A stretch of DNA of 64,000 nucleotides from Formicincola oecophyllae (lineage in GTDB: Bacteria > Pseudomonadota > Alphaproteobacteria > Acetobacterales > Acetobacteraceae), in assembly GCF_006542395.2 (NCBI RefSeq), contig NZ_CP038231.1, positions 930,001 to 994,000 on the forward strand. Direction: 5' to 3'. The stretch's first letter is position 1; every line of letters begins with the position of its first letter. The notes under the pieces were generated by a model, which did no database searches, was not told the origin of the DNA, and saw nothing but the letters and a program-made list of their open reading frames with translations. This document shows positions 1 to 64,000 of this stretch, one piece after another. The translations under genes were made by a program, and so were the position numbers.

Positions 1-2
1 AT

Positions 3-299
3 GAGGGCATGTGCCTGGCGCTTCATGAAGCTATGGCAGCTGGCGTGCCCTGCGCTGCAACGCCTTTCGGCCAAATGAGGGAAAGCCTTGATGGAGGGCG
101 CTGTGGCTTCGTGATTGACCCTGCCAACCCTGCACAGTCCATCGCCGCCATTCTGGCTCATGCCATGGCCAACCAAAGCGCGCTGCGCGACATGGCCCTG
201 ATTGCCCAGAAAAACACCCTCAGCCAGTTCGGACCTGAAGCTTTCCAAAAACACGCCCAAAACGTGCTTCAAGCTTTGCAGAACAGGTTGCGCGCTTGA
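3..299 (+). CDS. Glycosyltransferase family 4, C-terminal part (5' end outside window)
   Basis: The reading frame is open from the window edge and ends with TGA at 297-299. The translated stretch begins with the pattern EGMCLALHEAMAAGVPCAAT. This matches the E-x7-E nucleotide-sugar binding motif of the GT-B fold family 4 glycosyltransferases, located near their C-terminus. About 99 residues are visible, which is only the end of the second Rossmann domain and the C-terminal helix, so donor and acceptor cannot be told. The gene is followed 16 bases later by a glycerophosphotransferase-like gene, so it probably belongs to the same glycan-assembly operon. The family call is firm; the sugar is unknown. 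Confidence 0.8.
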   Translation, partial: EGMCLALHEAMAAGVPCAATPFGQMRESLDGGRCGFVIDPANPAQSIAAILAHAMANQSALRDMALIAQKNTLSQFGPEAFQKHAQNVLQALQNRLRA

Positions 300-315
300 A
301 GGAGAAACTGGCCCC

Positions 316-1503
316 ATGAAAAGTGACACTACCCAGTCATTCAGCCGCCCCGCCAAGCCTTGGCGCATCGCGGTGCTCTACATTGCTGAACCCTACCATT
401 GCTACCACCTCGCCCCATTGGCCAGCGCGCTGGCAGCCCGGGCGGATTGCACGGTGACGGAATTTGTCAATTTCGATGCCTGCTTGCCTCATATCCAGCG
501 TATTAGGGCGAAGCTGCGCCAGCCTGAACTGCCCCGCGCCCCCCTGCGCCGCCCCATGGCCGCACGCCTGCTGGAGGCCACACGCCTGCTAGACAAGCAG
601 CGTGAAGCCATCCTGCGGGCCAATGTCAGCACCCTGGAGCCTTATGACGCCATTGTGACGACGGAATATCCTGCAGCCCTGTTGCGCCAGGCTGGTCTTC
701 GCCATCCCAAGCTCATCTACTTGACCCATGGCAGTGGCGAACGCCGGGTGGGCGATGAGCATTTGTTGAAGCACTTTGACCTGGCCTTAGTCAGTGGGCC
801 CAAAACAGTGAACTATTTCTTGCGTGAAGGAATCTGCAAAGCTGGGCAAATCAAGGACATTGGGCTGCCCAAATTCGACCTGGCCGGCCCCCACCTTCAA
901 AATGCCCAGCTCAAAACGCCAGCACGCGCGAGGGCTCCCCAGAACATCCTCTACAACCCCCATTACAAAAAGAAGCTCAGCGCTTGGCCAAGGGCCCTCA
1001 AAGCACTTCACAGCGCCTTCATGGCCACACGGCGGGATGGGCAAGAACTGCTGATCGCACCCCACGTCAAAATGTTTGATGAAAGCTGGGGGTTATTGAA
1101 ACGCCGCTTCCAAAAGCTAGCCTCCGATCATGTCCATGTGGACACGGGCAGCGTGGCCGCCCTGGACATGACCAACGCCGCCCAGGCTGACATATATGTG
1201 GGGGATGTCAGCAGCCAGTTTTATGAGTTCCTACACACGCCAAAGCCCTGCGTTTTCCTCAACCTCAACCGCCTTCCCTGGCGCGACAACCCTTATTTCC
1301 GCAACTGGACGCTGGGGGACGTGGTTGAGGACCCAGACGCCATCATGGACGCCATCAACGCAGCGCCTGCGCGCCACCACCTTTACAAAGCACAGCAGGA
1401 AGAGATGCTTCAGGAGACATTCGGGCCATGGCCCCTGCTGGGTGCTTCTGAACGCGGCGCCAGCACCATCTGCACCTTCTTGAAGGCCACACGCCAAGGC
1501 TGA
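316..1503 (+). CDS. CDP-glycerol glycerophosphotransferase-like protein (TagB/TagF superfamily)
   Basis: This 395-residue protein resembles the CDP-glycerol:poly(glycerophosphate) glycerophosphotransferase superfamily, whose members transfer polyol phosphates onto lipid-linked or glycan acceptors at the inner face of the membrane. Family-like features are the segment ILYNPHYKKKLSAW around residues 215-228, a HVHVDTG stretch, and the C-terminal GDVSSQFYEFLHTPKPCVFL, which matches the conserved D-x-SS-x3-E/D-f...kP pattern. No membrane segment is evident. ATG 316 is chosen because longer frames run into the preceding gene and a GGAG lies about a dozen bases upstream. Neighbours are glycan glycosyltransferases. 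The fold family is fairly certain; the transferred group is inferred and could differ from glycerol phosphate. Confidence 0.65.
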   Translation: MKSDTTQSFSRPAKPWRIAVLYIAEPYHCYHLAPLASALAARADCTVTEFVNFDACLPHIQRIRAKLRQPELPRAPLRRPMAARLLEATRLLDKQREAILRANVSTLEPYDAIVTTEYPAALLRQAGLRHPKLIYLTHGSGERRVGDEHLLKHFDLALVSGPKTVNYFLREGICKAGQIKDIGLPKFDLAGPHLQNAQLKTPARARAPQNILYNPHYKKKLSAWPRALKALHSAFMATRRDGQELLIAPHVKMFDESWGLLKRRFQKLASDHVHVDTGSVAALDMTNAAQADIYVGDVSSQFYEFLHTPKPCVFLNLNRLPWRDNPYFRNWTLGDVVEDPDAIMDAINAAPARHHLYKAQQEEMLQETFGPWPLLGASERGASTICTFLKATRQG

Positions 1504-1593
1504 CGCGCTATCAAGCTGGTGGCAACGCCATCAGGTGGCCCTTCAGATTGTTACACAGTCATCTTTTAGGCTAGAATGGGGCAAAGAGGGTAG

Positions 1594-2379
1594 ATGCCAG
1601 CCCTCACGCCTGAACCCCAAGCTGATTGGTTTGCCTTGATGACTGCACCCATGCCACGCCTGAGCCTGGTTGTGCCTGTGTACAACGAGGCCGCCAATGT
1701 GCCAGCGTTGGTTCAGGGTGTGGAGGCCGCCTTCAACAAGGCTGGGCAAGGACAAGCGTGGGAGATGATCATCGTTGATGACAACTCCCCTGATGGCACA
1801 GCTGAAGTGGCGCGTGCCATAGCAGCCACCAACCGGCAGCTGCGGGTCATCAAGCGCATAGGCAGGCGCGGCCTCTCCTCTGCTGTGATGGAGGGCTTCC
1901 TTTCCTCCTCTGCACCCTACGTGGCTGTGATGGACGGCGATGGGCAGCATGACGAGGCTTTGTTGCCCACCATGCTGGAGAGGCTGGAGAACGGCGCTGA
2001 CGCCGTGGTGGCCAGCCGCTACGTGAAGGGTGGCTCAGCAGCAGGGCTTTCCAATGGCTTGCGCCAGGCGCTTTCAGCGCTGGGCACGAAAATGACCGTC
2101 ATCGTCCTGAACGTGAAGACATCCGACCCCATGAGCGGCTTCTTCGCCATCAGGCGCCCCTTGGCTGAACAAGCGGCAACAGCGCTGCGCGGGCGTGGGT
2201 TCAAGGTTTTGGTGGACATCCTGGCGCGCGTACCACGCAGCACGCAGCTGGTGGAAGTGCCGCTGGTTTTCCGCAACCGCCTTCATGGGGAAAGCAAGCT
2301 TGGGCCGCGCGTGTTCCTAGAAGCCCTAGTTCAGCTCAGCCTTTTGCTTTTCAAACGCCTGCAACAGAAAAAACAATAG
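1594..2379 (+). CDS. Glycosyltransferase family 2, dolichol/polyprenyl-phosphate mannosyltransferase (DPM1) type
   Basis: The 261-residue protein has a GT-A fold: LSLVVPVYNEAANV near the N-terminus, IIVDDNSPDGT (the DDxSxDGT nucleotide-binding motif of DPM1-like enzymes), a DGDGQH metal-binding DxD motif, and ASRYVKGG further on. It lacks a C-terminal multi-spanning membrane region, so it resembles the soluble DPM1/Ppm1 class that loads a sugar onto polyprenyl phosphate at the cytosolic face. It lies seven bases upstream of a GT-C-type gene, and GT-C enzymes use polyprenyl-phosphate sugars as donors, so it probably makes their substrate. ATG 1594 has a purine-rich AAGAGGG just upstream; ATG 1639 is a shorter alternative. 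The sugar is not determinable. Confidence 0.8.
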   Translation: MPALTPEPQADWFALMTAPMPRLSLVVPVYNEAANVPALVQGVEAAFNKAGQGQAWEMIIVDDNSPDGTAEVARAIAATNRQLRVIKRIGRRGLSSAVMEGFLSSSAPYVAVMDGDGQHDEALLPTMLERLENGADAVVASRYVKGGSAAGLSNGLRQALSALGTKMTVIVLNVKTSDPMSGFFAIRRPLAEQAATALRGRGFKVLVDILARVPRSTQLVEVPLVFRNRLHGESKLGPRVFLEALVQLSLLLFKRLQQKKQ

Positions 2380-2385
2380 CCCGAC

Positions 2386-3960
2386 ATGGAAAATGCGCCG
2401 CTTAAAAACCAGCTTTCCCAGCAGTGGCAAAGCATTTCAGGGAAAGTTGGACATTTTCCCCAAAACGGTTTCAAGCAAGCTCACTGGCTTATACCGGCCT
2501 TGCTTCTGCTCTGGACAGTGGCGTTGCGTTGGCGGCTATTGGGCAACCCCCTCATTTACAATGATGAGGATTTCTACCTGTATATCGGCGGGCAGCTGCT
2601 TAAAGGGCACCTGCCTTATGTGAGCGTCTGGGACAGAAAACCCTTTGGGCTTTTCGCTCTCTACGCCTTTTTCCATTTGTTTGGCAGCTGGCGTTTCTGG
2701 GCCTATCAGCTTGGCGCTGTCATGGCAGTTTGGGGAACGGCGCTCCTCATCAAGAACATGGCCCAGTCGTTGACAAAACATGTTTGGGGGGCGGCTTTTG
2801 GCGGCTTCCTCTATGTGGCGGCCCTCAACATGTATGTGGGTTACGGGGGCCAGGCGCCTGTTTACTACAATTTCCTCATGGCGTTGGCATTCTGGCTTTT
2901 AGTGAGGCAATGGCCAGACGCCCCCGCCACCAAGGGAAAGCTGCGCCAAATGGGCATGGCCAGCATGGGCTTGGTGGGGTTGGCCCTGACACTGAAGCCA
3001 ACTGTGGTCTTTGAAGGGGTTTATCTGGGGCTTGGTTTCATCCTTCTGGGACTGCACAACCATTTGAAATGGCGCACCCTTTTGTCAGACAGCGTCATTT
3101 GGGTACTCTGCGCCTTGATGCCCACTTTGCTTATCATCGGGGGCTACGCTCTTTCAGGGCATGGGCATGAATGGTGGTTTGCTAATGTGGAATCCATTTT
3201 TCAACGCCACGCTGAACTCGAGCCCCACAACCTGAAGCGCTTCCTGCGCCTGGTATTGATCATGGCGGCGGTCTGGCCTTTGGCATGGGCATTCCACATC
3301 CGTTTCACCGCTATTCAAAAATCCCGGTTTGCGCTCATCTCTGGCTGGGCTTTGGCGGCTGTGGTGGCTGTGGTGGTGGTGGGAGGGTTCTACAACCACT
3401 ACAACCTGCCCCTTTTGCTGCCTTTCTGTGTTTTGCTGCCAGTGCTTTTTGACAATCGCATCACCACCCTGAGTGTCGCCGTGCTGGGCATTTACATGAC
3501 CGTGGCTGGGGAAGCCAAGGTGATCCGCCAGGACCGCTTTGCCAACCGCCATGATTATGACGCCATGGTGAAAGTCCTTTCGCAGCCTGAAGGATGCGTG
3601 TTCGAATATGACGCCAATCCCATCCTGCTGGATGCCACCCCGACCGCTGCCAATTGCCAGCTAACGCGCTGGCCCTTTCCAGCGCATTTGGGATTGCCCC
3701 GCGAACAAGGCGCCTTAGGCGTTACGCCCAATGAATACAGGGAGGTTGTGAGGGTGCTTTCCCAACACCCACGCTACATCGTAACGGACGATTTCACGGA
3801 AATGGGTGCAGACAATCAACCCATCATGCCCCAAGACAGGCACCTTCTTGATGTCATCAATCGCGATTATGAATTCGCTTATGGCCACAGGCTTAAAGAC
3901 CGCTATAACGTCATCATCTGGCGTTTGAAATCTGGCCTGCAACCGCACACCCATCCCTAA
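2386..3960 (+). CDS. Multi-spanning GT-C-type membrane glycosyltransferase-like protein, paralogue A
   Basis: The 524-residue protein has about ten hydrophobic segments and a C-terminal soluble domain. After the first membrane segment it carries NDEDFYLYIGG and then YVSVWDRKPFGLFALY. This acidic pair in the first periplasmic loop is what GT39/ArnT-like GT-C glycosyltransferases use to activate a polyprenyl-phosphate sugar. The C-terminal part contains GCVFEYDANP and PFPAHLG motifs shared with the three other paralogues in this window. It follows the DPM1-like gene by seven bases, indicating one operon and a donor-user relation. Acceptor and sugar are unknown, and no named family member could be recognised, so the enzymatic role is inferred from architecture. 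Confidence 0.65.
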   Translation: MENAPLKNQLSQQWQSISGKVGHFPQNGFKQAHWLIPALLLLWTVALRWRLLGNPLIYNDEDFYLYIGGQLLKGHLPYVSVWDRKPFGLFALYAFFHLFGSWRFWAYQLGAVMAVWGTALLIKNMAQSLTKHVWGAAFGGFLYVAALNMYVGYGGQAPVYYNFLMALAFWLLVRQWPDAPATKGKLRQMGMASMGLVGLALTLKPTVVFEGVYLGLGFILLGLHNHLKWRTLLSDSVIWVLCALMPTLLIIGGYALSGHGHEWWFANVESIFQRHAELEPHNLKRFLRLVLIMAAVWPLAWAFHIRFTAIQKSRFALISGWALAAVVAVVVVGGFYNHYNLPLLLPFCVLLPVLFDNRITTLSVAVLGIYMTVAGEAKVIRQDRFANRHDYDAMVKVLSQPEGCVFEYDANPILLDATPTAANCQLTRWPFPAHLGLPREQGALGVTPNEYREVVRVLSQHPRYIVTDDFTEMGADNQPIMPQDRHLLDVINRDYEFAYGHRLKDRYNVIIWRLKSGLQPHTHP

Positions 3961-4008
3961 GCGCCAACAAGGCCACATATTGTTGGGTAGCACGGCCACA
4001 TCTACACC

Positions 4009-5760
4009 ATGTCTTTGCAAAAACCTTCAGAACCATCCAATCACGGGGCGCACTCCAAGCAAGTTCCCCCACCGTGGCGCATCCTGCTTTGGCTGGAAAT
4101 CGCCATGGGTGGCTTATGGCTGTGGGTCATGCTGCATGAACAGTTCCCACCCCAAGGGGCCTGCCCCCTCTTGGCAAGCTGGCTACTGGTTGCCGCGCCA
4201 ACGGCGATCCTGGCGGGGGTGGGGGGGTTGTTTGGTCTTCTAGGGCTTGAGTTATGGTTTTCACTGGCCTTGGTGGACCTCTACATCATTCATTTGACAG
4301 GCGTCATTGACTACCCAGTTTTGGAGGCCATCGCTGGCAGCGGCGAAGCCCACCATTACAGGTGGTGGCTGGTTGGGGCCTTCACCATTATGGGTGCCTT
4401 GGCGTGGCTTGGCAGGCGCAGGCTGGCGCGCTCTTGGTCGCTGGTGGTGGTTGGATTGTTACTAAGCGCTTTGGGCGTCAGTCTCCTAGTCCAAGGCACC
4501 AGCACGGACAATGACTGGCTGCCACGCTTAAGACGCTCCTGGAGTTCTGGGCATGTATGCGTGGCTTTGAACGGCATCCCCCAGCCACCATGCCACAGCC
4601 TGAACGAACCAGACACCTATTGGAAATTCGGTCGCGCTGTGCACGACCTCCTAGCAAACCCCTTGGGGGATGGTCTGGGCGTTGCCCTCATGACTTTGGA
4701 TCCAGGGCGTAATTCCGCGCCACTCGGCCACCACGCCATACCAGAGGAAATCACTGGCCATAGCGTCCTGCCTGTTCATCACCTCATCATCGTCATTGGT
4801 GAAAGTGCCATGCGTGACCGCATGGGGGCGTATGGCTGGACTGTACCAACCACACCAGCGCTGAGCGCTGACATCAGCCACGGCCAGGCATGCCTTGTCA
4901 GCAACACCCATGCTGTCGCGCCAGCCACGCGTTGGGCTGTTTTACCTTCACTGTCCTTCTGGCGCCCTGACATGCAGGCAAATGTCATGGAAAAACGCAA
5001 TTTGGTGGAACTCGCCCACAATCAGGGGATGAAAACAGCCTTTTTGACCGTTCAGCAGGAAACAGGGGTCTATAGCGGCATGATTGGTTACGTGGCCAAC
5101 CATGCTGATGTGCTTTTTGACTTGGGTGACAACCTTTACCACGATCCCGACCATGTTCTGGCCAATGTGCAGCACCCAGCAACCAGGCAGGATTTCGGCA
5201 AGGTGGACACATCCACCTTTGATGATGACACCTTGTTAGCCCCCTACCTGCACCTACAGGGGCAATGGTCTGGGCATGCACAGCTTTACGTGTTCCACTT
5301 GGAAGGTTCCCACTTCCCCTATGCCCACCGTTACCAAGCCGCAGACCGTGTGGCGTTGCCTCATGCTACAGACTACGAACGCTCACTCCACCACACAGAT
5401 GCCTTGCTGGAGAGGATCAACCAGGCTGCCCACAAGGCGTGGGGAGATGACTATGTCCTATTTTACAGTTCTGACCATGGCGAGGACCTCAAGCTTCATG
5501 CCCATGCCATGCTGTATGGCCATCAACAATATTGGGCCCCTGTTGTCATTTACGGCCCACAATCACGCCAGTGGTGCCAAGAAGCTGAAAAACTGCGTCA
5601 ACAAAATGGTTTCTATTCCACCAATATGAACAAATACCTTCTATCCAAAATAATGGGTTATGAAGTTGACCCCAAAGCTATCGAGCGTGACAGGGAACAT
5701 GACCGCATATGGCGCATGGAGCAGGCCGATGATTATGAGAACCTCACGGATCATCCCTGA
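4009..5760 (+). CDS. Membrane phosphoethanolamine transferase-like protein (alkaline phosphatase/sulfatase superfamily)
   Basis: The 583-residue protein begins with several membrane segments (roughly residues 25-180) followed by a large periplasmic catalytic domain. The domain shows IIVIGESAMRDRMGAYGW, matching the VIGE(S/T)xRxDxxxxxGY motif that carries a metal-binding Glu in EptA-type enzymes, then APATRWAVLPSLSFW where the catalytic Thr is expected, and LFYSSDHGEDL with GHQQYWAPVVIYGP, the C-terminal metal-binding SDHGE and closing motif. Such enzymes transfer phosphoethanolamine to lipid A, core sugars or other surface glycans. Its position among GT-C genes suggests decoration of the same glycan. 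The substrate is inferred. No strong ribosome binding site precedes ATG 4009, so the start is tentative. Confidence 0.75.
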   Translation: MSLQKPSEPSNHGAHSKQVPPPWRILLWLEIAMGGLWLWVMLHEQFPPQGACPLLASWLLVAAPTAILAGVGGLFGLLGLELWFSLALVDLYIIHLTGVIDYPVLEAIAGSGEAHHYRWWLVGAFTIMGALAWLGRRRLARSWSLVVVGLLLSALGVSLLVQGTSTDNDWLPRLRRSWSSGHVCVALNGIPQPPCHSLNEPDTYWKFGRAVHDLLANPLGDGLGVALMTLDPGRNSAPLGHHAIPEEITGHSVLPVHHLIIVIGESAMRDRMGAYGWTVPTTPALSADISHGQACLVSNTHAVAPATRWAVLPSLSFWRPDMQANVMEKRNLVELAHNQGMKTAFLTVQQETGVYSGMIGYVANHADVLFDLGDNLYHDPDHVLANVQHPATRQDFGKVDTSTFDDDTLLAPYLHLQGQWSGHAQLYVFHLEGSHFPYAHRYQAADRVALPHATDYERSLHHTDALLERINQAAHKAWGDDYVLFYSSDHGEDLKLHAHAMLYGHQQYWAPVVIYGPQSRQWCQEAEKLRQQNGFYSTNMNKYLLSKIMGYEVDPKAIERDREHDRIWRMEQADDYENLTDHP

Positions 5761-5858
5761 AAAAGCATTTAAACGCCTTGAATGGGCACCAAATCTTGCT
5801 GTAGCCAAGTTGCTTGGCATTTCCATCCCTAAGAACACCAAGCCAGCTGTGATTCACT

Positions 5859-7574
5859 TCATGGCGTTGAGGGACTAGGGATTCTCAACCAAGGAACAGC
5901 CACCGTGTTTGAGGGGCTTGGCGAAAAGCCCTTGGGAACGATGTGCGGCAAAAGCCCTGGTTTGAGCTTGTACAAGGTGAAAGGGGGGTCATCGTAAATC
6001 TCTGGATTGATGATGACAGGCACATAATCCTGCGCAAGCACCTTTTGGATCTGGGTTTCCAAGTCCCGGTAAGGGGTGTGGCGCCAAAAAACCTGCCGCC
6101 CCCTGGTGTAACGGCAGGAAGGGTTTGTTTGGCAGGATTCTGCTGTGGGGTGCAGTTGGTACACCACATAAAGCGGGCGCAACGCCAAGGAACGCATGAC
6201 TTCCTGTTGCTGCCCTACCCCTAAAGCGCGCCATTCCTGTGGATCCAGCAAATGATCTGGAAACGTGAACTTAGTGACATGGCAACTGGCCGTGGCAGCT
6301 GACAAGTCCTGCATCATCCATTCCCCCCCAAGGCCCAGCAGGCACCCAGGCTGCTGGCGCAGAATTAGTTGGCTGTAATGATAGAACACCCTGTCGCGCT
6401 GGCCATGGAGCGAAAACGGCGACACGAAGAAATTGGCCCACAACAGGCCAGGCAGGAAGCCAGCCCCAAGCAGCCAAGGGATGGCTTTGCGCCATCCACC
6501 CTCCCCAGCCCAGTAAACCGCCAGCAGCGCCAGGGCTGGAACAGCAGGCAGCAAATAATGGGTTGAACCATAGCCACTGCGCAGTTTCACCCCCATTCCA
6601 AACGCCACCAACCCCCACAGGAGAATGAACAGGATTTGCGCTTTTTGGCGTTTCAGTCTGGGCCACTGCCAAAGCGTGTATACAAGCACGGGCATGTAGA
6701 ACATCGTTGCGGTGGCGATATTCTCCAGAAAATGCAGAACATGGTGGTACTGGGCAGAAGGGTCCCTGTACTGCAAATTGCCCAGGTTCGCGTAAAGCCA
6801 TTCTGGTCCAAAACCATGCAGCCAATACCAAAACGCCACAGCCATGGTGGGGGCAGCCGCCAAGGCCACCCAAACAGCCCCACAGAAAAACAGCGCCTTC
6901 ACTTTGGACATTGTGGGGAGGGCTTGCTTGGTCAGCATAATGAGCAACGCCAGTCCCAGCAGAATCCCTTCCAGAACGCAGGAAGGCTTGATTTGCAAGG
7001 CAAAACCGAAAAGCGCCATGCTGGCACAGCCAACCAGGAAAAGGCTCTTCAAGTTGATCGCTATACGCTGCCAGCTGCTCAAAGGCAGCGCCATGGCCCA
7101 AATAACCAAGGGAAGATAAAAATTCTCCGCCTGGCCACCAATTTTCATGATGCTGCTGGCTGAGGCCTCAATGAACAGCAACCCTGCCACCATGGCGCTA
7201 GGTGAGGGGCGGAGGCGATAAGCTGTTAGAGTAAGGCCCCAGGCACCCACCCACAAGGAAAGCGCTGCCACTAAAGGCAGCACCCAAAAGCGCCAACTGC
7301 CTGTCAGGCGAATCAAACCATAAAACAGGAACAACCCAACAGGCTTGCGGTCCCAGAAATCTACATAAGGCACGCTTCCTTGGAGGATTTGCCCCCCACC
7401 GTAAAGGTAGAATTGCTGGTCAATAAAAGGGAAAGGGTTGCCATAAGCACCAACCTGGGCCAGCAAAGCCGCTAACAGCAGCCCTACCACCATGGCGCAG
7501 GTTGGGTAGGTTGCCTCAGACAATTGACTGTGAACGTGTTTGTTTTTCCTATTCAACAAGTCCAAGTCAACCAT
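5859..7574 (-). CDS. GT-C-type membrane glycosyltransferase-like protein, paralogue B
   Basis: The 571-residue multi-spanning protein is a diverged paralogue of the three GT-C-like genes around it but lies on the opposite strand. It has FIDQQFYLYGGGQIL and then YVDFWDRKPVGLFLFYG after the first membrane segment, the same layout as NDEDFYLY...VWDRKP in its relatives. The first acidic pair is altered from ND-E/D-D to ID-QQ, so one of the presumed catalytic acids is replaced by Gln. The C-terminal region keeps a CLLGLGGEW stretch and a cysteine-containing CHVTKFTFPDHL motif. ATG 7574 is preceded by TAGG at suitable distance. It is convergent with the phosphoethanolamine-transferase-like gene and divergent from paralogue C across an AT-rich spacer. 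Confidence 0.6.
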   Translation of the reverse strand: MVDLDLLNRKNKHVHSQLSEATYPTCAMVVGLLLAALLAQVGAYGNPFPFIDQQFYLYGGGQILQGSVPYVDFWDRKPVGLFLFYGLIRLTGSWRFWVLPLVAALSLWVGAWGLTLTAYRLRPSPSAMVAGLLFIEASASSIMKIGGQAENFYLPLVIWAMALPLSSWQRIAINLKSLFLVGCASMALFGFALQIKPSCVLEGILLGLALLIMLTKQALPTMSKVKALFFCGAVWVALAAAPTMAVAFWYWLHGFGPEWLYANLGNLQYRDPSAQYHHVLHFLENIATATMFYMPVLVYTLWQWPRLKRQKAQILFILLWGLVAFGMGVKLRSGYGSTHYLLPAVPALALLAVYWAGEGGWRKAIPWLLGAGFLPGLLWANFFVSPFSLHGQRDRVFYHYSQLILRQQPGCLLGLGGEWMMQDLSAATASCHVTKFTFPDHLLDPQEWRALGVGQQQEVMRSLALRPLYVVYQLHPTAESCQTNPSCRYTRGRQVFWRHTPYRDLETQIQKVLAQDYVPVIINPEIYDDPPFTLYKLKPGLLPHIVPKGFSPSPSNTVAVPWLRIPSPSTP

Positions 7575-7693
7575 GAACCAAACCTACTTTTAATGTTCAC
7601 TCTTACATAAAATGTCTAAATTAATTTATCTATAAAATTTGATTACATGACGTTCTTTCTGACTGCCGCAAGTTAACCCATAAAACTTTTTAC
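7575..7693. promoter_or_regulatory. AT-rich divergent intergenic region between two GT-C genes
   Basis: This spacer is much richer in A and T than its surroundings (runs such as TAAATTAATTTATC and ATAAAATTTGATTAC). It separates a leftward and a rightward gene, so it must carry promoters in both directions. Candidate minus-ten-like stretches are visible (for example TATAAA around 7630), but I cannot assign boxes with confidence. Confidence 0.45.
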
Positions 7694-9391
7694 ATGAAAA
7701 CGATGTCGGAGGGCAAAAGCGGCTTTCTGCCCTTGCAGTGCAGAACAAAAAACCTGATGACTTTCACAATGCATTCAAAACAAAGATCCACCCTGGCAAA
7801 ACGCTTGGCATTTCTCCTTACAAATGCGCGTTGCCCCCCCTGGTTGTGGGGTGTGGTTCTGCTTTTGTGGGTGGTTGCTCTGCGCTGGGCGCTGCTGGGC
7901 AACCCCTTGGTCGACAATGACGACAACTTCTACCTTTATGCAGGCGGGCGCCTTTGGGCTGGGGACGTCATCTACGCTGATGTCTGGGATAGGAAGCCTT
8001 GGGGGATGTTCGCCTTTTACGGCTTGTTTGACCAATTTGGCCCTTGGCGCTTTTGGGCTGCACATTGTGCCGCCGTTCTGGCTGTGTGGGGCACAGGCCT
8101 TGGGATTGTTCGCCTGGCCAGGACCATAGCGCCTGCAACAGGCGCGTGGGTTGCCGCGTTCCTTTACGTAGCTTGCCTCAACCTGCGCCGCGGCTACGGG
8201 ATTGAGACGCCGGTTTTCTACAACCTCCTGATGGTCTGGGCCGTTTGGATGGTCGCTGCCCTAGTGCTGGGGAGAGGCAAGGGGGATCTCAAGCCTTCCA
8301 CGTTGCTGGGGCATGGAGCGTGCGCCATGGCCTTGGTGGGGCTGGCTATGCAGTTCAAGCCAACAACCGTGTTTGAGGGCTGTTACCTGGGATTAATTCT
8401 CCTGGCATTGGCTTGGCGCGCCAGGGTCCTTCCAGCCACTGCGCCGCTTTGGCGCAGGCTGCTGCTCAAGCTGCTGCCATGGTGTGGCTGCGGCCTTCTG
8501 TGGGCTGGGCTGGCGTTCCTGCCCACTTTGGCTGTGGCGCTGGCTTATGCCGCAAGCGGCCATGGCCATGACTGGTGGTTCGCTAATGTCGACTCCCTCT
8601 TCTTGCGCCACAAGGTCCTTGATAGCCACCATGATGTGAAATTGGCGGTCATAGCAGCCCTTCTGGCTTTGGCGTGGCCTTTGGGTTGGTTGCTGGGTCT
8701 GCGCTTCAGGGGTGCTGAGAGGGGTCCCTGGCTGTTCATCAGTGGTTGGGCGCTGATAGCCCTGCTCGCCGTCATCATCGTGCCTGGTGCCTTGAACTAT
8801 TACGCTTTGCCGTTGATGGCGCCTTTCGCTGTTCTGTGGGCGCCGCTTTGGCGAAAATCCTTGGGGCGTCTCTGCTTCATGGCTTTTCTGGTTCTGGCTG
8901 TCCTGGGGGGTGAGAAGGACGTCCTCCACATAGCGCGCAACCGCACAATGGGGGATTGGCAGGCCATGCAGACGGCCCTCTCCAACCCAGCTGGCTGCGT
9001 GTTCCAGTATCTCAGCCAAGGTCTTGTGCTGGAGGCAACACCACAGGCCGCGCGCTGCCATGTCACCAACCTGCCTTTCCCCAACCACCTTGCTGACGAG
9101 GAGGAGCAAGGCGCTCTCCCCCGTGACACCCTCCAGGAGCTCGCCCGTATCCTGGCCCTGCGCCCCCAATATCTGGTGGCTTCCAGCGAACTGGGGGACA
9201 GCCATGAACGGCCCACCATGGGCGCTGCCGACAAGCTGTTCCTGGATACAGTCAAGCGCGACTATGTGCGCGTTTACGCCCATCCTCGCTCACGCTCTCA
9301 TGCGCACCTCAGCGCCACAGACCTTTACGACCTCATCATCTGGCGCTTGCGCCCAGGGCTGAAACCACTCATCAACCCGCCTGAACCATGA
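7694..9391 (+). CDS. GT-C-type membrane glycosyltransferase-like protein, paralogue C (first tandem copy)
   Basis: The 565-residue multi-spanning protein carries VDNDDNFYLYAGG followed by YADVWDRKPWGMFAFYG after the first membrane segment, the acidic motif expected for polyprenyl-phosphate-sugar dependent GT-C enzymes. The C-terminal domain has GCVFQYLSQG and CHVTNLPFPNHLADEEEQGAL. It is nearly identical to the next gene, with which it overlaps by four bases (ATGA), so the two are co-transcribed and probably translationally coupled. They differ at the first ~45 residues and in four short patches (see the repeat entry). ATG 7694 lacks an evident ribosome binding site; in-frame ATGs at 7703, 7757 and 7769 are alternatives. 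Sugar specificity is unknown. Confidence 0.65.
   Translation: MKTMSEGKSGFLPLQCRTKNLMTFTMHSKQRSTLAKRLAFLLTNARCPPWLWGVVLLLWVVALRWALLGNPLVDNDDNFYLYAGGRLWAGDVIYADVWDRKPWGMFAFYGLFDQFGPWRFWAAHCAAVLAVWGTGLGIVRLARTIAPATGAWVAAFLYVACLNLRRGYGIETPVFYNLLMVWAVWMVAALVLGRGKGDLKPSTLLGHGACAMALVGLAMQFKPTTVFEGCYLGLILLALAWRARVLPATAPLWRRLLLKLLPWCGCGLLWAGLAFLPTLAVALAYAASGHGHDWWFANVDSLFLRHKVLDSHHDVKLAVIAALLALAWPLGWLLGLRFRGAERGPWLFISGWALIALLAVIIVPGALNYYALPLMAPFAVLWAPLWRKSLGRLCFMAFLVLAVLGGEKDVLHIARNRTMGDWQAMQTALSNPAGCVFQYLSQGLVLEATPQAARCHVTNLPFPNHLADEEEQGALPRDTLQELARILALRPQYLVASSELGDSHERPTMGAADKLFLDTVKRDYVRVYAHPRSRSHAHLSATDLYDLIIWRLRPGLKPLINPPEP
7836..9391 (+). repeat. Tandem gene duplication, unit 1 (second unit 9557-11112)
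   Basis: From about 7836 to the gene end the sequence aligns with 9557-11112 at a constant offset of 1721 bases with no net insertion or deletion. Long blocks are identical or differ by rare synonymous changes. Differences are concentrated in four islands: 8611-8662, 8787-8798, 8855-8942 and about 9178-9210. Outside the units the N-terminal ~45 codons of the two genes are unrelated. Confidence 0.9.
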
Positions 9392-11112
9392 AGGCTTCAA
9401 ACCATGCCCTTGAAGGGCAGGACTGTCTGCCTCCACCTGCCTTAGTTACCAAAAGCCATGTTATGAACCAGGCCTCCCCTTCCAGTTGGCCCCATAGGTT
9501 CCCCATGAAAGCTCCCTTGCCCCAAAGCGTCCCAAGCCGTTTTCAACGAGGGCTGCCCCCCTGGTTGTGGGGTGTGGTTCTGCTTTTGTGGGTGGTTGCT
9601 CTGCGCTGGGCGCTGCTGGGCAACCCCTTGGTCGACAATGACGACAATTTCTACCTCTACGCAGGCGGGCGCCTTTGGGCTGGGGACGTCATCTACGCTG
9701 ATGTCTGGGACAGGAAGCCTTGGGGGATGTTCGCCTTCTACGGCTTGTTTGACCAATTTGGCCCTTGGCGCTTTTGGGCTGCACATTGTGCCGCCGTTCT
9801 GGCTGTGTGGGGCACGGGCCTTGGGATTGTCCGCCTGGCCAGGACCATAGCACCTGCAACAGGCGCGTGGGTTGCCGCGTTCCTTTACGTAGCTTGCCTC
9901 AACCTGCGCCGCGGCTACGGGATTGAGACGCCGGTTTTCTACAACCTCCTGATGGTCTGGGCCGTTTGGATGGTCGCTGCCCTAGTGCTGGGGAGAGGCA
10001 AGGGGGATCTCAAGCCTTCCACGTTGCTGGGGCATGGAGCGTGCGCCATGGCCTTGGTGGGGCTGGCTATGCAGTTCAAGCCAACAACCGTGTTTGAGGG
10101 CTGTTACCTGGGATTAATCCTCCTGGCATTAGCTTGGCGCGCCAGGGTCCTTCCAGCCACTGCGCCGCTTTGGCGCAGGCTGCTGCTCAAGCTGCTGCCA
10201 TGGTGTGGCTGCGGCCTTCTGTGGGCTGGGCTGGCGTTCCTGCCCACTTTGGCTGTGGCGCTGGCTTATGCCGCAAGCGGCCATGGCCATGACTGGTGGT
10301 TCGCTAATGTCGACTCCCTCTTCTTGCGCCATGGCCAACCGGAGCTCCGCCAACAGCTCAAACTGACTTGTGCAGGAGGAGTCTTGGCTTTGGCGTGGCC
10401 TTTGGGTTGGTTGCTGGGTCTGCGCTTCAGGGGTGCTGAGAGGGGTCCCTGGCTGTTCATCAGTGGTTGGGCGCTGATAGCCCTGCTCGCCGTCATCATC
10501 GTGCCTGGCATACAAAGCTATTACGCTTTGCCGTTGATGGCGCCTTTCGCTGTTCTGTGGGCGCCGCTTTGGCGCGCCAAGGCTGGCAAAGCGCTTCTGC
10601 TGGTTGGGCTGGCCGTGACCACTCTCTGGGGGGAGTACACTGTGGGCACTTTGGCGCGCGACCGCACAATGGGGGATTGGCAGGCCATGCAGACGGCCCT
10701 CTCCAACCCAGCTGGCTGCGTGTTCCAGTATCTCAGCCAAGGCCTTGTACTGGAGGCAACACCACAGGCCGCGCGCTGCCATGTCACCAACCTGCCTTTC
10801 CCCAACCACCTTGCTGACGAGGAGGAGCAAGGCGCTCTCCCCCGTGACACCCTCCAGGAGCTCGCCCGTATCCTGGCCCTGCGCCCCCAATATCTGGTGG
10901 ACAAAAGCAAAGTGGGCAATGCGGACGCACGCCCCACCATGGGCGCTGCCGACAAGCTGTTCCTGGACACAGTCAAGCGCGACTATGTGCGCGTTTACGC
11001 CCATCCTCGCTCACGCTCTCATGCGCACCTCAGCGCCACAGACCTTTACGACCTCATCATCTGGCGCTTGCGCCCAGGGCTGAAGCCACTTATCAACCCA
11101 CCCTCCCCCTAA
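9388..11112 (+). CDS. GT-C-type membrane glycosyltransferase-like protein, paralogue D (second tandem copy)
   Basis: The 574-residue protein is the tandem duplicate of the preceding gene. The membrane core, the VDNDDNFYLYAGG and VWDRKPWGMFAFYG motifs and the C-terminal CHVTNLPFPNHLADEEEQ region are the same. It differs in patches such as HGQPELRQQLKLTCAGG versus HKVLDSHHDVKLAVIAA, and VDKSKVGNADARP versus VASSELGDSHERP. Its start codon overlaps the stop of the first copy (ATGA). The N-terminal 50 residues are unrelated to those of the first copy. An internal ATG at 9505 is another possible start. It probably acts on the same or a related polyprenyl-linked sugar; the specific role is unknown. 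Confidence 0.65.
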   Translation: MKASNHALEGQDCLPPPALVTKSHVMNQASPSSWPHRFPMKAPLPQSVPSRFQRGLPPWLWGVVLLLWVVALRWALLGNPLVDNDDNFYLYAGGRLWAGDVIYADVWDRKPWGMFAFYGLFDQFGPWRFWAAHCAAVLAVWGTGLGIVRLARTIAPATGAWVAAFLYVACLNLRRGYGIETPVFYNLLMVWAVWMVAALVLGRGKGDLKPSTLLGHGACAMALVGLAMQFKPTTVFEGCYLGLILLALAWRARVLPATAPLWRRLLLKLLPWCGCGLLWAGLAFLPTLAVALAYAASGHGHDWWFANVDSLFLRHGQPELRQQLKLTCAGGVLALAWPLGWLLGLRFRGAERGPWLFISGWALIALLAVIIVPGIQSYYALPLMAPFAVLWAPLWRAKAGKALLLVGLAVTTLWGEYTVGTLARDRTMGDWQAMQTALSNPAGCVFQYLSQGLVLEATPQAARCHVTNLPFPNHLADEEEQGALPRDTLQELARILALRPQYLVDKSKVGNADARPTMGAADKLFLDTVKRDYVRVYAHPRSRSHAHLSATDLYDLIIWRLRPGLKPLINPPSP

Positions 11113-11127
11113 GCAACCAGAGGGATT

Positions 11128-12462
11128 TCAGCTTTTGCGCCGTTCATGGGGCAGGATGATGTTACGCCGGTTCCAGAATACCATCAGCGCCAGCGCCACC
11201 ATCAACAAGGCCGTCAAGGCACGGCCCAAGGTGTAAGCGAGGCCAATGCCAAAGGTCCCCCAAAACTGACTAAGGCCATAAAGCAGCGCCAGATAGCTCA
11301 CCACGCCGCTTGCCTCAATCATCATCAAGGCCTTCTCGCGGCCAGAGGTGTAGAGGATCCCGTCCAGCGGCCCTGGCAGGGAACAGAAGAAAATGGCAGG
11401 CGCCATCCACACCAGCAATTGGGCGCTCAAACCGTAATGGTGACCAAAAAGCCTAATCAGCCATGGCCCAAAACCATACACCACTCCCATGCCAACCAGC
11501 GCCAGCAAACCTGAAAGCAGGCAGAAGCGCATAGTGAACTTCCAAGGCCGCAAGGTGCGCGGGTCCAGCTTGACGATCTCTGGGTAATAATTCTTCTCCA
11601 GCAGCTTGGCTGGGCTGGCCACGGCGTCCGTCACCTTCAAGGCCAAAGCGTAGTCGCCAGCCAGAACATTGCCAAACATGCTGCCAACCAAAAGGTTGCT
11701 CAATGGCTTCCAGGAGGAGAACAGAAGCACATTGAGGCTGGCCATCCAAGCGAAGCTCCAGATGTTGGCTGGCATATGGGCGTATTTCCAAGGCCAGGTA
11801 AAGCTGAAAGCCTCCTGCATGTTGAAGCTTTTGAGTACACGCCACCCTTGCCAAGCGCAGTAAAGCTGCCCCAGAAGGCGCCCTGCGTACCAAGCCAGCA
11901 CAAAGGTGACGATGTTGCCATCCAGGCACCAGGCGATAAAAGCAGTGGCCAGGCGCAGAAGGGCGCAAATAGCGTTTTGGCGCGCCATGATGCCCACACG
12001 GTCAAACAGGCGCAGAATGCCCACATTGCTTGACCCGCACAATCCTGGCAGCAATGTGCAGCACAGCATGACAAGGGAGCGGTGTTCAGGCCGCACCCCC
12101 AGAAGATTGCCAAACAGCATGACCACTGCCATGGCCACCACCATGGTGGCCAGGCCTGAGACCAGGTCAAGGCCAATGGCGAAGCGTATGGTGTCCACAA
12201 CGCTGCGGCGGTCGCCGTTCTTCCAAGGTATGGCAGCGTAGTGCAGGATAATCTGCCAGCCCTGGAAACGTCCCAGGGCCCTGAACACCTCAATGTAAGA
12301 GGTTATCAGGATTAAAACGCCAAATGCCCCTGAAGACAGGCCGTGGGTTTCGCACAGCAGCATGCCCCAGCCAGCCACGCCCGCTATAAGCTTCCCTGAA
12401 GCCAGGAAAGCCGTGTTGCGAAAAATGACCTTGAATAGGCTGTCTGACAAAAGTCCCTTCAT
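11128..12462 (-). CDS. Wzx/MATE-like polysaccharide flippase (O-antigen or teichoic-acid exporter family)
   Basis: The 444-residue protein is hydrophobic throughout with about twelve predicted membrane segments and starts FRNTAFLASGKLIAGVAGWGML, typical of the polysaccharide-transporter branch of the MOP superfamily. These proteins flip undecaprenyl-linked glycans from the cytoplasmic to the periplasmic face. Charged residues sit in loops such as SSWKPLSNLLVGSMFGN, consistent with the family. It is the last gene of a leftward run, overlapping the upstream phosphatase gene by four bases, and it faces the GT-C cluster convergently. The neighbourhood supports a role in exporting the glycan built by the 1-11 kb locus. 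The exact substrate is inferred only from position. Confidence 0.7.
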   Translation of the reverse strand: MKGLLSDSLFKVIFRNTAFLASGKLIAGVAGWGMLLCETHGLSSGAFGVLILITSYIEVFRALGRFQGWQIILHYAAIPWKNGDRRSVVDTIRFAIGLDLVSGLATMVVAMAVVMLFGNLLGVRPEHRSLVMLCCTLLPGLCGSSNVGILRLFDRVGIMARQNAICALLRLATAFIAWCLDGNIVTFVLAWYAGRLLGQLYCAWQGWRVLKSFNMQEAFSFTWPWKYAHMPANIWSFAWMASLNVLLFSSWKPLSNLLVGSMFGNVLAGDYALALKVTDAVASPAKLLEKNYYPEIVKLDPRTLRPWKFTMRFCLLSGLLALVGMGVVYGFGPWLIRLFGHHYGLSAQLLVWMAPAIFFCSLPGPLDGILYTSGREKALMMIEASGVVSYLALLYGLSQFWGTFGIGLAYTLGRALTALLMVALALMVFWNRRNIILPHERRKS

Positions 12463-13229
12463 TCAGCAGCTGGCCCCTGGGCTGCCACGGTTTCAGCCTG
12501 CATGGCCAGGTTGGCCCATTGGGGGACTTCAAAAGCGGGCATGATGTTCACCCCCACCACACGCCATTGCCCCCCAATGCGTTCCACAATGGAGATGGAG
12601 AGGTTTTGGATGGTGAAGCGCAACGCTGGCTCAGTGCCAATTCCAAGCGCAAAGGCCAGCGCCATGCGAATGGCCCCGCCATGGCTGACAACCACCATGT
12701 CACGCCCTGGGTGGGCATCAGCCAGTTCTGACAACGCCAGCCCCACCCTCTGTTCCACGTCTGCCATACTTTCGCCACCTGGTGGACGTTCCAGAGGTCC
12801 CAAACCCCAAAAAGGGTGGGTGCTGCGGCCCTTGATGGCCTCAGCGAAGTCTTCATGGGGCAGACCGTTCCACGCCCCGATGGATTGCTCAATCACGCCT
12901 GGCACGAGAGCAGGTTCCTTGTCCGCCTCCGCGCCAGGACGGTGTTTCATGATGGCCCTGGCCGTCAAATGGGCCCGTTGAAGGGGGGAAGAAAACCAGA
13001 GGGCGCCTTCTGGCACGCGTTGCGCCAAATCCCTGAACGCGGGTTCATGGTCACGCAAGCTGTCCTGGCACAACGGCACATCCAAACTGCCATACATGGT
13101 TTGGCGCGCTTGCGCCGTCACCACACCATGACGCACAAGCCAAAAACGCGTGACACCTGAAGGCAAGCCAGGCCCATCCAGAAAACTGGCCTGGGGGTCG
13201 TGTTCAACTGGGCTGGGGGTTTGAATCAT
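12459..13229 (-). CDS. Histidine phosphatase family protein (phosphoglycerate mutase-like)
   Basis: With the ATG at 13229 the protein has 256 residues. It has the RHG motif at about 33-35 (FWLVRHGVVTAQ), a second catalytic-pocket motif SSPLQRAHLTA, EQSIGAWNG with the acid residue, and VVSHGGAIRMAL with the second catalytic His. These are all the hallmarks of the branch-1 histidine phosphatases (alpha-ribazole phosphatase, GpmB and broad-specificity enzymes). An open frame continues upstream to 13409, but that extension would overlap znuB and looks non-coding; a GAAGG stands 11 bases before ATG 13229. It overlaps the flippase by four bases. Substrate is unknown: sugar phosphates or cobalamin precursors are both possible. 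Confidence 0.75.
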   Translation of the reverse strand: MIQTPSPVEHDPQASFLDGPGLPSGVTRFWLVRHGVVTAQARQTMYGSLDVPLCQDSLRDHEPAFRDLAQRVPEGALWFSSPLQRAHLTARAIMKHRPGAEADKEPALVPGVIEQSIGAWNGLPHEDFAEAIKGRSTHPFWGLGPLERPPGGESMADVEQRVGLALSELADAHPGRDMVVVSHGGAIRMALAFALGIGTEPALRFTIQNLSISIVERIGGQWRVVGVNIMPAFEVPQWANLAMQAETVAAQGPAAE

Positions 13230-13380
13230 GCGGCCATGGCCTTCACAGTCGGAGAAGTGCCCAGGTGGCGCGCGGCCCTGGCCCCAGGCGGGTTCTGACA
13301 TAAACCATGCCTCCTGCCAGCGCCAATTCCAGCCACCCATTTCAAGGGCGCCTTCGAGCGCCAGCAGGGGCAAACAACAT

Positions 13381-14232
13381 TCATGGCGCTTCACCGCGCA
13401 CCGCCACACCGCGCTTATGGCTGGTCAACCGCATGAAGAGGCACGACCCGGCGTAAAGCCCCACAGCCCCCAGCGCAATCCAAAAAGCCACTGGCGCATC
13501 ATCTTGCCAAGACAAGGCCAAGCCACCCCAGGAAAGCAGCAACGCGCTCATAGTGGCAAACAGCACGCCAGGCACAGGGGCCAACTGCAAGCGTAGCGCT
13601 GCTGCAGCGGGCCCTATCATGAGACTGAATGAAAGCAAAGCCCCTGCCACCACGGAGGAGGCAGCGGCCGTCAAACTGGCTGCAAGCATGAACAGCAAAC
13701 CCACCAACCGCATCGGCACCCCACGGGCAGCTGCCTGAACAGGGCTGATGGAGGCGAACAGCAGCGGGCGCCACAGGAAGCCCATCAAGGCGAAGCTGGC
13801 TACCAGCACCCCTGCTAGAAGTTCCAAACTGCCCAGAGTCAGCCCAAGAACATCGCCAAAAAGCAAGTTGGTGGCTTGGGAGGCCATGCCATTGGCCCTG
13901 TGCAGGCACCAAAGGCCAATGCCCAGTGACGCCGTCAGCACTAGCCCCGTCATGGCGTCACGCCTGATGGGAGCAAAAGGGTTGTGCGGTTCAGGGCTTT
14001 CACAAGCCATGGCCAAACCGGCCAGCACAGTGGCGCTGACCATGCCCAGCAAAGGGGCGCACCCCAACCAGACGGCGGCCCCTGCCCCAGCGAACCCTGC
14101 ATGGGGCAGAGCATGGGCGGCAAAGGCCTGCCGCCTGAGCAACAGAAACCATCCAACAGGACCTGCCATCAACGCCACCAGGGTTGTGCCTGCAAAAGCC
14201 AAACGCATGAAGTCGTAATCAAACATGCCCAT
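13381..14232 (-). CDS. znuB: Zinc/manganese ABC transporter, membrane permease
   Basis: The 283-residue protein has eight to nine membrane segments and belongs to the ABC-3 permease family (ZnuB/MntB/TroC). It begins with a segment reading FDYDFMRLAFAGTTLVALMAG and has the family-like GPVGWFLLLRRQAFAAHALPHAG, which resembles the G-x-F-x3-R-x4-G-x4-H coupling region. It lies three bases downstream of the ATPase gene and shares an operon with the binding protein. It forms the channel for metal import through the inner membrane. Zinc is preferred over manganese because of a Zur-like operator upstream of the binding-protein gene, but manganese cannot be excluded. Confidence 0.85.
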   Translation of the reverse strand: MGMFDYDFMRLAFAGTTLVALMAGPVGWFLLLRRQAFAAHALPHAGFAGAGAAVWLGCAPLLGMVSATVLAGLAMACESPEPHNPFAPIRRDAMTGLVLTASLGIGLWCLHRANGMASQATNLLFGDVLGLTLGSLELLAGVLVASFALMGFLWRPLLFASISPVQAAARGVPMRLVGLLFMLAASLTAAASSVVAGALLSFSLMIGPAAAALRLQLAPVPGVLFATMSALLLSWGGLALSWQDDAPVAFWIALGAVGLYAGSCLFMRLTSHKRGVAVRGEAP

Positions 14233-14235
14233 GGC

Positions 14236-14961
14236 TTATCCCCCCTCACCAAGCGGTTCTGAGCTCAAGCGCCCTCCGCACAGCCATGCCTCGCGCGTGT
14301 CAGGGCCAAGGGAGCTGGCCTGCAGGGATTCATGGGCGGTCATCACCAAAGCGAAGCCCAGCTTTTCACGCAGGCGCTTGAGAAGGCTCAGGATTTCATG
14401 GCGCGCCTGGGGGTCAAGGGCCGCCAGGGGCTCGTCCAGCAGCAGCAGGCGGGGGGCGCCACTCAAAGCTGATGCCAAAGCCACGCGCTGCATCTCCCCT
14501 CCTGATAAATAACCTGTGGCCACCCCTGCCATGCTTTGCGCCCCTGTGAGGCCAAGCAACGCTAAGGCTGCACGTTTGCGCCGCCCCGGCCACGCCAAGC
14601 CCCAGAATTGCCCCCCAATGGTGGCTGCCACATGTGAAAGCGCTGGCAGCATGGGCGCTCCCGCCTCCGCTTTCTGTACCATGTAACCAACATGGCCCCG
14701 TGCCTGGTCAGGCGTACGCCCCAAAACCCTGACACTGCCCTGCGCCGGCTGCAGAAGCCCCACCAAGGCCTTCATCAAGGTTGATTTCCCAGCCCCATTA
14801 GGCCCACGCAACAAAAGGGCCCCATGGGCGCTCAGGCTGTAGCTGACATTGTCCAGAACAGTTTTGCGCCCCACGCGCAACGTCACATCCTGCAGTTGAA
14901 AAGCAGGTGGGCAGGCGCTTTGGTCAGCCAGAACCACCCCTGGAGAGGGCTTCACCACCAT
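14236..14961 (-). CDS. znuC: Zinc/manganese ABC transporter, ATP-binding subunit
   Basis: The 241-residue protein is a single nucleotide-binding domain: Walker A GPNGAGKST at residues 53-61, signature LSGGEMQ at 152-158, Walker B RLLLLDEP at 171-178, and the switch His in VMTAHE. It couples ATP hydrolysis to metal import by the adjacent permease. It sits between the binding-protein gene (17 bases upstream) and the permease gene (3 bases downstream), the standard znuA-znuC-znuB order. The N-terminal ~20 residues precede the domain and might be trimmed if a later start is used. Assignment to the metal-importer subgroup rests on the neighbours. Confidence 0.85.
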   Translation of the reverse strand: MVVKPSPGVVLADQSACPPAFQLQDVTLRVGRKTVLDNVSYSLSAHGALLLRGPNGAGKSTLMKALVGLLQPAQGSVRVLGRTPDQARGHVGYMVQKAEAGAPMLPALSHVAATIGGQFWGLAWPGRRKRAALALLGLTGAQSMAGVATGYLSGGEMQRVALASALSGAPRLLLLDEPLAALDPQARHEILSLLKRLREKLGFALVMTAHESLQASSLGPDTREAWLCGGRLSSEPLGEGG

Positions 14962-14977
14962 GGTTTAAGGCACCTTT

Positions 14978-16024
14978 TCAATGGTGGCCCATCCCTGTGT
15001 CTGTGTCTGGAATCTGCAGGTCAAGGCTCCGGAGCTCAGCTGAATCACGCAAAGCCTGGTCCAGCGAAGCCGTCGTCACCTCAAGCCATTCCCCCCAACC
15101 CACGCCAGCAGGCGGGTTTTCCCCAATGACCACCAAAGGGATGGCCATGGCGCGGGCCCGTGCTGCCACAGCGACAGTCTGGGCGGAACTATCTGCGGGG
15201 TTGTTGACCAGCAACCTGATGCGGCGGTGGTTGATGGCGTTCATCAAGGCTGCTGTTTCACGTGGCGTCACCCCGCTACCTGTCATGATGCCCATGGCCC
15301 ATGGCCGGTCAACAGTCACCAGGCCTGCGCCATCAAGAAGGCGCTGGGCGACAGGTTCGATTTCAGCCACAGGCGCGCCACGGAAACGCTTGCGCAGTTT
15401 CTCTACGCCTTCCTTGGCTTCATCAACCTGGTGAAGGAAATCATCCAGCTGGCCTGCAATCTGTTGGCGGCGTGCTGGCAGCTGCGCCTCCAGCCAACCA
15501 GCAAAGGCCTTGGCCACCCTGGCTACCGTTTCAGGGTCGAAGAACAGATGGGGATCCTGGCCACGGCGCCACCCCCCCAGCGTGGCTGCGACAAATACCC
15601 CCTGGCCGTGATGCGTCATGGGCAAGGCCCAATCATCCATGCCCGCGCCATTGAGGAGGACAGTGTCAGCCTGGGCTATCTCACGTGCCTGCATGGGGCT
15701 TGCACGGAAATCATGGGGGTCGATGCCGGGCGTTTGAATCAAGGCCGTACTGGCCACCATCTCCCCCCCGACCGCCTGGGCCACCGTGCACCAGACACGC
15801 TCCACACAAGCGATGTTGCGTGTGGCATATTGGGGGCTTGGTGGTGTGGCCTGGGCTGGAATAACTTCAGCCTGGGCTGGACCTCCCACGCCCAACACCA
15901 CCACGCCAAGCCCAAACCCCATGACGTTGGCAACAGCTTTCCTTAAAAAAGCCAGGGTTTTTCCACCCCTCGCCTTGTCATGAGGGGAAGCGGCCCTGGG
16001 CAAAATCTGTGCAGTCAACGTCAC
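14978..16024 (-). CDS. znuA: Zinc/manganese ABC transporter, periplasmic substrate-binding protein
   Basis: The 348-residue protein has a long N-terminus ending in a hydrophobic segment and GGPAQAE, consistent with a signal peptide cut near residue 53. The mature part shows the cluster A-I layout: VGGEMVASTALIQTPGIDPHDFRASP supplies the first metal-binding His, QDPHLFFDPETVARVAKAF the second, and a later NHRRIRLLVNN stretch marks the third site. It lacks the His-rich charged loop seen in many ZnuA proteins. Binding of Zn(II) or Mn(II) in the periplasm delivers the metal to the permease. It is first of the three transporter genes, 135 bases downstream of the lipid kinase gene, with a Zur-like palindrome in that gap. 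Confidence 0.85.
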   Translation of the reverse strand: MTLTAQILPRAASPHDKARGGKTLAFLRKAVANVMGFGLGVVVLGVGGPAQAEVIPAQATPPSPQYATRNIACVERVWCTVAQAVGGEMVASTALIQTPGIDPHDFRASPMQAREIAQADTVLLNGAGMDDWALPMTHHGQGVFVAATLGGWRRGQDPHLFFDPETVARVAKAFAGWLEAQLPARRQQIAGQLDDFLHQVDEAKEGVEKLRKRFRGAPVAEIEPVAQRLLDGAGLVTVDRPWAMGIMTGSGVTPRETAALMNAINHRRIRLLVNNPADSSAQTVAVAARARAMAIPLVVIGENPPAGVGWGEWLEVTTASLDQALRDSAELRSLDLQIPDTDTGMGHH

Positions 16025-16094
16025 GTCTGAAGCTCCCGCCGCTTAGGGCAATTCAAGGCCACGGGATGCTTGTTATCAATCCCAGTTGCGCCAC

Positions 16095-16107
16095 GTTATA
16101 ATATCAC
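16095..16107. promoter_or_regulatory. Candidate Zur operator upstream of znuA
   Basis: The 13 bases GTTATAATATCAC deviate at one position from the perfect palindrome GTTATAATATAAC, which resembles the core of known Zur boxes. The site lies about 71 bases upstream of the znuA start codon, in the 135-base gap after the lipid kinase gene. Seen directly: the palindrome and its place. Inferred: control by a zinc-responsive Fur-family repressor, whose gene is not in this window. Confidence 0.5.
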
Positions 16108-16159
16108 ACCATTGAGCAGCGCAAAATGCAGCGCTGCACTGTGCTGGCCTGACATGATT

Positions 16160-17239
16160 TCAAATCACGATGCGCAGATAATCATTTCGCTGCCCAGAAT
16201 CTTGTGCCTGGGCAATGCAGCTCCTAGGACCAGGGCTACAGCCCGTGATCTTGCAAGGGGCATGGCCGGCCCCATCACCATCTGCTTGTAAAGCTGTTTG
16301 AAAAGGCTTTGCTGACGGTAGCGGTGTCAGGGCGACCTCTGTGGCCGTGGTTAGAGAAACTGGCGTTTCAGGCCGCATCACCCATTGCGGAAAACGCCCC
16401 TGCACTAAGGCCAAGCCGGCGCTCAGGAACACATTCAAGCTTTGGCTGTGCAGCGTGATGACGCTGAAGCACGGGTGCGCCTTGGCGGCATGGTCAACAT
16501 GCCCTGTGGGCACCAAGGGCCATGGCCCCGCGTAAAGCTTCCCACGCGCCACAATCACAGCCACAGCTGAGAGCGTTTTGGCACCTGCTGTGCCTGGGTC
16601 AAGGGTAACGATCAACGGTGCTGCGCGGTGCGCCTTGCTAAAACGCCCTTTCAACCCACACCAGGCCAGGCGCAGACCTGTTTTCATGATTGCCCAGCCA
16701 TAAGCGCCACGCCCTACCCACTGTTTAAGCCAAGGATTGACACCCTGCACCACAGCGCCATCAAAACCCGCCCCTAGCATTTGCAAAAACAGTTGCGGGG
16801 GGCTGCCCACCCTATGCAACCACCCAGGATAGATCCGGCCCACGTTCCCCGAACGCAGGGCGCCAGCTACGCGCGCAGCACAAGCTTCCGCATGGCTGGG
16901 CAAGCCCCATTCACGCACGAGCAAATTGACTGTACCCATGGGGAATAAGGCCATGATAGGCCGCTGTACTGCTGAACAGGCCATGATGCCTGAAGCGACC
17001 TCAGCCATGGTGCCATCACCACCAGCAGCAATAATAACAGTCACATGCCGTTGGGCGGCTTCCAAAGCCAGCTGGGCCCCATGGCCTGGCTTTTCAGTCA
17101 AGCGCAACTGCACTGAAAGCCCTTGGCGCCGGCAAGCACTCAAGAGGCGCTCAAGCCGATAGCGGTTAAAATGCCCTGAGGCTGGATTGGCTATCACCAC
17201 ACATGAAGCAGACTTCACCACCAGACTGCCCTTATCCAT
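16160..17239 (-). CDS. Diacylglycerol kinase family lipid kinase (YegS/BmrU type)
   Basis: The 359-residue protein starts with CVVIANPASGHFNRYRLERL, matching the N-P-x-S-G motif, and has AAGGDGTMAEV with the GGDGT nucleotide-binding motif at residues 73-77. A later GAGFDGAVV segment and a C-terminal ALQADGD complete the bacterial DagK fold. Such enzymes phosphorylate diacylglycerol or other lipids, or make nucleotide-dependent lipid phosphates. The tail beyond QADGD (about 40 residues, rich in Cys and Pro) is not typical and might be disordered. The gene is leftward, between tRNA-Ala and znuA. The lipid substrate is not known. Confidence 0.75.
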   Translation of the reverse strand: MDKGSLVVKSASCVVIANPASGHFNRYRLERLLSACRRQGLSVQLRLTEKPGHGAQLALEAAQRHVTVIIAAGGDGTMAEVASGIMACSAVQRPIMALFPMGTVNLLVREWGLPSHAEACAARVAGALRSGNVGRIYPGWLHRVGSPPQLFLQMLGAGFDGAVVQGVNPWLKQWVGRGAYGWAIMKTGLRLAWCGLKGRFSKAHRAAPLIVTLDPGTAGAKTLSAVAVIVARGKLYAGPWPLVPTGHVDHAAKAHPCFSVITLHSQSLNVFLSAGLALVQGRFPQWVMRPETPVSLTTATEVALTPLPSAKPFQTALQADGDGAGHAPCKITGCSPGPRSCIAQAQDSGQRNDYLRIVI

Positions 17240-17290
17240 GGTTGCTGTTATCCAAGATCCACTGGGATTTCCAAAAGCCCAGTTTAAAAC

Positions 17291-17319
17291 AAAAAAACGG
17301 CAAAGCCTAAGCTTTGCCG
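17291..17319 (-). terminator. Rho-independent terminator of tRNA-Ala
   Basis: Read leftward, a perfect 9-bp stem (CGGCAAAGC paired with GCTTTGCCG, loop of four at 17307-17310) is followed by seven T residues (17297-17291). It stands 20 bases after the tRNA 3' end, as expected for its terminator. Confidence 0.85.
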
Positions 17320-17338
17320 CTTAAATATTCTATAAAAC

Positions 17339-17414
17339 TGGTGGAGCCAATCGGGATCGAACCGACGACCTCTTGAGTGCCACTCAAGCGCTCTACCAAC
17401 TGAGCTATGGCCCC
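17339..17414 (-). tRNA. tRNA-Ala (anticodon GGC)
   Basis: The complement folds into a full cloverleaf of 76 nucleotides. The acceptor stem is GGGGCCA/TGGCTCC with the G3:U70 wobble pair that is the alanine identity element. The D arm contains AGCTCAGTTGGTAGAGC, the anticodon stem is CTTGA/TCAAG with loop GTGGCAC giving anticodon GGC, and the T arm contains GGTTCGATCC. Discriminator A and an encoded CCA end are present. Confidence 0.97.
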
Positions 17415-17641
17415 ACCGACACCCTGCGAACTTTGCTAGCCCGCGAGGTGTGAGCAATCCTATAGAATGCTTTTCAGGCCCTGCCAAGGGGGAAAAAGCG
17501 TTTTGTTCAAATTTGACCGCAACTTCCAAGCAACCTGCTGCCACTAAAATAAGGTCAGGCCCTACCCCAAAGTGAAAGAACCCCCATTAAAGCAGGCAAA
17601 CCTGACACAGAGCCCGCATTTTAACCCCTCACGGCAATTCC

Positions 17642-18349
17642 TTATGAAGGCAGTGCCTTTGTCGCCCGCAAATGCTCCAGCAAGGGCAGCAGGGGCAATC
17701 CCATAATGCTGTCCTGGTTGCCTTCAATGGAACTGAAAAGCTGCTGCCCCACCCCTTCCACTTTGCAAGCACCAACACAGTAAAGCAGCTCCTGGCCTTC
17801 AACGGCCAGGTAACGTTCAAGCACCTCATCAGAGAAAGAGCGCATGTGCAGACGGGGGGAGTCCACATGATGCCACAGCTGGGTTACGCCACCATGGTCA
17901 GTTGAGGCTTGCTCATAGTGCAAGCAAACCATAGCTGTGCGCAGATGCTGGATCTGCCCCCGCAAAGCGGCAAGCTGTTGGCGCGCTTCACCAAGGGTAG
18001 CTGGCTTATTATAGATGCGCCCGTTCGCTTCCAAAATCTGATCAGCCCCTAAGATGATGCAGCTGCCCAGAGCGCGCCCCGTTTGGCTGGCCCCCTCCTG
18101 AAGGCTGGCAAGGGCAGCACGTGCTTTTGCTTCAGCCAAAGCAGTAGCCATCTGGGACACAGTCATGCCGTTAGCAGCGTAACGCTGGCGCAAGGTCTCT
18201 TCATCCACCTCCACCCTACAAAGCTGGAAAGGCACACCTGCCCGGCGCAGGATCATGCGGCGTGCAGCAGAACCACTGGCCAGGACCAGGGGAATGTTCA
18301 TTGTTAGGAAAACTTCAGTCTGAGCTTCGCTCGCCTTATCTGATGCCAT
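17642..18349 (-). CDS. maf: Maf family nucleotide pyrophosphatase
   Basis: The 235-residue protein belongs to the Maf/YhdE/YceF family, which hydrolyses non-canonical or modified nucleoside triphosphates to monophosphates. Visible motifs are LVLASGSAARRMIL near the N-terminus (usual form S-x-S-P/A-R-R), EVDEET, GADQILEANGRIYNKP and FSDEVLERYL. The frame is open back to 18409, but ATG 18349 is preceded by AAGG at seven bases and gives a normal family length; ATG 18301 is another option. It is the gene immediately left of the origin, transcribed away from it. A second Maf-family gene occurs near 48 kb, so the window carries two paralogues. Confidence 0.85.
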   Translation of the reverse strand: MASDKASEAQTEVFLTMNIPLVLASGSAARRMILRRAGVPFQLCRVEVDEETLRQRYAANGMTVSQMATALAEAKARAALASLQEGASQTGRALGSCIILGADQILEANGRIYNKPATLGEARQQLAALRGQIQHLRTAMVCLHYEQASTDHGGVTQLWHHVDSPRLHMRSFSDEVLERYLAVEGQELLYCVGACKVEGVGQQLFSSIEGNQDSIMGLPLLPLLEHLRATKALPS

Positions 18350-18466
18350 CGTTATACCTTGAATCTGCTTTTTAGAACGAACTGTGCCAACACGACTGAT
18401 AACGCCCATTAGAGATAGAGAGCACGAACAGCTGAAACGCAGTTTTACCCACCCTCACCATCCCAG

Positions 18467-18482
18467 ACCGAATCGATTCGGT
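18467..18482. promoter_or_regulatory. Perfect palindrome with two GANTC sites next to the origin
   Basis: ACCGAATCGATTCGGT is a perfect 16-bp palindrome. It contains GAATC (18470) and GATTC (18475), both GANTC, the CcrM methyltransferase recognition sequence of many alphaproteobacteria. Further GANTC sites follow at 18495 and 18526. Its function is unknown; a role in methylation-dependent origin control is inference. Confidence 0.45.
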
Positions 18483-18574
18483 TCACTCATTTCCGACTCG
18501 CCCTACAGCACCTGACACACCCTGTGATTCAGGCGGTTTGAAAAATATTTTTACCCCTCAAAGAGAGCTCAGCC

Positions 18575-18895
18575 TGTGGATAACCCTGTGGATAACTCAC
18601 CCTATCCTGTGGATAACTCCGTTTTTGCTGTGGATAACTCTGTGGATAACTTTTTCCCATTCAGGCGCCTGTGGATAACTCGGCAAGTTATCCACAGAGT
18701 TATCCACAGGCTGTGGATAACTTTTCATCGGTCTGTGGATAATGTGGATAACATTGCAAAAATGGCTTTTAACCGCCGTTTAAATTATGTCCTTTCTGTG
18801 GATAACTCTGTGGATAACTTTTCAATGGCAAAAGTTATCCACAGGCTGAGCGCCTCCCTACTACTATAAAAAAATAGAATCTTTTTAGATTTGGT
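18575..18895. other. oriC: Candidate chromosomal replication origin (oriC) with 14 perfect DnaA boxes
   Basis: Between 18575 and 18843 there are 14 exact copies of TTATCCACA or its complement. Eleven read TGTGGATAA on the plus strand (18575, 18587, 18608, 18629, 18641, 18670, 18712, 18734, 18743, 18797, 18809) and three read TTATCCACA (18688, 18700, 18835). Start-to-start spacings are often 12 or 21 bases, close to one and two helical turns. An AT-rich stretch at 18861-18895 next to hemE, and another at 18541-18553, could be the unwinding element. The origin lies next to hemE in Caulobacter and relatives, and genes on both sides are transcribed away from this point. No dnaA gene is in the window, which is normal for this group. 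Confidence 0.88.
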
Positions 18896-19035
18896 TGAGC
18901 GACGTTTTCCCCTCGCTTGGCAGGGCCACGGTAATTGGGTTAGGAGGGGATCGTTGTGAAAGCGCTTCAGTGGCCATGACCCCAAGCCTGTTTCTGACAA
19001 ACAGGCTTCCCCACAGTTTTTCCCAAGGTTTGTTC

Positions 19036-20100
19036 ATGAAGGCGCCCTCCCCCCCCTGTGCAGATCCAGCTAACAAAAAACTTCTGGCCACGCTGCAGGG
19101 AAAAGCCCATTGGCCACCACCCCTGTGGCTGATGCGCCAAGCAGGGCGTTACTTGCCAGAATTCAAGGCCATCAGGGCAAAAGCCGATTTCATGACGCGC
19201 TGCCTCACCCCTGATATGGCTGTGGAGCTAACGCTCCAACCCATCAAGCGCTACGGCATGGATGGAGCCATCCTGTTTTCAGACATCCTCATCCTACCTT
19301 GGGCTTTGGGGCAGGATCTTCATTTTGAGGAAGGGCGTGGACCAGTCTTGCCGCCTCTACGCCATGAGGAGGATTTCAGGGCCCTTGACCCAGCACGCGT
19401 GGCTGAGCGCACAGCCCCCGTACGGGAGGCCATCACGCGATTGGCGCGTGAATTGGCCACCACCACCACTACGCTGCTTGGTTTTGCTGGCGCTCCCTTT
19501 ACGGTTAGTTGCTACATGATCGAAGGGGGGGGATCGCGTGATTTCGCTGCTGTCAGGCGCATGATGATCAAGCGCCCTGACCTTTATGCGCAGCTGATAG
19601 AAATGCTGATAAATGCAACCGCTGACATGCTCTCAGAGCAGATCAACGCTGGCGCCCAGGCGGTCATGCTATTTGATTCATGGGCTGGCATTTTACCGCC
19701 TAATGATTTCAGGCGTTGGGTTATAGAACCAACCCGCCGCATCCGTGCCTTGTTGAAGCAGCGTCACCCCACTGTGCCTGTCATTGGCTTTCCGCGGCTT
19801 GGGGGGGTGATGACAGGCGAATACGCCCAAAACACGGGTGTGGATACCGTCAGCCTGGACACCAGCACAGACCCCTTGAAAATCCTGCCCTTGCTCAGCC
19901 CTCACCAAGGGGTGCAGGGCAACCTTGATCCACAATTGCTTCTCAATGGCGGCGCGCCCATGGTGAAGGCTGCCCAGGCTTTGGCTGAAACATTGCGCGG
20001 GCGGTCCCATGTCTTCAACCTGGGTCATGGCGTCTCTCAGTTCACCCCAGTGGAGCATGTAGCTGAATTGGTTGAAGCTGTGCGCAGCCTGAGCGCCTGA
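19036..20100 (+). CDS. hemE: Uroporphyrinogen decarboxylase
   Basis: The 354-residue protein catalyses the four-fold decarboxylation of uroporphyrinogen III to coproporphyrinogen III in haem synthesis in the cytosol. Signature residues are present: LMRQAGRYLPEF at 33-43, DAILFSDIL-like GAILFSDILILPWALG, GFAGAPFTVSCYMIEGG, FDSWAGILP, and NLGHGVSQFTP at the C-terminus. Length fits the family (about 350). The frame is open back to 18895 into the origin, but the conserved protein begins at ATG 19036, preceded by AAGG. It is followed after 22 bases by hemJ, the next oxidative step but one, so the pair is a haem operon. Its location beside oriC is as in other alphaproteobacteria. Confidence 0.95.
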   Translation: MKAPSPPCADPANKKLLATLQGKAHWPPPLWLMRQAGRYLPEFKAIRAKADFMTRCLTPDMAVELTLQPIKRYGMDGAILFSDILILPWALGQDLHFEEGRGPVLPPLRHEEDFRALDPARVAERTAPVREAITRLARELATTTTTLLGFAGAPFTVSCYMIEGGGSRDFAAVRRMMIKRPDLYAQLIEMLINATADMLSEQINAGAQAVMLFDSWAGILPPNDFRRWVIEPTRRIRALLKQRHPTVPVIGFPRLGGVMTGEYAQNTGVDTVSLDTSTDPLKILPLLSPHQGVQGNLDPQLLLNGGAPMVKAAQALAETLRGRSHVFNLGHGVSQFTPVEHVAELVEAVRSLSA

Positions 20101-20122
20101 TTAGCTTGCTAGGAGGTACCAC

Positions 20123-20578
20123 ATGGATTTTCTGGCGCCTTGGGTGCAGTGGATCCTGGCTTTCCACGTCATGGCGTTTATTTCCTGGATGGCTGGCATT
20201 TTCTATTTGCCGCGGCTGTTTGTCTACAACACCCAGGCCGTTCCTGGCAGTGCTGAATATATTCGCTTCTGCTTGATGGAACGGCGCCTTCTGCGCCAAA
20301 TCATGCGCCCAGCCATGGTTGTGACCATCATCACAGGGGCTCTGATGGCTTCAGTGCCAGGTGTTATTGACTGGTCTGCCCCTTGGTGGTGGATCAAGTT
20401 GGCCTGTGTGGTTGGCCTTGTGGTGTTTCAGCTGGCCTGCGGAGTGTGGCAGCGTGGTTTCGCCCAGCAGCGCAATTATCATCAGGAACGTTTTTACCGC
20501 ATCATCAATGAAGTACCGACCATCCTTATGATGGTCCTGGTCATTATGATTGTGGTGCGGCCATCACTCTCTCTCTAA
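20123..20578 (+). CDS. hemJ: Protoporphyrinogen oxidase HemJ
   Basis: The 151-residue protein has four membrane segments and the HemJ (UPF0093) signature FHVMAFISWMAGIFYLPRLFVY, with the conserved His and the W-M-A-G-x-F-Y-L-P-R-L pattern. Later motifs LRQIMRPAM and FYRIINEVPT also fit, the latter holding conserved Arg, Asn and Pro. HemJ oxidises protoporphyrinogen IX to protoporphyrin IX in many bacteria that lack HemG and HemY. The start at 20123 has an excellent AGGAGG seven bases upstream. It directly follows hemE, giving two enzymes of one pathway. Confidence 0.93.
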   Translation: MDFLAPWVQWILAFHVMAFISWMAGIFYLPRLFVYNTQAVPGSAEYIRFCLMERRLLRQIMRPAMVVTIITGALMASVPGVIDWSAPWWWIKLACVVGLVVFQLACGVWQRGFAQQRNYHQERFYRIINEVPTILMMVLVIMIVVRPSLSL

Positions 20579-20612
20579 GCGCTCCCTCACAAGAGGGGCA
20601 GCTTGAAGGCCA

Positions 20613-21320
20613 TCAGGCCTTGGTGCGTTTACGTGATTGCCTCTGCTGGCGCACTTTAAGGGTTTTCTGCGCGTCCGCCTCAGCCAAAGCCATGAAGTGC
20701 TGCTCATGGCGGCGCAACGCCACAATGCCTGTGATGAATAGCAAAACTGCTAAAACAGCCAGAACTACGCCAGCAGGCCCTGATATCGCTGTGATTTCCT
20801 GTCCAAGGCCATAGCTACCAAAACCATACACGCAAGCCCACAGAACCGCCCCAGCTGCGTTGAAGAAAAGGAAATCATGCCACGGCATGTGGGACGCCCC
20901 AGCCAGGAGGGCGATAAAAATGCGCAGCAAGGCCACAAAACGCCCGCACAGAACAGCCCAGCCTCCATAGCGCTTGGCGAGGTACTTGCCCAACAAAAGG
21001 CGCTTGTCGGTGATGCCAACTTTGTGCCCATGGCGTTCCAGCAGGGAGTGGCCCCAAAAATGCCCGATGAGGTAACCGATATTGTCACCGGTCATGGCGC
21101 CCAGTGTGGCAGCCAACACAATCCATTCAATATGCAGGTGGTGGGTCTGGGCAGCGTAAAGGGCACTGACCACCAGCAAGCTTTCGGCAGGCAAGGGCAG
21201 GCCCATGCTCTCTAAAGTGACGATGACGCCAATCATCAAATAAGCGTCAAGGGGCGGCAGATGTTCCAGCCACACAAACAGCTGGTCTATAAGGTGATGA
21301 ATGAAGCTGAATGGGTGCAT
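20613..21320 (-). CDS. DedA family membrane protein
   Basis: The 235-residue protein has about five membrane segments and the SNARE-associated/VTT domain pattern: VTLESMGLPLPAESLLVVSALYA, GAMTGDNIGYLIGH, then RYGGWAVLCGRFVALLRIFIALLAG with the conserved G-R-F-x3-L-R. DedA proteins are thought to act as proton-dependent undecaprenyl-phosphate or phospholipid translocases in membrane homeostasis. The frame extends to 21407, but ATG 21320 has AGGGGG just upstream and starts the conserved region. The C-terminal ~30 residues are basic (RQQRQSRKRTKA) and cytosolic. It is convergent with hemJ. Membership is clear; the lipid substrate is not. Confidence 0.88.
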   Translation of the reverse strand: MHPFSFIHHLIDQLFVWLEHLPPLDAYLMIGVIVTLESMGLPLPAESLLVVSALYAAQTHHLHIEWIVLAATLGAMTGDNIGYLIGHFWGHSLLERHGHKVGITDKRLLLGKYLAKRYGGWAVLCGRFVALLRIFIALLAGASHMPWHDFLFFNAAGAVLWACVYGFGSYGLGQEITAISGPAGVVLAVLAVLLFITGIVALRRHEQHFMALAEADAQKTLKVRQQRQSRKRTKA

Positions 21321-21456
21321 GGTTCCCCCTGCCGGCAACCGGGCATCACATGGCGCCTCGCCCGGGCAGGGTGCCAGATTAACCCTTGTTGGGCATATTT
21401 GAACCATTCATTTTTCCAGTTCAGCCAAAGTGGCTGCTGGCGGCAATTGATTTCAC

Positions 21457-23526
21457 GTGAAGCACGACGGTGCCTTGTCCATGCCCCTCATTCCCCCAGC
21501 ATCCTTCACCAACAAGCCTCACAAAGCTGCCACCCCTTGGGTGGATGGCGCTTATTTGACCGCCCCCCAGAAGCAGCTTAGTGAAGTCCGCTCGCGGGGG
21601 GAGTGGGTGTTTTGGCATCAGAAGAACCCTGGCCAAAATGGCTGCGTGATGGCGCAAAGCCCATCAGGGGCCATCAGAGCCCTGACCCCACCTGAACACG
21701 ATGTGGGAGGCAGCCTACATTATGGTGGTGCTGGGTGGGACGTGCAGGTGGTCCCAGCGGTCAATAGAACCACTTTGCAGAATAATGATGCAGCCTCAGC
21801 CATCATCACTGTGGTTTTCGCAGACCGCCGCCAAGGGGGGCTTTTTGCCCTGCACATTGCTGCAGGCGCAGATAAGGATCTGCCGGCCCCCACTCCCCTT
21901 CTTGAAGCAGCCATGGCCGCCCAGGGGCGTTTTGGTGGAATTTGCTTGGCGCCAGATGCCAAACGCCTGTTCTGCGTGATGGAAACCCCCCACCCCCATG
22001 CACGTTTGGCTGATGATTCATCACTGGTTGAAATCTCTTTGGAAGGGCCAGGTAAGGGACGCCTTGTCCAACGCACTAAGCCAACACACCAAGGCGGGGC
22101 CGATTTCCATTTAACCCCTACCCTTTCCTATGATGGCCAATGGCTGGCGTGGGTGGAATGGGACGCCCCCAACATGCCCTGGACGGCGACACGCCTGTGC
22201 GCCATGGCGCTTTGCGGCCCTGGTGCTGGGGAGAAAACAATCCTTGATGATGGGCAGGAAGGGGGCCACCGTCAGCGCCACAGCTTGATTGAACCCCGCT
22301 TCGCGCCAGATGAGAACACTCTTTACGTTCTCAGTGACCGTTGTGGGTATTGGACCCCCGAATGCCATCACATTCAGGAAGGCCTGTGGCAGCAAAGGTC
22401 ACTGCCAGCAGCCCCTGGCGAGGTTGGTATGCCGCCATGGGTGCTGGGCTATGTTTCCTACCTGCCTTTGGGGCGCGGCAATGTGGTGGCGCGTGTTCTC
22501 AATGAAGGCCAGCCCTCTTGCTGGCTTTTAGAAGCTGGTAAAGTTTGGCGCCCCCTGGAGGCGCCTGGCTTCACGCCTGCCCAAGCCCCCACATTGCTGG
22601 CCGGCGCCGCTGGGCAGCGTCAGGCCCAATGGGCTTGGCTGAATGAGGGCACCAATCAGCCAGTCACATTGCTTAGAGGGCCCTTAGCTGCGCCACACAT
22701 CCTAGCCACTGCTGGGGAACTGCCAGCAGGTTTGACGGCTGATGATGTCGCTACGCCGCGTTGGCTACGTGTTCCAGATGGGCAGGGCAGTTTCATCGGG
22801 GCCCTTTACTGGCCACCCGCCACAGGACCCCATTGCGTGAAGGCGCGTGACCATGGCGCAACCCCGCCCATGGTTGTGCGGGTGCATGGTGGCCCAACCG
22901 CCCAGGCAAGCGGGGCCTTCTCCCCCAAAGTGCAATGGTGGACATGCCGTGGTTTTGCTGTGCTGGATGTCAATTACAGGGGATCGACAGGTTTTGGGCG
23001 CGCTTACCACCAAGCCCTTGAGGGCCGTTGGGGGGAATTGGATGTTGAGGACTGCATTCAAGCTGCGCGCTGGTGCGTGACGCAAGGCTTAGCTGCGGCA
23101 GATGGTTTGTTCATCAGGGGCAGCAGCGCTGGTGGCTTGACTGTGCTGGCAGCGTTGGCGCGCTCCAACCTTTTTAAGGGCGGAACGTCCCTTTACGGCG
23201 TGACGGATATGAGCGCCCTCGCCCAGGACACACACCGTTTTGAGGCACGCTACCTGGATGGCCTTGTGGCCCCTTGGCCAGCGGGACGGGCGCTTTACCA
23301 GGCCCGTTCGCCCCTCTCCTGGCCTGAACGCATCAAGGCGCCTGTTCTGTTCCTGCATGGTGACGCTGACCAGGTTGTGCCCTTGGCGCAGACTGAAACC
23401 ATGCGCAAAGCCTTAGGTTCAGGCCCGATGCATGTCTACCCTGGTGAGGGGCATGGCTTCCGCACCCCTTGGGTTGTGGCCGATTCCATGCAGCGTGAAA
23501 GCGAATTCTACCGTTCGCTGCTTTGA
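21457..23526 (+). CDS. S9 family prolyl oligopeptidase/acylaminoacyl-peptidase-like serine peptidase
   Basis: The 689-residue protein has an N-terminal beta-propeller-like half and a C-terminal alpha/beta hydrolase. The latter shows VVRVHGGPTAQ, FAVLDVNYRGSTGFG, GSSAGGLTVLAAL with the nucleophile Ser, FLHGDADQVVP with the catalytic Asp, and PGEGHGF with the catalytic His. This is the S9C-type layout, acting on short peptides. No signal peptide is evident, so it is probably cytosolic. Start is uncertain: GTG 21457 or ATG 21481, neither with a strong ribosome binding site. Its end overlaps the convergent MATE gene by 19 bases. The physiological substrate is unknown. Confidence 0.85.
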   Translation: MKHDGALSMPLIPPASFTNKPHKAATPWVDGAYLTAPQKQLSEVRSRGEWVFWHQKNPGQNGCVMAQSPSGAIRALTPPEHDVGGSLHYGGAGWDVQVVPAVNRTTLQNNDAASAIITVVFADRRQGGLFALHIAAGADKDLPAPTPLLEAAMAAQGRFGGICLAPDAKRLFCVMETPHPHARLADDSSLVEISLEGPGKGRLVQRTKPTHQGGADFHLTPTLSYDGQWLAWVEWDAPNMPWTATRLCAMALCGPGAGEKTILDDGQEGGHRQRHSLIEPRFAPDENTLYVLSDRCGYWTPECHHIQEGLWQQRSLPAAPGEVGMPPWVLGYVSYLPLGRGNVVARVLNEGQPSCWLLEAGKVWRPLEAPGFTPAQAPTLLAGAAGQRQAQWAWLNEGTNQPVTLLRGPLAAPHILATAGELPAGLTADDVATPRWLRVPDGQGSFIGALYWPPATGPHCVKARDHGATPPMVVRVHGGPTAQASGAFSPKVQWWTCRGFAVLDVNYRGSTGFGRAYHQALEGRWGELDVEDCIQAARWCVTQGLAAADGLFIRGSSAGGLTVLAALARSNLFKGGTSLYGVTDMSALAQDTHRFEARYLDGLVAPWPAGRALYQARSPLSWPERIKAPVLFLHGDADQVVPLAQTETMRKALGSGPMHVYPGEGHGFRTPWVVADSMQRESEFYRSLL

Positions 23527-24896
23527 AGGTCAGTGCTGGTTAATTTCCTGATGACCCCAAGGGCAGCCATCATGGCCAAGCTGCCACTCATCACCGCGCC
23601 CAAAGCCTGGCCCGTCAACACGCCAGCAGGCCCGTAATGGGCGCCCACCATCACGAAGGGGATGGTGCCCAGGGTGGCGCGCCCCCAATTGAACCCTGTT
23701 GAGTAAAGCGGGCAGTCAAGGTTGTTGAAGGCTGTGTTGGAAACGAACAAAAGCCCCACGAAGAAATAGCTCGCCACTACCCAGTCACAGAACATCCGCA
23801 CCAGCATGACGCCGATACCCTGCACATGGAACAAGTGCAGGATAAGGTTTTGCATGGTGAAGAAAAACACCCACGCCACACCAACGCAAAGACCCATGAG
23901 CATGAGCGCGCACAGGAAAGCGTCCTTGATGCGGCCATGCTGCTCAGCACCCAGATTTTGAGAGATGATGGGGCCAACGGAGCCTGTGAGGGCGAACACG
24001 AACGAAAAAGCCACAGGCATCATGCGGTCAATAACAGCCAGGCCTGAAACGGCATCAAGGCCGAAACGCGCCATGGCGCGCGTCACGAACAACCCCCCCA
24101 CAGGGGTTGCCAGGTTGGTAGCGATGGCAGGCAACGCTATGCGTCCCACAGCTTGCGCCGCTGGCATGATGAGCTGCCGCCGTGGCCACGCCAGCAGATC
24201 GTAACCCCGTAAATTGAGGAAGCCACTGCTGACGATGGCCGCACGTGCCAGGACGGTGCTGACGGCTGCCCCCTCCAAACCCAGGTGGAGGCCGAAAATC
24301 AGCACTGGATCAAGGATGATGGTGACAGCCGCCCCCGTCAGCGTCACACGCATGGCGCGCCCTGCCGCCCCAACAGCGCGCAACAGGGATGAGAGAGTCA
24401 TGCCCAGGCAAATCAGCGGTAGCGCTGGGGAGGTAACATGCAAAAAGCTCGTGGCCTGGTGAAGCGCCTCCCCACGTGCCCCCAAAAGGCTGAGGAGCCA
24501 ATGGGCGCACAAAGCTGTGGTGACACCCAGCGTCAATGTGATGGTCACCATGAGCACAAGGAAGGCGGAGGCCTGGTTGCGGGCCTTGGTGAATTTGCGC
24601 GCCCCTATGAGGCGCCCCGTTGCTGCTCCAAGGCCAATGGAGAGCCCCAGCGCCACGGAGTTCTGCACATAGGAGAGGGAGGTGGCGAAAGCGATGGCCG
24701 CTGTGAGGGCTGGTTGGTTGAGATGGGAAATGTAGAAGTAGTTCAGCAGGTCGACGCCGAAAACAGCCATGAGCCCCACGGCCCCTGTGCCCGCCATGAT
24801 GCAGACATGGCGCATGATGGAGCCTTGCAGGAAGCGCGTTCTGTCAGGGCGTGGTGGGGTGGTGGAGGGTGTCATGGTCAAGGTTGCCCATCCCAT
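23508..24896 (-). CDS. MATE family multidrug efflux transporter
   Basis: The 462-residue protein has about twelve membrane segments in two related halves. It shows LLNYFYISHLNQPALTAA, GLSIGLGAATGRLIGARKFTKA, and in the second half GSVGPIISQNLGAEQHGRIKDA, which are the paired motifs of MATE proteins (normally P-x-x-Q-N-x-G-A). Such carriers expel cationic drugs or metabolites using proton or sodium gradients. The start at 24896 overlaps the upstream gene by 19 bases and has AAGG at seven bases; ATG 24875 is possible too. Its substrate is unknown. Confidence 0.88.
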   Translation of the reverse strand: MGWATLTMTPSTTPPRPDRTRFLQGSIMRHVCIMAGTGAVGLMAVFGVDLLNYFYISHLNQPALTAAIAFATSLSYVQNSVALGLSIGLGAATGRLIGARKFTKARNQASAFLVLMVTITLTLGVTTALCAHWLLSLLGARGEALHQATSFLHVTSPALPLICLGMTLSSLLRAVGAAGRAMRVTLTGAAVTIILDPVLIFGLHLGLEGAAVSTVLARAAIVSSGFLNLRGYDLLAWPRRQLIMPAAQAVGRIALPAIATNLATPVGGLFVTRAMARFGLDAVSGLAVIDRMMPVAFSFVFALTGSVGPIISQNLGAEQHGRIKDAFLCALMLMGLCVGVAWVFFFTMQNLILHLFHVQGIGVMLVRMFCDWVVASYFFVGLLFVSNTAFNNLDCPLYSTGFNWGRATLGTIPFVMVGAHYGPAGVLTGQALGAVMSGSLAMMAALGVIRKLTSTDLQSSER

Positions 24897-25792
24897 GTCA
24901 GGCCTTGGGAAGTGTTGCGCCGCCCCATGACGTAGCCATGCAATCCATAAAGCTGGGGGGTGGTAGGGCGGAACGTGATCATGGTGGAAGGTACAAGCGC
25001 CTTGTCATTTTGGCGGCCAGGCGCCGCAGCATAGCTGAGTACGGCATTGCCGTGTCGCCACGCCGCCAAAGCCATGCGCCCTAGCAGGTCAGCATTCATC
25101 AAGCCACATTGGTGGGGGTTGCCGTAGCTGCCCCTGGCCAGAAGCGTGCTGCGCCACTGGGTGGTGAGGGAGACGTAAGGGGTGGCCATAGGCCGGCTGT
25201 CCGCAGGGCGGACCACGCCAGCAGGAAAAGCGAAACCTTCAAAGGTCAGGGCCACAGCGCTGCGCATTCCCCAAAGGGGGCGCCAGTCGATGTCACCTTC
25301 CCTGGGAGGGGGGCTTCTGTCTTCAACATTGAAACGCAACGTTACCATTTCAGAGGGGGGCAGGTTTTCCAGCATTACAAGGGCAGCGCGCCGAATGCCT
25401 AGCAAGACTGGTGACCAGGCCGCAGGGTGTTTGTGGTGCTGCAGCTTGGTGCTAGTGCCAGGGGGCTGGGGTGCTTCATGTGCCTGCACAGTGACTTTCA
25501 TGGCGTGCTTGTGGTCTGTGCCACTAGGGGCGCCTGGACGGTGGGCAGCCAGCGTCAGGCCACGGCATGTCGCCACCAGGCAGCCATGGCTAGCTCCTTG
25601 GCTAGTTGTGTGGGAAACGCGCCGCCCCCGGCCACTCCGCGCAGGCTCCAGCAGGAAGGGCAAAAGCTCATTAGCCGTGCGCTGGGGCCTTGGTGGGGCC
25701 ACCTGTTCATAGACGGTTGCCATGGTCAGCAAAGCCGCCGCCGGCACAGTGAAGCCCATGGTGGCCGTTTCTGGCCTGAAGTCTTTGGGCAT
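24878..25792 (-). CDS. Hypothetical protein, possible exported or membrane-anchored
   Basis: The 304-residue protein is not recognised. An N-terminal hydrophobic stretch (GFTVPAAALLTMATVYEQ, residues 13-30) could be an uncleaved anchor or a poor signal peptide. The rest is rich in Arg, Pro and Thr, and the last third has a compositionally ordinary core (MATPYVSLTTQWRSTLLARG and later TMITFRPTTPQLYGLHGYVM). AAGG at seven bases precedes ATG 25792. It overlaps the MATE gene by 19 bases, so the two are probably co-transcribed. Overlapping plus-strand frames of up to 176 codons exist here, but lack good starts. I consider the minus-strand gene real on start signal and operon position. Confidence 0.55.
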   Translation of the reverse strand: MPKDFRPETATMGFTVPAAALLTMATVYEQVAPPRPQRTANELLPFLLEPARSGRGRRVSHTTSQGASHGCLVATCRGLTLAAHRPGAPSGTDHKHAMKVTVQAHEAPQPPGTSTKLQHHKHPAAWSPVLLGIRRAALVMLENLPPSEMVTLRFNVEDRSPPPREGDIDWRPLWGMRSAVALTFEGFAFPAGVVRPADSRPMATPYVSLTTQWRSTLLARGSYGNPHQCGLMNADLLGRMALAAWRHGNAVLSYAAAPGRQNDKALVPSTMITFRPTTPQLYGLHGYVMGRRNTSQGLTWDGQP

Positions 25793-25801
25793 AGTTTCAC
25801 C

Positions 25802-25891
25802 TTAAACTAAGGGGATGACAAAGCGCATGGCTGGGGCAGCATAAGGCAACAATCCAGGAAAATCCCCCTCATGGTGCAGGGTGATCGCCAT
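25802..25891 (-). CDS. Possible small ORF upstream of the hypothetical gene
   Basis: A 29-codon frame with ATG at 25891 and TAA at 25802-25804 ends nine bases before the next gene's ATG. It reads like coding sequence (MAITLHHEGDFPG then LLPYAAPAMRFVIPLV), and the frame stays open upstream for about 30 more codons without an ATG. It could be a short peptide coupled to the next gene or the remnant of a longer gene. Confidence 0.25.
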   Translation of the reverse strand: MAITLHHEGDFPGLLPYAAPAMRFVIPLV

Positions 25892-26165
25892 AGGGTGGTT
25901 GTCCTTATGTTGGCGGCGCAAGGTCTTGTCTATGGCACCAAAACCACAACTGCCTTTCCTAAGTGAGGGAAGGGTGCAGGAATGGAAGGGTCCATCTGTT
26001 TCCCAAGAATGACTTCATGGCTATCATCTGTCAGGCTATGGATGTCAGCTCTGATTTCTGGTCCATGTCACCTGAACCAACGATCAGGCTTCCACCCCTG
26101 GATTGGTGCCAGGCAGCAATGCGCGCACCGCCCTTTTCCCACTGTCTTGTTGCAAAGGCGATGTG
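25892..26165. other. Intergenic region before the glycine-zipper lipoprotein gene
   Basis: The stretch between the leftward hypothetical gene and the rightward lipoprotein gene must contain divergent promoters. Apart from the open minus-strand frame described for the small ORF, I see no RNA gene, terminator or repeat. Confidence 0.4.
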
Positions 26166-26714
26166 ATGACCTTTTCAAAACGTACTTTCCCCTCAGTTCG
26201 CAATGGCCTCAAGAAATTTGGCGCTGCCGTTGGCGCGTTGGGTGTGCTGGCCACATTGAATGCCTGTGCTGACCCAGCCGCCCCCTATGCCCCCAATACG
26301 TATAACGCAGGCCAGCTCAACACGCCGCAATCTGGCGCGGTGGTGACCATCACATCTGTGCAGGCTGTGCGGGTGCGCTTGCCCAATGGCTCCAATCAAA
26401 CCACCGCCACGGAAGCCAGCTCGCTGGGGCTGGGCGCTTTGGGTGCTGGCCTGGGCACGGCTTTTGGCGGCTGGGCTGGGGGCTTGGGTGGCGGCCTGGG
26501 TGGCGCTGCGCTTGGCGCGTTGGCTGGGCATGAAATTGCTGGCGGCACCGCCACAGTGCCAGGCACCACCATTGGTTACCGCATTGGCAGCGGACCTGTG
26601 CAGTTCGTTACAGAAGTGGGCAAGCCTTGCAACTGGCAGGTTGGCCTCAACGCCCAATTGATCGGTGCTGGCAGCCAGGCGCGCGTTCAGCCCAACGCCC
26701 AGTGCCCGCGCTGA
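26166..26714 (+). CDS. Glycine-zipper outer-membrane lipoprotein, SlyB/17-kDa antigen type
   Basis: The 182-residue protein has a lipoprotein signal peptide ending in the lipobox LNAC (Cys at about residue 36). The middle is a strong glycine zipper, LGLGALGAGLGTAFGGWAGG and GGGLGGAALGALAGHEIAGG, the pattern of the PF05433-type SlyB and rickettsial 17-kDa antigen proteins. The C-terminal part, IGYRIGSGPVQFVTEVG and VQPNAQC, resembles the domain found after the zipper in SlyB. Such proteins insert helices in the outer membrane and support envelope integrity. ATG 26166 is chosen over upstream frame because AAAGG lies nine bases before it and the signal peptide starts there. Confidence 0.85.
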   Translation: MTFSKRTFPSVRNGLKKFGAAVGALGVLATLNACADPAAPYAPNTYNAGQLNTPQSGAVVTITSVQAVRVRLPNGSNQTTATEASSLGLGALGAGLGTAFGGWAGGLGGGLGGAALGALAGHEIAGGTATVPGTTIGYRIGSGPVQFVTEVGKPCNWQVGLNAQLIGAGSQARVQPNAQCPR

Positions 26715-28039
26715 TTCTGAAGACGAAGCCTCGACAACAACACGTTGCCTACCGGAACGGCCCCCCGCCTAAGCGAAAAGTTTGGGCGGGGCTTTGGCGC
26801 AGCACGATTTTGGCTGTGTGGCTGGTGCCGTTGGCAGGGTGCGTGGGCGCGGCCCCAGCACCCAAACCAACCTCCCATCTTTATGATGTCGTCATATCAC
26901 ATGACATTGGCCATGGCTTGGTGCCGGTTTGGCGCGTGCGCCCCTTGCTGGACAGTGGCTTGTTGCCACCAGGGCAGCCAGCCCTGGTTTTCACTGAACA
27001 ACGCGCGCAGGACACGCGTCCAAGCCGCATCGCCTTTGACATCACCACCATGGGCCCTTCCCTCCCGGCTTGCCAAGGTGATGCTGTGCCAGCGCATGTT
27101 ACCTTGACGGTGCAGGATGCCCGGGTGGCTGAAACAGACGATGATGGTGAACCAGCGCCCCTTCATTTGGCAGGTGGCACCGTTGTAGCCCCTGCTGAGA
27201 GTGATGAGCAGCCCAGCCGCACCCTTCACCGTGACGTGTGCCTGCCTGCAGGGCGTGGAACACGCGCCATGGTGCCCTTTGGGCATTTTGGCTGGATTGA
27301 GGATGCGCGCTATGTGTTCTCCATAGGACTTGCCCATGTCAGGCACCTGCCCACCCGTGAACGTGGTGGGTCCGTGCCAGGCTTTAGGCCTGGGGGGGGC
27401 TCTCTCACGCTTGCCCCTTCAGCGCAGCCCCACATCCACATGGACATCATCCCCCCCCTGATGCTGGACACGCCAGCAGCCAGTGCTGCCCTCTTTGCGC
27501 CTGCTGGCACAGTGGCCCATGCCATGGATGCCTTGCTCCCCCAGGAGCACCGGCCCTTGGTGCGTTTGGAAAGCCGTTCCCCCCCCACAGCCGCCCAGCC
27601 TTTTGACGTATGGCGTTTCACCGCCCAGCTGCCCCGCCACAGCTTGGGGGCTGGACGCATCGCAGGGGCTGAAGTCACAGCGCGCGCTTTGGGCAATTGC
27701 GGCAACCAGCAGGTGCTTGCTTGGCGTTTAGCCGCAAAAGGCCATGAAAGAGATGGTGGGCGATCATTGAACCAGGCTTTGCTGGCCACAAGCGCTGAAG
27801 CGCGCCACTTGGCCGTTGGCAGCGTGTTCCATCATCATGAAGCAGGCGCTGTGGCCACCCAAAGCTTAAATGCGGCCACCCACACCACGGGAACAGCTAC
27901 ATTATGTCTTGCTGACGGTGCTGCGGCCATGATGACGTTTCCCTCCGCCTTTGCTGGCGGGGCTGACGTTGTCATCATGCAGGCCCCCTTTAAAACAGGG
28001 CAGGGGCGGAAAGACTTGGAAAGGAGGCAACGTGATTGA
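26627..28039 (+). CDS. Putative lipoprotein of the copper-type cluster, unknown function
   Basis: The protein contains a hydrophobic segment with a lipobox (TILAVWLVPLAGC, Cys at about codon 72 of the open frame) and about 400 further residues with no recognised domain. It includes His-rich patches (SVFHHHEAG; PSAQPHIHMDIIPP). Its end overlaps the GTG start of the multicopper oxidase homologue by eight bases, so it belongs to that operon. The start is problematic: the only standard in-frame initiator is TTG 26627, inside the preceding gene. CTG 26711 or 26717 would give a more normal basic n-region. A sequencing error or unusual start is possible. Linkage suggests an envelope role in metal handling. 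Confidence 0.55.
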   Translation: MQLAGWPQRPIDRCWQPGARSAQRPVPALILKTKPRQQHVAYRNGPPPKRKVWAGLWRSTILAVWLVPLAGCVGAAPAPKPTSHLYDVVISHDIGHGLVPVWRVRPLLDSGLLPPGQPALVFTEQRAQDTRPSRIAFDITTMGPSLPACQGDAVPAHVTLTVQDARVAETDDDGEPAPLHLAGGTVVAPAESDEQPSRTLHRDVCLPAGRGTRAMVPFGHFGWIEDARYVFSIGLAHVRHLPTRERGGSVPGFRPGGGSLTLAPSAQPHIHMDIIPPLMLDTPAASAALFAPAGTVAHAMDALLPQEHRPLVRLESRSPPTAAQPFDVWRFTAQLPRHSLGAGRIAGAEVTARALGNCGNQQVLAWRLAAKGHERDGGRSLNQALLATSAEARHLAVGSVFHHHEAGAVATQSLNAATHTTGTATLCLADGAAAMMTFPSAFAGGADVVIMQAPFKTGQGRKDLERRQRD

Positions 28040-29945
28040 AGGGCGTATGCTTGAAACGGGCCTTCAGCCGTTGGCGTTCGTCAGCGCTCTGAAGAATCCT
28101 ACCCCTTCCAGCGTACTGTGGCGGGCGGTTGCCGCCACCCTTGTGGTGTGTGGGGCCGTGCTGGCCACTACACCAGCCCAGGGCGCCACTGATACAGGTA
28201 GCCATAGGATGAGCCATGGCCAACGCCGCGCAAGCTTAGGCGCCTCAGGCTTCAAAGTAACAGGGCATGGCCGCCATTTGCTGCGCACGGGAGGCATCAA
28301 AGGCCCCTACCTGCCTGACGCCACCCGCTACGACCTCACCATGCCTTATCGCAGCCCCACTGTTCTTGACGTGACCGCGCAGAAATTCACCCTGGATGGC
28401 AAGACCCGCGTTGCGTTGCTTATCAATGGGCGTATGCCAGCACCCTTGTTGCGGTGGCGGGAGGGGGATGATGTCACCATCACCGTGAACTGCCATGACG
28501 ACATGCCCATGCCAACCTCCATCCACTGGCACGGCCTGCAGGACATTCCCAGCAACCAGGATGGCACACCTGGATTGAGCTTTGCCGGTATTAAGCCAGG
28601 GGAGAGCTTCACTTACCATTTCAAGGTTCCTCAAGCAGGCACGTATTGGTACCACAGCCAAACCGGCGCTGAGATGGCGCGCGGCATGTATGGGCCCATT
28701 ATCGTTGATCCCAAGGGGCCCTCCCCCTACCCCAAGGCCCAGCGTGATTACGTGCTGGTCCTTTCTGGCTGGACAGACGTCATCCCGCGTGAGCTGATCT
28801 CCAACGTCAAGATGTATGATGATTACTACGATTTTGACCAACGCAGCTTCACCACCATCCCTGAAGAAATCAAAACTGAGGGCGGATTTTGGAACGCCCT
28901 TCAGTCGCGTTTGCTGTGGTCGCGCCTGCGGATGACGGCAACGGACATCGCAGACGTCACGGGGGAAGTCTATAGCTATATCATCAATGGCATCGCCCAT
29001 GGCAGCAAAGCTGGCGCTGATGGCTGGACGGGGATCTTCAGTAAAGGGGAACGTGTGCGCCTGCATTTCGTCAATGCAGGTGGCATGTCGCTTTTCGATG
29101 TACGCATTCCAGGTTGCGCCATGACCTTGATTGAGGCGGACGGGCGCCCCATTCAACCTGTGACGGTGGATGAGTTTCGCATTGCCCCTGGGGAAACCTA
29201 CGTGGTGGACGTCACCCCCCCTGAGGAGCGCCCCTACCCTGTTTTCATCCAACCTGAGGACCGTTCAGGCTACGCCATCGGCTCCTTGACCCCACGGGCC
29301 ACGTGGCGTGCGCCTGTGCCACCTCTTGATGAGCGCCCAACCCGCACTTTGGTGGATTTGGGCCGCCTACCCCCTGGGGAACGTGCCCCCCTGCCCCCCG
29401 TGGATGACAGCGCGTTGGCGGAAATAGACGACCCAGGCCCCCCACCCCTCAACGCTGACAACCAGTATGTCGCCCCCCACCCTACTGACCGCACAGACGA
29501 TCCTGGTGATGGGCTGCGCCACGTTCCAGAGCGGCGCATCCTCAACTACACCATGCTGAAGGCACGCTTCCCCGCTCCAGGTCAAAAGCCCCCCACGCGT
29601 GAAATCGTGCTGCACCTTACGGGCAATTTGGAACGCTATATTTGGGGCTTTAACAGCAGGAAATTTTCTGATTCAGGGCCAATCAAGCTCAAACAAGGTG
29701 AGGTGGTGCGCTTCAAGGTCATTAACGACACCATCATGGAACAACCTTTGCATTTACACGGGCTTTGGATGCAGCTGGAAAATGGCCAAGGACCTTACCG
29801 GCCCCTCAAACATACCATCATTGTGCAGCCAGGCGCCGTAGCGCGCTTTGTGGTGCAGGCGGACAATCCAGGTCTGTGGGCTTTGCAGTGCCAGCTGATT
29901 TACAGGGGCTTGATGGGCATGTTCCGCGCCATTGAGGTGAAGTGA
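28032..29945 (+). CDS. CopA-like multicopper oxidase homologue with degenerate copper sites
   Basis: With GTG 28032, preceded by AAAGGAGG, the protein has 637 residues with an N-terminal hydrophobic signal ending near TPAQGA. It has the three-cupredoxin layout of CopA/PcoA: HWHG at about 165-168, WYHSQTG (canonical WYHSHSG) at 207-212, QPLHLHG (canonical HPIHLHG) at 571-577 and QCQLIYRGLMGM (canonical HCHLLYHMEAGM) at 619-630. Thus five ligand His are changed: four to Gln and one to Arg. The type 1 Cys and both type 2 His are retained. Functional family members oxidise Cu(I) in the periplasm. This one has probably lost electron transfer and oxygen reduction, so it may bind copper without oxidase activity. 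CopB follows immediately. Confidence 0.85.
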   Translation: MIEGRMLETGLQPLAFVSALKNPTPSSVLWRAVAATLVVCGAVLATTPAQGATDTGSHRMSHGQRRASLGASGFKVTGHGRHLLRTGGIKGPYLPDATRYDLTMPYRSPTVLDVTAQKFTLDGKTRVALLINGRMPAPLLRWREGDDVTITVNCHDDMPMPTSIHWHGLQDIPSNQDGTPGLSFAGIKPGESFTYHFKVPQAGTYWYHSQTGAEMARGMYGPIIVDPKGPSPYPKAQRDYVLVLSGWTDVIPRELISNVKMYDDYYDFDQRSFTTIPEEIKTEGGFWNALQSRLLWSRLRMTATDIADVTGEVYSYIINGIAHGSKAGADGWTGIFSKGERVRLHFVNAGGMSLFDVRIPGCAMTLIEADGRPIQPVTVDEFRIAPGETYVVDVTPPEERPYPVFIQPEDRSGYAIGSLTPRATWRAPVPPLDERPTRTLVDLGRLPPGERAPLPPVDDSALAEIDDPGPPPLNADNQYVAPHPTDRTDDPGDGLRHVPERRILNYTMLKARFPAPGQKPPTREIVLHLTGNLERYIWGFNSRKFSDSGPIKLKQGEVVRFKVINDTIMEQPLHLHGLWMQLENGQGPYRPLKHTIIVQPGAVARFVVQADNPGLWALQCQLIYRGLMGMFRAIEVK

Positions 29946-31103
29946 GTGAGCCAAGCTGAATTCAAAAGGCAGCCCTTCACGCCCTCCCTGGAAGGGATGC
30001 CAGGCCCCAGGGCACCGGCTGGCGTTTTCAAATCCTTGTGGGCGGGGCGTGGGAAGGCCAGCCAGTCCAAGCGTGGACTGGCCTGGTTTCTGGGTGGAAG
30101 CTTGGCCATGGCACCCCTAGCCAGTGCGCAGCCTGCCCCGCAAGCTGCCAAGGCTGGAGCAGCGAAAGCTGCAGCAAGCGTGGTTGAAGCCACGTTAAAG
30201 CCACCCCACCATTACGTCACAGCGCACATGAAGGCCCATGCTTTGTCCATGGCGCAAATGCGTCAGCAAAACCAGGAAGCCATGGCTGGCTGGCCCATTA
30301 TGCCTGCACCACCTTTGCACGGCCCTGCCCTGCAAAGGCAGCGCCGCTTACTGCGGGCATGGACGCCACGCAAGCCACCGCGTGTTGTCCACCGTGCTGC
30401 TGATGCCAAGGCACCCATCCCCTTGATTGATGGCGTTCAGCCCGTTCTAGACAGGGGACGGTGGTTCCACGCTTTGCTGGAGCAGCTGGAAGGGCGTTAC
30501 CTGCCGGGCCGCAACACTGATTTCCGCTGGGAAGGGCAGATGTGGTACGGCACCGACATCAACAAATTTATGGTCAAGTCTGAAGGGACCTGGGCCAAGG
30601 GCGTGGTTGATGGCGGCATTCAGCAGTTTCTCTACAGCCGTGCCATCAGCCCTTACTGGGATTTTCAGACAGGTATCCGCGCTGACCTGGATTCAGGCCC
30701 TGCTGACATTTGGGGCGCTGTTGGCGTCCAGGGGCTTTCGCTCTACGAATTCGAGTTGCAGGCAACGGGCTATTTCAATGCCACTGGCGTGGCAGCACGG
30801 CTTGAAGCTTCCTATGACATCCTCATAACCAAAAGGTTGTTCCTGCAGCCTGAGGTGGAATTGAACTTCTACAGCCAGGACAACATCAAACGTGGTTATG
30901 GGCGCGGCCTGTCAGACATCGATGGTGGCTTGCGGCTGCGCTATGAATTCTGGCGCAAGTTCGCCCCTTACATTGGCGTGACCTATGAAGGGCCCGTTGG
31001 CCATGCGGCATGGTTGCGCCGCCATTACGGCAAAGCACGGCGCATTGACACAGGCCTTGGCAAAAACCTGCGCTTCACTTTTGGGTTGCGCACCTGGTTC
31101 TGA
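29946..31103 (+). CDS. copB: Copper resistance protein B, outer-membrane beta-barrel
   Basis: The 385-residue protein starts with GTG directly after the previous stop. It has a hydrophobic segment ending in ASAQP (signal peptide), then a linker rich in Ala and Met (QMRQQNQEAMAGWPIM). The C-terminal ~240 residues follow CopB/PcoB, with DFRWEGQMWYGTDINKFMVKSEG, YSRAISPYWDFQTGIRAD, KRLFLQPEVELNFYSQDN and DIDGGLRLRYEF, ending in the aromatic residue typical of barrels. CopB proteins are outer-membrane copper-binding or export proteins working with CopA. The Met-rich N-terminal repeats of classical CopB are reduced here. Confidence 0.87.
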   Translation: MSQAEFKRQPFTPSLEGMPGPRAPAGVFKSLWAGRGKASQSKRGLAWFLGGSLAMAPLASAQPAPQAAKAGAAKAAASVVEATLKPPHHYVTAHMKAHALSMAQMRQQNQEAMAGWPIMPAPPLHGPALQRQRRLLRAWTPRKPPRVVHRAADAKAPIPLIDGVQPVLDRGRWFHALLEQLEGRYLPGRNTDFRWEGQMWYGTDINKFMVKSEGTWAKGVVDGGIQQFLYSRAISPYWDFQTGIRADLDSGPADIWGAVGVQGLSLYEFELQATGYFNATGVAARLEASYDILITKRLFLQPEVELNFYSQDNIKRGYGRGLSDIDGGLRLRYEFWRKFAPYIGVTYEGPVGHAAWLRRHYGKARRIDTGLGKNLRFTFGLRTWF

Positions 31104-31112
31104 CTTGTGGTT

Positions 31113-32402
31113 TCACAGGGTGTCCTTGTGAAGTGGGGTGTGGGCACTGACGCGCAAGCCATGCTTCAGCACCCTAAAGCCAATGCCCCCTGAAAGGAGG
31201 GAACCCACCAAGATGCCACAGCGTGCCGCTTCCAGGTTGGTGCCGTGGTAGGCAAGGGTAGCGACCAGCAAACTCATGGTGAAGCCAATGCCGCACACCA
31301 TGGCCCCGCCCCACAGCCACCAGCCCTGCAAGGCGCGGGGCCAATCCCCCCCACGGCCCATGAACAGGCGCGCCAAGCTGACAGCGCCTGTGATCCCCAA
31401 AGGTTTGCCAAGCCAAAGCCCCAAAGCAGCCCCCAGGAACGGGGCGCTGCAAAGCCAAGGCAAGCGCAACTGCCCCATGTCGATGGCTGTGCTGGCGAGC
31501 GCAAACAGAGGCACTACCAAAAGAAGGCACACAGGCCTGAGCCAGCGTTCAGCGCGGATGGCATTGCCCCAGGGCAAGCAGAAACCAAGCGCCACACCGG
31601 CCATGGTTGGTTCAACGCCGCTTTTTTCCAATAAGAGCCAGAGAAGCCCACTTAAAGCCCAACACAGGGCAGCTATGGCTGTGCTTCCCTTAGGGGGCAG
31701 GGCGCTGCCCCAACGTCCCAGAACGACCATAAGCGTTATGAGCACTAAGGATGCGCCCAACCAAGGCAAGCTTGGGTGGTGGCCGTAGAAAAGGGCGATT
31801 TCGATAATGGCCCCCAAATCATCAAAAACAGCCAGCGCCATAATGAACGACCGCAACCCCAAAGGCAGGGAGAAACGCGCGCCAGTTGGTGCCCTGTAAG
31901 TACAGAGGGCCAGGACAGGCACTGTGAAGGCGGCATCTGTGGCTGTGGGCACAGCCCAGCCAGCCGTTCCTGGGGATCCTGGCCAGAAAGCCCCTAGGCA
32001 CCATGCCATCCCCCCAGGCACCACCATGCCGCCCAGCGCTCCCACCAAGGGCAAAAACGCGGCGCGCTTGCTTGCCAATGTGCCCCCTGGCTGTGCCTCT
32101 GAACGGATTTCCAGCGCCATGAGGACAAAAAACAGCCCTAACAGGCCTGACGTGATCCACCATTGGACGTCATGGGGGGGTAAGCCACCTGCGTGCCAAG
32201 GCACCATCCATCCCATGGCGGCATGATAAGGGGCCGCCAACATGGGTACGCTGGCGCACAGCACCGCCAGTGCCGCACTGCCCAGCAGAAGGCTGCCCGT
32301 CACCACTGGTGAGAGCGCCTTTGAAGGAGGTGTGGAGCTTGGGGAAGCTGATGTGACGGCTGGCTTTGTTGAAAAAGGGTTCTGGGCTTCCAATATTCGC
32401 AC
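31113..32402 (-). CDS. nhaA: Na+/H+ antiporter NhaA
   Basis: The 429-residue protein has about twelve membrane segments. It keeps the NhaA functional residues: VPTATDAAF with Asp at 156 and [10 protein letters not shown] with the Asp pair 194-195, corresponding to Asp133 and Asp163-Asp164 of E. coli NhaA. The protein exports sodium in exchange for protons for pH and salt homeostasis. The N-terminal ~30 residues are Ser/Pro-rich and not part of the family core. The start is a GTG at 32402 with no strong ribosome binding site, so a later start is possible. The gene is divergent from htpG across about 106 bases, and convergent with copB. Confidence 0.9.
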
Positions 32403-32508
32403 TCAGGATGAATGTGTTGCCCACAAAGCGCCAAAGCTGGTCAGTGGCTTTGGCTGTGCGGCGGATTTTCCAGTTTTAAAGTCTACAACTATAGCAAGAG
32501 AGACAGTC

Positions 32509-34485
32509 ATGGCACAGGACAACGCCCCAGCCCCTGGCGCTGAAACCAGCACGCAAGCAGCCACCAAGGGCACCCATGCGTTTTCAGCCGAGGTTGGGCG
32601 GCTGCTCGACCTTGTAGTGCATTCGCTGTACTCAGACCGCGAGATTTTCCTGCGTGAGCTGGTGGCCAATGCTGCAGACGCCATGGACAAGCGCCGTTTC
32701 GAAAGCTTGACCGACAAAGCCTTGGCGCTGCCTGCCAAGGCCGCCATCACCTTGACCCCTGATGAAAAAGCCAAAACGCTGACCATCGCCGATGATGGCC
32801 TAGGCATGAGTGCTGAAGAACTAGCCAGCCACCTTGGCACCATAGCTCGTTCAGGCACGCGCGCCTTCAGCGCCAAGCTTGCTGATGATCAAAAGGGGAA
32901 TGCCACGGCAGACAGCCCCAACCTTGTCGGGCAGTTTGGTGTCGGGTTCTACGCTGCTTTCATGGTGGCTGACCGGGTAGAGGTTGTGTCGCGCCGCACT
33001 GGTTCTGAGCAGGCCTTCTCCTGGACATCTGACGGTAAAGGCACTTACAGCATAGCGCCAGCTAAGCGCAGCCAGCCAGGTACCACCATTACCTTGCACA
33101 TGAAGGCTGACGCCACCGACTTCCTCAATCCTGCCCGTGTGGGCGACATCGTTAAGAAATGGGCTGATCACATTTCATGGCCGGTGGAACTGGTGGAGGA
33201 TGTGGACGGCAAGCGCCAGACACGCCCCCTTAATGAGGGGACAGCCCTTTGGGCCCGCCCTAAAGAGGATGTCACGCCTGAGGAATACGCCGAGTTCTAC
33301 CGTCACATCTCAAAGCAGTTCGACACCCCCTACGACATACTCCATTGGCAGGCGGAAGGCACAACGGCCTTCACAGCGCTGCTGTTCCTGCCCAGCATGC
33401 GCCCGTTTGACTTCCTGGACCGCCAGAGCCGCGAAAGCCAGAGCCAGCTTTACGTGCGGCGCATGTTCATCACAGCGGATGCCCAGCTGTTGCCTGCTTG
33501 GCTGCGCTTTGTGCAGGGCGTGGTGGACACAGACGACCTGCCCTTGAACGTTTCACGTGAAATGTTGCAGGCCACCCCTGTTCTGGCGCGCATCCGCAAA
33601 GCTGTGACCCGCCGTGTGGTCAACGAGCTTAAAAAACTTGGCCGCAATGCCCTGGCAAATGGCGGCAAGAATGAGGGTGCAGAGGCATGGCTGGAATTCT
33701 GGGAAAATTTCGGCCTGGTCATCAAGGAAGGGCTTTGGGAAGATGCCCTCCACCGTGCTGACATCGCTGAATTTGCCTTGTTCCGCTCCACCCACAGCAC
33801 ATCTGAAGGGCTTGAGGGGTGGACAACGCTTGCTGGCTACGTTCAGCGCATGAAGTCAGGGCAGGATGCCATCTATTACCTGGTGGGCGACAACCAGGAC
33901 GCTTTGCGCGCCAGCCCTCAGCTGGAAGGATTCAAGGCGCGCGGTGTGGAGGTCCTGCTACTGACTGACCCTGTGGACAGCTTCTGGCCAGAGCGCATGG
34001 GCAGTTACGATAGCAAGCCCTTCCGCAGCATTGCCCACGCCCATGCTGATTTGGAGAGATTCGAAGCCCCTAAGCCAACCGGCGATGCCGCCCCCCTAGG
34101 CAAGTTGCTGCCAGCTCTCACCAAAGCACTGTGTGGGAAGGTCAGCGCCATTCGCGACACAGACCGTTTGACTGACAGCGCTGTGGTGTTGAACCATGAA
34201 GGCACACCTGATTTGGCCATGCAGCGCCTGTTGCGCCGTTCAGGCCAAAATGTTCATGCCACAAGCCCTGTTTTGGAAATCAATCCACGCCATCCCCTCA
34301 TCCAGGCTTTGGCCAAAAAGGTGGAAAGTGGCGCAGATGTGGATGACTACGCTAAGGCCCTGCTTGACCTGGCTTACGTCCAGGAGGGTGATCCTTTGCC
34401 TGATCCTGCCGGTTTCGCGCGTTTGTTAACGGCGCTTTTGGCTCAGGGAATTGATAACACTGCAGGAAAAAACACAGCAGGGTGA
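32509..34485 (+). CDS. htpG: Molecular chaperone HtpG (Hsp90)
   Basis: The 658-residue protein is a complete bacterial Hsp90: N-terminal GHKL ATPase with [31 protein letters not shown] and [18 protein letters not shown], then the middle domain with [21 protein letters not shown] (the catalytic-loop Arg region is downstream), and the C-terminal dimerisation domain. It folds client proteins in the cytosol using ATP. ATG 32509 is selected over the open frame starting at 32242 because AAGAGAG lies just upstream and Hsp90 homology begins after it. The gene is divergent from nhaA. Confidence 0.95.
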
Positions 34486-34629
34486 TGGCGTTTCGGGCGC
34501 GGGGAGTTTCTTTTTCGCTTTTTCTGTGCCCTAACAAGTGCTGGCCATGATCCTTGCATGGTTGGCGCATCCGCAATAGATGCAGCATTCATTCACATCC
34601 CCTAATATTCAGGGTGAAGGATGTATTCC

Positions 34630-35157
34630 ATGGATAAGACAGTTTCTTTTTTCAGTCGTGCTGGCCGCCACATGGCCCTGGGCCTGATGGCCGGTGCTGT
34701 GCTGGTTGGCGCCCCCCTGGCTGCCCAAGCTGATGACGCTTCCCCAAGCGTGGTGGACAGCGCTGTGGGGGCTGTGAACAATGCTGCCCACGAAACGGGC
34801 AAAATGGTTACCAACAGCGCCAACGCCATTTCAGATGGTTATGATGCCACCACCAAGAAAGTGTCTGAAAAGGCCCATGAGTGGACGGCGGATGCCAAGG
34901 ACGAAGCCAGCAAGGCCTCTGACAAGACCAAAGCAGCTGCCGCTGACGCCAAGGAAGAAGCCAGCAACGCAGCCGACAAAACCAAGGACGCCGCTGCTGA
35001 CGCTAAAAACGACCTGAAAAAGCGTGGCCATGCCATGCGCCGCCACATGCGCAAGGATTGGCACAAGGCCCGCAAAGGTGCTGCACGCCATTGGCACAAC
35101 GCCAAAAGGGCCGTTCACAACAAACTGAATGAAGCTGCCCAGGCCACTGCCCAGTAA
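34630..35157 (+). CDS. Exported helical LEA-like repeat protein
   Basis: The 175-residue protein has a signal peptide (hydrophobic core near residues 15-30, ending in AAQADD). The mature part is highly charged, Ala/Lys/Asp/Glu-rich and predicted helical. It includes two consecutive 18-residue repeats, DEASKASDKTKAAAADAK and EEASNAADKTKDAAADAK, then a basic end (MRRHMRKDWHKARKGAARHW). The composition resembles late-embryogenesis-abundant-like and apolipoprotein-like stress proteins. It is most likely periplasmic and protective, but this is inference. ATG 34630 is preferred: GAAGG ends nine bases before it, whereas it touches the earlier ATG 34621. Confidence 0.7.
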   Translation: MDKTVSFFSRAGRHMALGLMAGAVLVGAPLAAQADDASPSVVDSAVGAVNNAAHETGKMVTNSANAISDGYDATTKKVSEKAHEWTADAKDEASKASDKTKAAAADAKEEASNAADKTKDAAADAKNDLKKRGHAMRRHMRKDWHKARKGAARHWHNAKRAVHNKLNEAAQATAQ

Positions 35158-35215
35158 TCAAAGCAGTTAAGCGATCCAGGCAGCAGGCATAAGGCCTTTT
35201 GCCTGTCAGCAATGG

Positions 35216-35253
35216 AAACGCCATGGCAGCCTTTAGGTTGCCATGGCGTTTTT
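35216..35253. terminator. Strong rho-independent terminator with perfect 13-bp stem
   Basis: AAACGCCATGGCA (35216-35228) pairs perfectly with TGCCATGGCGTTT (35239-35251), loop of ten bases, followed by T residues to 35253. It stands 59 bases after the LEA-like gene and ends its transcript. The A-run on the left arm means it could also work in the opposite direction. Confidence 0.85.
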
Positions 35254-35348
35254 GCAAAGCTGGTTTGGGTTACCTGTTCTTTGGTGTGTATAACCAACGC
35301 CAGGGAATGTGGTGTGTCATTCCCATGACCTGCAGGGAGAATGACGAG

Positions 35349-36029
35349 ATGGCCGGCTTGTCCATGGCGGAAGCGCTGCTGGCGGCTTCCCAAAAAGCTG
35401 CAGCAAAAGCTGCTGGGGGCACCCCTTCCAAAGCTGTTGAAAATGCCAAGATACCAGGCGCCGATAGCGGTGGTACGCCTGCCCATGCAACGCAAAACAC
35501 AGGCCTGGCTTCCATGGTGTTGCAGGCTGGCGCAGCCGCTGAGGCTGAAGAGCGCCAGCGCCGTTCCACACCCCACCTAGAAGCGCGTGGCGCCTATGGT
35601 GAGGTCCTGACCATCATTGCCGATAAAGGCATGAAACTGGCCCAGGGCGCCCCTGTGGCCTGCCGCCTTTTTTGGGTGGAGGACAGCAACCGCCGCCGTT
35701 GGATGCCCATCCTGATAGAAATGCCCGACCTGCCCCGACCAGACCCTAAGCAGTTCCGCCAGAATGGGCGTTCAAGCGTACGCATTCATGGCACAGGCAT
35801 AAGCCGCTCGCTGTTCCCGGCTGAGGGGATCAGCGTCATGGTGGAATGGCAGCGCAAAGGCCGCAGCTACTGGCCTGCGCGCCCAGGTTCAGGGTGGGAG
35901 CAAAGCGCAGTAACGCGTTCGTTATCACGGCCCTTGGGTTACCGCCCTTCAGCCAGTTCCATCAAGCAGGCCTTAATGGGGTTGTTTCAATATGAACGCC
36001 GTTTCAGCGGTGGCAGTGGCTGGAACTAA
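35349..36029 (+). CDS. Hypothetical protein
   Basis: The 226-residue protein is not recognised. Its first ~75 residues are Ala-rich and low-complexity; the second half has a compact, mixed-charge composition (GEVLTIIADKGMKLAQGAPV, CRLFWVEDSNRRRWMPILIEMP, FRQNGRSSVRIHGTGISRSLFPAEGISVMVEW). The later part might form a beta-rich domain. No signal peptide or membrane segment is evident, so it is presumably cytosolic. ATG 35349 has GGGAG upstream and begins well inside the open frame that starts at 35199. It stands between two terminator-like structures and is probably monocistronic. Confidence 0.6.
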   Translation: MAGLSMAEALLAASQKAAAKAAGGTPSKAVENAKIPGADSGGTPAHATQNTGLASMVLQAGAAAEAEERQRRSTPHLEARGAYGEVLTIIADKGMKLAQGAPVACRLFWVEDSNRRRWMPILIEMPDLPRPDPKQFRQNGRSSVRIHGTGISRSLFPAEGISVMVEWQRKGRSYWPARPGSGWEQSAVTRSLSRPLGYRPSASSIKQALMGLFQYERRFSGGSGWN

Positions 36030-36139
36030 AAGCAGCACTGCTTCGCAAGCGCTGTGTCAGCAAGCGTGCTTAGGTGTAAGCTTGTGCCCTAGGGGGCCGG
36101 TTTAACCGTGCCTCAACCTTCACGCCAGAGGATAAAGCC

Positions 36140-36322
36140 ATGACCACCCAGCCCAAAAACACCACCCCCCAGCCAGACGCCACCCAAAAAGCGGTTGACC
36201 AGAAAGACGCCGAAAGCGCCTTCCAGAATGAAGTGGCTGAAAACGCCGCTGTGACGGAGGAAGAGGCTGAGGCCGCTACTGACGCCACAGCCATGATGGA
36301 TGGTGACGTGGGGATGCTGTAA
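36140..36322 (+). CDS. Small acidic hypothetical protein
   Basis: The 60-residue protein is very acidic in its second half (VTEEEAEAATDATAMMDGDV) and polar in the first (NTTPQPDATQKAVDQKD), with no hydrophobic segment. AGAGG lies nine bases before the ATG, a good start signal. No family recognised; it is a likely disordered cytosolic protein. Confidence 0.55.
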   Translation: MTTQPKNTTPQPDATQKAVDQKDAESAFQNEVAENAAVTEEEAEAATDATAMMDGDVGML

Positions 36323-36360
36323 AGCTTCCCACCTTTCATTCCCAACATGCCTTCTGCACC

Positions 36361-36384
36361 ACCCTGCCTGGCCACAGGCAGGGT
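36361..36384. terminator. Hairpin between convergent genes
   Basis: ACCCTGCCTG and CAGGCAGGGT form a perfect 10-bp stem with a 4-base loop between the small acidic gene and the convergent yhaN gene. Neither direction has a long T run, so it may be a weak or factor-assisted terminator. Confidence 0.5.
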
Positions 36385-36421
36385 GTTCGCTTGTCAGGCA
36401 GTGTGTTTGGACAATCTGTGT

Positions 36422-39400
36422 TCAAAGTGTGATGAGGTTCCCACCCAGCGCTTCCACGTCACAGGGCGGTTGGTGGTGGGTGAACAGCAGCACTTGCGTT
36501 TGGCTGGAGAACGCTGCCAGCACCTCAAAGGCGGCTTGGGTTCTTTCAGCGTCAAACTGTACAAAAAGGTCATCAGCCACAAAAGGCAGTGCCTGGCCTT
36601 TGTCAATGTGATTCACTTTGAGGTCAGCCAGCCGCAGCGCCAGGAAAAGCTGGTCGCGTGTGCCTGTGCTGAGATGGTCGATGGCCACTGGGCGCCCCTG
36701 GCCAGGACAGGCTTTGAGGCTGCCTGCCACTTCATCCATTTCCACATGGGTGTAGCTGCTTTTTCCACCTTGTTTGGTCAATTGTGCAAAATAATGTGAA
36801 GCCGAATCCAGGAAGGGCCGATGGCTGGCTTCACGTTCCTGGCGCATTAGTTCCTGCAGCAAATGGTGCTGCACGGTGAGTTTGGCCCATTCCCTTGTCT
36901 CCTCCACAAGGAGGGCCTGCAGGTTCACGCGTTTCTGCTCAAGCTCAGCAGTGCCTGGCGCTTGGCGTAGTTCTTTGAGTTTTTGCTGGCTTTCCCAAAC
37001 AGCGCGTCTCGCTTCTTCTAAAGGGATGTTGAGGGCGCGGATGTCTTCATCAAGGTTGGCTTGTTCAACAGTCAGCACGTCAGCTGGTTGCGCCAGAATG
37101 TCATCAAGCCATGATAGGAACGCCTGGCTGTCTGCTTGGGGGCATGACCATGAAGGTGGACAGGCAGCTGCAAGTTCGCGGTAGGCCCCCTCACGTAATG
37201 ATTGGGCTTGGTGATGAAGGCTGCTGTCAGCAAGGGCTGCGCGCAGTTGGTGTTCAGTCCATTGCGGTGCGTCTGGCAAGGTTGCAGCCAAGGGCTTCAG
37301 GGCTTGGCGCAACATGTTGGCTGCTTGTTGGCTTTTCTGAACGTGAAGGCCATGAAGGCCACGGAGGTTTTCCAAAGCTCCCAGCGCGGCATGGCGGTCG
37401 CGGCTTTGGTCCTGGGCTTTTTCCAGGCGTTGCTGCAACGTGGCCAAATCAGCGGCTTGATACTGTTTCAGCATGTCTTGGCGCAGGGCGTGAAAGTGGT
37501 TCAAGCGTTTCCGCTTAGCTTTCTGGGCTTCTTTATTGCGTTCTAAGGCTGTGGTAAGGCGTGCCAGGTTAAGCCATGATTGATAATCCTGCGCCTGCAT
37601 CTGGGCAGGCAGGCCACGTTGGGCGCAAGATTTCAGCCAGGCCTGGTTCAGCTGGTGCCCAAGGCTTTTGCTGACCGACCATTCTTTTCTATGTTGCTGG
37701 TTCAGTTGGCGTTGGGTGCGTTGTTCTAAAGCCAGTTCGCGCTTGTGTTCAAGCGCGTTTGCCACTGCGTGGGTGCGCGCTGCGACAGCACTGCGCATGG
37801 CCAGCAAGGGTGGGGTGGCTTCCAGCGGCACGGGGGCCACAGAGGAAGCGCCCAAGTGAACCAAAAAAGCCTGCCCTTGCTCAAGCACATGCTGCCATTC
37901 AATCACATTGGCTAAGAAAGTCAGCGCTTCCTGAAGCGCCAAACGCCAAGCAGGTATTTGTTCCAGGCTGTTGGAAACATTGGCCCATGCACCTAAGCCC
38001 CCTTCCTGCAGTCTCTCCGCCCATTGGTTTTGGTAATGCTGCATACTCTTTTGCAGCAGGGTCAATTTTTCCTGCGCTTGACGGCGTGCCAACTCACTTT
38101 GCTTGATGCGGCGTGAAAGGTCCTGAAGTTGGCCTTGGTGCTGGTTCTGCATTAAAGCGCCGTCCACCAAGCTGTCACAGTTATTCACAGCCTGCATGAG
38201 GTCAGCTGCCGTGGCCGCGCTGGGCTGGTGGAGGAAGCGGGCCAAGATTTGGTTGCGCGCTGTGCGGGCCTTAGCAATGCGTTCAGGCGTAATGGGCACT
38301 GCCCCTTGCAACACAGCTTGCTGTTCATGGTGCAGCTGTTCCAGTTGGTGCTGGGTTTGCTGCAGGCTTTCCTGGGCGCGTGCTAGGTCAGCGTGTTGTT
38401 GGCGCTGTTGGGTGCGGAGCATTTCGCATTCATCAGCCCCAGGCAGGGTCAGTGATTGAAGTGATGCTCTGAGGGAAGCCGCGTTGCTCAAAGGCCCCAA
38501 GGGCAGTGGCGCCAATTTCCGTTTCAGGCTTTCCCACTGTTGGTTGAGTTCAGCCAAGGTTGCTTGTTGAAGATCCTCACTTAAACTATCCGCCTTAGAA
38601 AGCCATTGCTCCGCCAAGGCTTTCTGCTGCAACAGTTCCTCCTGGCTTGTTGGTTCAGACTGGGGCTGAACGGTAGCTTGAACCACTCCAGGGTTGTCCA
38701 GCATGGTTTCCAGGCGCGCCATGTTGCGCTGATTGTCCACAATGGCCTGCGCCTGCCCTTCCAGCCCTTCAAAAGCATCAGGATTAGGCAAGGGAAAAGG
38801 GGGAGCCAAACCCAGCTGCCGTGCCACAATGGCTTGGCGGTGCTCTAGCCCGGCGGCCTCCTGTTGCAAAGCCTCCAGGCCCTCTTGCTCGGCAGGGGCT
38901 GATTTGGCTTCACGCAACAGGTCTTGCAGGAGGGGGGCGCTTTCAACCACGTTATCCACAGCTGGCAAAGCGTTGCAAAGCAATTGCTGCTTTTGCAGGT
39001 TCTCCAGCGCTTCCGTTTCCTTTTGGCGCATTGAGTCCCAATGCTGAAGGTGGGTGTTGAGTGTGCCAACCTGTTCTGCCGTCAACAGGGGAACGGGCAG
39101 TGAACGGACTTTTTGCTGCGCTGCACGGCATGCCAGCGCTTTAGGGTACAGGGTCAAGCGCTCTTGAAAGGCTTGGCGTTTGGAGGCCAAGTCACGCTGC
39201 TGCGCTTGTAAGGCTTCGCGGCGCTCTTCTGTCGTGGCGACCGCCTCCTCAGCGCTAGCGAGCTTTTCCTCGCTCAGCAGTAATTGCCTGACTTCTTTCT
39301 TGACTATGGCCAAGTCTTTGAGATGCTGGGCGATGGGTTGGTTCTGACCCCGCTCTTTCCAAAGGGCTAGGCGTTTACGGTTAATGCTTTCCAGAATTCC

Positions 39401-39913
39401 AGGGACATCCAATCCACCCAAGCGCATGGCCAGAAGCTGCCCCGTGCCATGGTCAGCCAGCTTGGCCAGAAGCTCCCCTCCCGCGCGCAAACGGCGCCCC
39501 GTCAGTGACCATATTTGACGGTAGTGTTCACGGTCCAGTCCGTTTAAGGCTTGAAGGAGGAAGCCTTCATCCTGTTGGGTGGCATCGTCTGGTTGGTAGA
39601 GGGTGGCCCTGTTGGAACGCCGCCTGATAGAGCCCAGCGCAGCGCCACCGTTCAAGGCGGCATGCGCGCCCACCCGCAATTGCCCGGCCTCGAAATTGAA
39701 CGTGGCGCGTTCATCAATGTGATGATTGAAACCAAACATCCATTCTTCAAGGGCGCGCCTGGTGGTGGATTTACCAGCTTCATTTGGGCCGTAGATGACT
39801 TGGAAGTCGCGTTTTTGGCCATTTCTCCCTAAATGCTGGTGAAATTCCAGGGTGCGGTTCTCAAAATGCCCATAACGCAGCAAATCGAGCGATTGAAGGC
39901 GCAGGCGCGTCAT
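36422..39913 (-). CDS. yhaN: YhaN-like SMC/Rad50-type ATPase
   Basis: The 1163-residue protein has Walker A GPNEAGKST at residues 42-50, a very long Gln/Leu/Ala-rich coiled-coil middle, and a C-terminal ABC-type head with signature HLSTGTRDQLFLALRLADL and Walker B LPFVADDLFVQFD. This is the SbcC/Rad50/YhaN layout; the N-terminal GPNEAGKST form and the LSTGTRDQ signature point to the YhaN branch. It overlaps the phosphoesterase gene by four bases (ATGA), the standard nuclease/ATPase pairing. The complex is expected to process DNA ends or hairpins. Its physiological job is inferred from the family. Confidence 0.85.
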   Translation of the reverse strand: MTRLRLQSLDLLRYGHFENRTLEFHQHLGRNGQKRDFQVIYGPNEAGKSTTRRALEEWMFGFNHHIDERATFNFEAGQLRVGAHAALNGGAALGSIRRRSNRATLYQPDDATQQDEGFLLQALNGLDREHYRQIWSLTGRRLRAGGELLAKLADHGTGQLLAMRLGGLDVPGILESINRKRLALWKERGQNQPIAQHLKDLAIVKKEVRQLLLSEEKLASAEEAVATTEERREALQAQQRDLASKRQAFQERLTLYPKALACRAAQQKVRSLPVPLLTAEQVGTLNTHLQHWDSMRQKETEALENLQKQQLLCNALPAVDNVVESAPLLQDLLREAKSAPAEQEGLEALQQEAAGLEHRQAIVARQLGLAPPFPLPNPDAFEGLEGQAQAIVDNQRNMARLETMLDNPGVVQATVQPQSEPTSQEELLQQKALAEQWLSKADSLSEDLQQATLAELNQQWESLKRKLAPLPLGPLSNAASLRASLQSLTLPGADECEMLRTQQRQQHADLARAQESLQQTQHQLEQLHHEQQAVLQGAVPITPERIAKARTARNQILARFLHQPSAATAADLMQAVNNCDSLVDGALMQNQHQGQLQDLSRRIKQSELARRQAQEKLTLLQKSMQHYQNQWAERLQEGGLGAWANVSNSLEQIPAWRLALQEALTFLANVIEWQHVLEQGQAFLVHLGASSVAPVPLEATPPLLAMRSAVAARTHAVANALEHKRELALEQRTQRQLNQQHRKEWSVSKSLGHQLNQAWLKSCAQRGLPAQMQAQDYQSWLNLARLTTALERNKEAQKAKRKRLNHFHALRQDMLKQYQAADLATLQQRLEKAQDQSRDRHAALGALENLRGLHGLHVQKSQQAANMLRQALKPLAATLPDAPQWTEHQLRAALADSSLHHQAQSLREGAYRELAAACPPSWSCPQADSQAFLSWLDDILAQPADVLTVEQANLDEDIRALNIPLEEARRAVWESQQKLKELRQAPGTAELEQKRVNLQALLVEETREWAKLTVQHHLLQELMRQEREASHRPFLDSASHYFAQLTKQGGKSSYTHVEMDEVAGSLKACPGQGRPVAIDHLSTGTRDQLFLALRLADLKVNHIDKGQALPFVADDLFVQFDAERTQAAFEVLAAFSSQTQVLLFTHHQPPCDVEALGGNLITL

Positions 39914-41232
39914 GTCTCAGCAGTTCCCCCTGCCATGGCCAACTGCGCCAGAAGTTCCTCAGTGGCTTCATGAACGAGGCGCTTGAAATCTCCCTCCAGC
40001 ATGATGGTGTCCATTTCCCCAGGCGTGCCAGTGGGTAGCCCTGCCAGCTGGGGTATGGCGTCACCAGCGCTTTGCAATTTTTTGCTCAAAGGACGCAGCA
40101 GTTCCCAACATTGTTCCAGCTGGCCTGGGTCTTGGGCAAGGCGCCCAAGGGCCATAGCCAGCCCTGGCTGAAGGGCTTTTGCTGTGTTGGAGGAGGGCAG
40201 GTGCGTGTGAAGGGTGATTTTCTCAAGTGCCAGCCATTGCCCCTCATAGCTGCATTGCCTGGCCTGCAAGCGCAGCTCCTGCTGCCAATCCTGGTCAGCG
40301 TGCAGCTGGTTGTGCAGGGTGGTAGTCCCTGTGAAGTTCAGGCGTGCAACCACATGGCGCCCCTGGGCTTTAGAGAGGACGCTTTCCAGCGCTATGGTGG
40401 CGCGCTCATAGAGCTCTTCCATAGAGGCACAGCCTGTTAAGTCACATTCAAGCGAACGCCAACGCAGCACATCGCAATAAAGGCGCTCACAAGCGCTGAT
40501 TTGGCCACTTTCCACGCTGACAAGCCAACCACCATTGCCGCCTGTCCACTCATCGCCTGTTTCGCGTGCGTGGCGCCCCTGGAGGACGCCAGCGTAAACT
40601 ACCCATGGGTCAGGATGGTTGACGATTTGGGCTTTGTGGACATGGCCCAGCGCCCAATAGTCGTAACCATGGCTTGCAAGGTCACTGAGGGTGCAAGGGG
40701 CGTAAGGTTCATGGCCGTTTTCCCGCCCCACCATGGCGGTGTGCAGAACGCCTATGTTCAACCACCCCAGTTGGGCTGGCGGGTAATGGGCTGCCAGGTT
40801 GTCAGTGACGTGGCGTTCCTTGAAGCTCTGGCCATGCAAGGCCACGCGCAGGCTATCTAGGGTGAAGGTGGCGGGCTTGTCTGCTGGAAAACGGTGAACA
40901 TTCTTGATGCTGGGCAAGCGGTGGTTGATGACAGACCCTGCGTCATGGTTGCCATGGGCGATGAAGGCGCTGATGCCGCGCTCAGAAAGCCTGCGCAGCT
41001 GGTCGCTCATGAAAAGGGCTGTTGAAAGGTCCTTCCAATGGCCATCGTAAAGGTCGCCAGCCAGCACCATGAAGGCCACCTGATGCTTGATGGCGCTATC
41101 CACAAGTTTGGCCAAAGCCTGGCGCGTAGCAAGGCGCATGGCCTCGGCCGGCAGCCCATCATGGCGGGCCAGACCCCGCAGTGGACTATCAAGATGGATG
41201 TCAGCAGCATGGATGAAACGGAATGACGTCAT
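39910..41232 (-). CDS. yhaO: YhaO-like DNA exonuclease (Mre11/SbcD-type metallophosphoesterase)
   Basis: The 440-residue protein begins with FRFIHAADIHLDSPL, the D-x-H metal-binding motif of calcineurin-like phosphoesterases, and contains VLAGDLYDGH, IAHGNHDAG, LHTAMVG and ALGHVHKAQI. These motifs together supply the two-metal nuclease centre of the Mre11/SbcD family. The last ~180 residues are the capping or partner-binding region. The stop overlaps the yhaN start by four bases, so the two are translated together and form the nuclease-ATPase complex. The head position in the operon matches sbcD-sbcC. Confidence 0.88.
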   Translation of the reverse strand: MTSFRFIHAADIHLDSPLRGLARHDGLPAEAMRLATRQALAKLVDSAIKHQVAFMVLAGDLYDGHWKDLSTALFMSDQLRRLSERGISAFIAHGNHDAGSVINHRLPSIKNVHRFPADKPATFTLDSLRVALHGQSFKERHVTDNLAAHYPPAQLGWLNIGVLHTAMVGRENGHEPYAPCTLSDLASHGYDYWALGHVHKAQIVNHPDPWVVYAGVLQGRHARETGDEWTGGNGGWLVSVESGQISACERLYCDVLRWRSLECDLTGCASMEELYERATIALESVLSKAQGRHVVARLNFTGTTTLHNQLHADQDWQQELRLQARQCSYEGQWLALEKITLHTHLPSSNTAKALQPGLAMALGRLAQDPGQLEQCWELLRPLSKKLQSAGDAIPQLAGLPTGTPGEMDTIMLEGDFKRLVHEATEELLAQLAMAGGTAET

Positions 41233-41263
41233 CAGTTCATTATGGCGTTGCGGGGCTTGGTTG

Positions 41264-42271
41264 TCATGGTTGGGGTTTGGCCTGGGCGCCTTCTTTCCTG
41301 GCCAGTTTGCGTGCGTAATGGCGTGCTAGCGTGGCGCCAACATAAAGCTGAATTTGATGGTAGATTAGCAAAGGCAGCTCCACCACGCCTGCGCCATGGG
41401 GGAAAATCACGCTGGCCATGGGAATACCCGTGGAGAGGGATTTTTTGGAGCCGCAGAACTGCAGAGCGATGATGTCGCCGCGTGGCAGCCCCATGGCGCG
41501 GCCAGCTAGGTCTGTCAGGGTCAACATGATGGCCAGCAAAACCGTGCAAAACAACGCTACCAAAACGAAGTCTTGCCAGGGCACACGGTGCCAGAGCCCC
41601 TCTAGAACGGCGGTGCTGAAGGCTGCATAGACCATGACGATGATGGAGCCTTGGTCGGTGAATTTCAGCAGGATCTTGTGCTTGCGCACGATTGGCCCCA
41701 ACCAGGGCTGAACGGCCTGCCCCGCTACAAAAGGCAGCAGCAGTTCACGGGCGATATCGATGATGGTTTGCAGCCCGCCAGCACTGCCGCCGGCTTGCGC
41801 ACCTGCTGGCAGCAGCAACGCTACCAGGAGGGGGGTGGCGAAAATGCCCACGATGTTGGAAACCGTGGCGGCGCAAATGGCGGCCGGGACATTGCCGCGC
41901 GCAATCGATGTCAGCGCGATGGAGGACTGCACGGTGGAGGGCAGGCAGCACACAAACAGAAGGCCTGTCCAAAGCTTGGGGGTAAGGTAAGGCAGCATCC
42001 CAGCCACATGGCACAGACCGTAAAGTGCCACCCCAATGAGGGGGAACACCACAAAGGTGGCTAGCAGGGCACACCCTTGCACCTTCCAGTCGCGCAGGCT
42101 TTCCCAAAGGGCGCTGCGCTGCAGCTTGGCGCCTTGGAAAAAGAACATGAACATAATCAGCAGTGACGTCAGGTGATTGAGCGCCCCTTGGTAGGCGTGG
42201 GGGCATGGCAGGAAAGTTGCCAAAAGAACGGCGCCGATTAAGGCGCTGAGAAAGGGGTCAGGACGTTTCAT
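41264..42271 (-). CDS. Bile-acid:sodium symporter-like (SBF-like/YfeH type) membrane protein
   Basis: With ATG 42271 the protein has 335 residues and about ten membrane segments. It begins RPDPFLSALIGAVLLATFLP and contains FMFFFQGAKLQRSALWESLRDWKVQ, TGLLFVCCLPSTVQSSIALTSIARGN, and LQFCGSKKSLSTGIPMASVIF, which match the SBF-like family (PF13593 type, YfeH). The S-T-V-Q-S-S and G-S-K-K-S-L-S-x-G motifs form the crossing helices that bind sodium in such carriers. Natural substrates in bacteria are poorly defined. The frame extends to 42379, but TTGGAAAG lies before 42271. The gene is divergent from the GH32 gene. Confidence 0.8.
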   Translation of the reverse strand: MKRPDPFLSALIGAVLLATFLPCPHAYQGALNHLTSLLIMFMFFFQGAKLQRSALWESLRDWKVQGCALLATFVVFPLIGVALYGLCHVAGMLPYLTPKLWTGLLFVCCLPSTVQSSIALTSIARGNVPAAICAATVSNIVGIFATPLLVALLLPAGAQAGGSAGGLQTIIDIARELLLPFVAGQAVQPWLGPIVRKHKILLKFTDQGSIIVMVYAAFSTAVLEGLWHRVPWQDFVLVALFCTVLLAIMLTLTDLAGRAMGLPRGDIIALQFCGSKKSLSTGIPMASVIFPHGAGVVELPLLIYHQIQLYVGATLARHYARKLARKEGAQAKPQP

Positions 42272-42367
42272 GGCTTTCCAAGGTGCGTTCGTTGGCTGGG
42301 GATGGGGTTTCAGTTTGAGGGGCGTATGGGCCATGCTGGTCCAGCACCGTCCGGGGGAAGCAGCGAT

Positions 42368-44170
42368 ATGTCCAAACAACGGCTCAGCCCGCCATGTGGC
42401 CCCATGGCCTGCTTGGGGCGGCGCCAGGCTATTGGCTTGCTATCAAGCGGTGTGGCTGCTTTTGTCACGACCAGGGGAACGCTCATGGCATCAACACCAG
42501 CAAATACCTCTTCAGCGCGGCCTGGCGCAGACGCCGCGCAGGCAGGGCGCCCAAGGCCTGTTGCCCTGGCTTCTTACCGCCCCGCCATCCATTTCACCCC
42601 GCCGCATGGCTTCATGAACGATCCCAACGGCCTGATTTGGGATGGCAAGGTGTTTCACCTTTATTACCAATACAACCCCCATGGCACTCATGCTGGCTAT
42701 GTGCATTGGGGCCATGCCACTAGCCCTGACCTCTACAATTGGCATGACCAGCCTGTGGCCATCAGTGTAAGCGAAGCAGGCCAGGCTTTTAGTGGATCTG
42801 TGGTGCTTGACCGCCACAACCGTTCAGGCCTGTTCCCACAACTTCCCCTTGCCCACCAGGAGGCAGCAGACCTTAAAGCAGCCATTGCCGCCATCAGCGG
42901 GCCAGGCGCTGCCAGCGCGTTCGCCCAGAATAAGGCAAGCCAGGATGGTGAAGGGGGCCTTGTGGCCATCTACACCCGTTCCAGGCCCCACAGCCAGACC
43001 CAATTCGTGGCATGGAGCCCCAATCAAGGCACTACATACCTGGATTGGCCAGGCGATCCGGTGTTGGATATTGCTTCCGATTCCTACCGCGACCCCAAAG
43101 TATTCTGGCATGAGGCCAGCCAAAAATGGGTTATGGCCTTGGTGCAAGCGCGTGCACGCAAAGTCTCCTTTTACGGTTCAGCCGATCTGCTGCATTGGCG
43201 CCATCTTAGCGATTTTGGCCCCGCCGGGCTGAGAGGGGTCGATTATGAATGCCCTTGCCTGGTGGAGCTGCCTGTGGCGGGGGAAGGCACGCCCGGAGAA
43301 AGCCAGACGCGTTGGGTGCTGTTTGTTTCCATCAACCCCGGCGCGCCGCTGGGGGGAAGTGGCACGCAGTATTTTGTGGGTGATTTTGACGGTGAGCGCT
43401 TCACGCCTGAAAACACCCTTTTGGGACTGCTGGACTTCGCCAAGGACTGCTACGCCATGCAGACCTACAATGACATGCCAAGCAATGACGTGCCTGGCGG
43501 TGCGGCCGTTTACCTAGCCTGGCTGAGCAACTGGCAGTATTGCAACGAACTGCCAACGCAGGGCTGGCGCGGCGCTATGACACTGCCCCGTGAAATGCGC
43601 TTGCGGCGTGATGGGGAGGGGTGGCTGCGCTTGGTGCAGCAGCCTTGGCAGCTTGAGAGGCTGCGTGAGGCACCGCTGCCCTTTCGTGCGCACAGGTTGG
43701 GGCCCATGGAGCGCGCCCACACCCCCCTTCCCGCTAACCTGGCTGTGGAAATTGAAGTGACTGTGCGTTTGGAGCAAGGGCCGGGCAGCCAGCCAGGGCG
43801 CTTCGTCATCGCCTTTGTCAACCGAGGAACAGCCACCATGCCGGGGGAGGAGTTGACGGTGGGGGTTGACCTCCAGACAAACCAGCTGTGGCTGGACCGC
43901 AGTGGCTTGCGCGGCTACAGCCAGCCTTTTTTCACAGGGCAATTTTCTGAGGCGCTGCCGGCCGGTCTGGAGCGCGTTGAGCTGCGCATTATTCTGGATG
44001 CAAGCACCCTGGAGGTCTACGCCCAAAGAGGGATGTGCGTTGGAACAGCACTGGTGTTTCCTGCCAATCCACTTAATGGGTTGGAGCTTCGGGCGGAGAA
44101 CGCGCAGGTGACTGTGCATGAGGCGCGTGTCTGGCCCCTGCGCCCCACCATGGCCGCCAATCGTGGCTGA
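42368..44170 (+). CDS. Tat-exported glycoside hydrolase family 32 (fructan/sucrose hydrolase)
   Basis: The 600-residue protein has a twin-arginine signal (GRRQAIGLLSSGVAAF near residue 18) and the GH32 catalytic core: FMNDPNGLIWDG with the nucleophile Asp at about 85, SGSVVL, YRDPKVFW with the stabilising Asp, and YECPCLVE with the acid/base Glu. A C-terminal beta-sandwich with LRIILDASTLEVYAQRG follows, as in exo-levanases and invertases. It releases fructose from sucrose, levan or inulin in the periplasm or outside. ATG 42368 has GGGGGAAG nearby and fits the signal sequence. Substrate (sucrose versus levan) is not separable by reading. Confidence 0.88.
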   Translation: MSKQRLSPPCGPMACLGRRQAIGLLSSGVAAFVTTRGTLMASTPANTSSARPGADAAQAGRPRPVALASYRPAIHFTPPHGFMNDPNGLIWDGKVFHLYYQYNPHGTHAGYVHWGHATSPDLYNWHDQPVAISVSEAGQAFSGSVVLDRHNRSGLFPQLPLAHQEAADLKAAIAAISGPGAASAFAQNKASQDGEGGLVAIYTRSRPHSQTQFVAWSPNQGTTYLDWPGDPVLDIASDSYRDPKVFWHEASQKWVMALVQARARKVSFYGSADLLHWRHLSDFGPAGLRGVDYECPCLVELPVAGEGTPGESQTRWVLFVSINPGAPLGGSGTQYFVGDFDGERFTPENTLLGLLDFAKDCYAMQTYNDMPSNDVPGGAAVYLAWLSNWQYCNELPTQGWRGAMTLPREMRLRRDGEGWLRLVQQPWQLERLREAPLPFRAHRLGPMERAHTPLPANLAVEIEVTVRLEQGPGSQPGRFVIAFVNRGTATMPGEELTVGVDLQTNQLWLDRSGLRGYSQPFFTGQFSEALPAGLERVELRIILDASTLEVYAQRGMCVGTALVFPANPLNGLELRAENAQVTVHEARVWPLRPTMAANRG

Positions 44171-44212
44171 AGGGGTTGCGCCTTCTGTTCTGGGCCTTAT
44201 CTGTCCTGGGCC

Positions 44213-45100
44213 TTAAATGCAGGCCAAGGGCCTTTTACGCAGGGGCGGGGGGAATGCCCTGTCCAGCGCTAGCAGGTCGGCTGCCGACAAGGTGATTTCA
44301 AGGGCTGCGATGTTTTCGCGCTCATGCGCCACAGTGCCTGCCTTGGGGATGGCCAGAACGCCTGGCTGGCGCAGCACCCATGCCAAGGCGATCTGGGCTG
44401 GGGTTGCTGGGCCTAAACTGGTGTGGTGCTTGGCAGCAATGGCTTTAAGGGCGGGGCTGGTGAGGATCCTCTTGGCTTGGCCAAGGGGGGAATAGGCCAT
44501 GGTCACCACGCCTTGCGCACGGTCTGCCTCAAGCAGGTCCCACTCCGTGCCGCGGTATTCCAGCGCGTAGAGGATCTGGTTGGCCTGGACGCCATTAGCT
44601 GCTTGGGCCCCTGGAACGGCTGCCAGCTCCTCCATGTCGTCCACATCAAAGTTGGAAACCCCCCATGAACGGATAAGCCCATCAGCCATCAAGGCTTCAA
44701 AAGCGCCCACCGTCTCCGCCAAAGGCACTGATGAACGCCAATGGAGCAGGTATAGGTCAAGGTGGTCTGTGCCCAGGCGCGCCAGGGATTGGCGGCAAGC
44801 CTTCAACACATCGTCATGGGCTGCGTGGGATGGCAGGACTTTGCTGACCAGGAACACCCGGTCACGCGCAAAGGGCGCGATGGCCTCCCCCACCAGGGTT
44901 TCTGAACGGCCATTGCCGTACATCTCTGCTGTGTCGATGACGTGCAGGCCGTGCTCCAACCCATAGCGCAGGGCGGCGATTTCCTGGGGGCGCTTGGCTG
45001 GCGCATCCCCCATGGCCCATGTGCCCATGCCAAGCGCAGGCACTGTGGCGCCGTTGGGGAACGTCACGGTGTGGTCATGCTGTTGGGAGGAAGGGGGCAT
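44213..45100 (-). CDS. Aldo/keto reductase
   Basis: The 295-residue protein is a TIM-barrel NADPH-dependent oxidoreductase. The catalytic tetrad is visible: Asp 56 and Tyr 61 in HVIDTAEMYGNG, Lys 87 in VFLVSKVLP and His 120 in LDLYLLHWRS. NADPH-binding region motifs AIPKAGT and later ENIAALEITLS fit too. It reduces aldehydes, ketoses or 2,5-diketogluconate-like compounds in the cytosol. ATG 45100 has GAGG at nine bases; the frame continues to 45250 but that part has no homology-like character. Substrate is unknown. It is convergent with the GH32 gene. Confidence 0.9.
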   Translation of the reverse strand: MPPSSQQHDHTVTFPNGATVPALGMGTWAMGDAPAKRPQEIAALRYGLEHGLHVIDTAEMYGNGRSETLVGEAIAPFARDRVFLVSKVLPSHAAHDDVLKACRQSLARLGTDHLDLYLLHWRSSVPLAETVGAFEALMADGLIRSWGVSNFDVDDMEELAAVPGAQAANGVQANQILYALEYRGTEWDLLEADRAQGVVTMAYSPLGQAKRILTSPALKAIAAKHHTSLGPATPAQIALAWVLRQPGVLAIPKAGTVAHERENIAALEITLSAADLLALDRAFPPPLRKRPLACI

Positions 45101-45407
45101 GGTGGTTATCCTCAGGCGTGTTGGTGGAATAAGGGAGCATGGCTTTTTGCTGGAGCTCTCCAGCTCGCTTTGGGAAGCCTGCATGCTTGTGGGTGAAGCT
45201 GCAACAGGGTCCTGTGGCTGTGGGACGATGGCTGCTGTGCGTTCAGCCAAAAGCCACAGGTCAAAGTCCTTGCCCCTGCCCTGGGACCTTGGCTGGTTTG
45301 GCCAAGGGGTGGAGAAGGCTTATGGTTGTCACCAGGTAGGCCATTTATGTGATTGGGGCTGAGCAGGGCTTCCGCATTACTGCAGGGGCTGGAGGAGGAA
45401 GATAATC
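45101..45407. other. Divergent intergenic region with one inverted repeat
   Basis: Between the leftward reductase and the rightward exported protein there is no gene I can support. CCTTGGC (45287-45293) and GCCAAGG (45301-45307) form an inverted repeat that could be an operator or a small hairpin. Promoters for both genes must be here. Confidence 0.35.
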
Positions 45408-46343
45408 ATGAAGTTGTGCGCCTTTGCGTTTCTTCCAGTTGGAAGGGACCTTTTGAAAGTCCCAGCTTGGCGGATGGGCGTCAGCGCCCTCATGGTGGCT
45501 GTGGTGGCCACCCCTCAGGCCTGGGCCGCAAACGGCCCTGATGACAACGCCCAGCACACGGCAGCCCTTGTGGCGCAGCTTGAGGCGGCAACAACCCATG
45601 ACCCCCATTTGCGCAGCCTGGCCCTGGAAGCCATCCGTGCCAACCGCCCCTTGGCGCTGCCCAAGCCTGCGCCCAGCCTGGACCAGGAAATGGAGGACCT
45701 TTCAGGGGGTGCCGCCACTGCGGCCAGCACAGCGCCTGCCGCGGCCTTGCCGGTACCAACCCCAACCCAGCCCCAGGGGGTTTACCCTGCGCGTGGTGTG
45801 ATGTTCGTTCTTAAAGGTAGCCCAGATAAATTAGCTTATGCTGTCAGTGCCTTGCACAGCGAAGGGCGTGGCCTCCTGAACGGTGACCAGACGGTGTCCT
45901 CATGGGCATCTAGCCATGATGTACGGGCTTACATGGTCCATGCCTTTCACACTTCCAATCTCAAGGGTGTTCCCCAGCCTGTGCAGGACGTGAGCCGCAG
46001 CCCTTACATCATGGCCGCTACCGTGCAGGGTGATGATGTGCGCACACGCACAGGCCATGCTGAATCCATCCTCCACATGAGCTGGAGCCGTGAAGGCGAC
46101 ACCACCCCTTCAGGGCAGAAAATCAATATCCTGCTCAATGGCAGCTTGGTGACGGGATTCAACGGCCGCCCTGTCTCTGAAGATCATGACGACATCAAAA
46201 TCCAGGCCCCCATCACGGTCAATGCGGATTTGGCCACGACAGTGAATGCTGGGCCTGCACATGTGGGGCTGGCTGTGATGCCTTTCCCCTCCAGCAATCC
46301 AGACAGCCGCTTTGAAGCCGTGGTGCTGGCAGACCACAGATAA
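45408..46343 (+). CDS. Hypothetical exported protein
   Basis: The 311-residue protein has a signal peptide (hydrophobic VSALMVAVVATPQAWAAN, residues 25-42) preceded by an unusually long N-region; a later start may be used. The mature protein begins with a helical part (TAALVAQLEAATTHDPHLRS), a Pro/Ala linker, and a C-terminal ~190-residue domain (VMFVLKGSPDKLAYAVSALH, then YIMAATVQGDDVRTRTGHAES). No family is recognised. ATG 45408 has an excellent GGAGGAGGAAG upstream. The gene is followed by a bidirectional terminator shared with tRNA-Phe. Location is likely periplasm. Confidence 0.65.
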   Translation: MKLCAFAFLPVGRDLLKVPAWRMGVSALMVAVVATPQAWAANGPDDNAQHTAALVAQLEAATTHDPHLRSLALEAIRANRPLALPKPAPSLDQEMEDLSGGAATAASTAPAAALPVPTPTQPQGVYPARGVMFVLKGSPDKLAYAVSALHSEGRGLLNGDQTVSSWASSHDVRAYMVHAFHTSNLKGVPQPVQDVSRSPYIMAATVQGDDVRTRTGHAESILHMSWSREGDTTPSGQKINILLNGSLVTGFNGRPVSEDHDDIKIQAPITVNADLATTVNAGPAHVGLAVMPFPSSNPDSRFEAVVLADHR

Positions 46344-46367
46344 GGGCAGGTTGCTGGAGCCACCATG

Positions 46368-46401
46368 AAAAAACCCTGCTCCCTTGAGGGGGCAGGGTTT
46401 T
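46368..46401. terminator. Bidirectional rho-independent terminator
   Basis: AAAACCCTGC (46370-46379) pairs with GCAGGGTTTT (46392-46401), extended inward by a G-U pair and three G-C pairs around the loop TTGA. Rightward it ends the exported-protein transcript with four T; leftward the tract of six A (46368-46373) becomes six T and ends tRNA-Phe. Confidence 0.85.
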
Positions 46402-46418
46402 GAGCAATGGCGTTGACG

Positions 46419-46494
46419 TGGTGCCTGAGGGCGGGATCGAACCACCGACACTGCGATTTTCAGTCGCATGCTCTACCAACTGAGCTACTCAGGC
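46419..46494 (-). tRNA. tRNA-Phe (anticodon GAA)
   Basis: The complement gives a 76-nucleotide cloverleaf. Acceptor stem GCCTGAG/CTCAGGC, D arm with AGCTCAGTTGGTAGAGC, anticodon stem TGCGA/TCGCA with loop CTGAAAA giving anticodon GAA, T arm with GGTTCGATCC, discriminator A and encoded CCA. It follows yacG on the same strand. Confidence 0.97.
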
Positions 46495-46591
46495 ACCGGG
46501 AACAAAGGCTTGCGCCTGTGTTGGAACAACGATGTAAACCAAGGCTGGAGGCACTGCAAGGGCCGTTGGAGAAGTTTTTGCCTGCAAAGCG

Positions 46592-46822
46592 TCATTCCCC
46601 AGGCAAGGGCCCACGGGGTGGTGCACAGCTCCCCCTTGGTGCGGCGCGTTTTTGGCGCGCTTGGTGCTCAGCCTGCTCCAGCAGAAGGTTGGTCATGGGG
46701 ACGTCAGGCAGGCTGTAGCCATCGCCAAGCCAGCGCTCCAGATCCACGTCAGCGCAGTGGCGCGAACAGAAGGGGCGGTAGGTTGGAGCTTCCACGGTTT
46801 TCTTGCAGATGGGGCATTTCAT
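46592..46822 (-). CDS. yacG: DNA gyrase inhibitor YacG (zinc-binding)
   Basis: The 76-residue protein has the zinc ribbon CPICKKTVEAPTYRPFCSRHC: C-x2-C near the N-terminus and C-x3-C about 13 residues later, followed by DLERWLGDGYSLPD, the hallmark of the YacG family. YacG binds gyrase B and inhibits it in E. coli. The C-terminus is rich in Pro and Arg. GAAGG lies nine bases before the ATG. It ends the run infA-maf-RNase-yacG, an arrangement typical of alphaproteobacteria. Confidence 0.92.
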   Translation of the reverse strand: MKCPICKKTVEAPTYRPFCSRHCADVDLERWLGDGYSLPDVPMTNLLLEQAEHQARQKRAAPRGSCAPPRGPLPGE

Positions 46823-46885
46823 GGTTGGTTGCCTTCGCTCTCTTCAAACTTAAGCGGTTGGGTGATGGTGTAAACGGTGTGGTCG

Positions 46886-48034
46886 TCATCCGTCACCAAG
46901 TTGCCAGGTCGGGCCCCCCCCCTGGGCCAGGCTTTCAGAGCGCTGCAGCGTCAAGGGTTTGGCCGACCATTCTGGAGCACGCTGGCGGTGGAAGGTCTCC
47001 AAGGCTGCCTGGTCTTTCAGCAGGGCATCATGAAGGGGCGCGGCCAAAATCAGCACGTTGCCAGGAAGGTTGGCGCGCAGGATGTGGTCCAGAATGGCAA
47101 GGGCCTGCCCATGGTCTGTGGCTGCCAATTCCTGGAGGGGAGTTTGCGTGCGCGTGCGCGCCAGCTCAATCAATCCACCTTTGGTGACTGACAGACCCGT
47201 GAAGCGCTCTGGCCCCAAGGTGATGGCGTTCTCCTCAAGCACCAAGGATTGAAGGAAAGGCGCCAAGGCAAAACGTTTGCGCAAAGGCAGCCCAGCTGGA
47301 TCCACCATGATGACGCCTGCCAGGTGGCGTAGCCGCAGTTGGCGCAGCAAAGGGGCGAACGCCTCACGGTTGCTGTTGAAATCTGGCTTGGGCCCATCCA
47401 GGTCAACGGCCAATAGGGCCGGGGTAAGGGTTATGTGCGCTGTCAAGGGGCCCACCTGGATGGTGGGGCTGAGGAGGTTCTGCCAAAACTGCCTGCCCTC
47501 GGCGCCGAACGCATCGCCAACCAGGGCCAGGCGTCCAGGGGGGAGGGCCGTGCTGGGAAGCTGCTCCCGCAACAGCGCGCCAGCCCAGGCTGCGTCAATG
47601 CGAAGGGGGGCTTGAGGGGCATGGAGCGCCAAAGCGGCAATGGGGTTGGGTGGTTTGCTGACCAGAGCTGGCTGCACGGCCGTGGTGGCTCCGGCTTTGC
47701 CCCCCTGTGGTTTGAGGCGCAGCCCTTTGCCCTGTTGGGGACTGCGGATGATTTCTGCCCTGATGCATTGGCCTTCAGTCAGGGACGGGGTGTTTGGCCT
47801 GAGCGCACTGCGCGGTAGTGTCAGGAAGCCTTCCGCCCCGTCAACCAGCCGTACGAAGCCCCCACCCCATTCAGGGACCAGTTTGACAAGGCGCACATCG
47901 TGGACTTCCCCCCAGCGTTCAGGGCTGGCTGGACGCCAAAGTGCTGTTTCAGTCACCACGCCTGCAGGATTTGTCAGAAGGGCCCTAAGCTCCCCTGGGC
48001 TCGCGTGGACATGAAGCGTTCCAGGTTGAAGCAT
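46886..48034 (-). CDS. Short ribonuclease E/G family protein
   Basis: The 382-residue protein is shorter than RNase G (about 490). It has an N-terminal S1-like segment (GEVHDVRLVKLVPEWGGGFV, GAEGFLTLP), then the RNase E/G core: LLAVDLDGPKPDFNSNREA and LRQLRLRHLAGVIMVDPAG, which retain the two catalytic Asp of the family (in the AVD and MVD triplets). The Zn-link CPxCxG motif and the following dimerisation part are absent. It would cleave single-stranded RNA 5' ends in the cytosol, if active. It starts six bases after the maf stop, so translation is coupled. Shortness suggests a reduced or specialised enzyme. Confidence 0.75.
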   Translation of the reverse strand: MLQPGTLHVHASPGELRALLTNPAGVVTETALWRPASPERWGEVHDVRLVKLVPEWGGGFVRLVDGAEGFLTLPRSALRPNTPSLTEGQCIRAEIIRSPQQGKGLRLKPQGGKAGATTAVQPALVSKPPNPIAALALHAPQAPLRIDAAWAGALLREQLPSTALPPGRLALVGDAFGAEGRQFWQNLLSPTIQVGPLTAHITLTPALLAVDLDGPKPDFNSNREAFAPLLRQLRLRHLAGVIMVDPAGLPLRKRFALAPFLQSLVLEENAITLGPERFTGLSVTKGGLIELARTRTQTPLQELAATDHGQALAILDHILRANLPGNVLILAAPLHDALLKDQAALETFHRQRAPEWSAKPLTLQRSESLAQGGGPTWQLGDG

Positions 48035-48040
48035 GGCGCT

Positions 48041-48715
48041 TCAAAGCCAGCTTGGGGGGGAACCAGGCAAATGGCCGAAAGGCAGCCCGCGCAGTAACTG
48101 TGCGGTTTCAAACAAGGGGAGACCAATCACGCCAGAGGGACTGCCACCCACATCCTTGATGAAGGCCGCTGCCGCCCCCTGGAGGGCATAGGCCCCTGCC
48201 TTGTCGCGCCAGTCCCCTTGCTTAAGGAGCGCCTCCAGCTGCTGTTTGCTGAAGCGGGCAAAAGTGACGTGGGTCGCCACTGTGCGCGTGGAAGCTTTGG
48301 CGCCTGGCCAGTTGACGGGTTTTAGATGAACAGCCGTGATCACTTTGTGACGCCGTCCTGAAAGCAGTTCCAGGCTTTGGCGGGCCTCCTCTTCATCAGC
48401 GGCTTTGCCCAGAATGCGCCGCCCGCAGGCCACCACCGTGTCACTGCCCAGAATGGCCGCTGGGACGTCTGGGTGCGCCTGGGCGAATTGGCCAGCGCTG
48501 GCCAGGGCTTTGCTGGTGGCCAGGCGTGTGGCCAGGTTGCGGGGCAGTTCGCCTGGCAAGGGGCGCTCATCCACATTGGCTGGCTGAACGTGGTCAGGCA
48601 CCAGGCCAATCTGCCGCAGCAGCGCCAGCCTCCGGGGGGAGGCGGAGGCAAGCACCAGCTGCGGCCGCACTACGCCCGGGGGCGTGCTGCGCGCAGCGTC
48701 CGTCAGGGGGGGCAA
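48041..48715 (-). CDS. maf: Maf family nucleotide pyrophosphatase (second paralogue)
   Basis: The 224-residue protein carries LVLASASPRRLALLRQIG, the canonical S-x-S-P-R-R Maf motif, then ILGSDTVVACGRRILGKA, ITAVHLK, and DKAGAYALQGAAAAFIKDVGGSPSGVIGLP, the C-terminal family signature. Maf proteins hydrolyse non-canonical NTPs. This form (SDTVV, AGAYAIQG) is closer to the YhdE-type subfamily than the paralogue at 17.6 kb. The start at TTG 48715 is eight bases after infA; GTG 48670 is an alternative nearer the conserved region. Operon position between infA and RNase E/G is the classical one. Confidence 0.9.
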   Translation of the reverse strand: MPPLTDAARSTPPGVVRPQLVLASASPRRLALLRQIGLVPDHVQPANVDERPLPGELPRNLATRLATSKALASAGQFAQAHPDVPAAILGSDTVVACGRRILGKAADEEEARQSLELLSGRRHKVITAVHLKPVNWPGAKASTRTVATHVTFARFSKQQLEALLKQGDWRDKAGAYALQGAAAAFIKDVGGSPSGVIGLPLFETAQLLRGLPFGHLPGSPPSWL

Positions 48716-48723
48716 AGGATCTT

Positions 48724-48942
48724 TTACTTGAAGCGGAATGTGATGCGCCCCTTGGAAAGATCGTACGGTGTCATCTCAACATTCACGCGGTCACCTGCCA
48801 GAACGCGGATGCGGTTCTTGCGCATTTTGCCACTTGTGTGGCCTAGGATGACATGGTCGTTGTCCAGTTTGACTTTGAACATGGCATTGGGAAGCAGTTC
48901 GATAACAGTGCCGGTGAATTCAATGAGGTCTTCTTTGGGCAT
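48724..48942 (-). CDS. infA: Translation initiation factor IF-1
   Basis: The 72-residue protein is a single OB-fold: [57 protein letters not shown]-1 binds the ribosomal A site with IF-2 and IF-3 during initiation. ATG 48942 has AGGAG at six bases and gives the normal length; the open frame to 49086 is an artefact of the upstream region. It leads the operon with maf, the RNase and yacG. Confidence 0.97.
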
Positions 48943-49399
48943 GGATGCTCCTGATGGGGTGCTGGCTGGACTAGGGCTGTGAAGCGGGGGAAACTGGGCA
49001 GGCTGTGTGCTTTTGGCCATGACCGCAGCGTGCTTGGACATGTAAGCGGCCTCGAGCCGAGTGCGGTCACCTTGGGCAGGGGCCAAACGTTGGCAAAATG
49101 CGACCAGGGACTGCAGGCGTCAAGAGTGGCTGGTCAATGACCCTTCACCAAGCCATGACAAGCCCTGCATGGCAAGCTGGGGGTGGTGGGACTGGCGCCT
49201 TCGAAAGCGCCTTGCCCGAACCTGGGCAAGCATGGTTCAAAAAGCCGCACCATTCACCTATGCTTTCCTGGCATGGGCCTTGCACGGCCATGGTCGCCTT
49301 GGCCATTGTTTTCCCAAAGTTCAGTTGCCCTGTTTCCGCGTTCCCGCATTCCGTTTCCGCCCCCTGCCCTCAGGTGTGACAGTGAGGCCCCATGAGCGA
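48943..49399. other. Divergent intergenic region between infA and tonB-like gene
   Basis: This 457-base stretch must hold promoters for infA (leftward) and the TonB-like gene (rightward). Apart from frame extensions of the neighbours I see no RNA gene, terminator or repeat here. Confidence 0.4.
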
Positions 49400-50407
49400 A
49401 TGGCCGTCGTGAAAGATCCTTTTTTTTCACTGACACCGCCTCAAACCCGCCCTGAAGGGGCTGGGACCAATGCGGCGGGCATTTCCCCCATGCGGCGCAG
49501 GCCGCTGGGCGCTTATGAACAGGCGCTGGCTGGCGACACCTTTGGGCGCGAAAGCGAAACGCGCCATTCCCTTCTGCGCCCTGAAGATGATTTCCCTGGC
49601 CTCATGCTGCCATGGTGCTTGTCGCTTGGGGTGCAGCTAGGGGCCTTGGTGGTGATGCTTCTGCAGCAGCCCACCATTCACGGCACCCCTAAAGGGGTGG
49701 ACCAGCCCCAAGTGGAAATGGTGTTTGACACCCCCCCCGTGCGCCATAGCGAAACCGGCCCACGCGTGGATGGTCAGGAAGACGCTGGCAGCCCCCCGCC
49801 CGCTGCTACAGCGCCTGCTGGCCGGCGCAGCCCCGTGCGGGAGGAAGCCCCCACCGTGCCTGAAGACCGCGCGGGTAAAGTGGCCACGCGCAGGGCCGCC
49901 CCCAAGCACAGGCGGCAATCGAAGGCCGATGAGCGTGTCCGCAGGGCTTTTGCCCACCCCCAAGAGTACACTTTCAACACGCCCACCCAAAGCCCAGGGC
50001 GCAGGCCCGGCAGGCGCAGGCGGTGGGGTGGTGGTCCCATAGACATGTCACTGGGCCCCCTCAGCCTGAATGGGGCCATCAACGCGCCTTACCGTTCAAG
50101 CAGCCGCGTGAAAGGGGTGACGTCCGATTATGGTGCTGAGATAGACCGCTGGATTCGAGCCCACATGTTTTACCCTGAGGACGCGGCCGAAAATGGTGAG
50201 GAGGGACCCGTTTCAGTGCATGTGGTCATAGACCGCACCGGGCGCGTCAGCAGTGTGCGGCTTGTTGATGGATCCGGCGCCCATGCGCTTGATGACGCCA
50301 CGACAGGCATGTTCAACGGCGCCAAATTGCCGCCAGTGCCAGACACCATGGCCGGCAACCATTTTGACCTTGACGTGACGATAAATTACATCCTTGTGCG
50401 TAACTGA
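49400..50407 (+). CDS. TonB-like energy transducer
   Basis: The 335-residue protein has one membrane segment near residues 70-88 (LPWCLSLGVQLGALVVMLL), a Pro/Arg-rich periplasmic linker, and a C-terminal TonB/TolA-type domain: EIDRWIRAHMFYPEDA, GPVSVHVVIDRTGRVSSVRLVDGSG, ALDDATTGMF. TonB proteins couple the proton gradient to outer-membrane receptors. No ExbB/ExbD genes or receptors are in the window, so its partner is unknown. The N-terminal ~70 cytosolic residues are longer than usual. ATG 49400 is chosen over a much longer open frame because of the upstream GTGAGG and because the extension lacks structure. Confidence 0.7.
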   Translation: MAVVKDPFFSLTPPQTRPEGAGTNAAGISPMRRRPLGAYEQALAGDTFGRESETRHSLLRPEDDFPGLMLPWCLSLGVQLGALVVMLLQQPTIHGTPKGVDQPQVEMVFDTPPVRHSETGPRVDGQEDAGSPPPAATAPAGRRSPVREEAPTVPEDRAGKVATRRAAPKHRRQSKADERVRRAFAHPQEYTFNTPTQSPGRRPGRRRRWGGGPIDMSLGPLSLNGAINAPYRSSSRVKGVTSDYGAEIDRWIRAHMFYPEDAAENGEEGPVSVHVVIDRTGRVSSVRLVDGSGAHALDDATTGMFNGAKLPPVPDTMAGNHFDLDVTINYILVRN

Positions 50408-50543
50408 TCCTTCCCATAAGCGTGTGGGAAGACCTGGGGAGGGCAGCCTGGCAGGCCAGCACCCGCCCGCATGGCGCAGCCCAGCCATCTTTATGCCCTT
50501 GTACAATCCCGCCTGTTGCCAGGCCTTAGACGGGAGAGCCGCC

Positions 50544-52385
50544 ATGGTCCAGCCACGCTTTTCAAAACCAAAGCGTCAAATGGTTTCAAAACGCGCCTTG
50601 GCTGCATTTGGGGGCCCCTTCACCACCAAGGCCCGGATGGGCTGTGCCGTGGGCGCCTTGCTGTGGCTGGCTGGCTGCCAGGCCACCACGCCAGCGCTGC
50701 AGGTCCAGCAGGCGCAGCTTGCCGTGCCAGCCCCCTGGCACGCCCCCAGCAAAGCAGCGGGCCTGGCCTGGGAGAAGGACATGGTGGCGGCTCTGGAGGC
50801 GCAGTCACTGCCCGCTTCCGCCCACCAACCAGGCACTCACGACTGGTGGCTGCGCCTGGACGCCACCAAAGACCCCAAAAGCCCAGCAGGGGCCATGAAA
50901 CCGCAATGGACGCTCATTGGACCAACAGGTGAGGTACTGGGGGAAGGGACAGCGCCTGACATAGCTGCCGACACATGGCGTGCCGCCACCCCGAACACCC
51001 AACAGGCTTTGAAGGAGGCGGCGGCCTACATGGCCCCTGCCGTTGCGGACCGCTTGACAGCGCTGCAGACCACACGGATGGTTGACGACCCCCACAGTCT
51101 CATGCATAGGGCGGCGCGCATTTGGTTTGCTGGCGTGGAAGGTGCGCCAGGCAAGGGTGACAAGGCGCTGGCAAACTCTTTCCGCAAGTCATTCAACGAC
51201 AAGCAGAACAAGCTGCAAAGCGACCCTGAAGACGCTGACTACATGCTCCATGCCAAGGTGACGCTTGCTCCTCTGGCGTCCAAGGCTGGCCGCCCCGCCC
51301 AGGATCAGGTGATCGTTCAGTGGCATGTTCAGACGATTTCAGGCCAGGAGGCTGGGGCTGCCACTGAGATCCACGATGAACCCGCTGAGGCCCTCAAAGG
51401 CACATGGGCTGGGTTGGCACCTGTGTTCACGAGTGAAGCCGTCGGGGCGGTCAAGACCATCATCTCCAACTATTCAGGGCGTGACCGCACAAGGCCTGCT
51501 GTGCCTGTCCACATCACCCAGCATGATGAGCCCGCCCCTGCCCAAACGGTTGAACGCCCCGCCCTGGAAGCCACTGCGCCTGTACCTCCCCCCGAAGAGA
51601 CCCAGAATAAGGTGCCAGCACCTGCAGCGGCAGTGGTTGCGCCACCCCAAACCATTGCTGCCACGCCAGCGCCTGTGGAAGCGCCAAGGGCCGAAACACC
51701 TTTGCCCGTGTCTGCGCCTGTGCAGACACCTGTGGAGGCGCCACAGGCCACCCCACCTTCAAGCGCCTCCTTGCAGGCATCAGAGCCTCAAACAGTCCTG
51801 CGCGCTGCAGAAACCATCCCTGCCCAGCCAACCCCATCCCCCCAATGGCAGCCTGTTGGCCATTCAGTTGGTCATCCAAGCGTCCCTGAGACAGCACGCG
51901 AGGAAGTGGAGGAAGACATTCATGAAAGGGACAATCAGAATGTCACCCTAAATGTTTCCCAGCAAAGTGTTTCCCAGTCACTAAGGCCAGCTCCCCCAGT
52001 AGTGCAAGCGCAGTCCAGCCAACCCAGTCAGCCCCGATTCCAGACTGTGACCCAGTCGGTGGCGGTGCCCAATCCAGCCCCTGTGAGGGCGGAACCATTG
52101 CCTTTGCCAACCCCGCCACAAGTCATGCCTCAACCTGTGGCCCCCCAGGCGCCAGCCGCGGTTACCGTGCAGCCCACCCAAAGCCAAGCTGCGCTTGCTG
52201 CCCAGCCCGTTCAGCCTCCCACCCCTTCTGAGGAGGAGCCAAGCGCCGAAAACCCCTTGCCGGAAGTGGCGCCTTCCCCCCGACCGCCAGTGCGCAGGGC
52301 AGCTGTGGCGCCAGCGCCACCAGTGCGCGTCACGACGCCCCCTGTGGCATCGCTCGGGGCGCTTTCAGAGGATTGGGACCATTAA
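50544..52385 (+). CDS. Proline-rich lipoprotein, unknown function
   Basis: The 613-residue protein has a lipoprotein signal ending LWLAGC (Cys around residue 45). The first ~330 residues form a folded-looking domain with KAAGLAWEKDMVAALEAQSL, DHYMLHAKVTL-like DADYMLHAKVTLAPL and an internal QVIVQWHVQTISG. The last ~280 residues are Pro/Ala/Gln/Val-rich and probably disordered, spanning the periplasm or cell wall. No domain family is recognised. ATG 50544 has GGGAGAG at a suitable distance. It follows the TonB-like gene by 136 bases on the same strand, which may be coincidence. Confidence 0.6.
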   Translation: MVQPRFSKPKRQMVSKRALAAFGGPFTTKARMGCAVGALLWLAGCQATTPALQVQQAQLAVPAPWHAPSKAAGLAWEKDMVAALEAQSLPASAHQPGTHDWWLRLDATKDPKSPAGAMKPQWTLIGPTGEVLGEGTAPDIAADTWRAATPNTQQALKEAAAYMAPAVADRLTALQTTRMVDDPHSLMHRAARIWFAGVEGAPGKGDKALANSFRKSFNDKQNKLQSDPEDADYMLHAKVTLAPLASKAGRPAQDQVIVQWHVQTISGQEAGAATEIHDEPAEALKGTWAGLAPVFTSEAVGAVKTIISNYSGRDRTRPAVPVHITQHDEPAPAQTVERPALEATAPVPPPEETQNKVPAPAAAVVAPPQTIAATPAPVEAPRAETPLPVSAPVQTPVEAPQATPPSSASLQASEPQTVLRAAETIPAQPTPSPQWQPVGHSVGHPSVPETAREEVEEDIHERDNQNVTLNVSQQSVSQSLRPAPPVVQAQSSQPSQPRFQTVTQSVAVPNPAPVRAEPLPLPTPPQVMPQPVAPQAPAAVTVQPTQSQAALAAQPVQPPTPSEEEPSAENPLPEVAPSPRPPVRRAAVAPAPPVRVTTPPVASLGALSEDWDH

Positions 52386-52577
52386 TCGGAAAACAGGGGC
52401 CAAGGGCTGGTCATAGTGCTTTGCTGCCCCTGCAGGCTGTCTCAGCATGGCCCGACTGAGCCAGGGCCGGGGCAGCCATGTGAACACTCACCATGACAGG
52501 CCAGGGCATGCCTGTTAGAAAGGCGCCCACCAAGCAGGCGCTGCCGCGCTGAAGTGGATGTGAGGAGCCATCAAGTC

Positions 52578-53510
52578 ATGAAAATCGTTGCGGGCAACAG
52601 TAACATTCCCCTTGCTGAAGCTGTGGGGCATGAGCTCGGCATGGCTTTGTGCAAGGCCTCCATCAGGCGTTTTGCTGATGGTGAGGTTTTTGTGGAGATC
52701 CAAGAAAATGTCCGTGGCCAGGACATGTTCGTTGTGCAAAGCACCTGCACCCCCACCAATGACAACCTCATGGAGCTTCTGGTCACGCTGGACGCGCTGA
52801 GGCGCGGTTCAGCACGCCGCATCACTGCAGTCATCCCCTACTTCGGCTATGCCCGGCAGGACCGCAAATCGGGCCCCCGCACCCCCATCAGCGCCAAACT
52901 TGTGGCCAACCTCCTGACGGAGGCCGGTGCTAGCCGGGTCCTCACGATGGATCTGCATGCCATGCAGATTCAGGGCTTTTTTGACATTCCCACAGACAAC
53001 CTTTACGCGGCGCCGCTTTTCGCGCGTGACATCACCGAACGCATGAAAGGCAAGGAATTCATGATCGTCTCGCCAGATGTAGGCGGCGTTGTGCGTGCCC
53101 GCCAATTAGCGGGACGTGTACATGCTGACCTGGCCATCATCGACAAGCGCCGTGAACGCGCTGGCGTGTCTGAAGTCATGAACGTCATTGGCGAAGTCAA
53201 GGGCCGCCACTGCATCCTGGTTGATGACATCATCGACAGTGGCGGTTCCCTCTGCAATGCTGCGCAGGCTTTGATGAACCGTGGCGCTGCCAGTGTGGAG
53301 GCTTACGTCACCCATGGCGTCATGACCGGCAACGCGGTGGAGAAGGTGACCAACAGCCCCATTGCCATGCTGACCTTGACAGATAGCATCCCTGAAACCC
53401 CCTCCCAGGCGGCAGCGCCCAACATCAGGCGCATCAGCACAGCCAACCTACTTTCAAGGGCTATTAGAGCTGTGGCTGACGAAAGCTCGGTCTCAGCCCT
53501 GTTTGAGTGA
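52578..53510 (+). CDS. prs: Ribose-phosphate pyrophosphokinase (PRPP synthetase)
   Basis: The 310-residue protein makes PRPP from ribose 5-phosphate and ATP for nucleotide, His and Trp synthesis. It has [51 protein letters not shown] (ATP-binding flexible loop), [32 protein letters not shown], and [14 protein letters not shown], the PRPP-binding motif. Length fits the class I bacterial form. ATG 52578 has GAGGAG ten bases upstream; a longer GTG start at 52554 adds eight residues and seems less likely. The histidine phosphatase gene follows 48 bases later. Confidence 0.96.
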
Positions 53511-53558
53511 TTCCTGAAAAACACCAGACCTTGACCCTCAAGCACAACAGGCCAGCCC

Positions 53559-54260
53559 ATGATGCCCCCAAGCACGACATCCACCCCCGCTCAAGCCAAG
53601 CCAGCCATCCCTGCGCTGGTCAGGCGGCCTTTTTGGTATGTGCGCCATGGTGAAACGGCTTGGAATGTGCGCCACCTTGCCCAGGGCAGGACGGACATCC
53701 CCCTTAATGAGCGTGGACGTGAACAGGCCCGTGAAGCTGGGGCGCGTTTAGCGGCTTTGTTTGCTAATGGCCAGCGGCCGTTCACGCACATTGTCTCCTC
53801 GCCTTTATCGCGTGCCCGTGAAACAGCGGAAGCTGTGCGGGATGCCGTGTTGAAGGCTGGCGGGCCAGCGTTGCCCATCACCACAGATGATGGTTTTCTG
53901 GAAGTCTGCTTCGGCACCCTTGAAGGCAAAGAGCTTCAAGATTGGTACAAGCAGTGGATTGAGGACGGTTACGTGCCCCCTGAGGGAGAGGGTTTTCATG
54001 AATTGCAGGCCCGTTCCACCGCGGCGCTCAACCGTGCCCACCAGGTGGGGCCTGGCCATAATGACGACGTGCCCTTGATTGTGGCCCATGGCGCTTTGTT
54101 CAGGGGATTGCGGGCCTCCATGGGCATGGAAATCAACGTGCGCTTGGCCAATGCCGACCCCTGGCACCTTTCACCTGTTCAGCCTGGCAGTGCTGATGAT
54201 GAGGGTGCTGGTTGGAAATCCTGGCATGATGAAAGCGTTGACGTTTCCCAAGGGGTTTGA
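53559..54260 (+). CDS. Histidine phosphatase/phosphoglycerate mutase-like protein
   Basis: The 233-residue protein has the full catalytic motif VRHGETAWN at residues 28-36, then TDIPLNERGREQA, SSPLSRARETA, EVCFGTLEGKE and VAHGALFRGL with the second catalytic His. This matches the cofactor-dependent phosphoglycerate mutase/phosphatase superfamily, of the GpmB/CobC/broad-specificity phosphatase branch. It probably dephosphorylates a small phosphorylated metabolite. It lies after prs, possibly in the same transcript. No strong ribosome binding site precedes ATG 53559 or 53562. Confidence 0.85.
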   Translation: MMPPSTTSTPAQAKPAIPALVRRPFWYVRHGETAWNVRHLAQGRTDIPLNERGREQAREAGARLAALFANGQRPFTHIVSSPLSRARETAEAVRDAVLKAGGPALPITTDDGFLEVCFGTLEGKELQDWYKQWIEDGYVPPEGEGFHELQARSTAALNRAHQVGPGHNDDVPLIVAHGALFRGLRASMGMEINVRLANADPWHLSPVQPGSADDEGAGWKSWHDESVDVSQGV

Positions 54261-54332
54261 GGACAATACCCGCCCCTGAAAAGCTGTGGGGAACTTGCGT
54301 GACGCAACGCCTGGCCTGTGGTTGGCTGAAAG

Positions 54333-54519
54333 TTATCCACAGAGTTATCCACAGCCCTGTTTTAAAGTTTGGTGAAGGCGCCGCTTTAAGGCGCGCGCGG
54401 AAAATCGCCCCAAAAATGGCCGTAAAGCGCCCTTTTTGAATTTATGTCTAGGATTGGCCCCCTCAATCATTCCCTGAAACAGGACTGGGGAAGTGGCTTT
54501 TCATCCACAGTTTTCCACA
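54333..54519. other. Secondary DnaA-box cluster
   Basis: Two perfect TTATCCACA boxes (54333-54341 and 54345-54353, start-to-start 12) and two one-mismatch boxes, TCATCCACA (54501) and TTTTCCACA (54511), lie in the 315-base gap between two convergent genes. The 24 bases 54331-54354 are identical to 18686-18709 in the candidate oriC. The gap contains no gene I can support. A DnaA-titration or regulatory role is inference. Confidence 0.7.
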
Positions 54520-54575
54520 GGGCGTTTCACAAGGGGTTCCAAGTATTCCTATCAAGGTGTTGGTCAGCGCTGCCC

Positions 54576-56195
54576 TCACCAAGGCAGAAGGGATGATGAG
54601 CGCGTTTTGACGTCTTCAGGGTTAAGGCCCAGGTCGTTGCGGTTCCACCACCCCCCGCCAAGCGCCTGGATCAAAGCCACTGAATCAGAGAAGCGCTGCA
54701 AGCTGGCCTGCTCCATGGCCAATTCCTTCTGGGTGACCAGAAAGCGCACAGCCAGAACATCTATCTGGCTGTTGTCGCCCAGCCTGTGCTGGCGTTCCAC
54801 CAGGGCCAGTGAATGGCGTGCGTTGTCCAGCTGTTCATAGGTGGCCAACACCCCCTCGCTGTCATTGTTGAGCGCGTGCAGGGTTTGGGCGACATCATTG
54901 AGGCCCGTCAAAGTGGCGTGCTTGTAGTATTCAAGTGATTGCAGGAACTGCTGCTTGGCAGCGCGCTGGGCATGGATGAGGCTACCACCCTGGAACAAAG
55001 GCTGCGTAATGGTGGACATCAGCGCGAACTGTCCCATGCTTGGCGTGAAAAACTTGTGCAAGGATTCAGCCGCATAGCCAGGGGAGGCTGAAAGCTGCAG
55101 GTTGGGAAGGCGCTGGGCAATGGCCACCCCCACCTGGGCTGCTGCAGCTGTAATTTGCGCCCGTGCTGCCTGGACGTCAGGGCGCTGCTCCAGCAGGCGT
55201 GCTGGCAGTGAAAGGGGCAGCTTGGCTGGCAGCGTGAAATCGGACATCTGGAATTCAGGCATGGGCGCGTTGGGCGGCTGGCCTGCCAGAAGGGCCATTT
55301 GGTCACGGTTCTGTTCAAACTGCTTTTTAAGGGGGGCCAGGGCAGCCTTCTGAGTGGCAACGACGTCATGCTGCAAGTAAACGGTCGTCTGGGCCACATC
55401 ACCCAGCATCTGCTGGCCATCCATGATGGTCAAAATAGCGTCAGCCTCATGGATGAGCTGGTTTTGTGTCGCGACCTGGGCACGCAGCGAACCATCATTG
55501 AAAGCCGCATTGACCACATTGGTGATCAAGGTCATGGCTGTGGCTTCCACCTGGAAGCGCTGCACGTCAGCTTGCGCTGCCGCTTCCACAATGGCTGAGG
55601 TCGCCCCGCCCCAAAGGTCGGGCACGTAACCAACCTGGGTTTGCAGGGTATGCATGCCGTAAACCCAATAGTTCTGCATGGGCACGTTGGAGTAGGCATG
55701 TGACACCTGGTTCCAGGTGGGGATGAACTGCCCGCTGATGGTGGGGTAGAGGGACGCCCCCTCAACGCGCCGCTGTTCCCAGGCCTGCTGCAGGCTGTGC
55801 TGCATGGCCCTGAGGTTGGGGGAGTTGACCAGCGCCTCGCTCACAAGCTGGTTGAGCTTGGGGCAGCGGTACATTTCCCACCAGCGCCCTGGAATGTCCA
55901 TTTCCTCCACTAGGCGCTGCACGCGCAAAACGCTGTTGGCAGCTTCAGCCTGGGCTTGGGGGGTGCCTGGGGGGGCGTTGGTTTCAGCCACCTTCAAGCC
56001 TGGAATGGTTTTTTGAAGATGGGCAGCGTAAGCAGACCCCTTGGGCAGGGGTGGCGGTTTGTCGTCAGGGCCAAGCATGCACCCTCCAAGCCCCGCGCAC
56101 AGAATGGCGAGGGCCAGGGAACGGCGCGCGCTTGTTGAAGCGGGTGTCTTCAGGGATTTGGCTGGGGGCAGGGGGCTCTGAACGGTTTTCATCAA
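54576..56195 (-). CDS. Outer-membrane efflux factor of the NodT/CusC family
   Basis: The 539-residue protein is an outer-membrane factor: lipoprotein signal with lipobox LGGC at about residue 38 and two repeated helical hairpins of the TolC fold. Visible segments include SGQFIPTWNQVSH, QVGYVPDLWGGATSAIVEAAAQ, LPARLLEQRPDVQAARAQITAA and LLPWCLQ-free C-terminus. The R-P-D-V-x-A-A-R motif is characteristic of NodT/OprM factors. It forms the exit duct for the RND pump encoded just upstream. Six bases separate it from the pump gene, so it is the last gene of a complete efflux operon. Confidence 0.88.
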   Translation of the reverse strand: MMKTVQSPLPPAKSLKTPASTSARRSLALAILCAGLGGCMLGPDDKPPPLPKGSAYAAHLQKTIPGLKVAETNAPPGTPQAQAEAANSVLRVQRLVEEMDIPGRWWEMYRCPKLNQLVSEALVNSPNLRAMQHSLQQAWEQRRVEGASLYPTISGQFIPTWNQVSHAYSNVPMQNYWVYGMHTLQTQVGYVPDLWGGATSAIVEAAAQADVQRFQVEATAMTLITNVVNAAFNDGSLRAQVATQNQLIHEADAILTIMDGQQMLGDVAQTTVYLQHDVVATQKAALAPLKKQFEQNRDQMALLAGQPPNAPMPEFQMSDFTLPAKLPLSLPARLLEQRPDVQAARAQITAAAAQVGVAIAQRLPNLQLSASPGYAAESLHKFFTPSMGQFALMSTITQPLFQGGSLIHAQRAAKQQFLQSLEYYKHATLTGLNDVAQTLHALNNDSEGVLATYEQLDNARHSLALVERQHRLGDNSQIDVLAVRFLVTQKELAMEQASLQRFSDSVALIQALGGGWWNRNDLGLNPEDVKTRSSSLLPW

Positions 56196-56201
56196 ACCTC
56201 G

Positions 56202-59200
56202 TTAAACCTCATTTCCAGAGGCAGGCGTGGGGAGCTGGTCAGCCTCCCCTCCTCCCATGGGGTCATGGTGTGGCGGGCCTTTGCGCTGTGCACGTTTTTC
56301 CAGCCAATTGTCCAGATGGCATGAAAGGACAGGCAGGATGAACAGGGTGAGGAGGGTTGCAATACCCAATCCCCCTACCACCACAGTAGCCAGGCCCCGC
56401 TGCACATTGGTGCCAATGCCTGTTGCCATGGCAGCCGGCAGCATGCCTACCGTGGCCACGGTGGCGGTGGTCAGCACAGGTCTAAGGCGCTCAGTGGCCC
56501 CTAGCAAAGTGGCGCGTTCCAGCGCATGCCCCGCCAAACGGTGCTTGCCAATGCTGGAAAGCATGATGATGCCGTTTTGGATGGCCACCCCAAAAAGGGC
56601 GACAAACCCCACCACAGTGGCGATGTTGAGGGTCTCAGCACGGAAATGGAGGGCTATGAGGCCACCCAGCGCCGCCAAGGGCACGCACCCCAGGATGAGC
56701 AACGCATTGGCCGCTGACCGGAACTCCATCCAAAGCATGCCGAACATCACGGCAAAAACTACCGCTAACGCCATGACGAGGGTTTTTTGGGCGTGTTCCT
56801 CCTGTTGGAAAGTGCCTGCCCACTCAAGGTGGTAGGTTTTGGGGTTGTAGTGGACTTCCTTGGCGATTTCAGCGCGTGCCGCCTCCACGAACTGGGACAT
56901 GGGCGTTGAACTGGCCACTTGAATGGTGATTTGGCGCTCCCCATTCTCATGGGCGATGACGCTTTCGCCCATGCCCAGGCGCACATCAGCCACGCGTCCC
57001 AGGGGAATGGCCCGGTCAGGCGCAGTCAGGATGGGGAAGGCGCGCAAACGCACCAAATTGGCACGGTCTTCTTCAGGCAGGCGCAAAGTGGCGTTGTAAA
57101 TGCGGTTGCCGTCATAGATCTGGGTGATGGGGCCGCCACCCACCGCATAGGTGATGACGTCTGAAATAGTGCTGATGTCAAGGCCGTAGCGTGCCGCTTT
57201 GCGCCGGTCGGGGGTAATTTTGATCTGGGGTATGCGCGGCTCTTGGTAAATGTTGGCTTCCGTGCAGCCAGGCACTTTCCAAAGGGCATTGACGATCTGC
57301 TGGCCAACCTTACGCAGGCCAGTGAAGTCATCGCCGTAGAGGCGCAGCACCAGGGGGCTGTGGGCGCCAGCCATCATATCATCGATGGAGTCGCGGATGG
57401 GCTGGGTGATTTCAAAGGTGATGCCAGGGATCTGCGCCAGCTTCTCATGCATGCGGGCCACAAGCATCTCTTTGCTCTCCCCTGCGGGCCATTCGCTGTA
57501 ATCGTGCAGCCCCACGGGCATCTCAACGTGGGATGGCGTCCAGGGGTCCGTCCCTTCGTCAGAGCGCCCCAGCTGGGAAAGGGCGTAAGTGACCTCCGGA
57601 AAGGACGTGATGGTGCGCCTGATGGTGTTGGCCATGTTCTGCGCCTGTTCAAGCGCGATGCCTGACGGCATCTCGATTTGCAGCCACAGGGCGCCTTCAT
57701 CGATGTCCGGCATGAACTCCTTGCCTGTGTGCGAACCGATGATAACCACAGCAGCCAGGGCGGCAAGGCTGCCCCCATAGACCGGCCAAGGGTGGGCTAT
57801 CAGGCGCGCAAGGAGCTTTTCATAGCCTTTCTGCAAAGCAGTGATGAGGGGATTGTCCCATATATGGCATGGCTTCCTGACAGCCGCGTAAGTCAGGGCC
57901 GGCGTGACGGCCAGCGCGCACAGCAACGCCCCGAACAGCGCGAAGGAGACCGTCCAGGCCATGGGGCGCAGCAGCTTGCCCTCAATGCTTTCGAAAGCGA
58001 AGAGGGGGCTATAGGCGATGATGATGATGCATGTTGCGGTGAAAATGGCCTTGCCGGCCTTCTGGGTGGCGTTGAGGACATGCTCAGCGCTGAGGACGCC
58101 TTCAGGCTGCTCCTCGCGCAGGCGCAGGATGACCTCAGCCACCACGATGGCGCCATCAACAATGACGCCGAAGTCAATGGCGCCAAGGCTGAACAGGTTG
58201 GCGGGCATCCCCAACAGCCGCATGAGAACGAAGGCGATAGAAAGCGCGAAGGGGATGGTCAGCGCCGTGACGGCTGCGCAGCGCCAGGAGCCTAGGAAAA
58301 ACGTCAGGATGACCATGACCAGGATAACGCCTGCCGTCATGGTCTCCCCCACTTTGTCCACCGTGGCGTGCACCAGCTGGTCACGGTCAATGTAGGGGAC
58401 GATGCGCGCATGGAAAGGCTTCAGGCGTTCTTGCAGTTCGTCAACAGCGTCATGAAGGCCTTTGAGCACCACAGAAGGGTTGGCGCCGCGCAGCATGGTC
58501 ACGATGCCCTCAACCGTGTCCGGATTGCTGTTTTTGCCCACAATGCCTTCACGCACCTGGTGGCCGAAGGATATGGTGCCCAAGTCACTGAGGAAAACGG
58601 GGTTGCCGTTCTGCTGGCCCACAACGATGTTGGCCATGTCTTGCAGGGAGTTGATCTTGCCAGCCCCCCTGATGATGTAGGATTGCTCCCCCCTGCTGAC
58701 GCGCCCGCCGCCAGCGTCCGTGTTGGCGTTCTTGATGGCCCCCATGACCGTTTCGAGGGAAATGCCATAAGCTGTCAGCATGGAGGGGTTGAGGGTTAGC
58801 TGGTACTCTTTCGTCAGCCCCCCGAAATTGTCCACGCTGACGATGCCAGCCACCCGCTGCAGCCGCGGGATAACAACCCACTGGTTGAGGTCGGAAAGCT
58901 GCATGAGGTTCTGGACATCGCTTGCAATCGTGTAACGGTAGATCTCCCCGCTGGGGCCTGATATCGGCCCAAGTTCAGGGTGGATGCCATCTGGCAGGTC
59001 AAGCGTTGCCAACTGTGACAGGACCTGCTGGCGCGCGAAGAACACGTTCGTGCCGTCCTTGAACACCAGCGTGATGAGCGATAGCCCGAACGTACTGCTG
59101 GAGCGGCTTTCAACCACATCAGGCACGGCAGCCAGGGCGCGCTCCACCGGAACGGTGACCTGCTGCTCCATTTCCTCAGCGGCTTCACCAGGGATTTGCG

Positions 59201-59351
59201 TTGTGATGCTGACGCTGACAGGGCCTAAATCTGGGTACGCCTCCACAGGCAGCCCCATCCAAGCCCAGGCCCCAGCCATGAACAGCACAGCTGTGAAGCC
59301 CATGACCAAGCGCCAGTGACGGAAGCACAGCGCTATGAAGCGCGCGATCAT
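56202..59351 (-). CDS. Heavy-metal RND efflux pump (CzcA/CusA type)
   Basis: The 1049-residue inner-membrane proton antiporter has twelve membrane segments and two large periplasmic loops. It starts with LPVEAYPDLGPVSVSITTQIPG, and has LGAIDFGVIVDGAIVVAEVILR, in which the Asp-Asp-Glu relay of heavy-metal pumps is intact. The second half has GTFQQEEHAQKTL, PLAALGGLIALHF and VQNGIIMLSSIGKH-like AIQNGIIMLSSIGKH. This is the HME-RND class that exports Cu(I)/Ag(I) or Zn/Co/Cd. Metal specificity is not assigned: the Met triad of CusA cannot be placed with confidence. Linked to adaptor and outer-membrane factor genes. Confidence 0.93.
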   Translation of the reverse strand: MIARFIALCFRHWRLVMGFTAVLFMAGAWAWMGLPVEAYPDLGPVSVSITTQIPGEAAEEMEQQVTVPVERALAAVPDVVESRSSSTFGLSLITLVFKDGTNVFFARQQVLSQLATLDLPDGIHPELGPISGPSGEIYRYTIASDVQNLMQLSDLNQWVVIPRLQRVAGIVSVDNFGGLTKEYQLTLNPSMLTAYGISLETVMGAIKNANTDAGGGRVSRGEQSYIIRGAGKINSLQDMANIVVGQQNGNPVFLSDLGTISFGHQVREGIVGKNSNPDTVEGIVTMLRGANPSVVLKGLHDAVDELQERLKPFHARIVPYIDRDQLVHATVDKVGETMTAGVILVMVILTFFLGSWRCAAVTALTIPFALSIAFVLMRLLGMPANLFSLGAIDFGVIVDGAIVVAEVILRLREEQPEGVLSAEHVLNATQKAGKAIFTATCIIIIAYSPLFAFESIEGKLLRPMAWTVSFALFGALLCALAVTPALTYAAVRKPCHIWDNPLITALQKGYEKLLARLIAHPWPVYGGSLAALAAVVIIGSHTGKEFMPDIDEGALWLQIEMPSGIALEQAQNMANTIRRTITSFPEVTYALSQLGRSDEGTDPWTPSHVEMPVGLHDYSEWPAGESKEMLVARMHEKLAQIPGITFEITQPIRDSIDDMMAGAHSPLVLRLYGDDFTGLRKVGQQIVNALWKVPGCTEANIYQEPRIPQIKITPDRRKAARYGLDISTISDVITYAVGGGPITQIYDGNRIYNATLRLPEEDRANLVRLRAFPILTAPDRAIPLGRVADVRLGMGESVIAHENGERQITIQVASSTPMSQFVEAARAEIAKEVHYNPKTYHLEWAGTFQQEEHAQKTLVMALAVVFAVMFGMLWMEFRSAANALLILGCVPLAALGGLIALHFRAETLNIATVVGFVALFGVAIQNGIIMLSSIGKHRLAGHALERATLLGATERLRPVLTTATVATVGMLPAAMATGIGTNVQRGLATVVVGGLGIATLLTLFILPVLSCHLDNWLEKRAQRKGPPHHDPMGGGEADQLPTPASGNEV

Positions 59352-59375
59352 GGCACCACCTTGGTGCTGTTCCCC

Positions 59376-60545
59376 TTAATAGTCATTGAGCAGAATGCCT
59401 CCCACTGAAACAACCCGCTCGCCTTTCCTCACACCAGCTTTGACCCGCACCAGATTGCCTTCGCCGTAAATGATGTTGAGGGGGCGGCGAACGAACACGT
59501 AAGGGGACGTCTCCACATACGTCATCACCTGGTCGTTGTTCATGAGCAAAGCGCTTTTGGGAAGCATGACGGCTGGCCGTTCTGGCACGCTGAGGTCAGC
59601 GTTGACGTAAGCGCCAGGGTAGAAGGTCTCATGGGGGTTGGGGCATTTGATGTAGAGGTTCATACGGCCTGTGTTGTCACGCATGACGGGATCGCGGCCC
59701 ATGGTGGGGCCAGCGCACGTCTCGCCATCTAAAGTGGCTGCCAGCGTCATGCCTGGGCGGAACAGCCCGATGTCATCCTGGGCGGCTGCAGCTGAAAGCC
59801 ATACATCCTTCAGCCCCACCACCGTCATGGCCGGCACGGTTAGGTCCGTGATGTTCTGCCCCTGCCCCACGGTGATGTCAGTCACGTAGCCGTCATCAGG
59901 CGCGGTGATGACGTAAAGCCCGTTGCTGGTGAGGATCCCGCCAGCATTGAGCGCCCGCACGTGGGAGGCGGCGCGTTCCTCCTCTGCCTGGGCTTGCAGC
60001 ATGGTGTCGCGGGCCTGCTGGGCTTCCTTGAGGGAAGCACCGCCGATGCGCGCCACCTCAGCAGCGCGCAGGCTGTTCTTCTGCGCCACCGCTAACGCTG
60101 AGCGCGCCTTGAGCCATTCAGAACGCGCCTGGGCATAATCACCGGAGATGATGGCCAGCAAGGGGGCGCCCTTCTTGACCCGCGCGCCTGGCTGAACGTA
60201 AAGCGCCGCCACCTGCCCCGTGACAGGGGGAAAAACCCTGACCGCCAAGGCGGGGTCGGCCATCATTTGCGCTGGTAGCACCACATGGCGCGGCAACTTC
60301 AAAACAGGCACAGGAACGATTTTAAGGGCTTTGGCCAGCGTGCTGCCCCGGCGCACGTGGATGGCGCCGTCCTTGCCCACAACGGCCATGGGGGCTTGGG
60401 TGGACGCAACCATGGGGCGGGTGCGGTAATACCACAGCCCCCCAAGGACCAGCAAAGCCAGCAAAGCAATACCAAGCCATTTCAAACATGGGTGGCGTGC
60501 CAGCATGGCGCCCAATAGGGGGGGCCTGTTCTCCGCTTCAAGCAT
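59376..60545 (-). CDS. RND efflux periplasmic adaptor (membrane fusion protein)
   Basis: The 389-residue protein has a membrane anchor (WLGIALLALLVLGGLWYY, residues 23-40) and adaptor domains: lipoyl-like halves around VFPPVTGQVAALYVQPGARVKKGAPLLAI and VITAPDDGYVTDITVGQGQNI, with a helical hairpin between (KARSALAVAQKNSLRAAEV). A later ILL-type C-terminal MPKSALLMNNDQ-like segment is the membrane-proximal part. It connects the RND pump to the outer-membrane factor. It is the first gene of the operon adaptor-pump-factor. No separate CusF-like metal-binding domain is present. Confidence 0.9.
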   Translation of the reverse strand: MLEAENRPPLLGAMLARHPCLKWLGIALLALLVLGGLWYYRTRPMVASTQAPMAVVGKDGAIHVRRGSTLAKALKIVPVPVLKLPRHVVLPAQMMADPALAVRVFPPVTGQVAALYVQPGARVKKGAPLLAIISGDYAQARSEWLKARSALAVAQKNSLRAAEVARIGGASLKEAQQARDTMLQAQAEEERAASHVRALNAGGILTSNGLYVITAPDDGYVTDITVGQGQNITDLTVPAMTVVGLKDVWLSAAAAQDDIGLFRPGMTLAATLDGETCAGPTMGRDPVMRDNTGRMNLYIKCPNPHETFYPGAYVNADLSVPERPAVMLPKSALLMNNDQVMTYVETSPYVFVRRPLNIIYGEGNLVRVKAGVRKGERVVSVGGILLNDY

Positions 60546-60805
60546 GGGGCGCCTCGTCCTGCTGATTCAAGGGTGAAGCAGCCTGAACTGGATGAAAAGC
60601 GCGCAGAGGGGGGCAAGGAAGGATCATGCAAGGAACTTCGTCAGTCGTTACCGTCAGTTTCATGCGGGCAGAAAAACCAGGTTGCCTGTGTTGACAAGCG
60701 GGCAAAGCCTGGCGGCTGGCGCGTGAAGGCGGTCGGTGGCGAAAGTTCAAGGGCTAAAGAAGGGTGGCGGCCCCGTCAAGCCGCCTGTTTTCCAAGCCGT
60801 GGCAT
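60546..60805. other. Intergenic region between efflux operon and ompW
   Basis: This 260-base gap upstream of the efflux operon (leftward) must hold its promoter. Short open frames here have no start signals or recognisable proteins and are treated as non-coding. No metal-sensor gene or clear operator is seen. Confidence 0.4.
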
Positions 60806-61843
60806 TTAGAAACGGTAGGCGATGCCCGTGCCCAGGATGGTGGGGTTGATGGAGGAGTGGGCGTGAACCTGGCCGTTGGTCAGCTGGGCGTGTTTGTGGT
60901 TCAGGAAGACGCTTGTGTGCATCAAGGCCTGCTTGACGTCAAAATTCCAGAACCAATTGCCCAACACCTGGTAGTCAAAGCCGAAGTCAAACGCCACAGC
61001 AGGGGTGGTTTGAATCTTCAAGCGTTGGAACAGCTGGCGGTTGTGCCCACCCACGCCCAGCTTAGCCAAAGTGGCCTGGTCGTTCTTGCCAGGGCTGTTG
61101 TCGGGGAAGAAAGCCAGCATGAAGCCCACGCCCACATAAGGGTTGAAACGCTTGTGAGGGCGGAAATGCCAGGCGGCTGTCAGCGTTGGGGGCAGCACCC
61201 AAGTGTGGCCCACATCCAGCTTGTTCCATTGCTGGTTGTGGGTGACAGCGTTGAGGGTGCTGGCTGCCGTGTTATGCGCATAGTAGTGCAGGTGCACCAT
61301 GGAGGCGATGGCCTCCAGGGAGATGTTGTCCGTGATGAAATAACGGATTGTCATCTCAGGCATGGCGTTGTCAGTGCTGGTGAGCGAGCTGTGCTTACCG
61401 TGCGTGCCATTGCTGTAGGCGCCCTTGGTGCCAGGGATGTAGTTAGTACCCTTGCCGTTGAGGGCCGCCCCCTTGCCGCCCAGCATAGCACCGCCATTGA
61501 CGCCGTTGATGGTTACGCCGCTGGAGGTGTTGTTGGTGATGACACCAATGGCTGAAAGGCCCAAAACGATGTCGCCCGCGCCAAAGCCAATGCGGGTGTT
61601 CTTGCAAGTTTTCCACAAACCGCAGCCGCTGTCGTCATCAGCGGGGGCCGCCACATTGACGTTGACGTCAGGGGCTGCCTGCATGCCTTTGGGCATGGGG
61701 GCCACACCAGTGCTGGTAGTTGCCACAGTAGTGACAGGGGCAGCGGCTGCCATGGCTGGCAGGGCTAGGGCGGCAGTGGCAGCCATGGAAAGCAGGCCAA
61801 GCGTGGCGCCTTTGGCAGCGCGGCGGGTAGGGGTGACGGACAT
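60806..61843 (-). CDS. ompW: OmpW family outer-membrane protein
   Basis: The 345-residue protein has a signal peptide ending near LPAMAAAAP. The C-terminal ~250 residues are an eight-stranded OmpW-type barrel: NTRIGFGAGDIVLG, MPEMTIRYFITDNISLEAIASM, WVLPPTLTAAWHF, NPYVGVGFMLAFF, AFDFGFDYQVLGNWFWNFDVKQ, ending GIAYRF with the terminal Phe. OmpW has a hydrophobic channel and is linked to stress and anaerobic response in enterobacteria. The N-terminal ~100 residues are an extended, low-complexity insert unusual for the family. ATG 61843 has AGGA at about eight bases. Divergent from the FNR-type gene. Confidence 0.85.
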   Translation of the reverse strand: MSVTPTRRAAKGATLGLLSMAATAALALPAMAAAAPVTTVATTSTGVAPMPKGMQAAPDVNVNVAAPADDDSGCGLWKTCKNTRIGFGAGDIVLGLSAIGVITNNTSSGVTINGVNGGAMLGGKGAALNGKGTNYIPGTKGAYSNGTHGKHSSLTSTDNAMPEMTIRYFITDNISLEAIASMVHLHYYAHNTAASTLNAVTHNQQWNKLDVGHTWVLPPTLTAAWHFRPHKRFNPYVGVGFMLAFFPDNSPGKNDQATLAKLGVGGHNRQLFQRLKIQTTPAVAFDFGFDYQVLGNWFWNFDVKQALMHTSVFLNHKHAQLTNGQVHAHSSINPTILGTGIAYRF

Positions 61844-62197
61844 GGGGCATTCCTGCAATCGGCACCGCCACTGCATCGCGGGGAAAAGCCGCTTTGAACT
61901 GCCAGCCTTCTAAGGGCAGTGACAGAGGCGGCAGACAGTGGCAAGATGAATTGAAATCAATGACGCTATCCAACCAGAGAGCGCCTGGCGCCAGCCTTGA
62001 TATAAGTCAATTAACCATTGCTTTATGAGCGGGCGAGGTTGCTCTGCGGCATGACTGTTGCAGGGCTGCATCAGTTGCTTGGGCAGGAACGCAACATTCT
62101 GTTCCCTGGGGCATCTAGGCCAAGCACTTCTTCAGGACATAGGGGCATTCAAGCGGCCTTGTCACAGCCCTTGCTATGTCTGATTTTTGGAAAGCCC
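61844..62197. promoter_or_regulatory. Divergent ompW / fnr intergenic region
   Basis: This 354-base stretch carries the FNR-like palindrome described at 61997. An open frame from TTG 62018 reaches the fnr gene but looks non-coding. No RNA gene or repeat seen. Confidence 0.5.
61997..62010. promoter_or_regulatory. FNR-like box between ompW and fnr
   Basis: TTGATATAAGTCAA matches the FNR/Crp-type consensus TTGAT-N4-ATCAA in nine of ten positions. It lies about 154 bases from the ompW ATG and 188 from the fnr ATG. The regulator's recognition helix carries the E-x2-S-R set that reads TTGAT sites in E. coli FNR. Autoregulation and ompW control are inferred. Confidence 0.6.
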
Positions 62198-63073
62198 ATG
62201 GCGACAGTGGCACCATCTTTAGAAGAGCCCCCACCCCCTTTGCCTTCACCTGACCAAGGCCAGCCCCCCACGCCATGTTTGGGGAAGGTGGGGTTTGATT
62301 GTTGCGCTGGGCGCCTGCGGTGCCTGTGGCATGGTTTGCAGAGGCAGGCCAACCTTACGGAGTTGCCCAGTCAGCAAGCGGTTGGGCAGACCAGGCTTCT
62401 TCAAGAGGCACACCATATTACGGAGCATGTTCAGGTTGCAGCAGGTCAATGCTTCATTGAAGCTTCAGAAAAAGCACGGCACTACCATGTTGTGGCTAGT
62501 GGCCGTGTGAAGCTTTACCGGTCGCTGCCAGATGGGCGCCGCCAAATCACGGCTTTGCTGGGGGCCGGGGATTTCATAGGTCTGTCTGCTGGCGAAAACT
62601 ACAATTTCAACGCTGAAGCCCTGGGGCCAGTTAGCCTTTGCCGTTTGGGACGTGGTGACATGGAATGCCTTGCGCAGGCTATTCCTCTCCTGGCGCGGCG
62701 CCTGCGGCAGGAGGCCTGTCGTGAATTGGCGCACAGTCAGGACAGGCTGGTGCTTTTGGGACGCAAGACGGCACGTGAACGTGTGAGCACCTTCTTGCTT
62801 GAATGCCTTCATGCCCAGGACAGGACCTGCCCCTCGCCCATGCACCCTGTGAGGGAATGGTCCATGCGCCCAGTGGACAATTTGGCTGGGCTGATGGTGA
62901 CTTTGTGGATGCCGCGCACAGATATTGCAGATTATCTAGGCCTGACGGTGGAGACGGTCAGCCGCACCTTCAGCGCTTTCAGGCAAGAAGGGCTTATTAG
63001 TTTGCAGGGGGCGTGCCGGGTCACGTTTCTGCAGCCACGCCAGTTGATGGAACTGGCCACCGGCCACCAGTAA
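62198..63073 (+). CDS. fnr: FNR-type oxygen-responsive transcription regulator
   Basis: The 291-residue protein has a cAMP-receptor-like domain (VASGRVKLYRSLPDGRRQITALLGAGDFIGL) and a C-terminal helix-turn-helix reading MPRTDIADYLGLTVETVSRTFSAF, with the VETxSR recognition core of FNR. Four Cys groups suit an iron-sulfur sensor: C27, C35/C36 and C42 in the N-terminal part, and C148 in SLCRL, which aligns with the fourth Cys of E. coli FNR. Spacing differs from E. coli, so cluster binding is inferred. ATG 62198 has GGAAAG nearby. It faces ompW and probably regulates it and itself. Confidence 0.88.
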   Translation: MATVAPSLEEPPPPLPSPDQGQPPTPCLGKVGFDCCAGRLRCLWHGLQRQANLTELPSQQAVGQTRLLQEAHHITEHVQVAAGQCFIEASEKARHYHVVASGRVKLYRSLPDGRRQITALLGAGDFIGLSAGENYNFNAEALGPVSLCRLGRGDMECLAQAIPLLARRLRQEACRELAHSQDRLVLLGRKTARERVSTFLLECLHAQDRTCPSPMHPVREWSMRPVDNLAGLMVTLWMPRTDIADYLGLTVETVSRTFSAFRQEGLISLQGACRVTFLQPRQLMELATGHQ

Positions 63074-63387
63074 AAGTCTGATGCACTCGGGCTCAACTCA
63101 ACGTTCGTGCTCGCTGGCTCAGGGCAGATGGAAGAATTAATGCATGTAAAAAGCTGGAAAAACCAAAAGTGGCTAAATGATGACTGCTGCCGCAGGGAGC
63201 TTAACTGGTTTTCATCAAAACAATTTTTTCATTTTTTAGATGTTTTTGTCATGATTTCATCATGATTGGGAAATAGGGTAACAACTTCAACACCCCGCCA
63301 CAGGCAGCATGCTGCCCTTTGGCAGGCCTGAAAAGCAGGCTTGGAAGGGCAGGACGCAAGGGTGGATCCAGCTAACAGGAGCTTACC
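63074..63387. other. AT-rich intergenic region upstream of the coiled-coil exported protein
   Basis: The second half of this stretch is AT-rich (runs such as CAATTTTTTCATTTTTTAG) and must hold the promoter of the next gene. It contains the palindrome TCATGAT-TTC-ATCATGA at 63249-63265. No other feature seen. Confidence 0.45.
63249..63265. promoter_or_regulatory. Perfect inverted repeat, possible operator
   Basis: TCATGAT and ATCATGA are perfect 7-base arms around TTC, 123 bases upstream of the next start codon. This is a typical size for a dimeric regulator site; no protein can be named. Confidence 0.3.
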
Positions 63388-63939
63388 ATGAAAGCTGCAC
63401 GTCTTATTGCCACTGCTCTTTTCGGCGCCACTTTTGCCACGTCTGTCGCCCCAGCCGCCATGGCGCAGGTGCAGCCCCTGCCTGGCACGCAGGCCCTCAA
63501 CAACATGACCAACACGCTTAATCGTTTGACCCAGCGCCAGGCTGCCATGCAGAACCGCCTCACTGAAGAGCAGAACAAACTGCAGAACCTTCAGGGCCGT
63601 GCTCGTGAGCGTATGCAGAAGCACATTGAACGCCTTCAGAAGCGTTATGATGACCAGAAAGCCAAGCTGACCGACATGCAGCAGAAGGTTCAGAACCTGC
63701 CGGCTGAGGAAAAAGCTAAGGTCCAGAACGCCCTGCAGCAGAAAATGAATAACCTGACCCAGCCCCTGCAGCAGCAGCAGGCCAAGCTGCAGGCCCAGCA
63801 GGCGCAGCTTCAAGCGCAGCAGGCTCAGCGCGCCCAGGCCGTGCAGCAGACCCAGCAGGCTGTGCAGAACTTGAAGAACCAGACCAAGCAGGACGTTCAG
63901 GGCTTGAAGAACGCCGCTGGCGCCTTGTTCGGCCAGTAA
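63388..63939 (+). CDS. Exported Gln-rich coiled-coil protein
   Basis: The 183-residue protein has a clean signal peptide ending in PAAMAQ (about residue 27). The mature part is almost entirely alpha-helical coiled coil, very rich in Gln, Ala, Lys and Asn, with heptad-like repeats (ALNNMTNTLNRLTQRQAAMQ, QQQQAKLQAQQAQLQAQQ) and a short C-terminal GALFGQ. It resembles periplasmic or outer-membrane-associated helical proteins, but no family is recognised. AGGAG stands six bases before the ATG. The opposite strand also has a long open frame, which I treat as a shadow of the repetitive codons. Confidence 0.65.
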   Translation: MKAARLIATALFGATFATSVAPAAMAQVQPLPGTQALNNMTNTLNRLTQRQAAMQNRLTEEQNKLQNLQGRARERMQKHIERLQKRYDDQKAKLTDMQQKVQNLPAEEKAKVQNALQQKMNNLTQPLQQQQAKLQAQQAQLQAQQAQRAQAVQQTQQAVQNLKNQTKQDVQGLKNAAGALFGQ

Positions 63940-64000
63940 GCCCAAGCTTCACGATAAGCGGGCGTTCCCAGGTTCTGGGGCGCCTTGCCCTACCCTTGCT

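Follow-up and report, generated by a model that had tools for sequence, protein, structure and literature searches.

Fourteen consensus DnaA boxes between maf and hemE in a probable chromosomal origin of Formicincola oecophyllae

Among described origins, Cori of Caulobacter crescentus holds DnaA boxes, the Caulobacter CtrA motif TTAA-N7-TTAA and an AT-rich stretch within one intergenic region beside hemE, and the origins of Caulobacter and Rickettsia are described in a hemE/COG1806 setting (PMC1914354). The rules given for the basal unwinding system (BUS) are a DnaA box, then a spacer no longer than 16, then three or more DnaA-trios with a middle A, 3'-GAT-5' being the commonest trio (PMC8287927). 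Published origins are credited with 5 to 19 DnaA boxes (PMC4285127). Analysis of a 64,000-nucleotide stretch of Formicincola oecophyllae DNA (the window) revealed a locus that likewise lies beside hemE and combines DnaA boxes, a TTAA-N7-TTAA match and an AT-rich stretch in one intergenic region. Its make-up differs from that of Cori: against five DnaA boxes and five CtrA sites there, it carries 14 copies of TTATCCACA and one CtrA-type site, and the strong box of Cori is TGATCCACA rather than TTATCCACA (PMC1914354, PMC4285127). Moreover, where COG1806 stands beside Cori, maf stands here. We conclude that the maf-hemE region is very probably the chromosomal oriC, in which the 14-box array would act as a DnaA platform, with DnaA loading onto trios and opening the AT-rich stretch. 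The array is best described as a lineage-specific oriC variant, ordinary in kind and unusual in make-up.

The DnaA-box array and its setting

Exact matching located 14 copies of TTATCCACA within the 269 bases from 18575 to 18843, 11 on the minus strand (starting at 18575, 18587, 18608, 18629, 18641, 18670, 18712, 18734, 18743, 18797 and 18809) and three on the plus strand (18688, 18700 and 18835), which bears out the count and orientations given in the earlier note. The start-to-start spacings are 12, 21, 21, 12, 29, 18, 12, 12, 22, 9, 54, 12 and 26, and they agree with the run of 12, 21, 21, 12 that had been pointed out in the left part. Boxes occupy 47% of the array. No box with one or two mismatches was found inside it, and across the maf-hemE intergenic stretch (18302-19035) the 14 exact boxes are joined by two two-mismatch boxes, both outside the array, with no one-mismatch box found. 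G+C content is 41.6% in the array as compared with 45.9% in the whole intergenic region and 58.9% in the window. Helical phasing is shared by the 11 minus-strand boxes: at a period of 10.5 bp R is 0.84, with p = 0.0006 by 5000 random placements and p = 0.0048 with any period from 8 to 14 allowed. Their positions are, however, not independent, since several of the 12-bp doublets derive from a single copied module. Over the whole set of 14 boxes R was 0.61, a descriptive value.

The array lies between a maf-family gene (17642-18301, minus strand, its start placed at the Maf motif MNIPLVLASGS) and hemE, encoding uroporphyrinogen decarboxylase (19036-20100, plus strand, its start inferred from where homologues begin). 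The two genes diverge, and both the position beside hemE and the divergent orientation claimed earlier are hereby confirmed. The four best named hemE matches come from Acetobacteraceae and show 60-65% identity, in a comparison set from which very near records may be left out; the genomes searched included none of the same genus. Four distant relative loci were chosen for the position of maf, which is separated from hemE by more than 1.1 kb. In all four, a COG1806-type frame stands between the origin region and maf, and the one frame tested of the four matched Pfam PF03618; this arrangement recalls the Caulobacter/Rickettsia origin setting. COG1806 was not found on the far side of the array in the present genome, where maf stands.

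Four doublets with a 12-bp period recur in the array as versions of the 23-mer GTTATCCACAGAGTTATCCACAG: three exact copies at 18628-18650 (minus), 18687-18709 (plus, inverted) and 18796-18818 (minus), and one with a single mismatch at 18574-18596 (minus). An outlying exact copy of this module lies 36 kb from the array at 54332-54354 (plus). These copies, four within the array and one outside it, are what slippage or conversion of a box doublet would leave behind if it had enlarged the array with no functional gain. We consider such neutral growth unlikely: the 14 nine-mers are perfect without exception, in contrast to the many spacers and flanks that vary, and neutral copies, unless very recent, would have decayed in box and spacer alike.

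Genome-wide (1.96 Mb, three contigs), there are 29 exact TTATCCACA boxes, 15 of them outside the array, and in the window boxes with up to one mismatch number 29 against 7.26 expected, a count reached in 0 of 100 shuffles. A genome-wide search for exact boxes found the array once and no second array anywhere, so that recurrence of the same array at many loci, named earlier as a sign against oriC, is not what the genome holds. The only other close pair of exact boxes in the genome starts at 54333 and 54345. Together with one-mismatch boxes at 54501 and 54511, this doublet copy makes up a small second cluster (54332-54519) between convergent genes for a histidine phosphatase and an outer-membrane efflux protein, which is possibly a DnaA sink.

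Exact boxes are nearly absent from this locus in the relatives compared. Of 57 relatives, 46 have no exact box in the 500 bases before hemE, 11 have one and none has more; these are 57 of 58 loci (one with fewer than 500 bases upstream was left out), and the 58 are the best hemE matches for which loci were given, not an even sample. A second set of named loci (78 of 80) gave the same picture, with 0 exact boxes in 67 and 1 in 11. Allowing up to one mismatch, the 57 relatives carry 0-4 boxes in these 500 bases and none has an array. The earlier statement that other origins have far fewer perfect boxes holds for the relatives compared (0-1 exact), but the number of boxes as such falls within the published 5-19. 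What is surprising is the quality of the boxes, every one of which is consensus, and not their number. We found no prior description of this array in the open-access literature searched, which yielded no paper on oriC and DnaA boxes in Acetobacteraceae.

Two of 397 genomes of the family, this one and G158, contain three closely spaced exact boxes in tandem, and so do 3 of 385 genomes of a class sample, namely this one, G588 (with a 15-bp tandem repeat) and G628; the pattern undercounts other layouts because it requires same-strand triples. G628 (0.8 Mb) holds nine exact boxes within about 180 bp of intergenic DNA (locus L215, contig C6 around 59026-59143). This alphaproteobacterial locus is like the array in its dense exact boxes and unlike it in its flanks, glmU and fabI as read by eye, in place of hemE.

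In G158 the tandem boxes are found on another contig, next to iteron-like repeats and to what was read by eye as a plasmid initiator frame, and some phages contain short sequences similar to the array; both observations could speak for a remnant of an inserted plasmid or phage origin. We hold this to be highly improbable and rejected it on blastn results, in which plasmids yielded one record covering 10% of the array and, among the phage matches listed (the best 20 of 33), none reached 80% and the top one covered 32%. Moreover, maf faces hemE in many relatives too. Several of the phages listed, for example DT57C, HdH2 and ZK1, contain short array-like stretches, perhaps clustered DnaA boxes.

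The probable unwinding region

The right-most box of the array (18835-18843, plus strand, exact) is the DnaA box proximal to the putative unwinding element and points at a trio repeat. The repeat, CTACTACTA, reads as three DnaA-trios (3'-GAT-5' on the lower strand) at 18858-18866 (plus), 14 bp past the box, and is the single match in the window, with 0.01 expected. It begins an AT-rich stretch (18858-18899) that is by its composition the probable unwinding element; the 40-base window from 18860 is 78% A+T, more than any other window scanned in the maf-hemE interval. Box, 14-bp spacer and three trios are thus all present in order at 18835-18866; published spacers peak at 10-13, somewhat shorter than the one here (PMC8287927). 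The arrangement is like the BUS of Bacillus subtilis in its DnaA box, spacer, at least three DnaA-trios and opening element (PMC8287927), and differs from it in that a tandem box pair lies by the trios there and one box here, at the end of a 14-box array.

To what extent this arrangement is kept in the family was examined in 58 relative loci. In 27 of them the roughly 260 bases preceding hemE contain a plus-strand box with no more than one mismatch; such a near-consensus plus box was absent from the searched stretch in the other 31. The 40 bases after the box in the 27 relatives were compared with two sets of 2000 control stretches. CTA[CT] was present in 18 of 27 as against 10% and 13% of controls, and was absent in nine, among them the relative G085. 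Pyrimidines made up 69% of these bases in the relatives, 50% and 48% in the controls, and 50% here. The exact CTACTACTA run was found in none of the 27, and the lenient trio rule from the literature (three NAN on the lower strand) held in 6 of 27 relatives versus 13% and 9% of controls. Given CTA[CT] in 18 and CTACTACTA in 0 of the 27, a box followed by a CTA-type sequence looks to be kept in the family, with the clean three-trio run found only here. The arrangement in relatives is partly similar and lends partial support. The controls both strengthen the comparison (CTA[CT]) and weaken it (no exact run, and a lenient rule that relatives obey little more often than controls). For a BUS, the presence of CTACTACTA argues more strongly than agreement with the lenient rule, which 9-13% of control stretches also show.

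These features suggest a course of events in which DnaA would cover the phased array as a standing platform and would be loaded from the right-most box across the 14-bp spacer onto CTACTACTA. DnaA on the trios would then open the adjacent AT-rich stretch, where the helicase would be loaded. The other boxes may have been gained in this lineage, partly by copying of the 12-bp-period doublet.

A different division of labour would have the origin proper consist of the box at 18835, the trios and the AT-rich end, with most of the array serving as a DnaA sink, in the manner of datA- or incC-like titration, which would delay re-initiation once the origin had been duplicated. This is a real possibility, though a less probable one, and its likelihood overlaps with that of the platform, because the oriC assignment is kept and only the role of the left boxes is contested. 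The relatives speak for it: with 0-4 near-consensus boxes and no array at 57 loci, an array appears needless for a working origin in the family. The doublet copy 36 kb away also favors titration, as does the proposal that datA-like sequences may lie within some origins (PMC6727663). On the other side, helical phasing and the adjacency of array and trios are rather what one would expect of a built complex than of a passive sink, neither being decisive, and the position of the array argues against a pure datA, a box cluster that promotes hydrolysis of DnaA-ATP at a distance from the origin. We retain the platform as the preferred account of the array.

Chromosomal position

GC skew was determined in a total of 46 stretches (368 kb). 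Eight of these came from the window, and the 38 others sampled about 16% of the main contig. When two breaks were fitted, the best solution placed the change from negative to positive skew between the stretch centres 950 and 958 kb, the array being at 948.6 kb, and the opposite change between the centres 1754 and 1804 kb. Negative skew was found in 19 of 21 stretches left of the array and positive skew in 17 of 21 to its right, up to 1.76 Mb; the signal, drawn from sampled stretches, is weak and noisy. Within the window, the cumulative skew is lowest at 22128. The earlier note had named a skew minimum elsewhere as evidence against oriC; the sampled minimum, noisy as it is, falls at this locus, and the one within the window lies 3.3 kb right of the array. 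In G085, which we took as the nearest relative because its maf matched best (55%), hemE is at 902 kb, and the skew flips between a stretch that ends at 904 kb and one that starts at 1000 kb.

A parB gene lies 24 kb left of the array, with a ParA-like frame, read by eye, at the same locus. Two parS-like sequences lie right of the array: TTTCACGTGAAG at 21451-21462, a near match to the core at a distance of 2.6 kb, and TTTCACGTGAAA at 33551-33562, the only exact copy in the genome, at 14.7 kb. Searching with the 12-base core gave 6 places versus 2 in the control, and the 16-base pattern gave 7 places, all with three mismatches, while its reversed control gave more (10), so that the core search alone favors parS. 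The polarity motif GGGNAGGG occurs 477 times forward and 483 times in reverse genome-wide, is too sparse within the sampled stretches and yielded no usable polarity.

The linearised contig opens with the gene for DnaA, behind which comes a frame that by eye reads as dnaN. This places dnaA 0.95 Mb away from the array, with the inferred terminus at a distance of about 0.17 Mb. It has been published that dnaA does not stay close to the origin in Rhodospirillales (PMC8116508). Among 21 contig starts of relatives that were read, seven carry dnaA, and in the six dnaA-start relatives with a listed hemE position, hemE lies at 42-55% of the contig. If the contigs are whole circles, dnaA lies roughly opposite hemE here and in G085, G045, G131, G265, G405 and G230. 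The DnaA frame itself comprises 644 residues, about 150 of them before the part that aligns with relatives; this N-terminal extension may be real, as the ATG is immediately preceded by a stop and has AGGGAGG seven bases ahead of it.

Being placed between two divergent genes, the array might also be mainly a DnaA-dependent regulator of hemE and/or maf transcription. The skew, parB and trio evidence points to an origin instead, and the maf-hemE region contains one weak sigma-70-like match with 0.6 expected, on which the promoter reading was rejected; 14 boxes would also exceed the apparent need of a promoter. We regard a mainly regulatory role as very improbable. The assignment to oriC, already called probable in the earlier note, is supported at the sequence level by the sampled skew switch, parB and the parS-like cores, the divergent maf/hemE locus, and the order of box, trios and A+T.

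Possible control of initiation and comparison with known origins

The CtrA-type site TTAA-N7-TTAA (18769-18783, plus strand) lies in the largest gap of the array. A search for exact matches found no further such site in the array region and this single one in the 64-kb window, with 0.10 expected. The motif occurs upstream of hemE in 2 of 58 relative loci, so the site is not general. A search of the maf-hemE intergenic region with the IHF consensus gave no match.

The CtrA-like protein of this genome has NF045991 as its best NCBIfam match, at 268.7 bits against a cut-off of 350. Alignment places Ala at the column of its receiver that holds the phosphorylated Asp in others, and Leu in place of the usual Lys. 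This regulator with an apparently dead receiver is encoded in the region C1:1327360-1327584 (locus L137). Of 28 relatives searched, two gave no match and one (G115) a weak match that was left unaligned; in the 25 aligned, the phospho-Asp column, read by eye, holds Glu in 17, Asp in 6 and Ala in 1, and is missing in 1. Glu at the CtrA-like phosphorylation site may thus be common in this part of the family.

Because no imperfect box was found in the array, its filling should, by analogy with Escherichia coli, be largely insensitive to the nucleotide that DnaA carries. Both nucleotide forms of DnaA should fill it, timing would be set elsewhere, and the origin may be DnaA-saturated or cooperatively loaded, as the earlier note suggested. 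Timing could then depend on unwinding or on a protein that blocks initiation, for example a CtrA-like protein bound at 18769-18783. We tentatively suggest, as a reading that is more doubtful than not, an origin without sites reserved for DnaA-ATP, in which control is exerted at the trios or by a CtrA-like protein whose receiver lacks the phosphorylation residue, and with dnaA near the inferred terminus. If true, initiation would be uncoupled from the usual DnaA-ATP switch. An all-consensus natural origin among relatives nearly without exact boxes would offer a ready test of whether timing needs weak sites and of what replaces them.

The Escherichia coli oriC uses the same high-affinity nonamer as the array and differs from it in mixing 3 strong with 8 weak sites (PMC6727663). 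Weak sites that prefer DnaA-ATP couple initiation there to the DnaA-ATP level and are thought to set its timing. In the synthetic oriC-allADP, whose weak sites were designed not to discriminate, DnaA-ADP can open the origin, and over-initiation results (PMC6727663). Judged by its boxes, the array appears to resemble oriC-allADP in being without an evident DnaA-ATP-only site. In its many boxes it is like the oriC of Streptomyces coelicolor, for which 19 are reported (PMC4285127); the consensus there is TTGTCCACA, and Streptomyces origins extend over about 950 bp as compared with the 269 bp of the present array.
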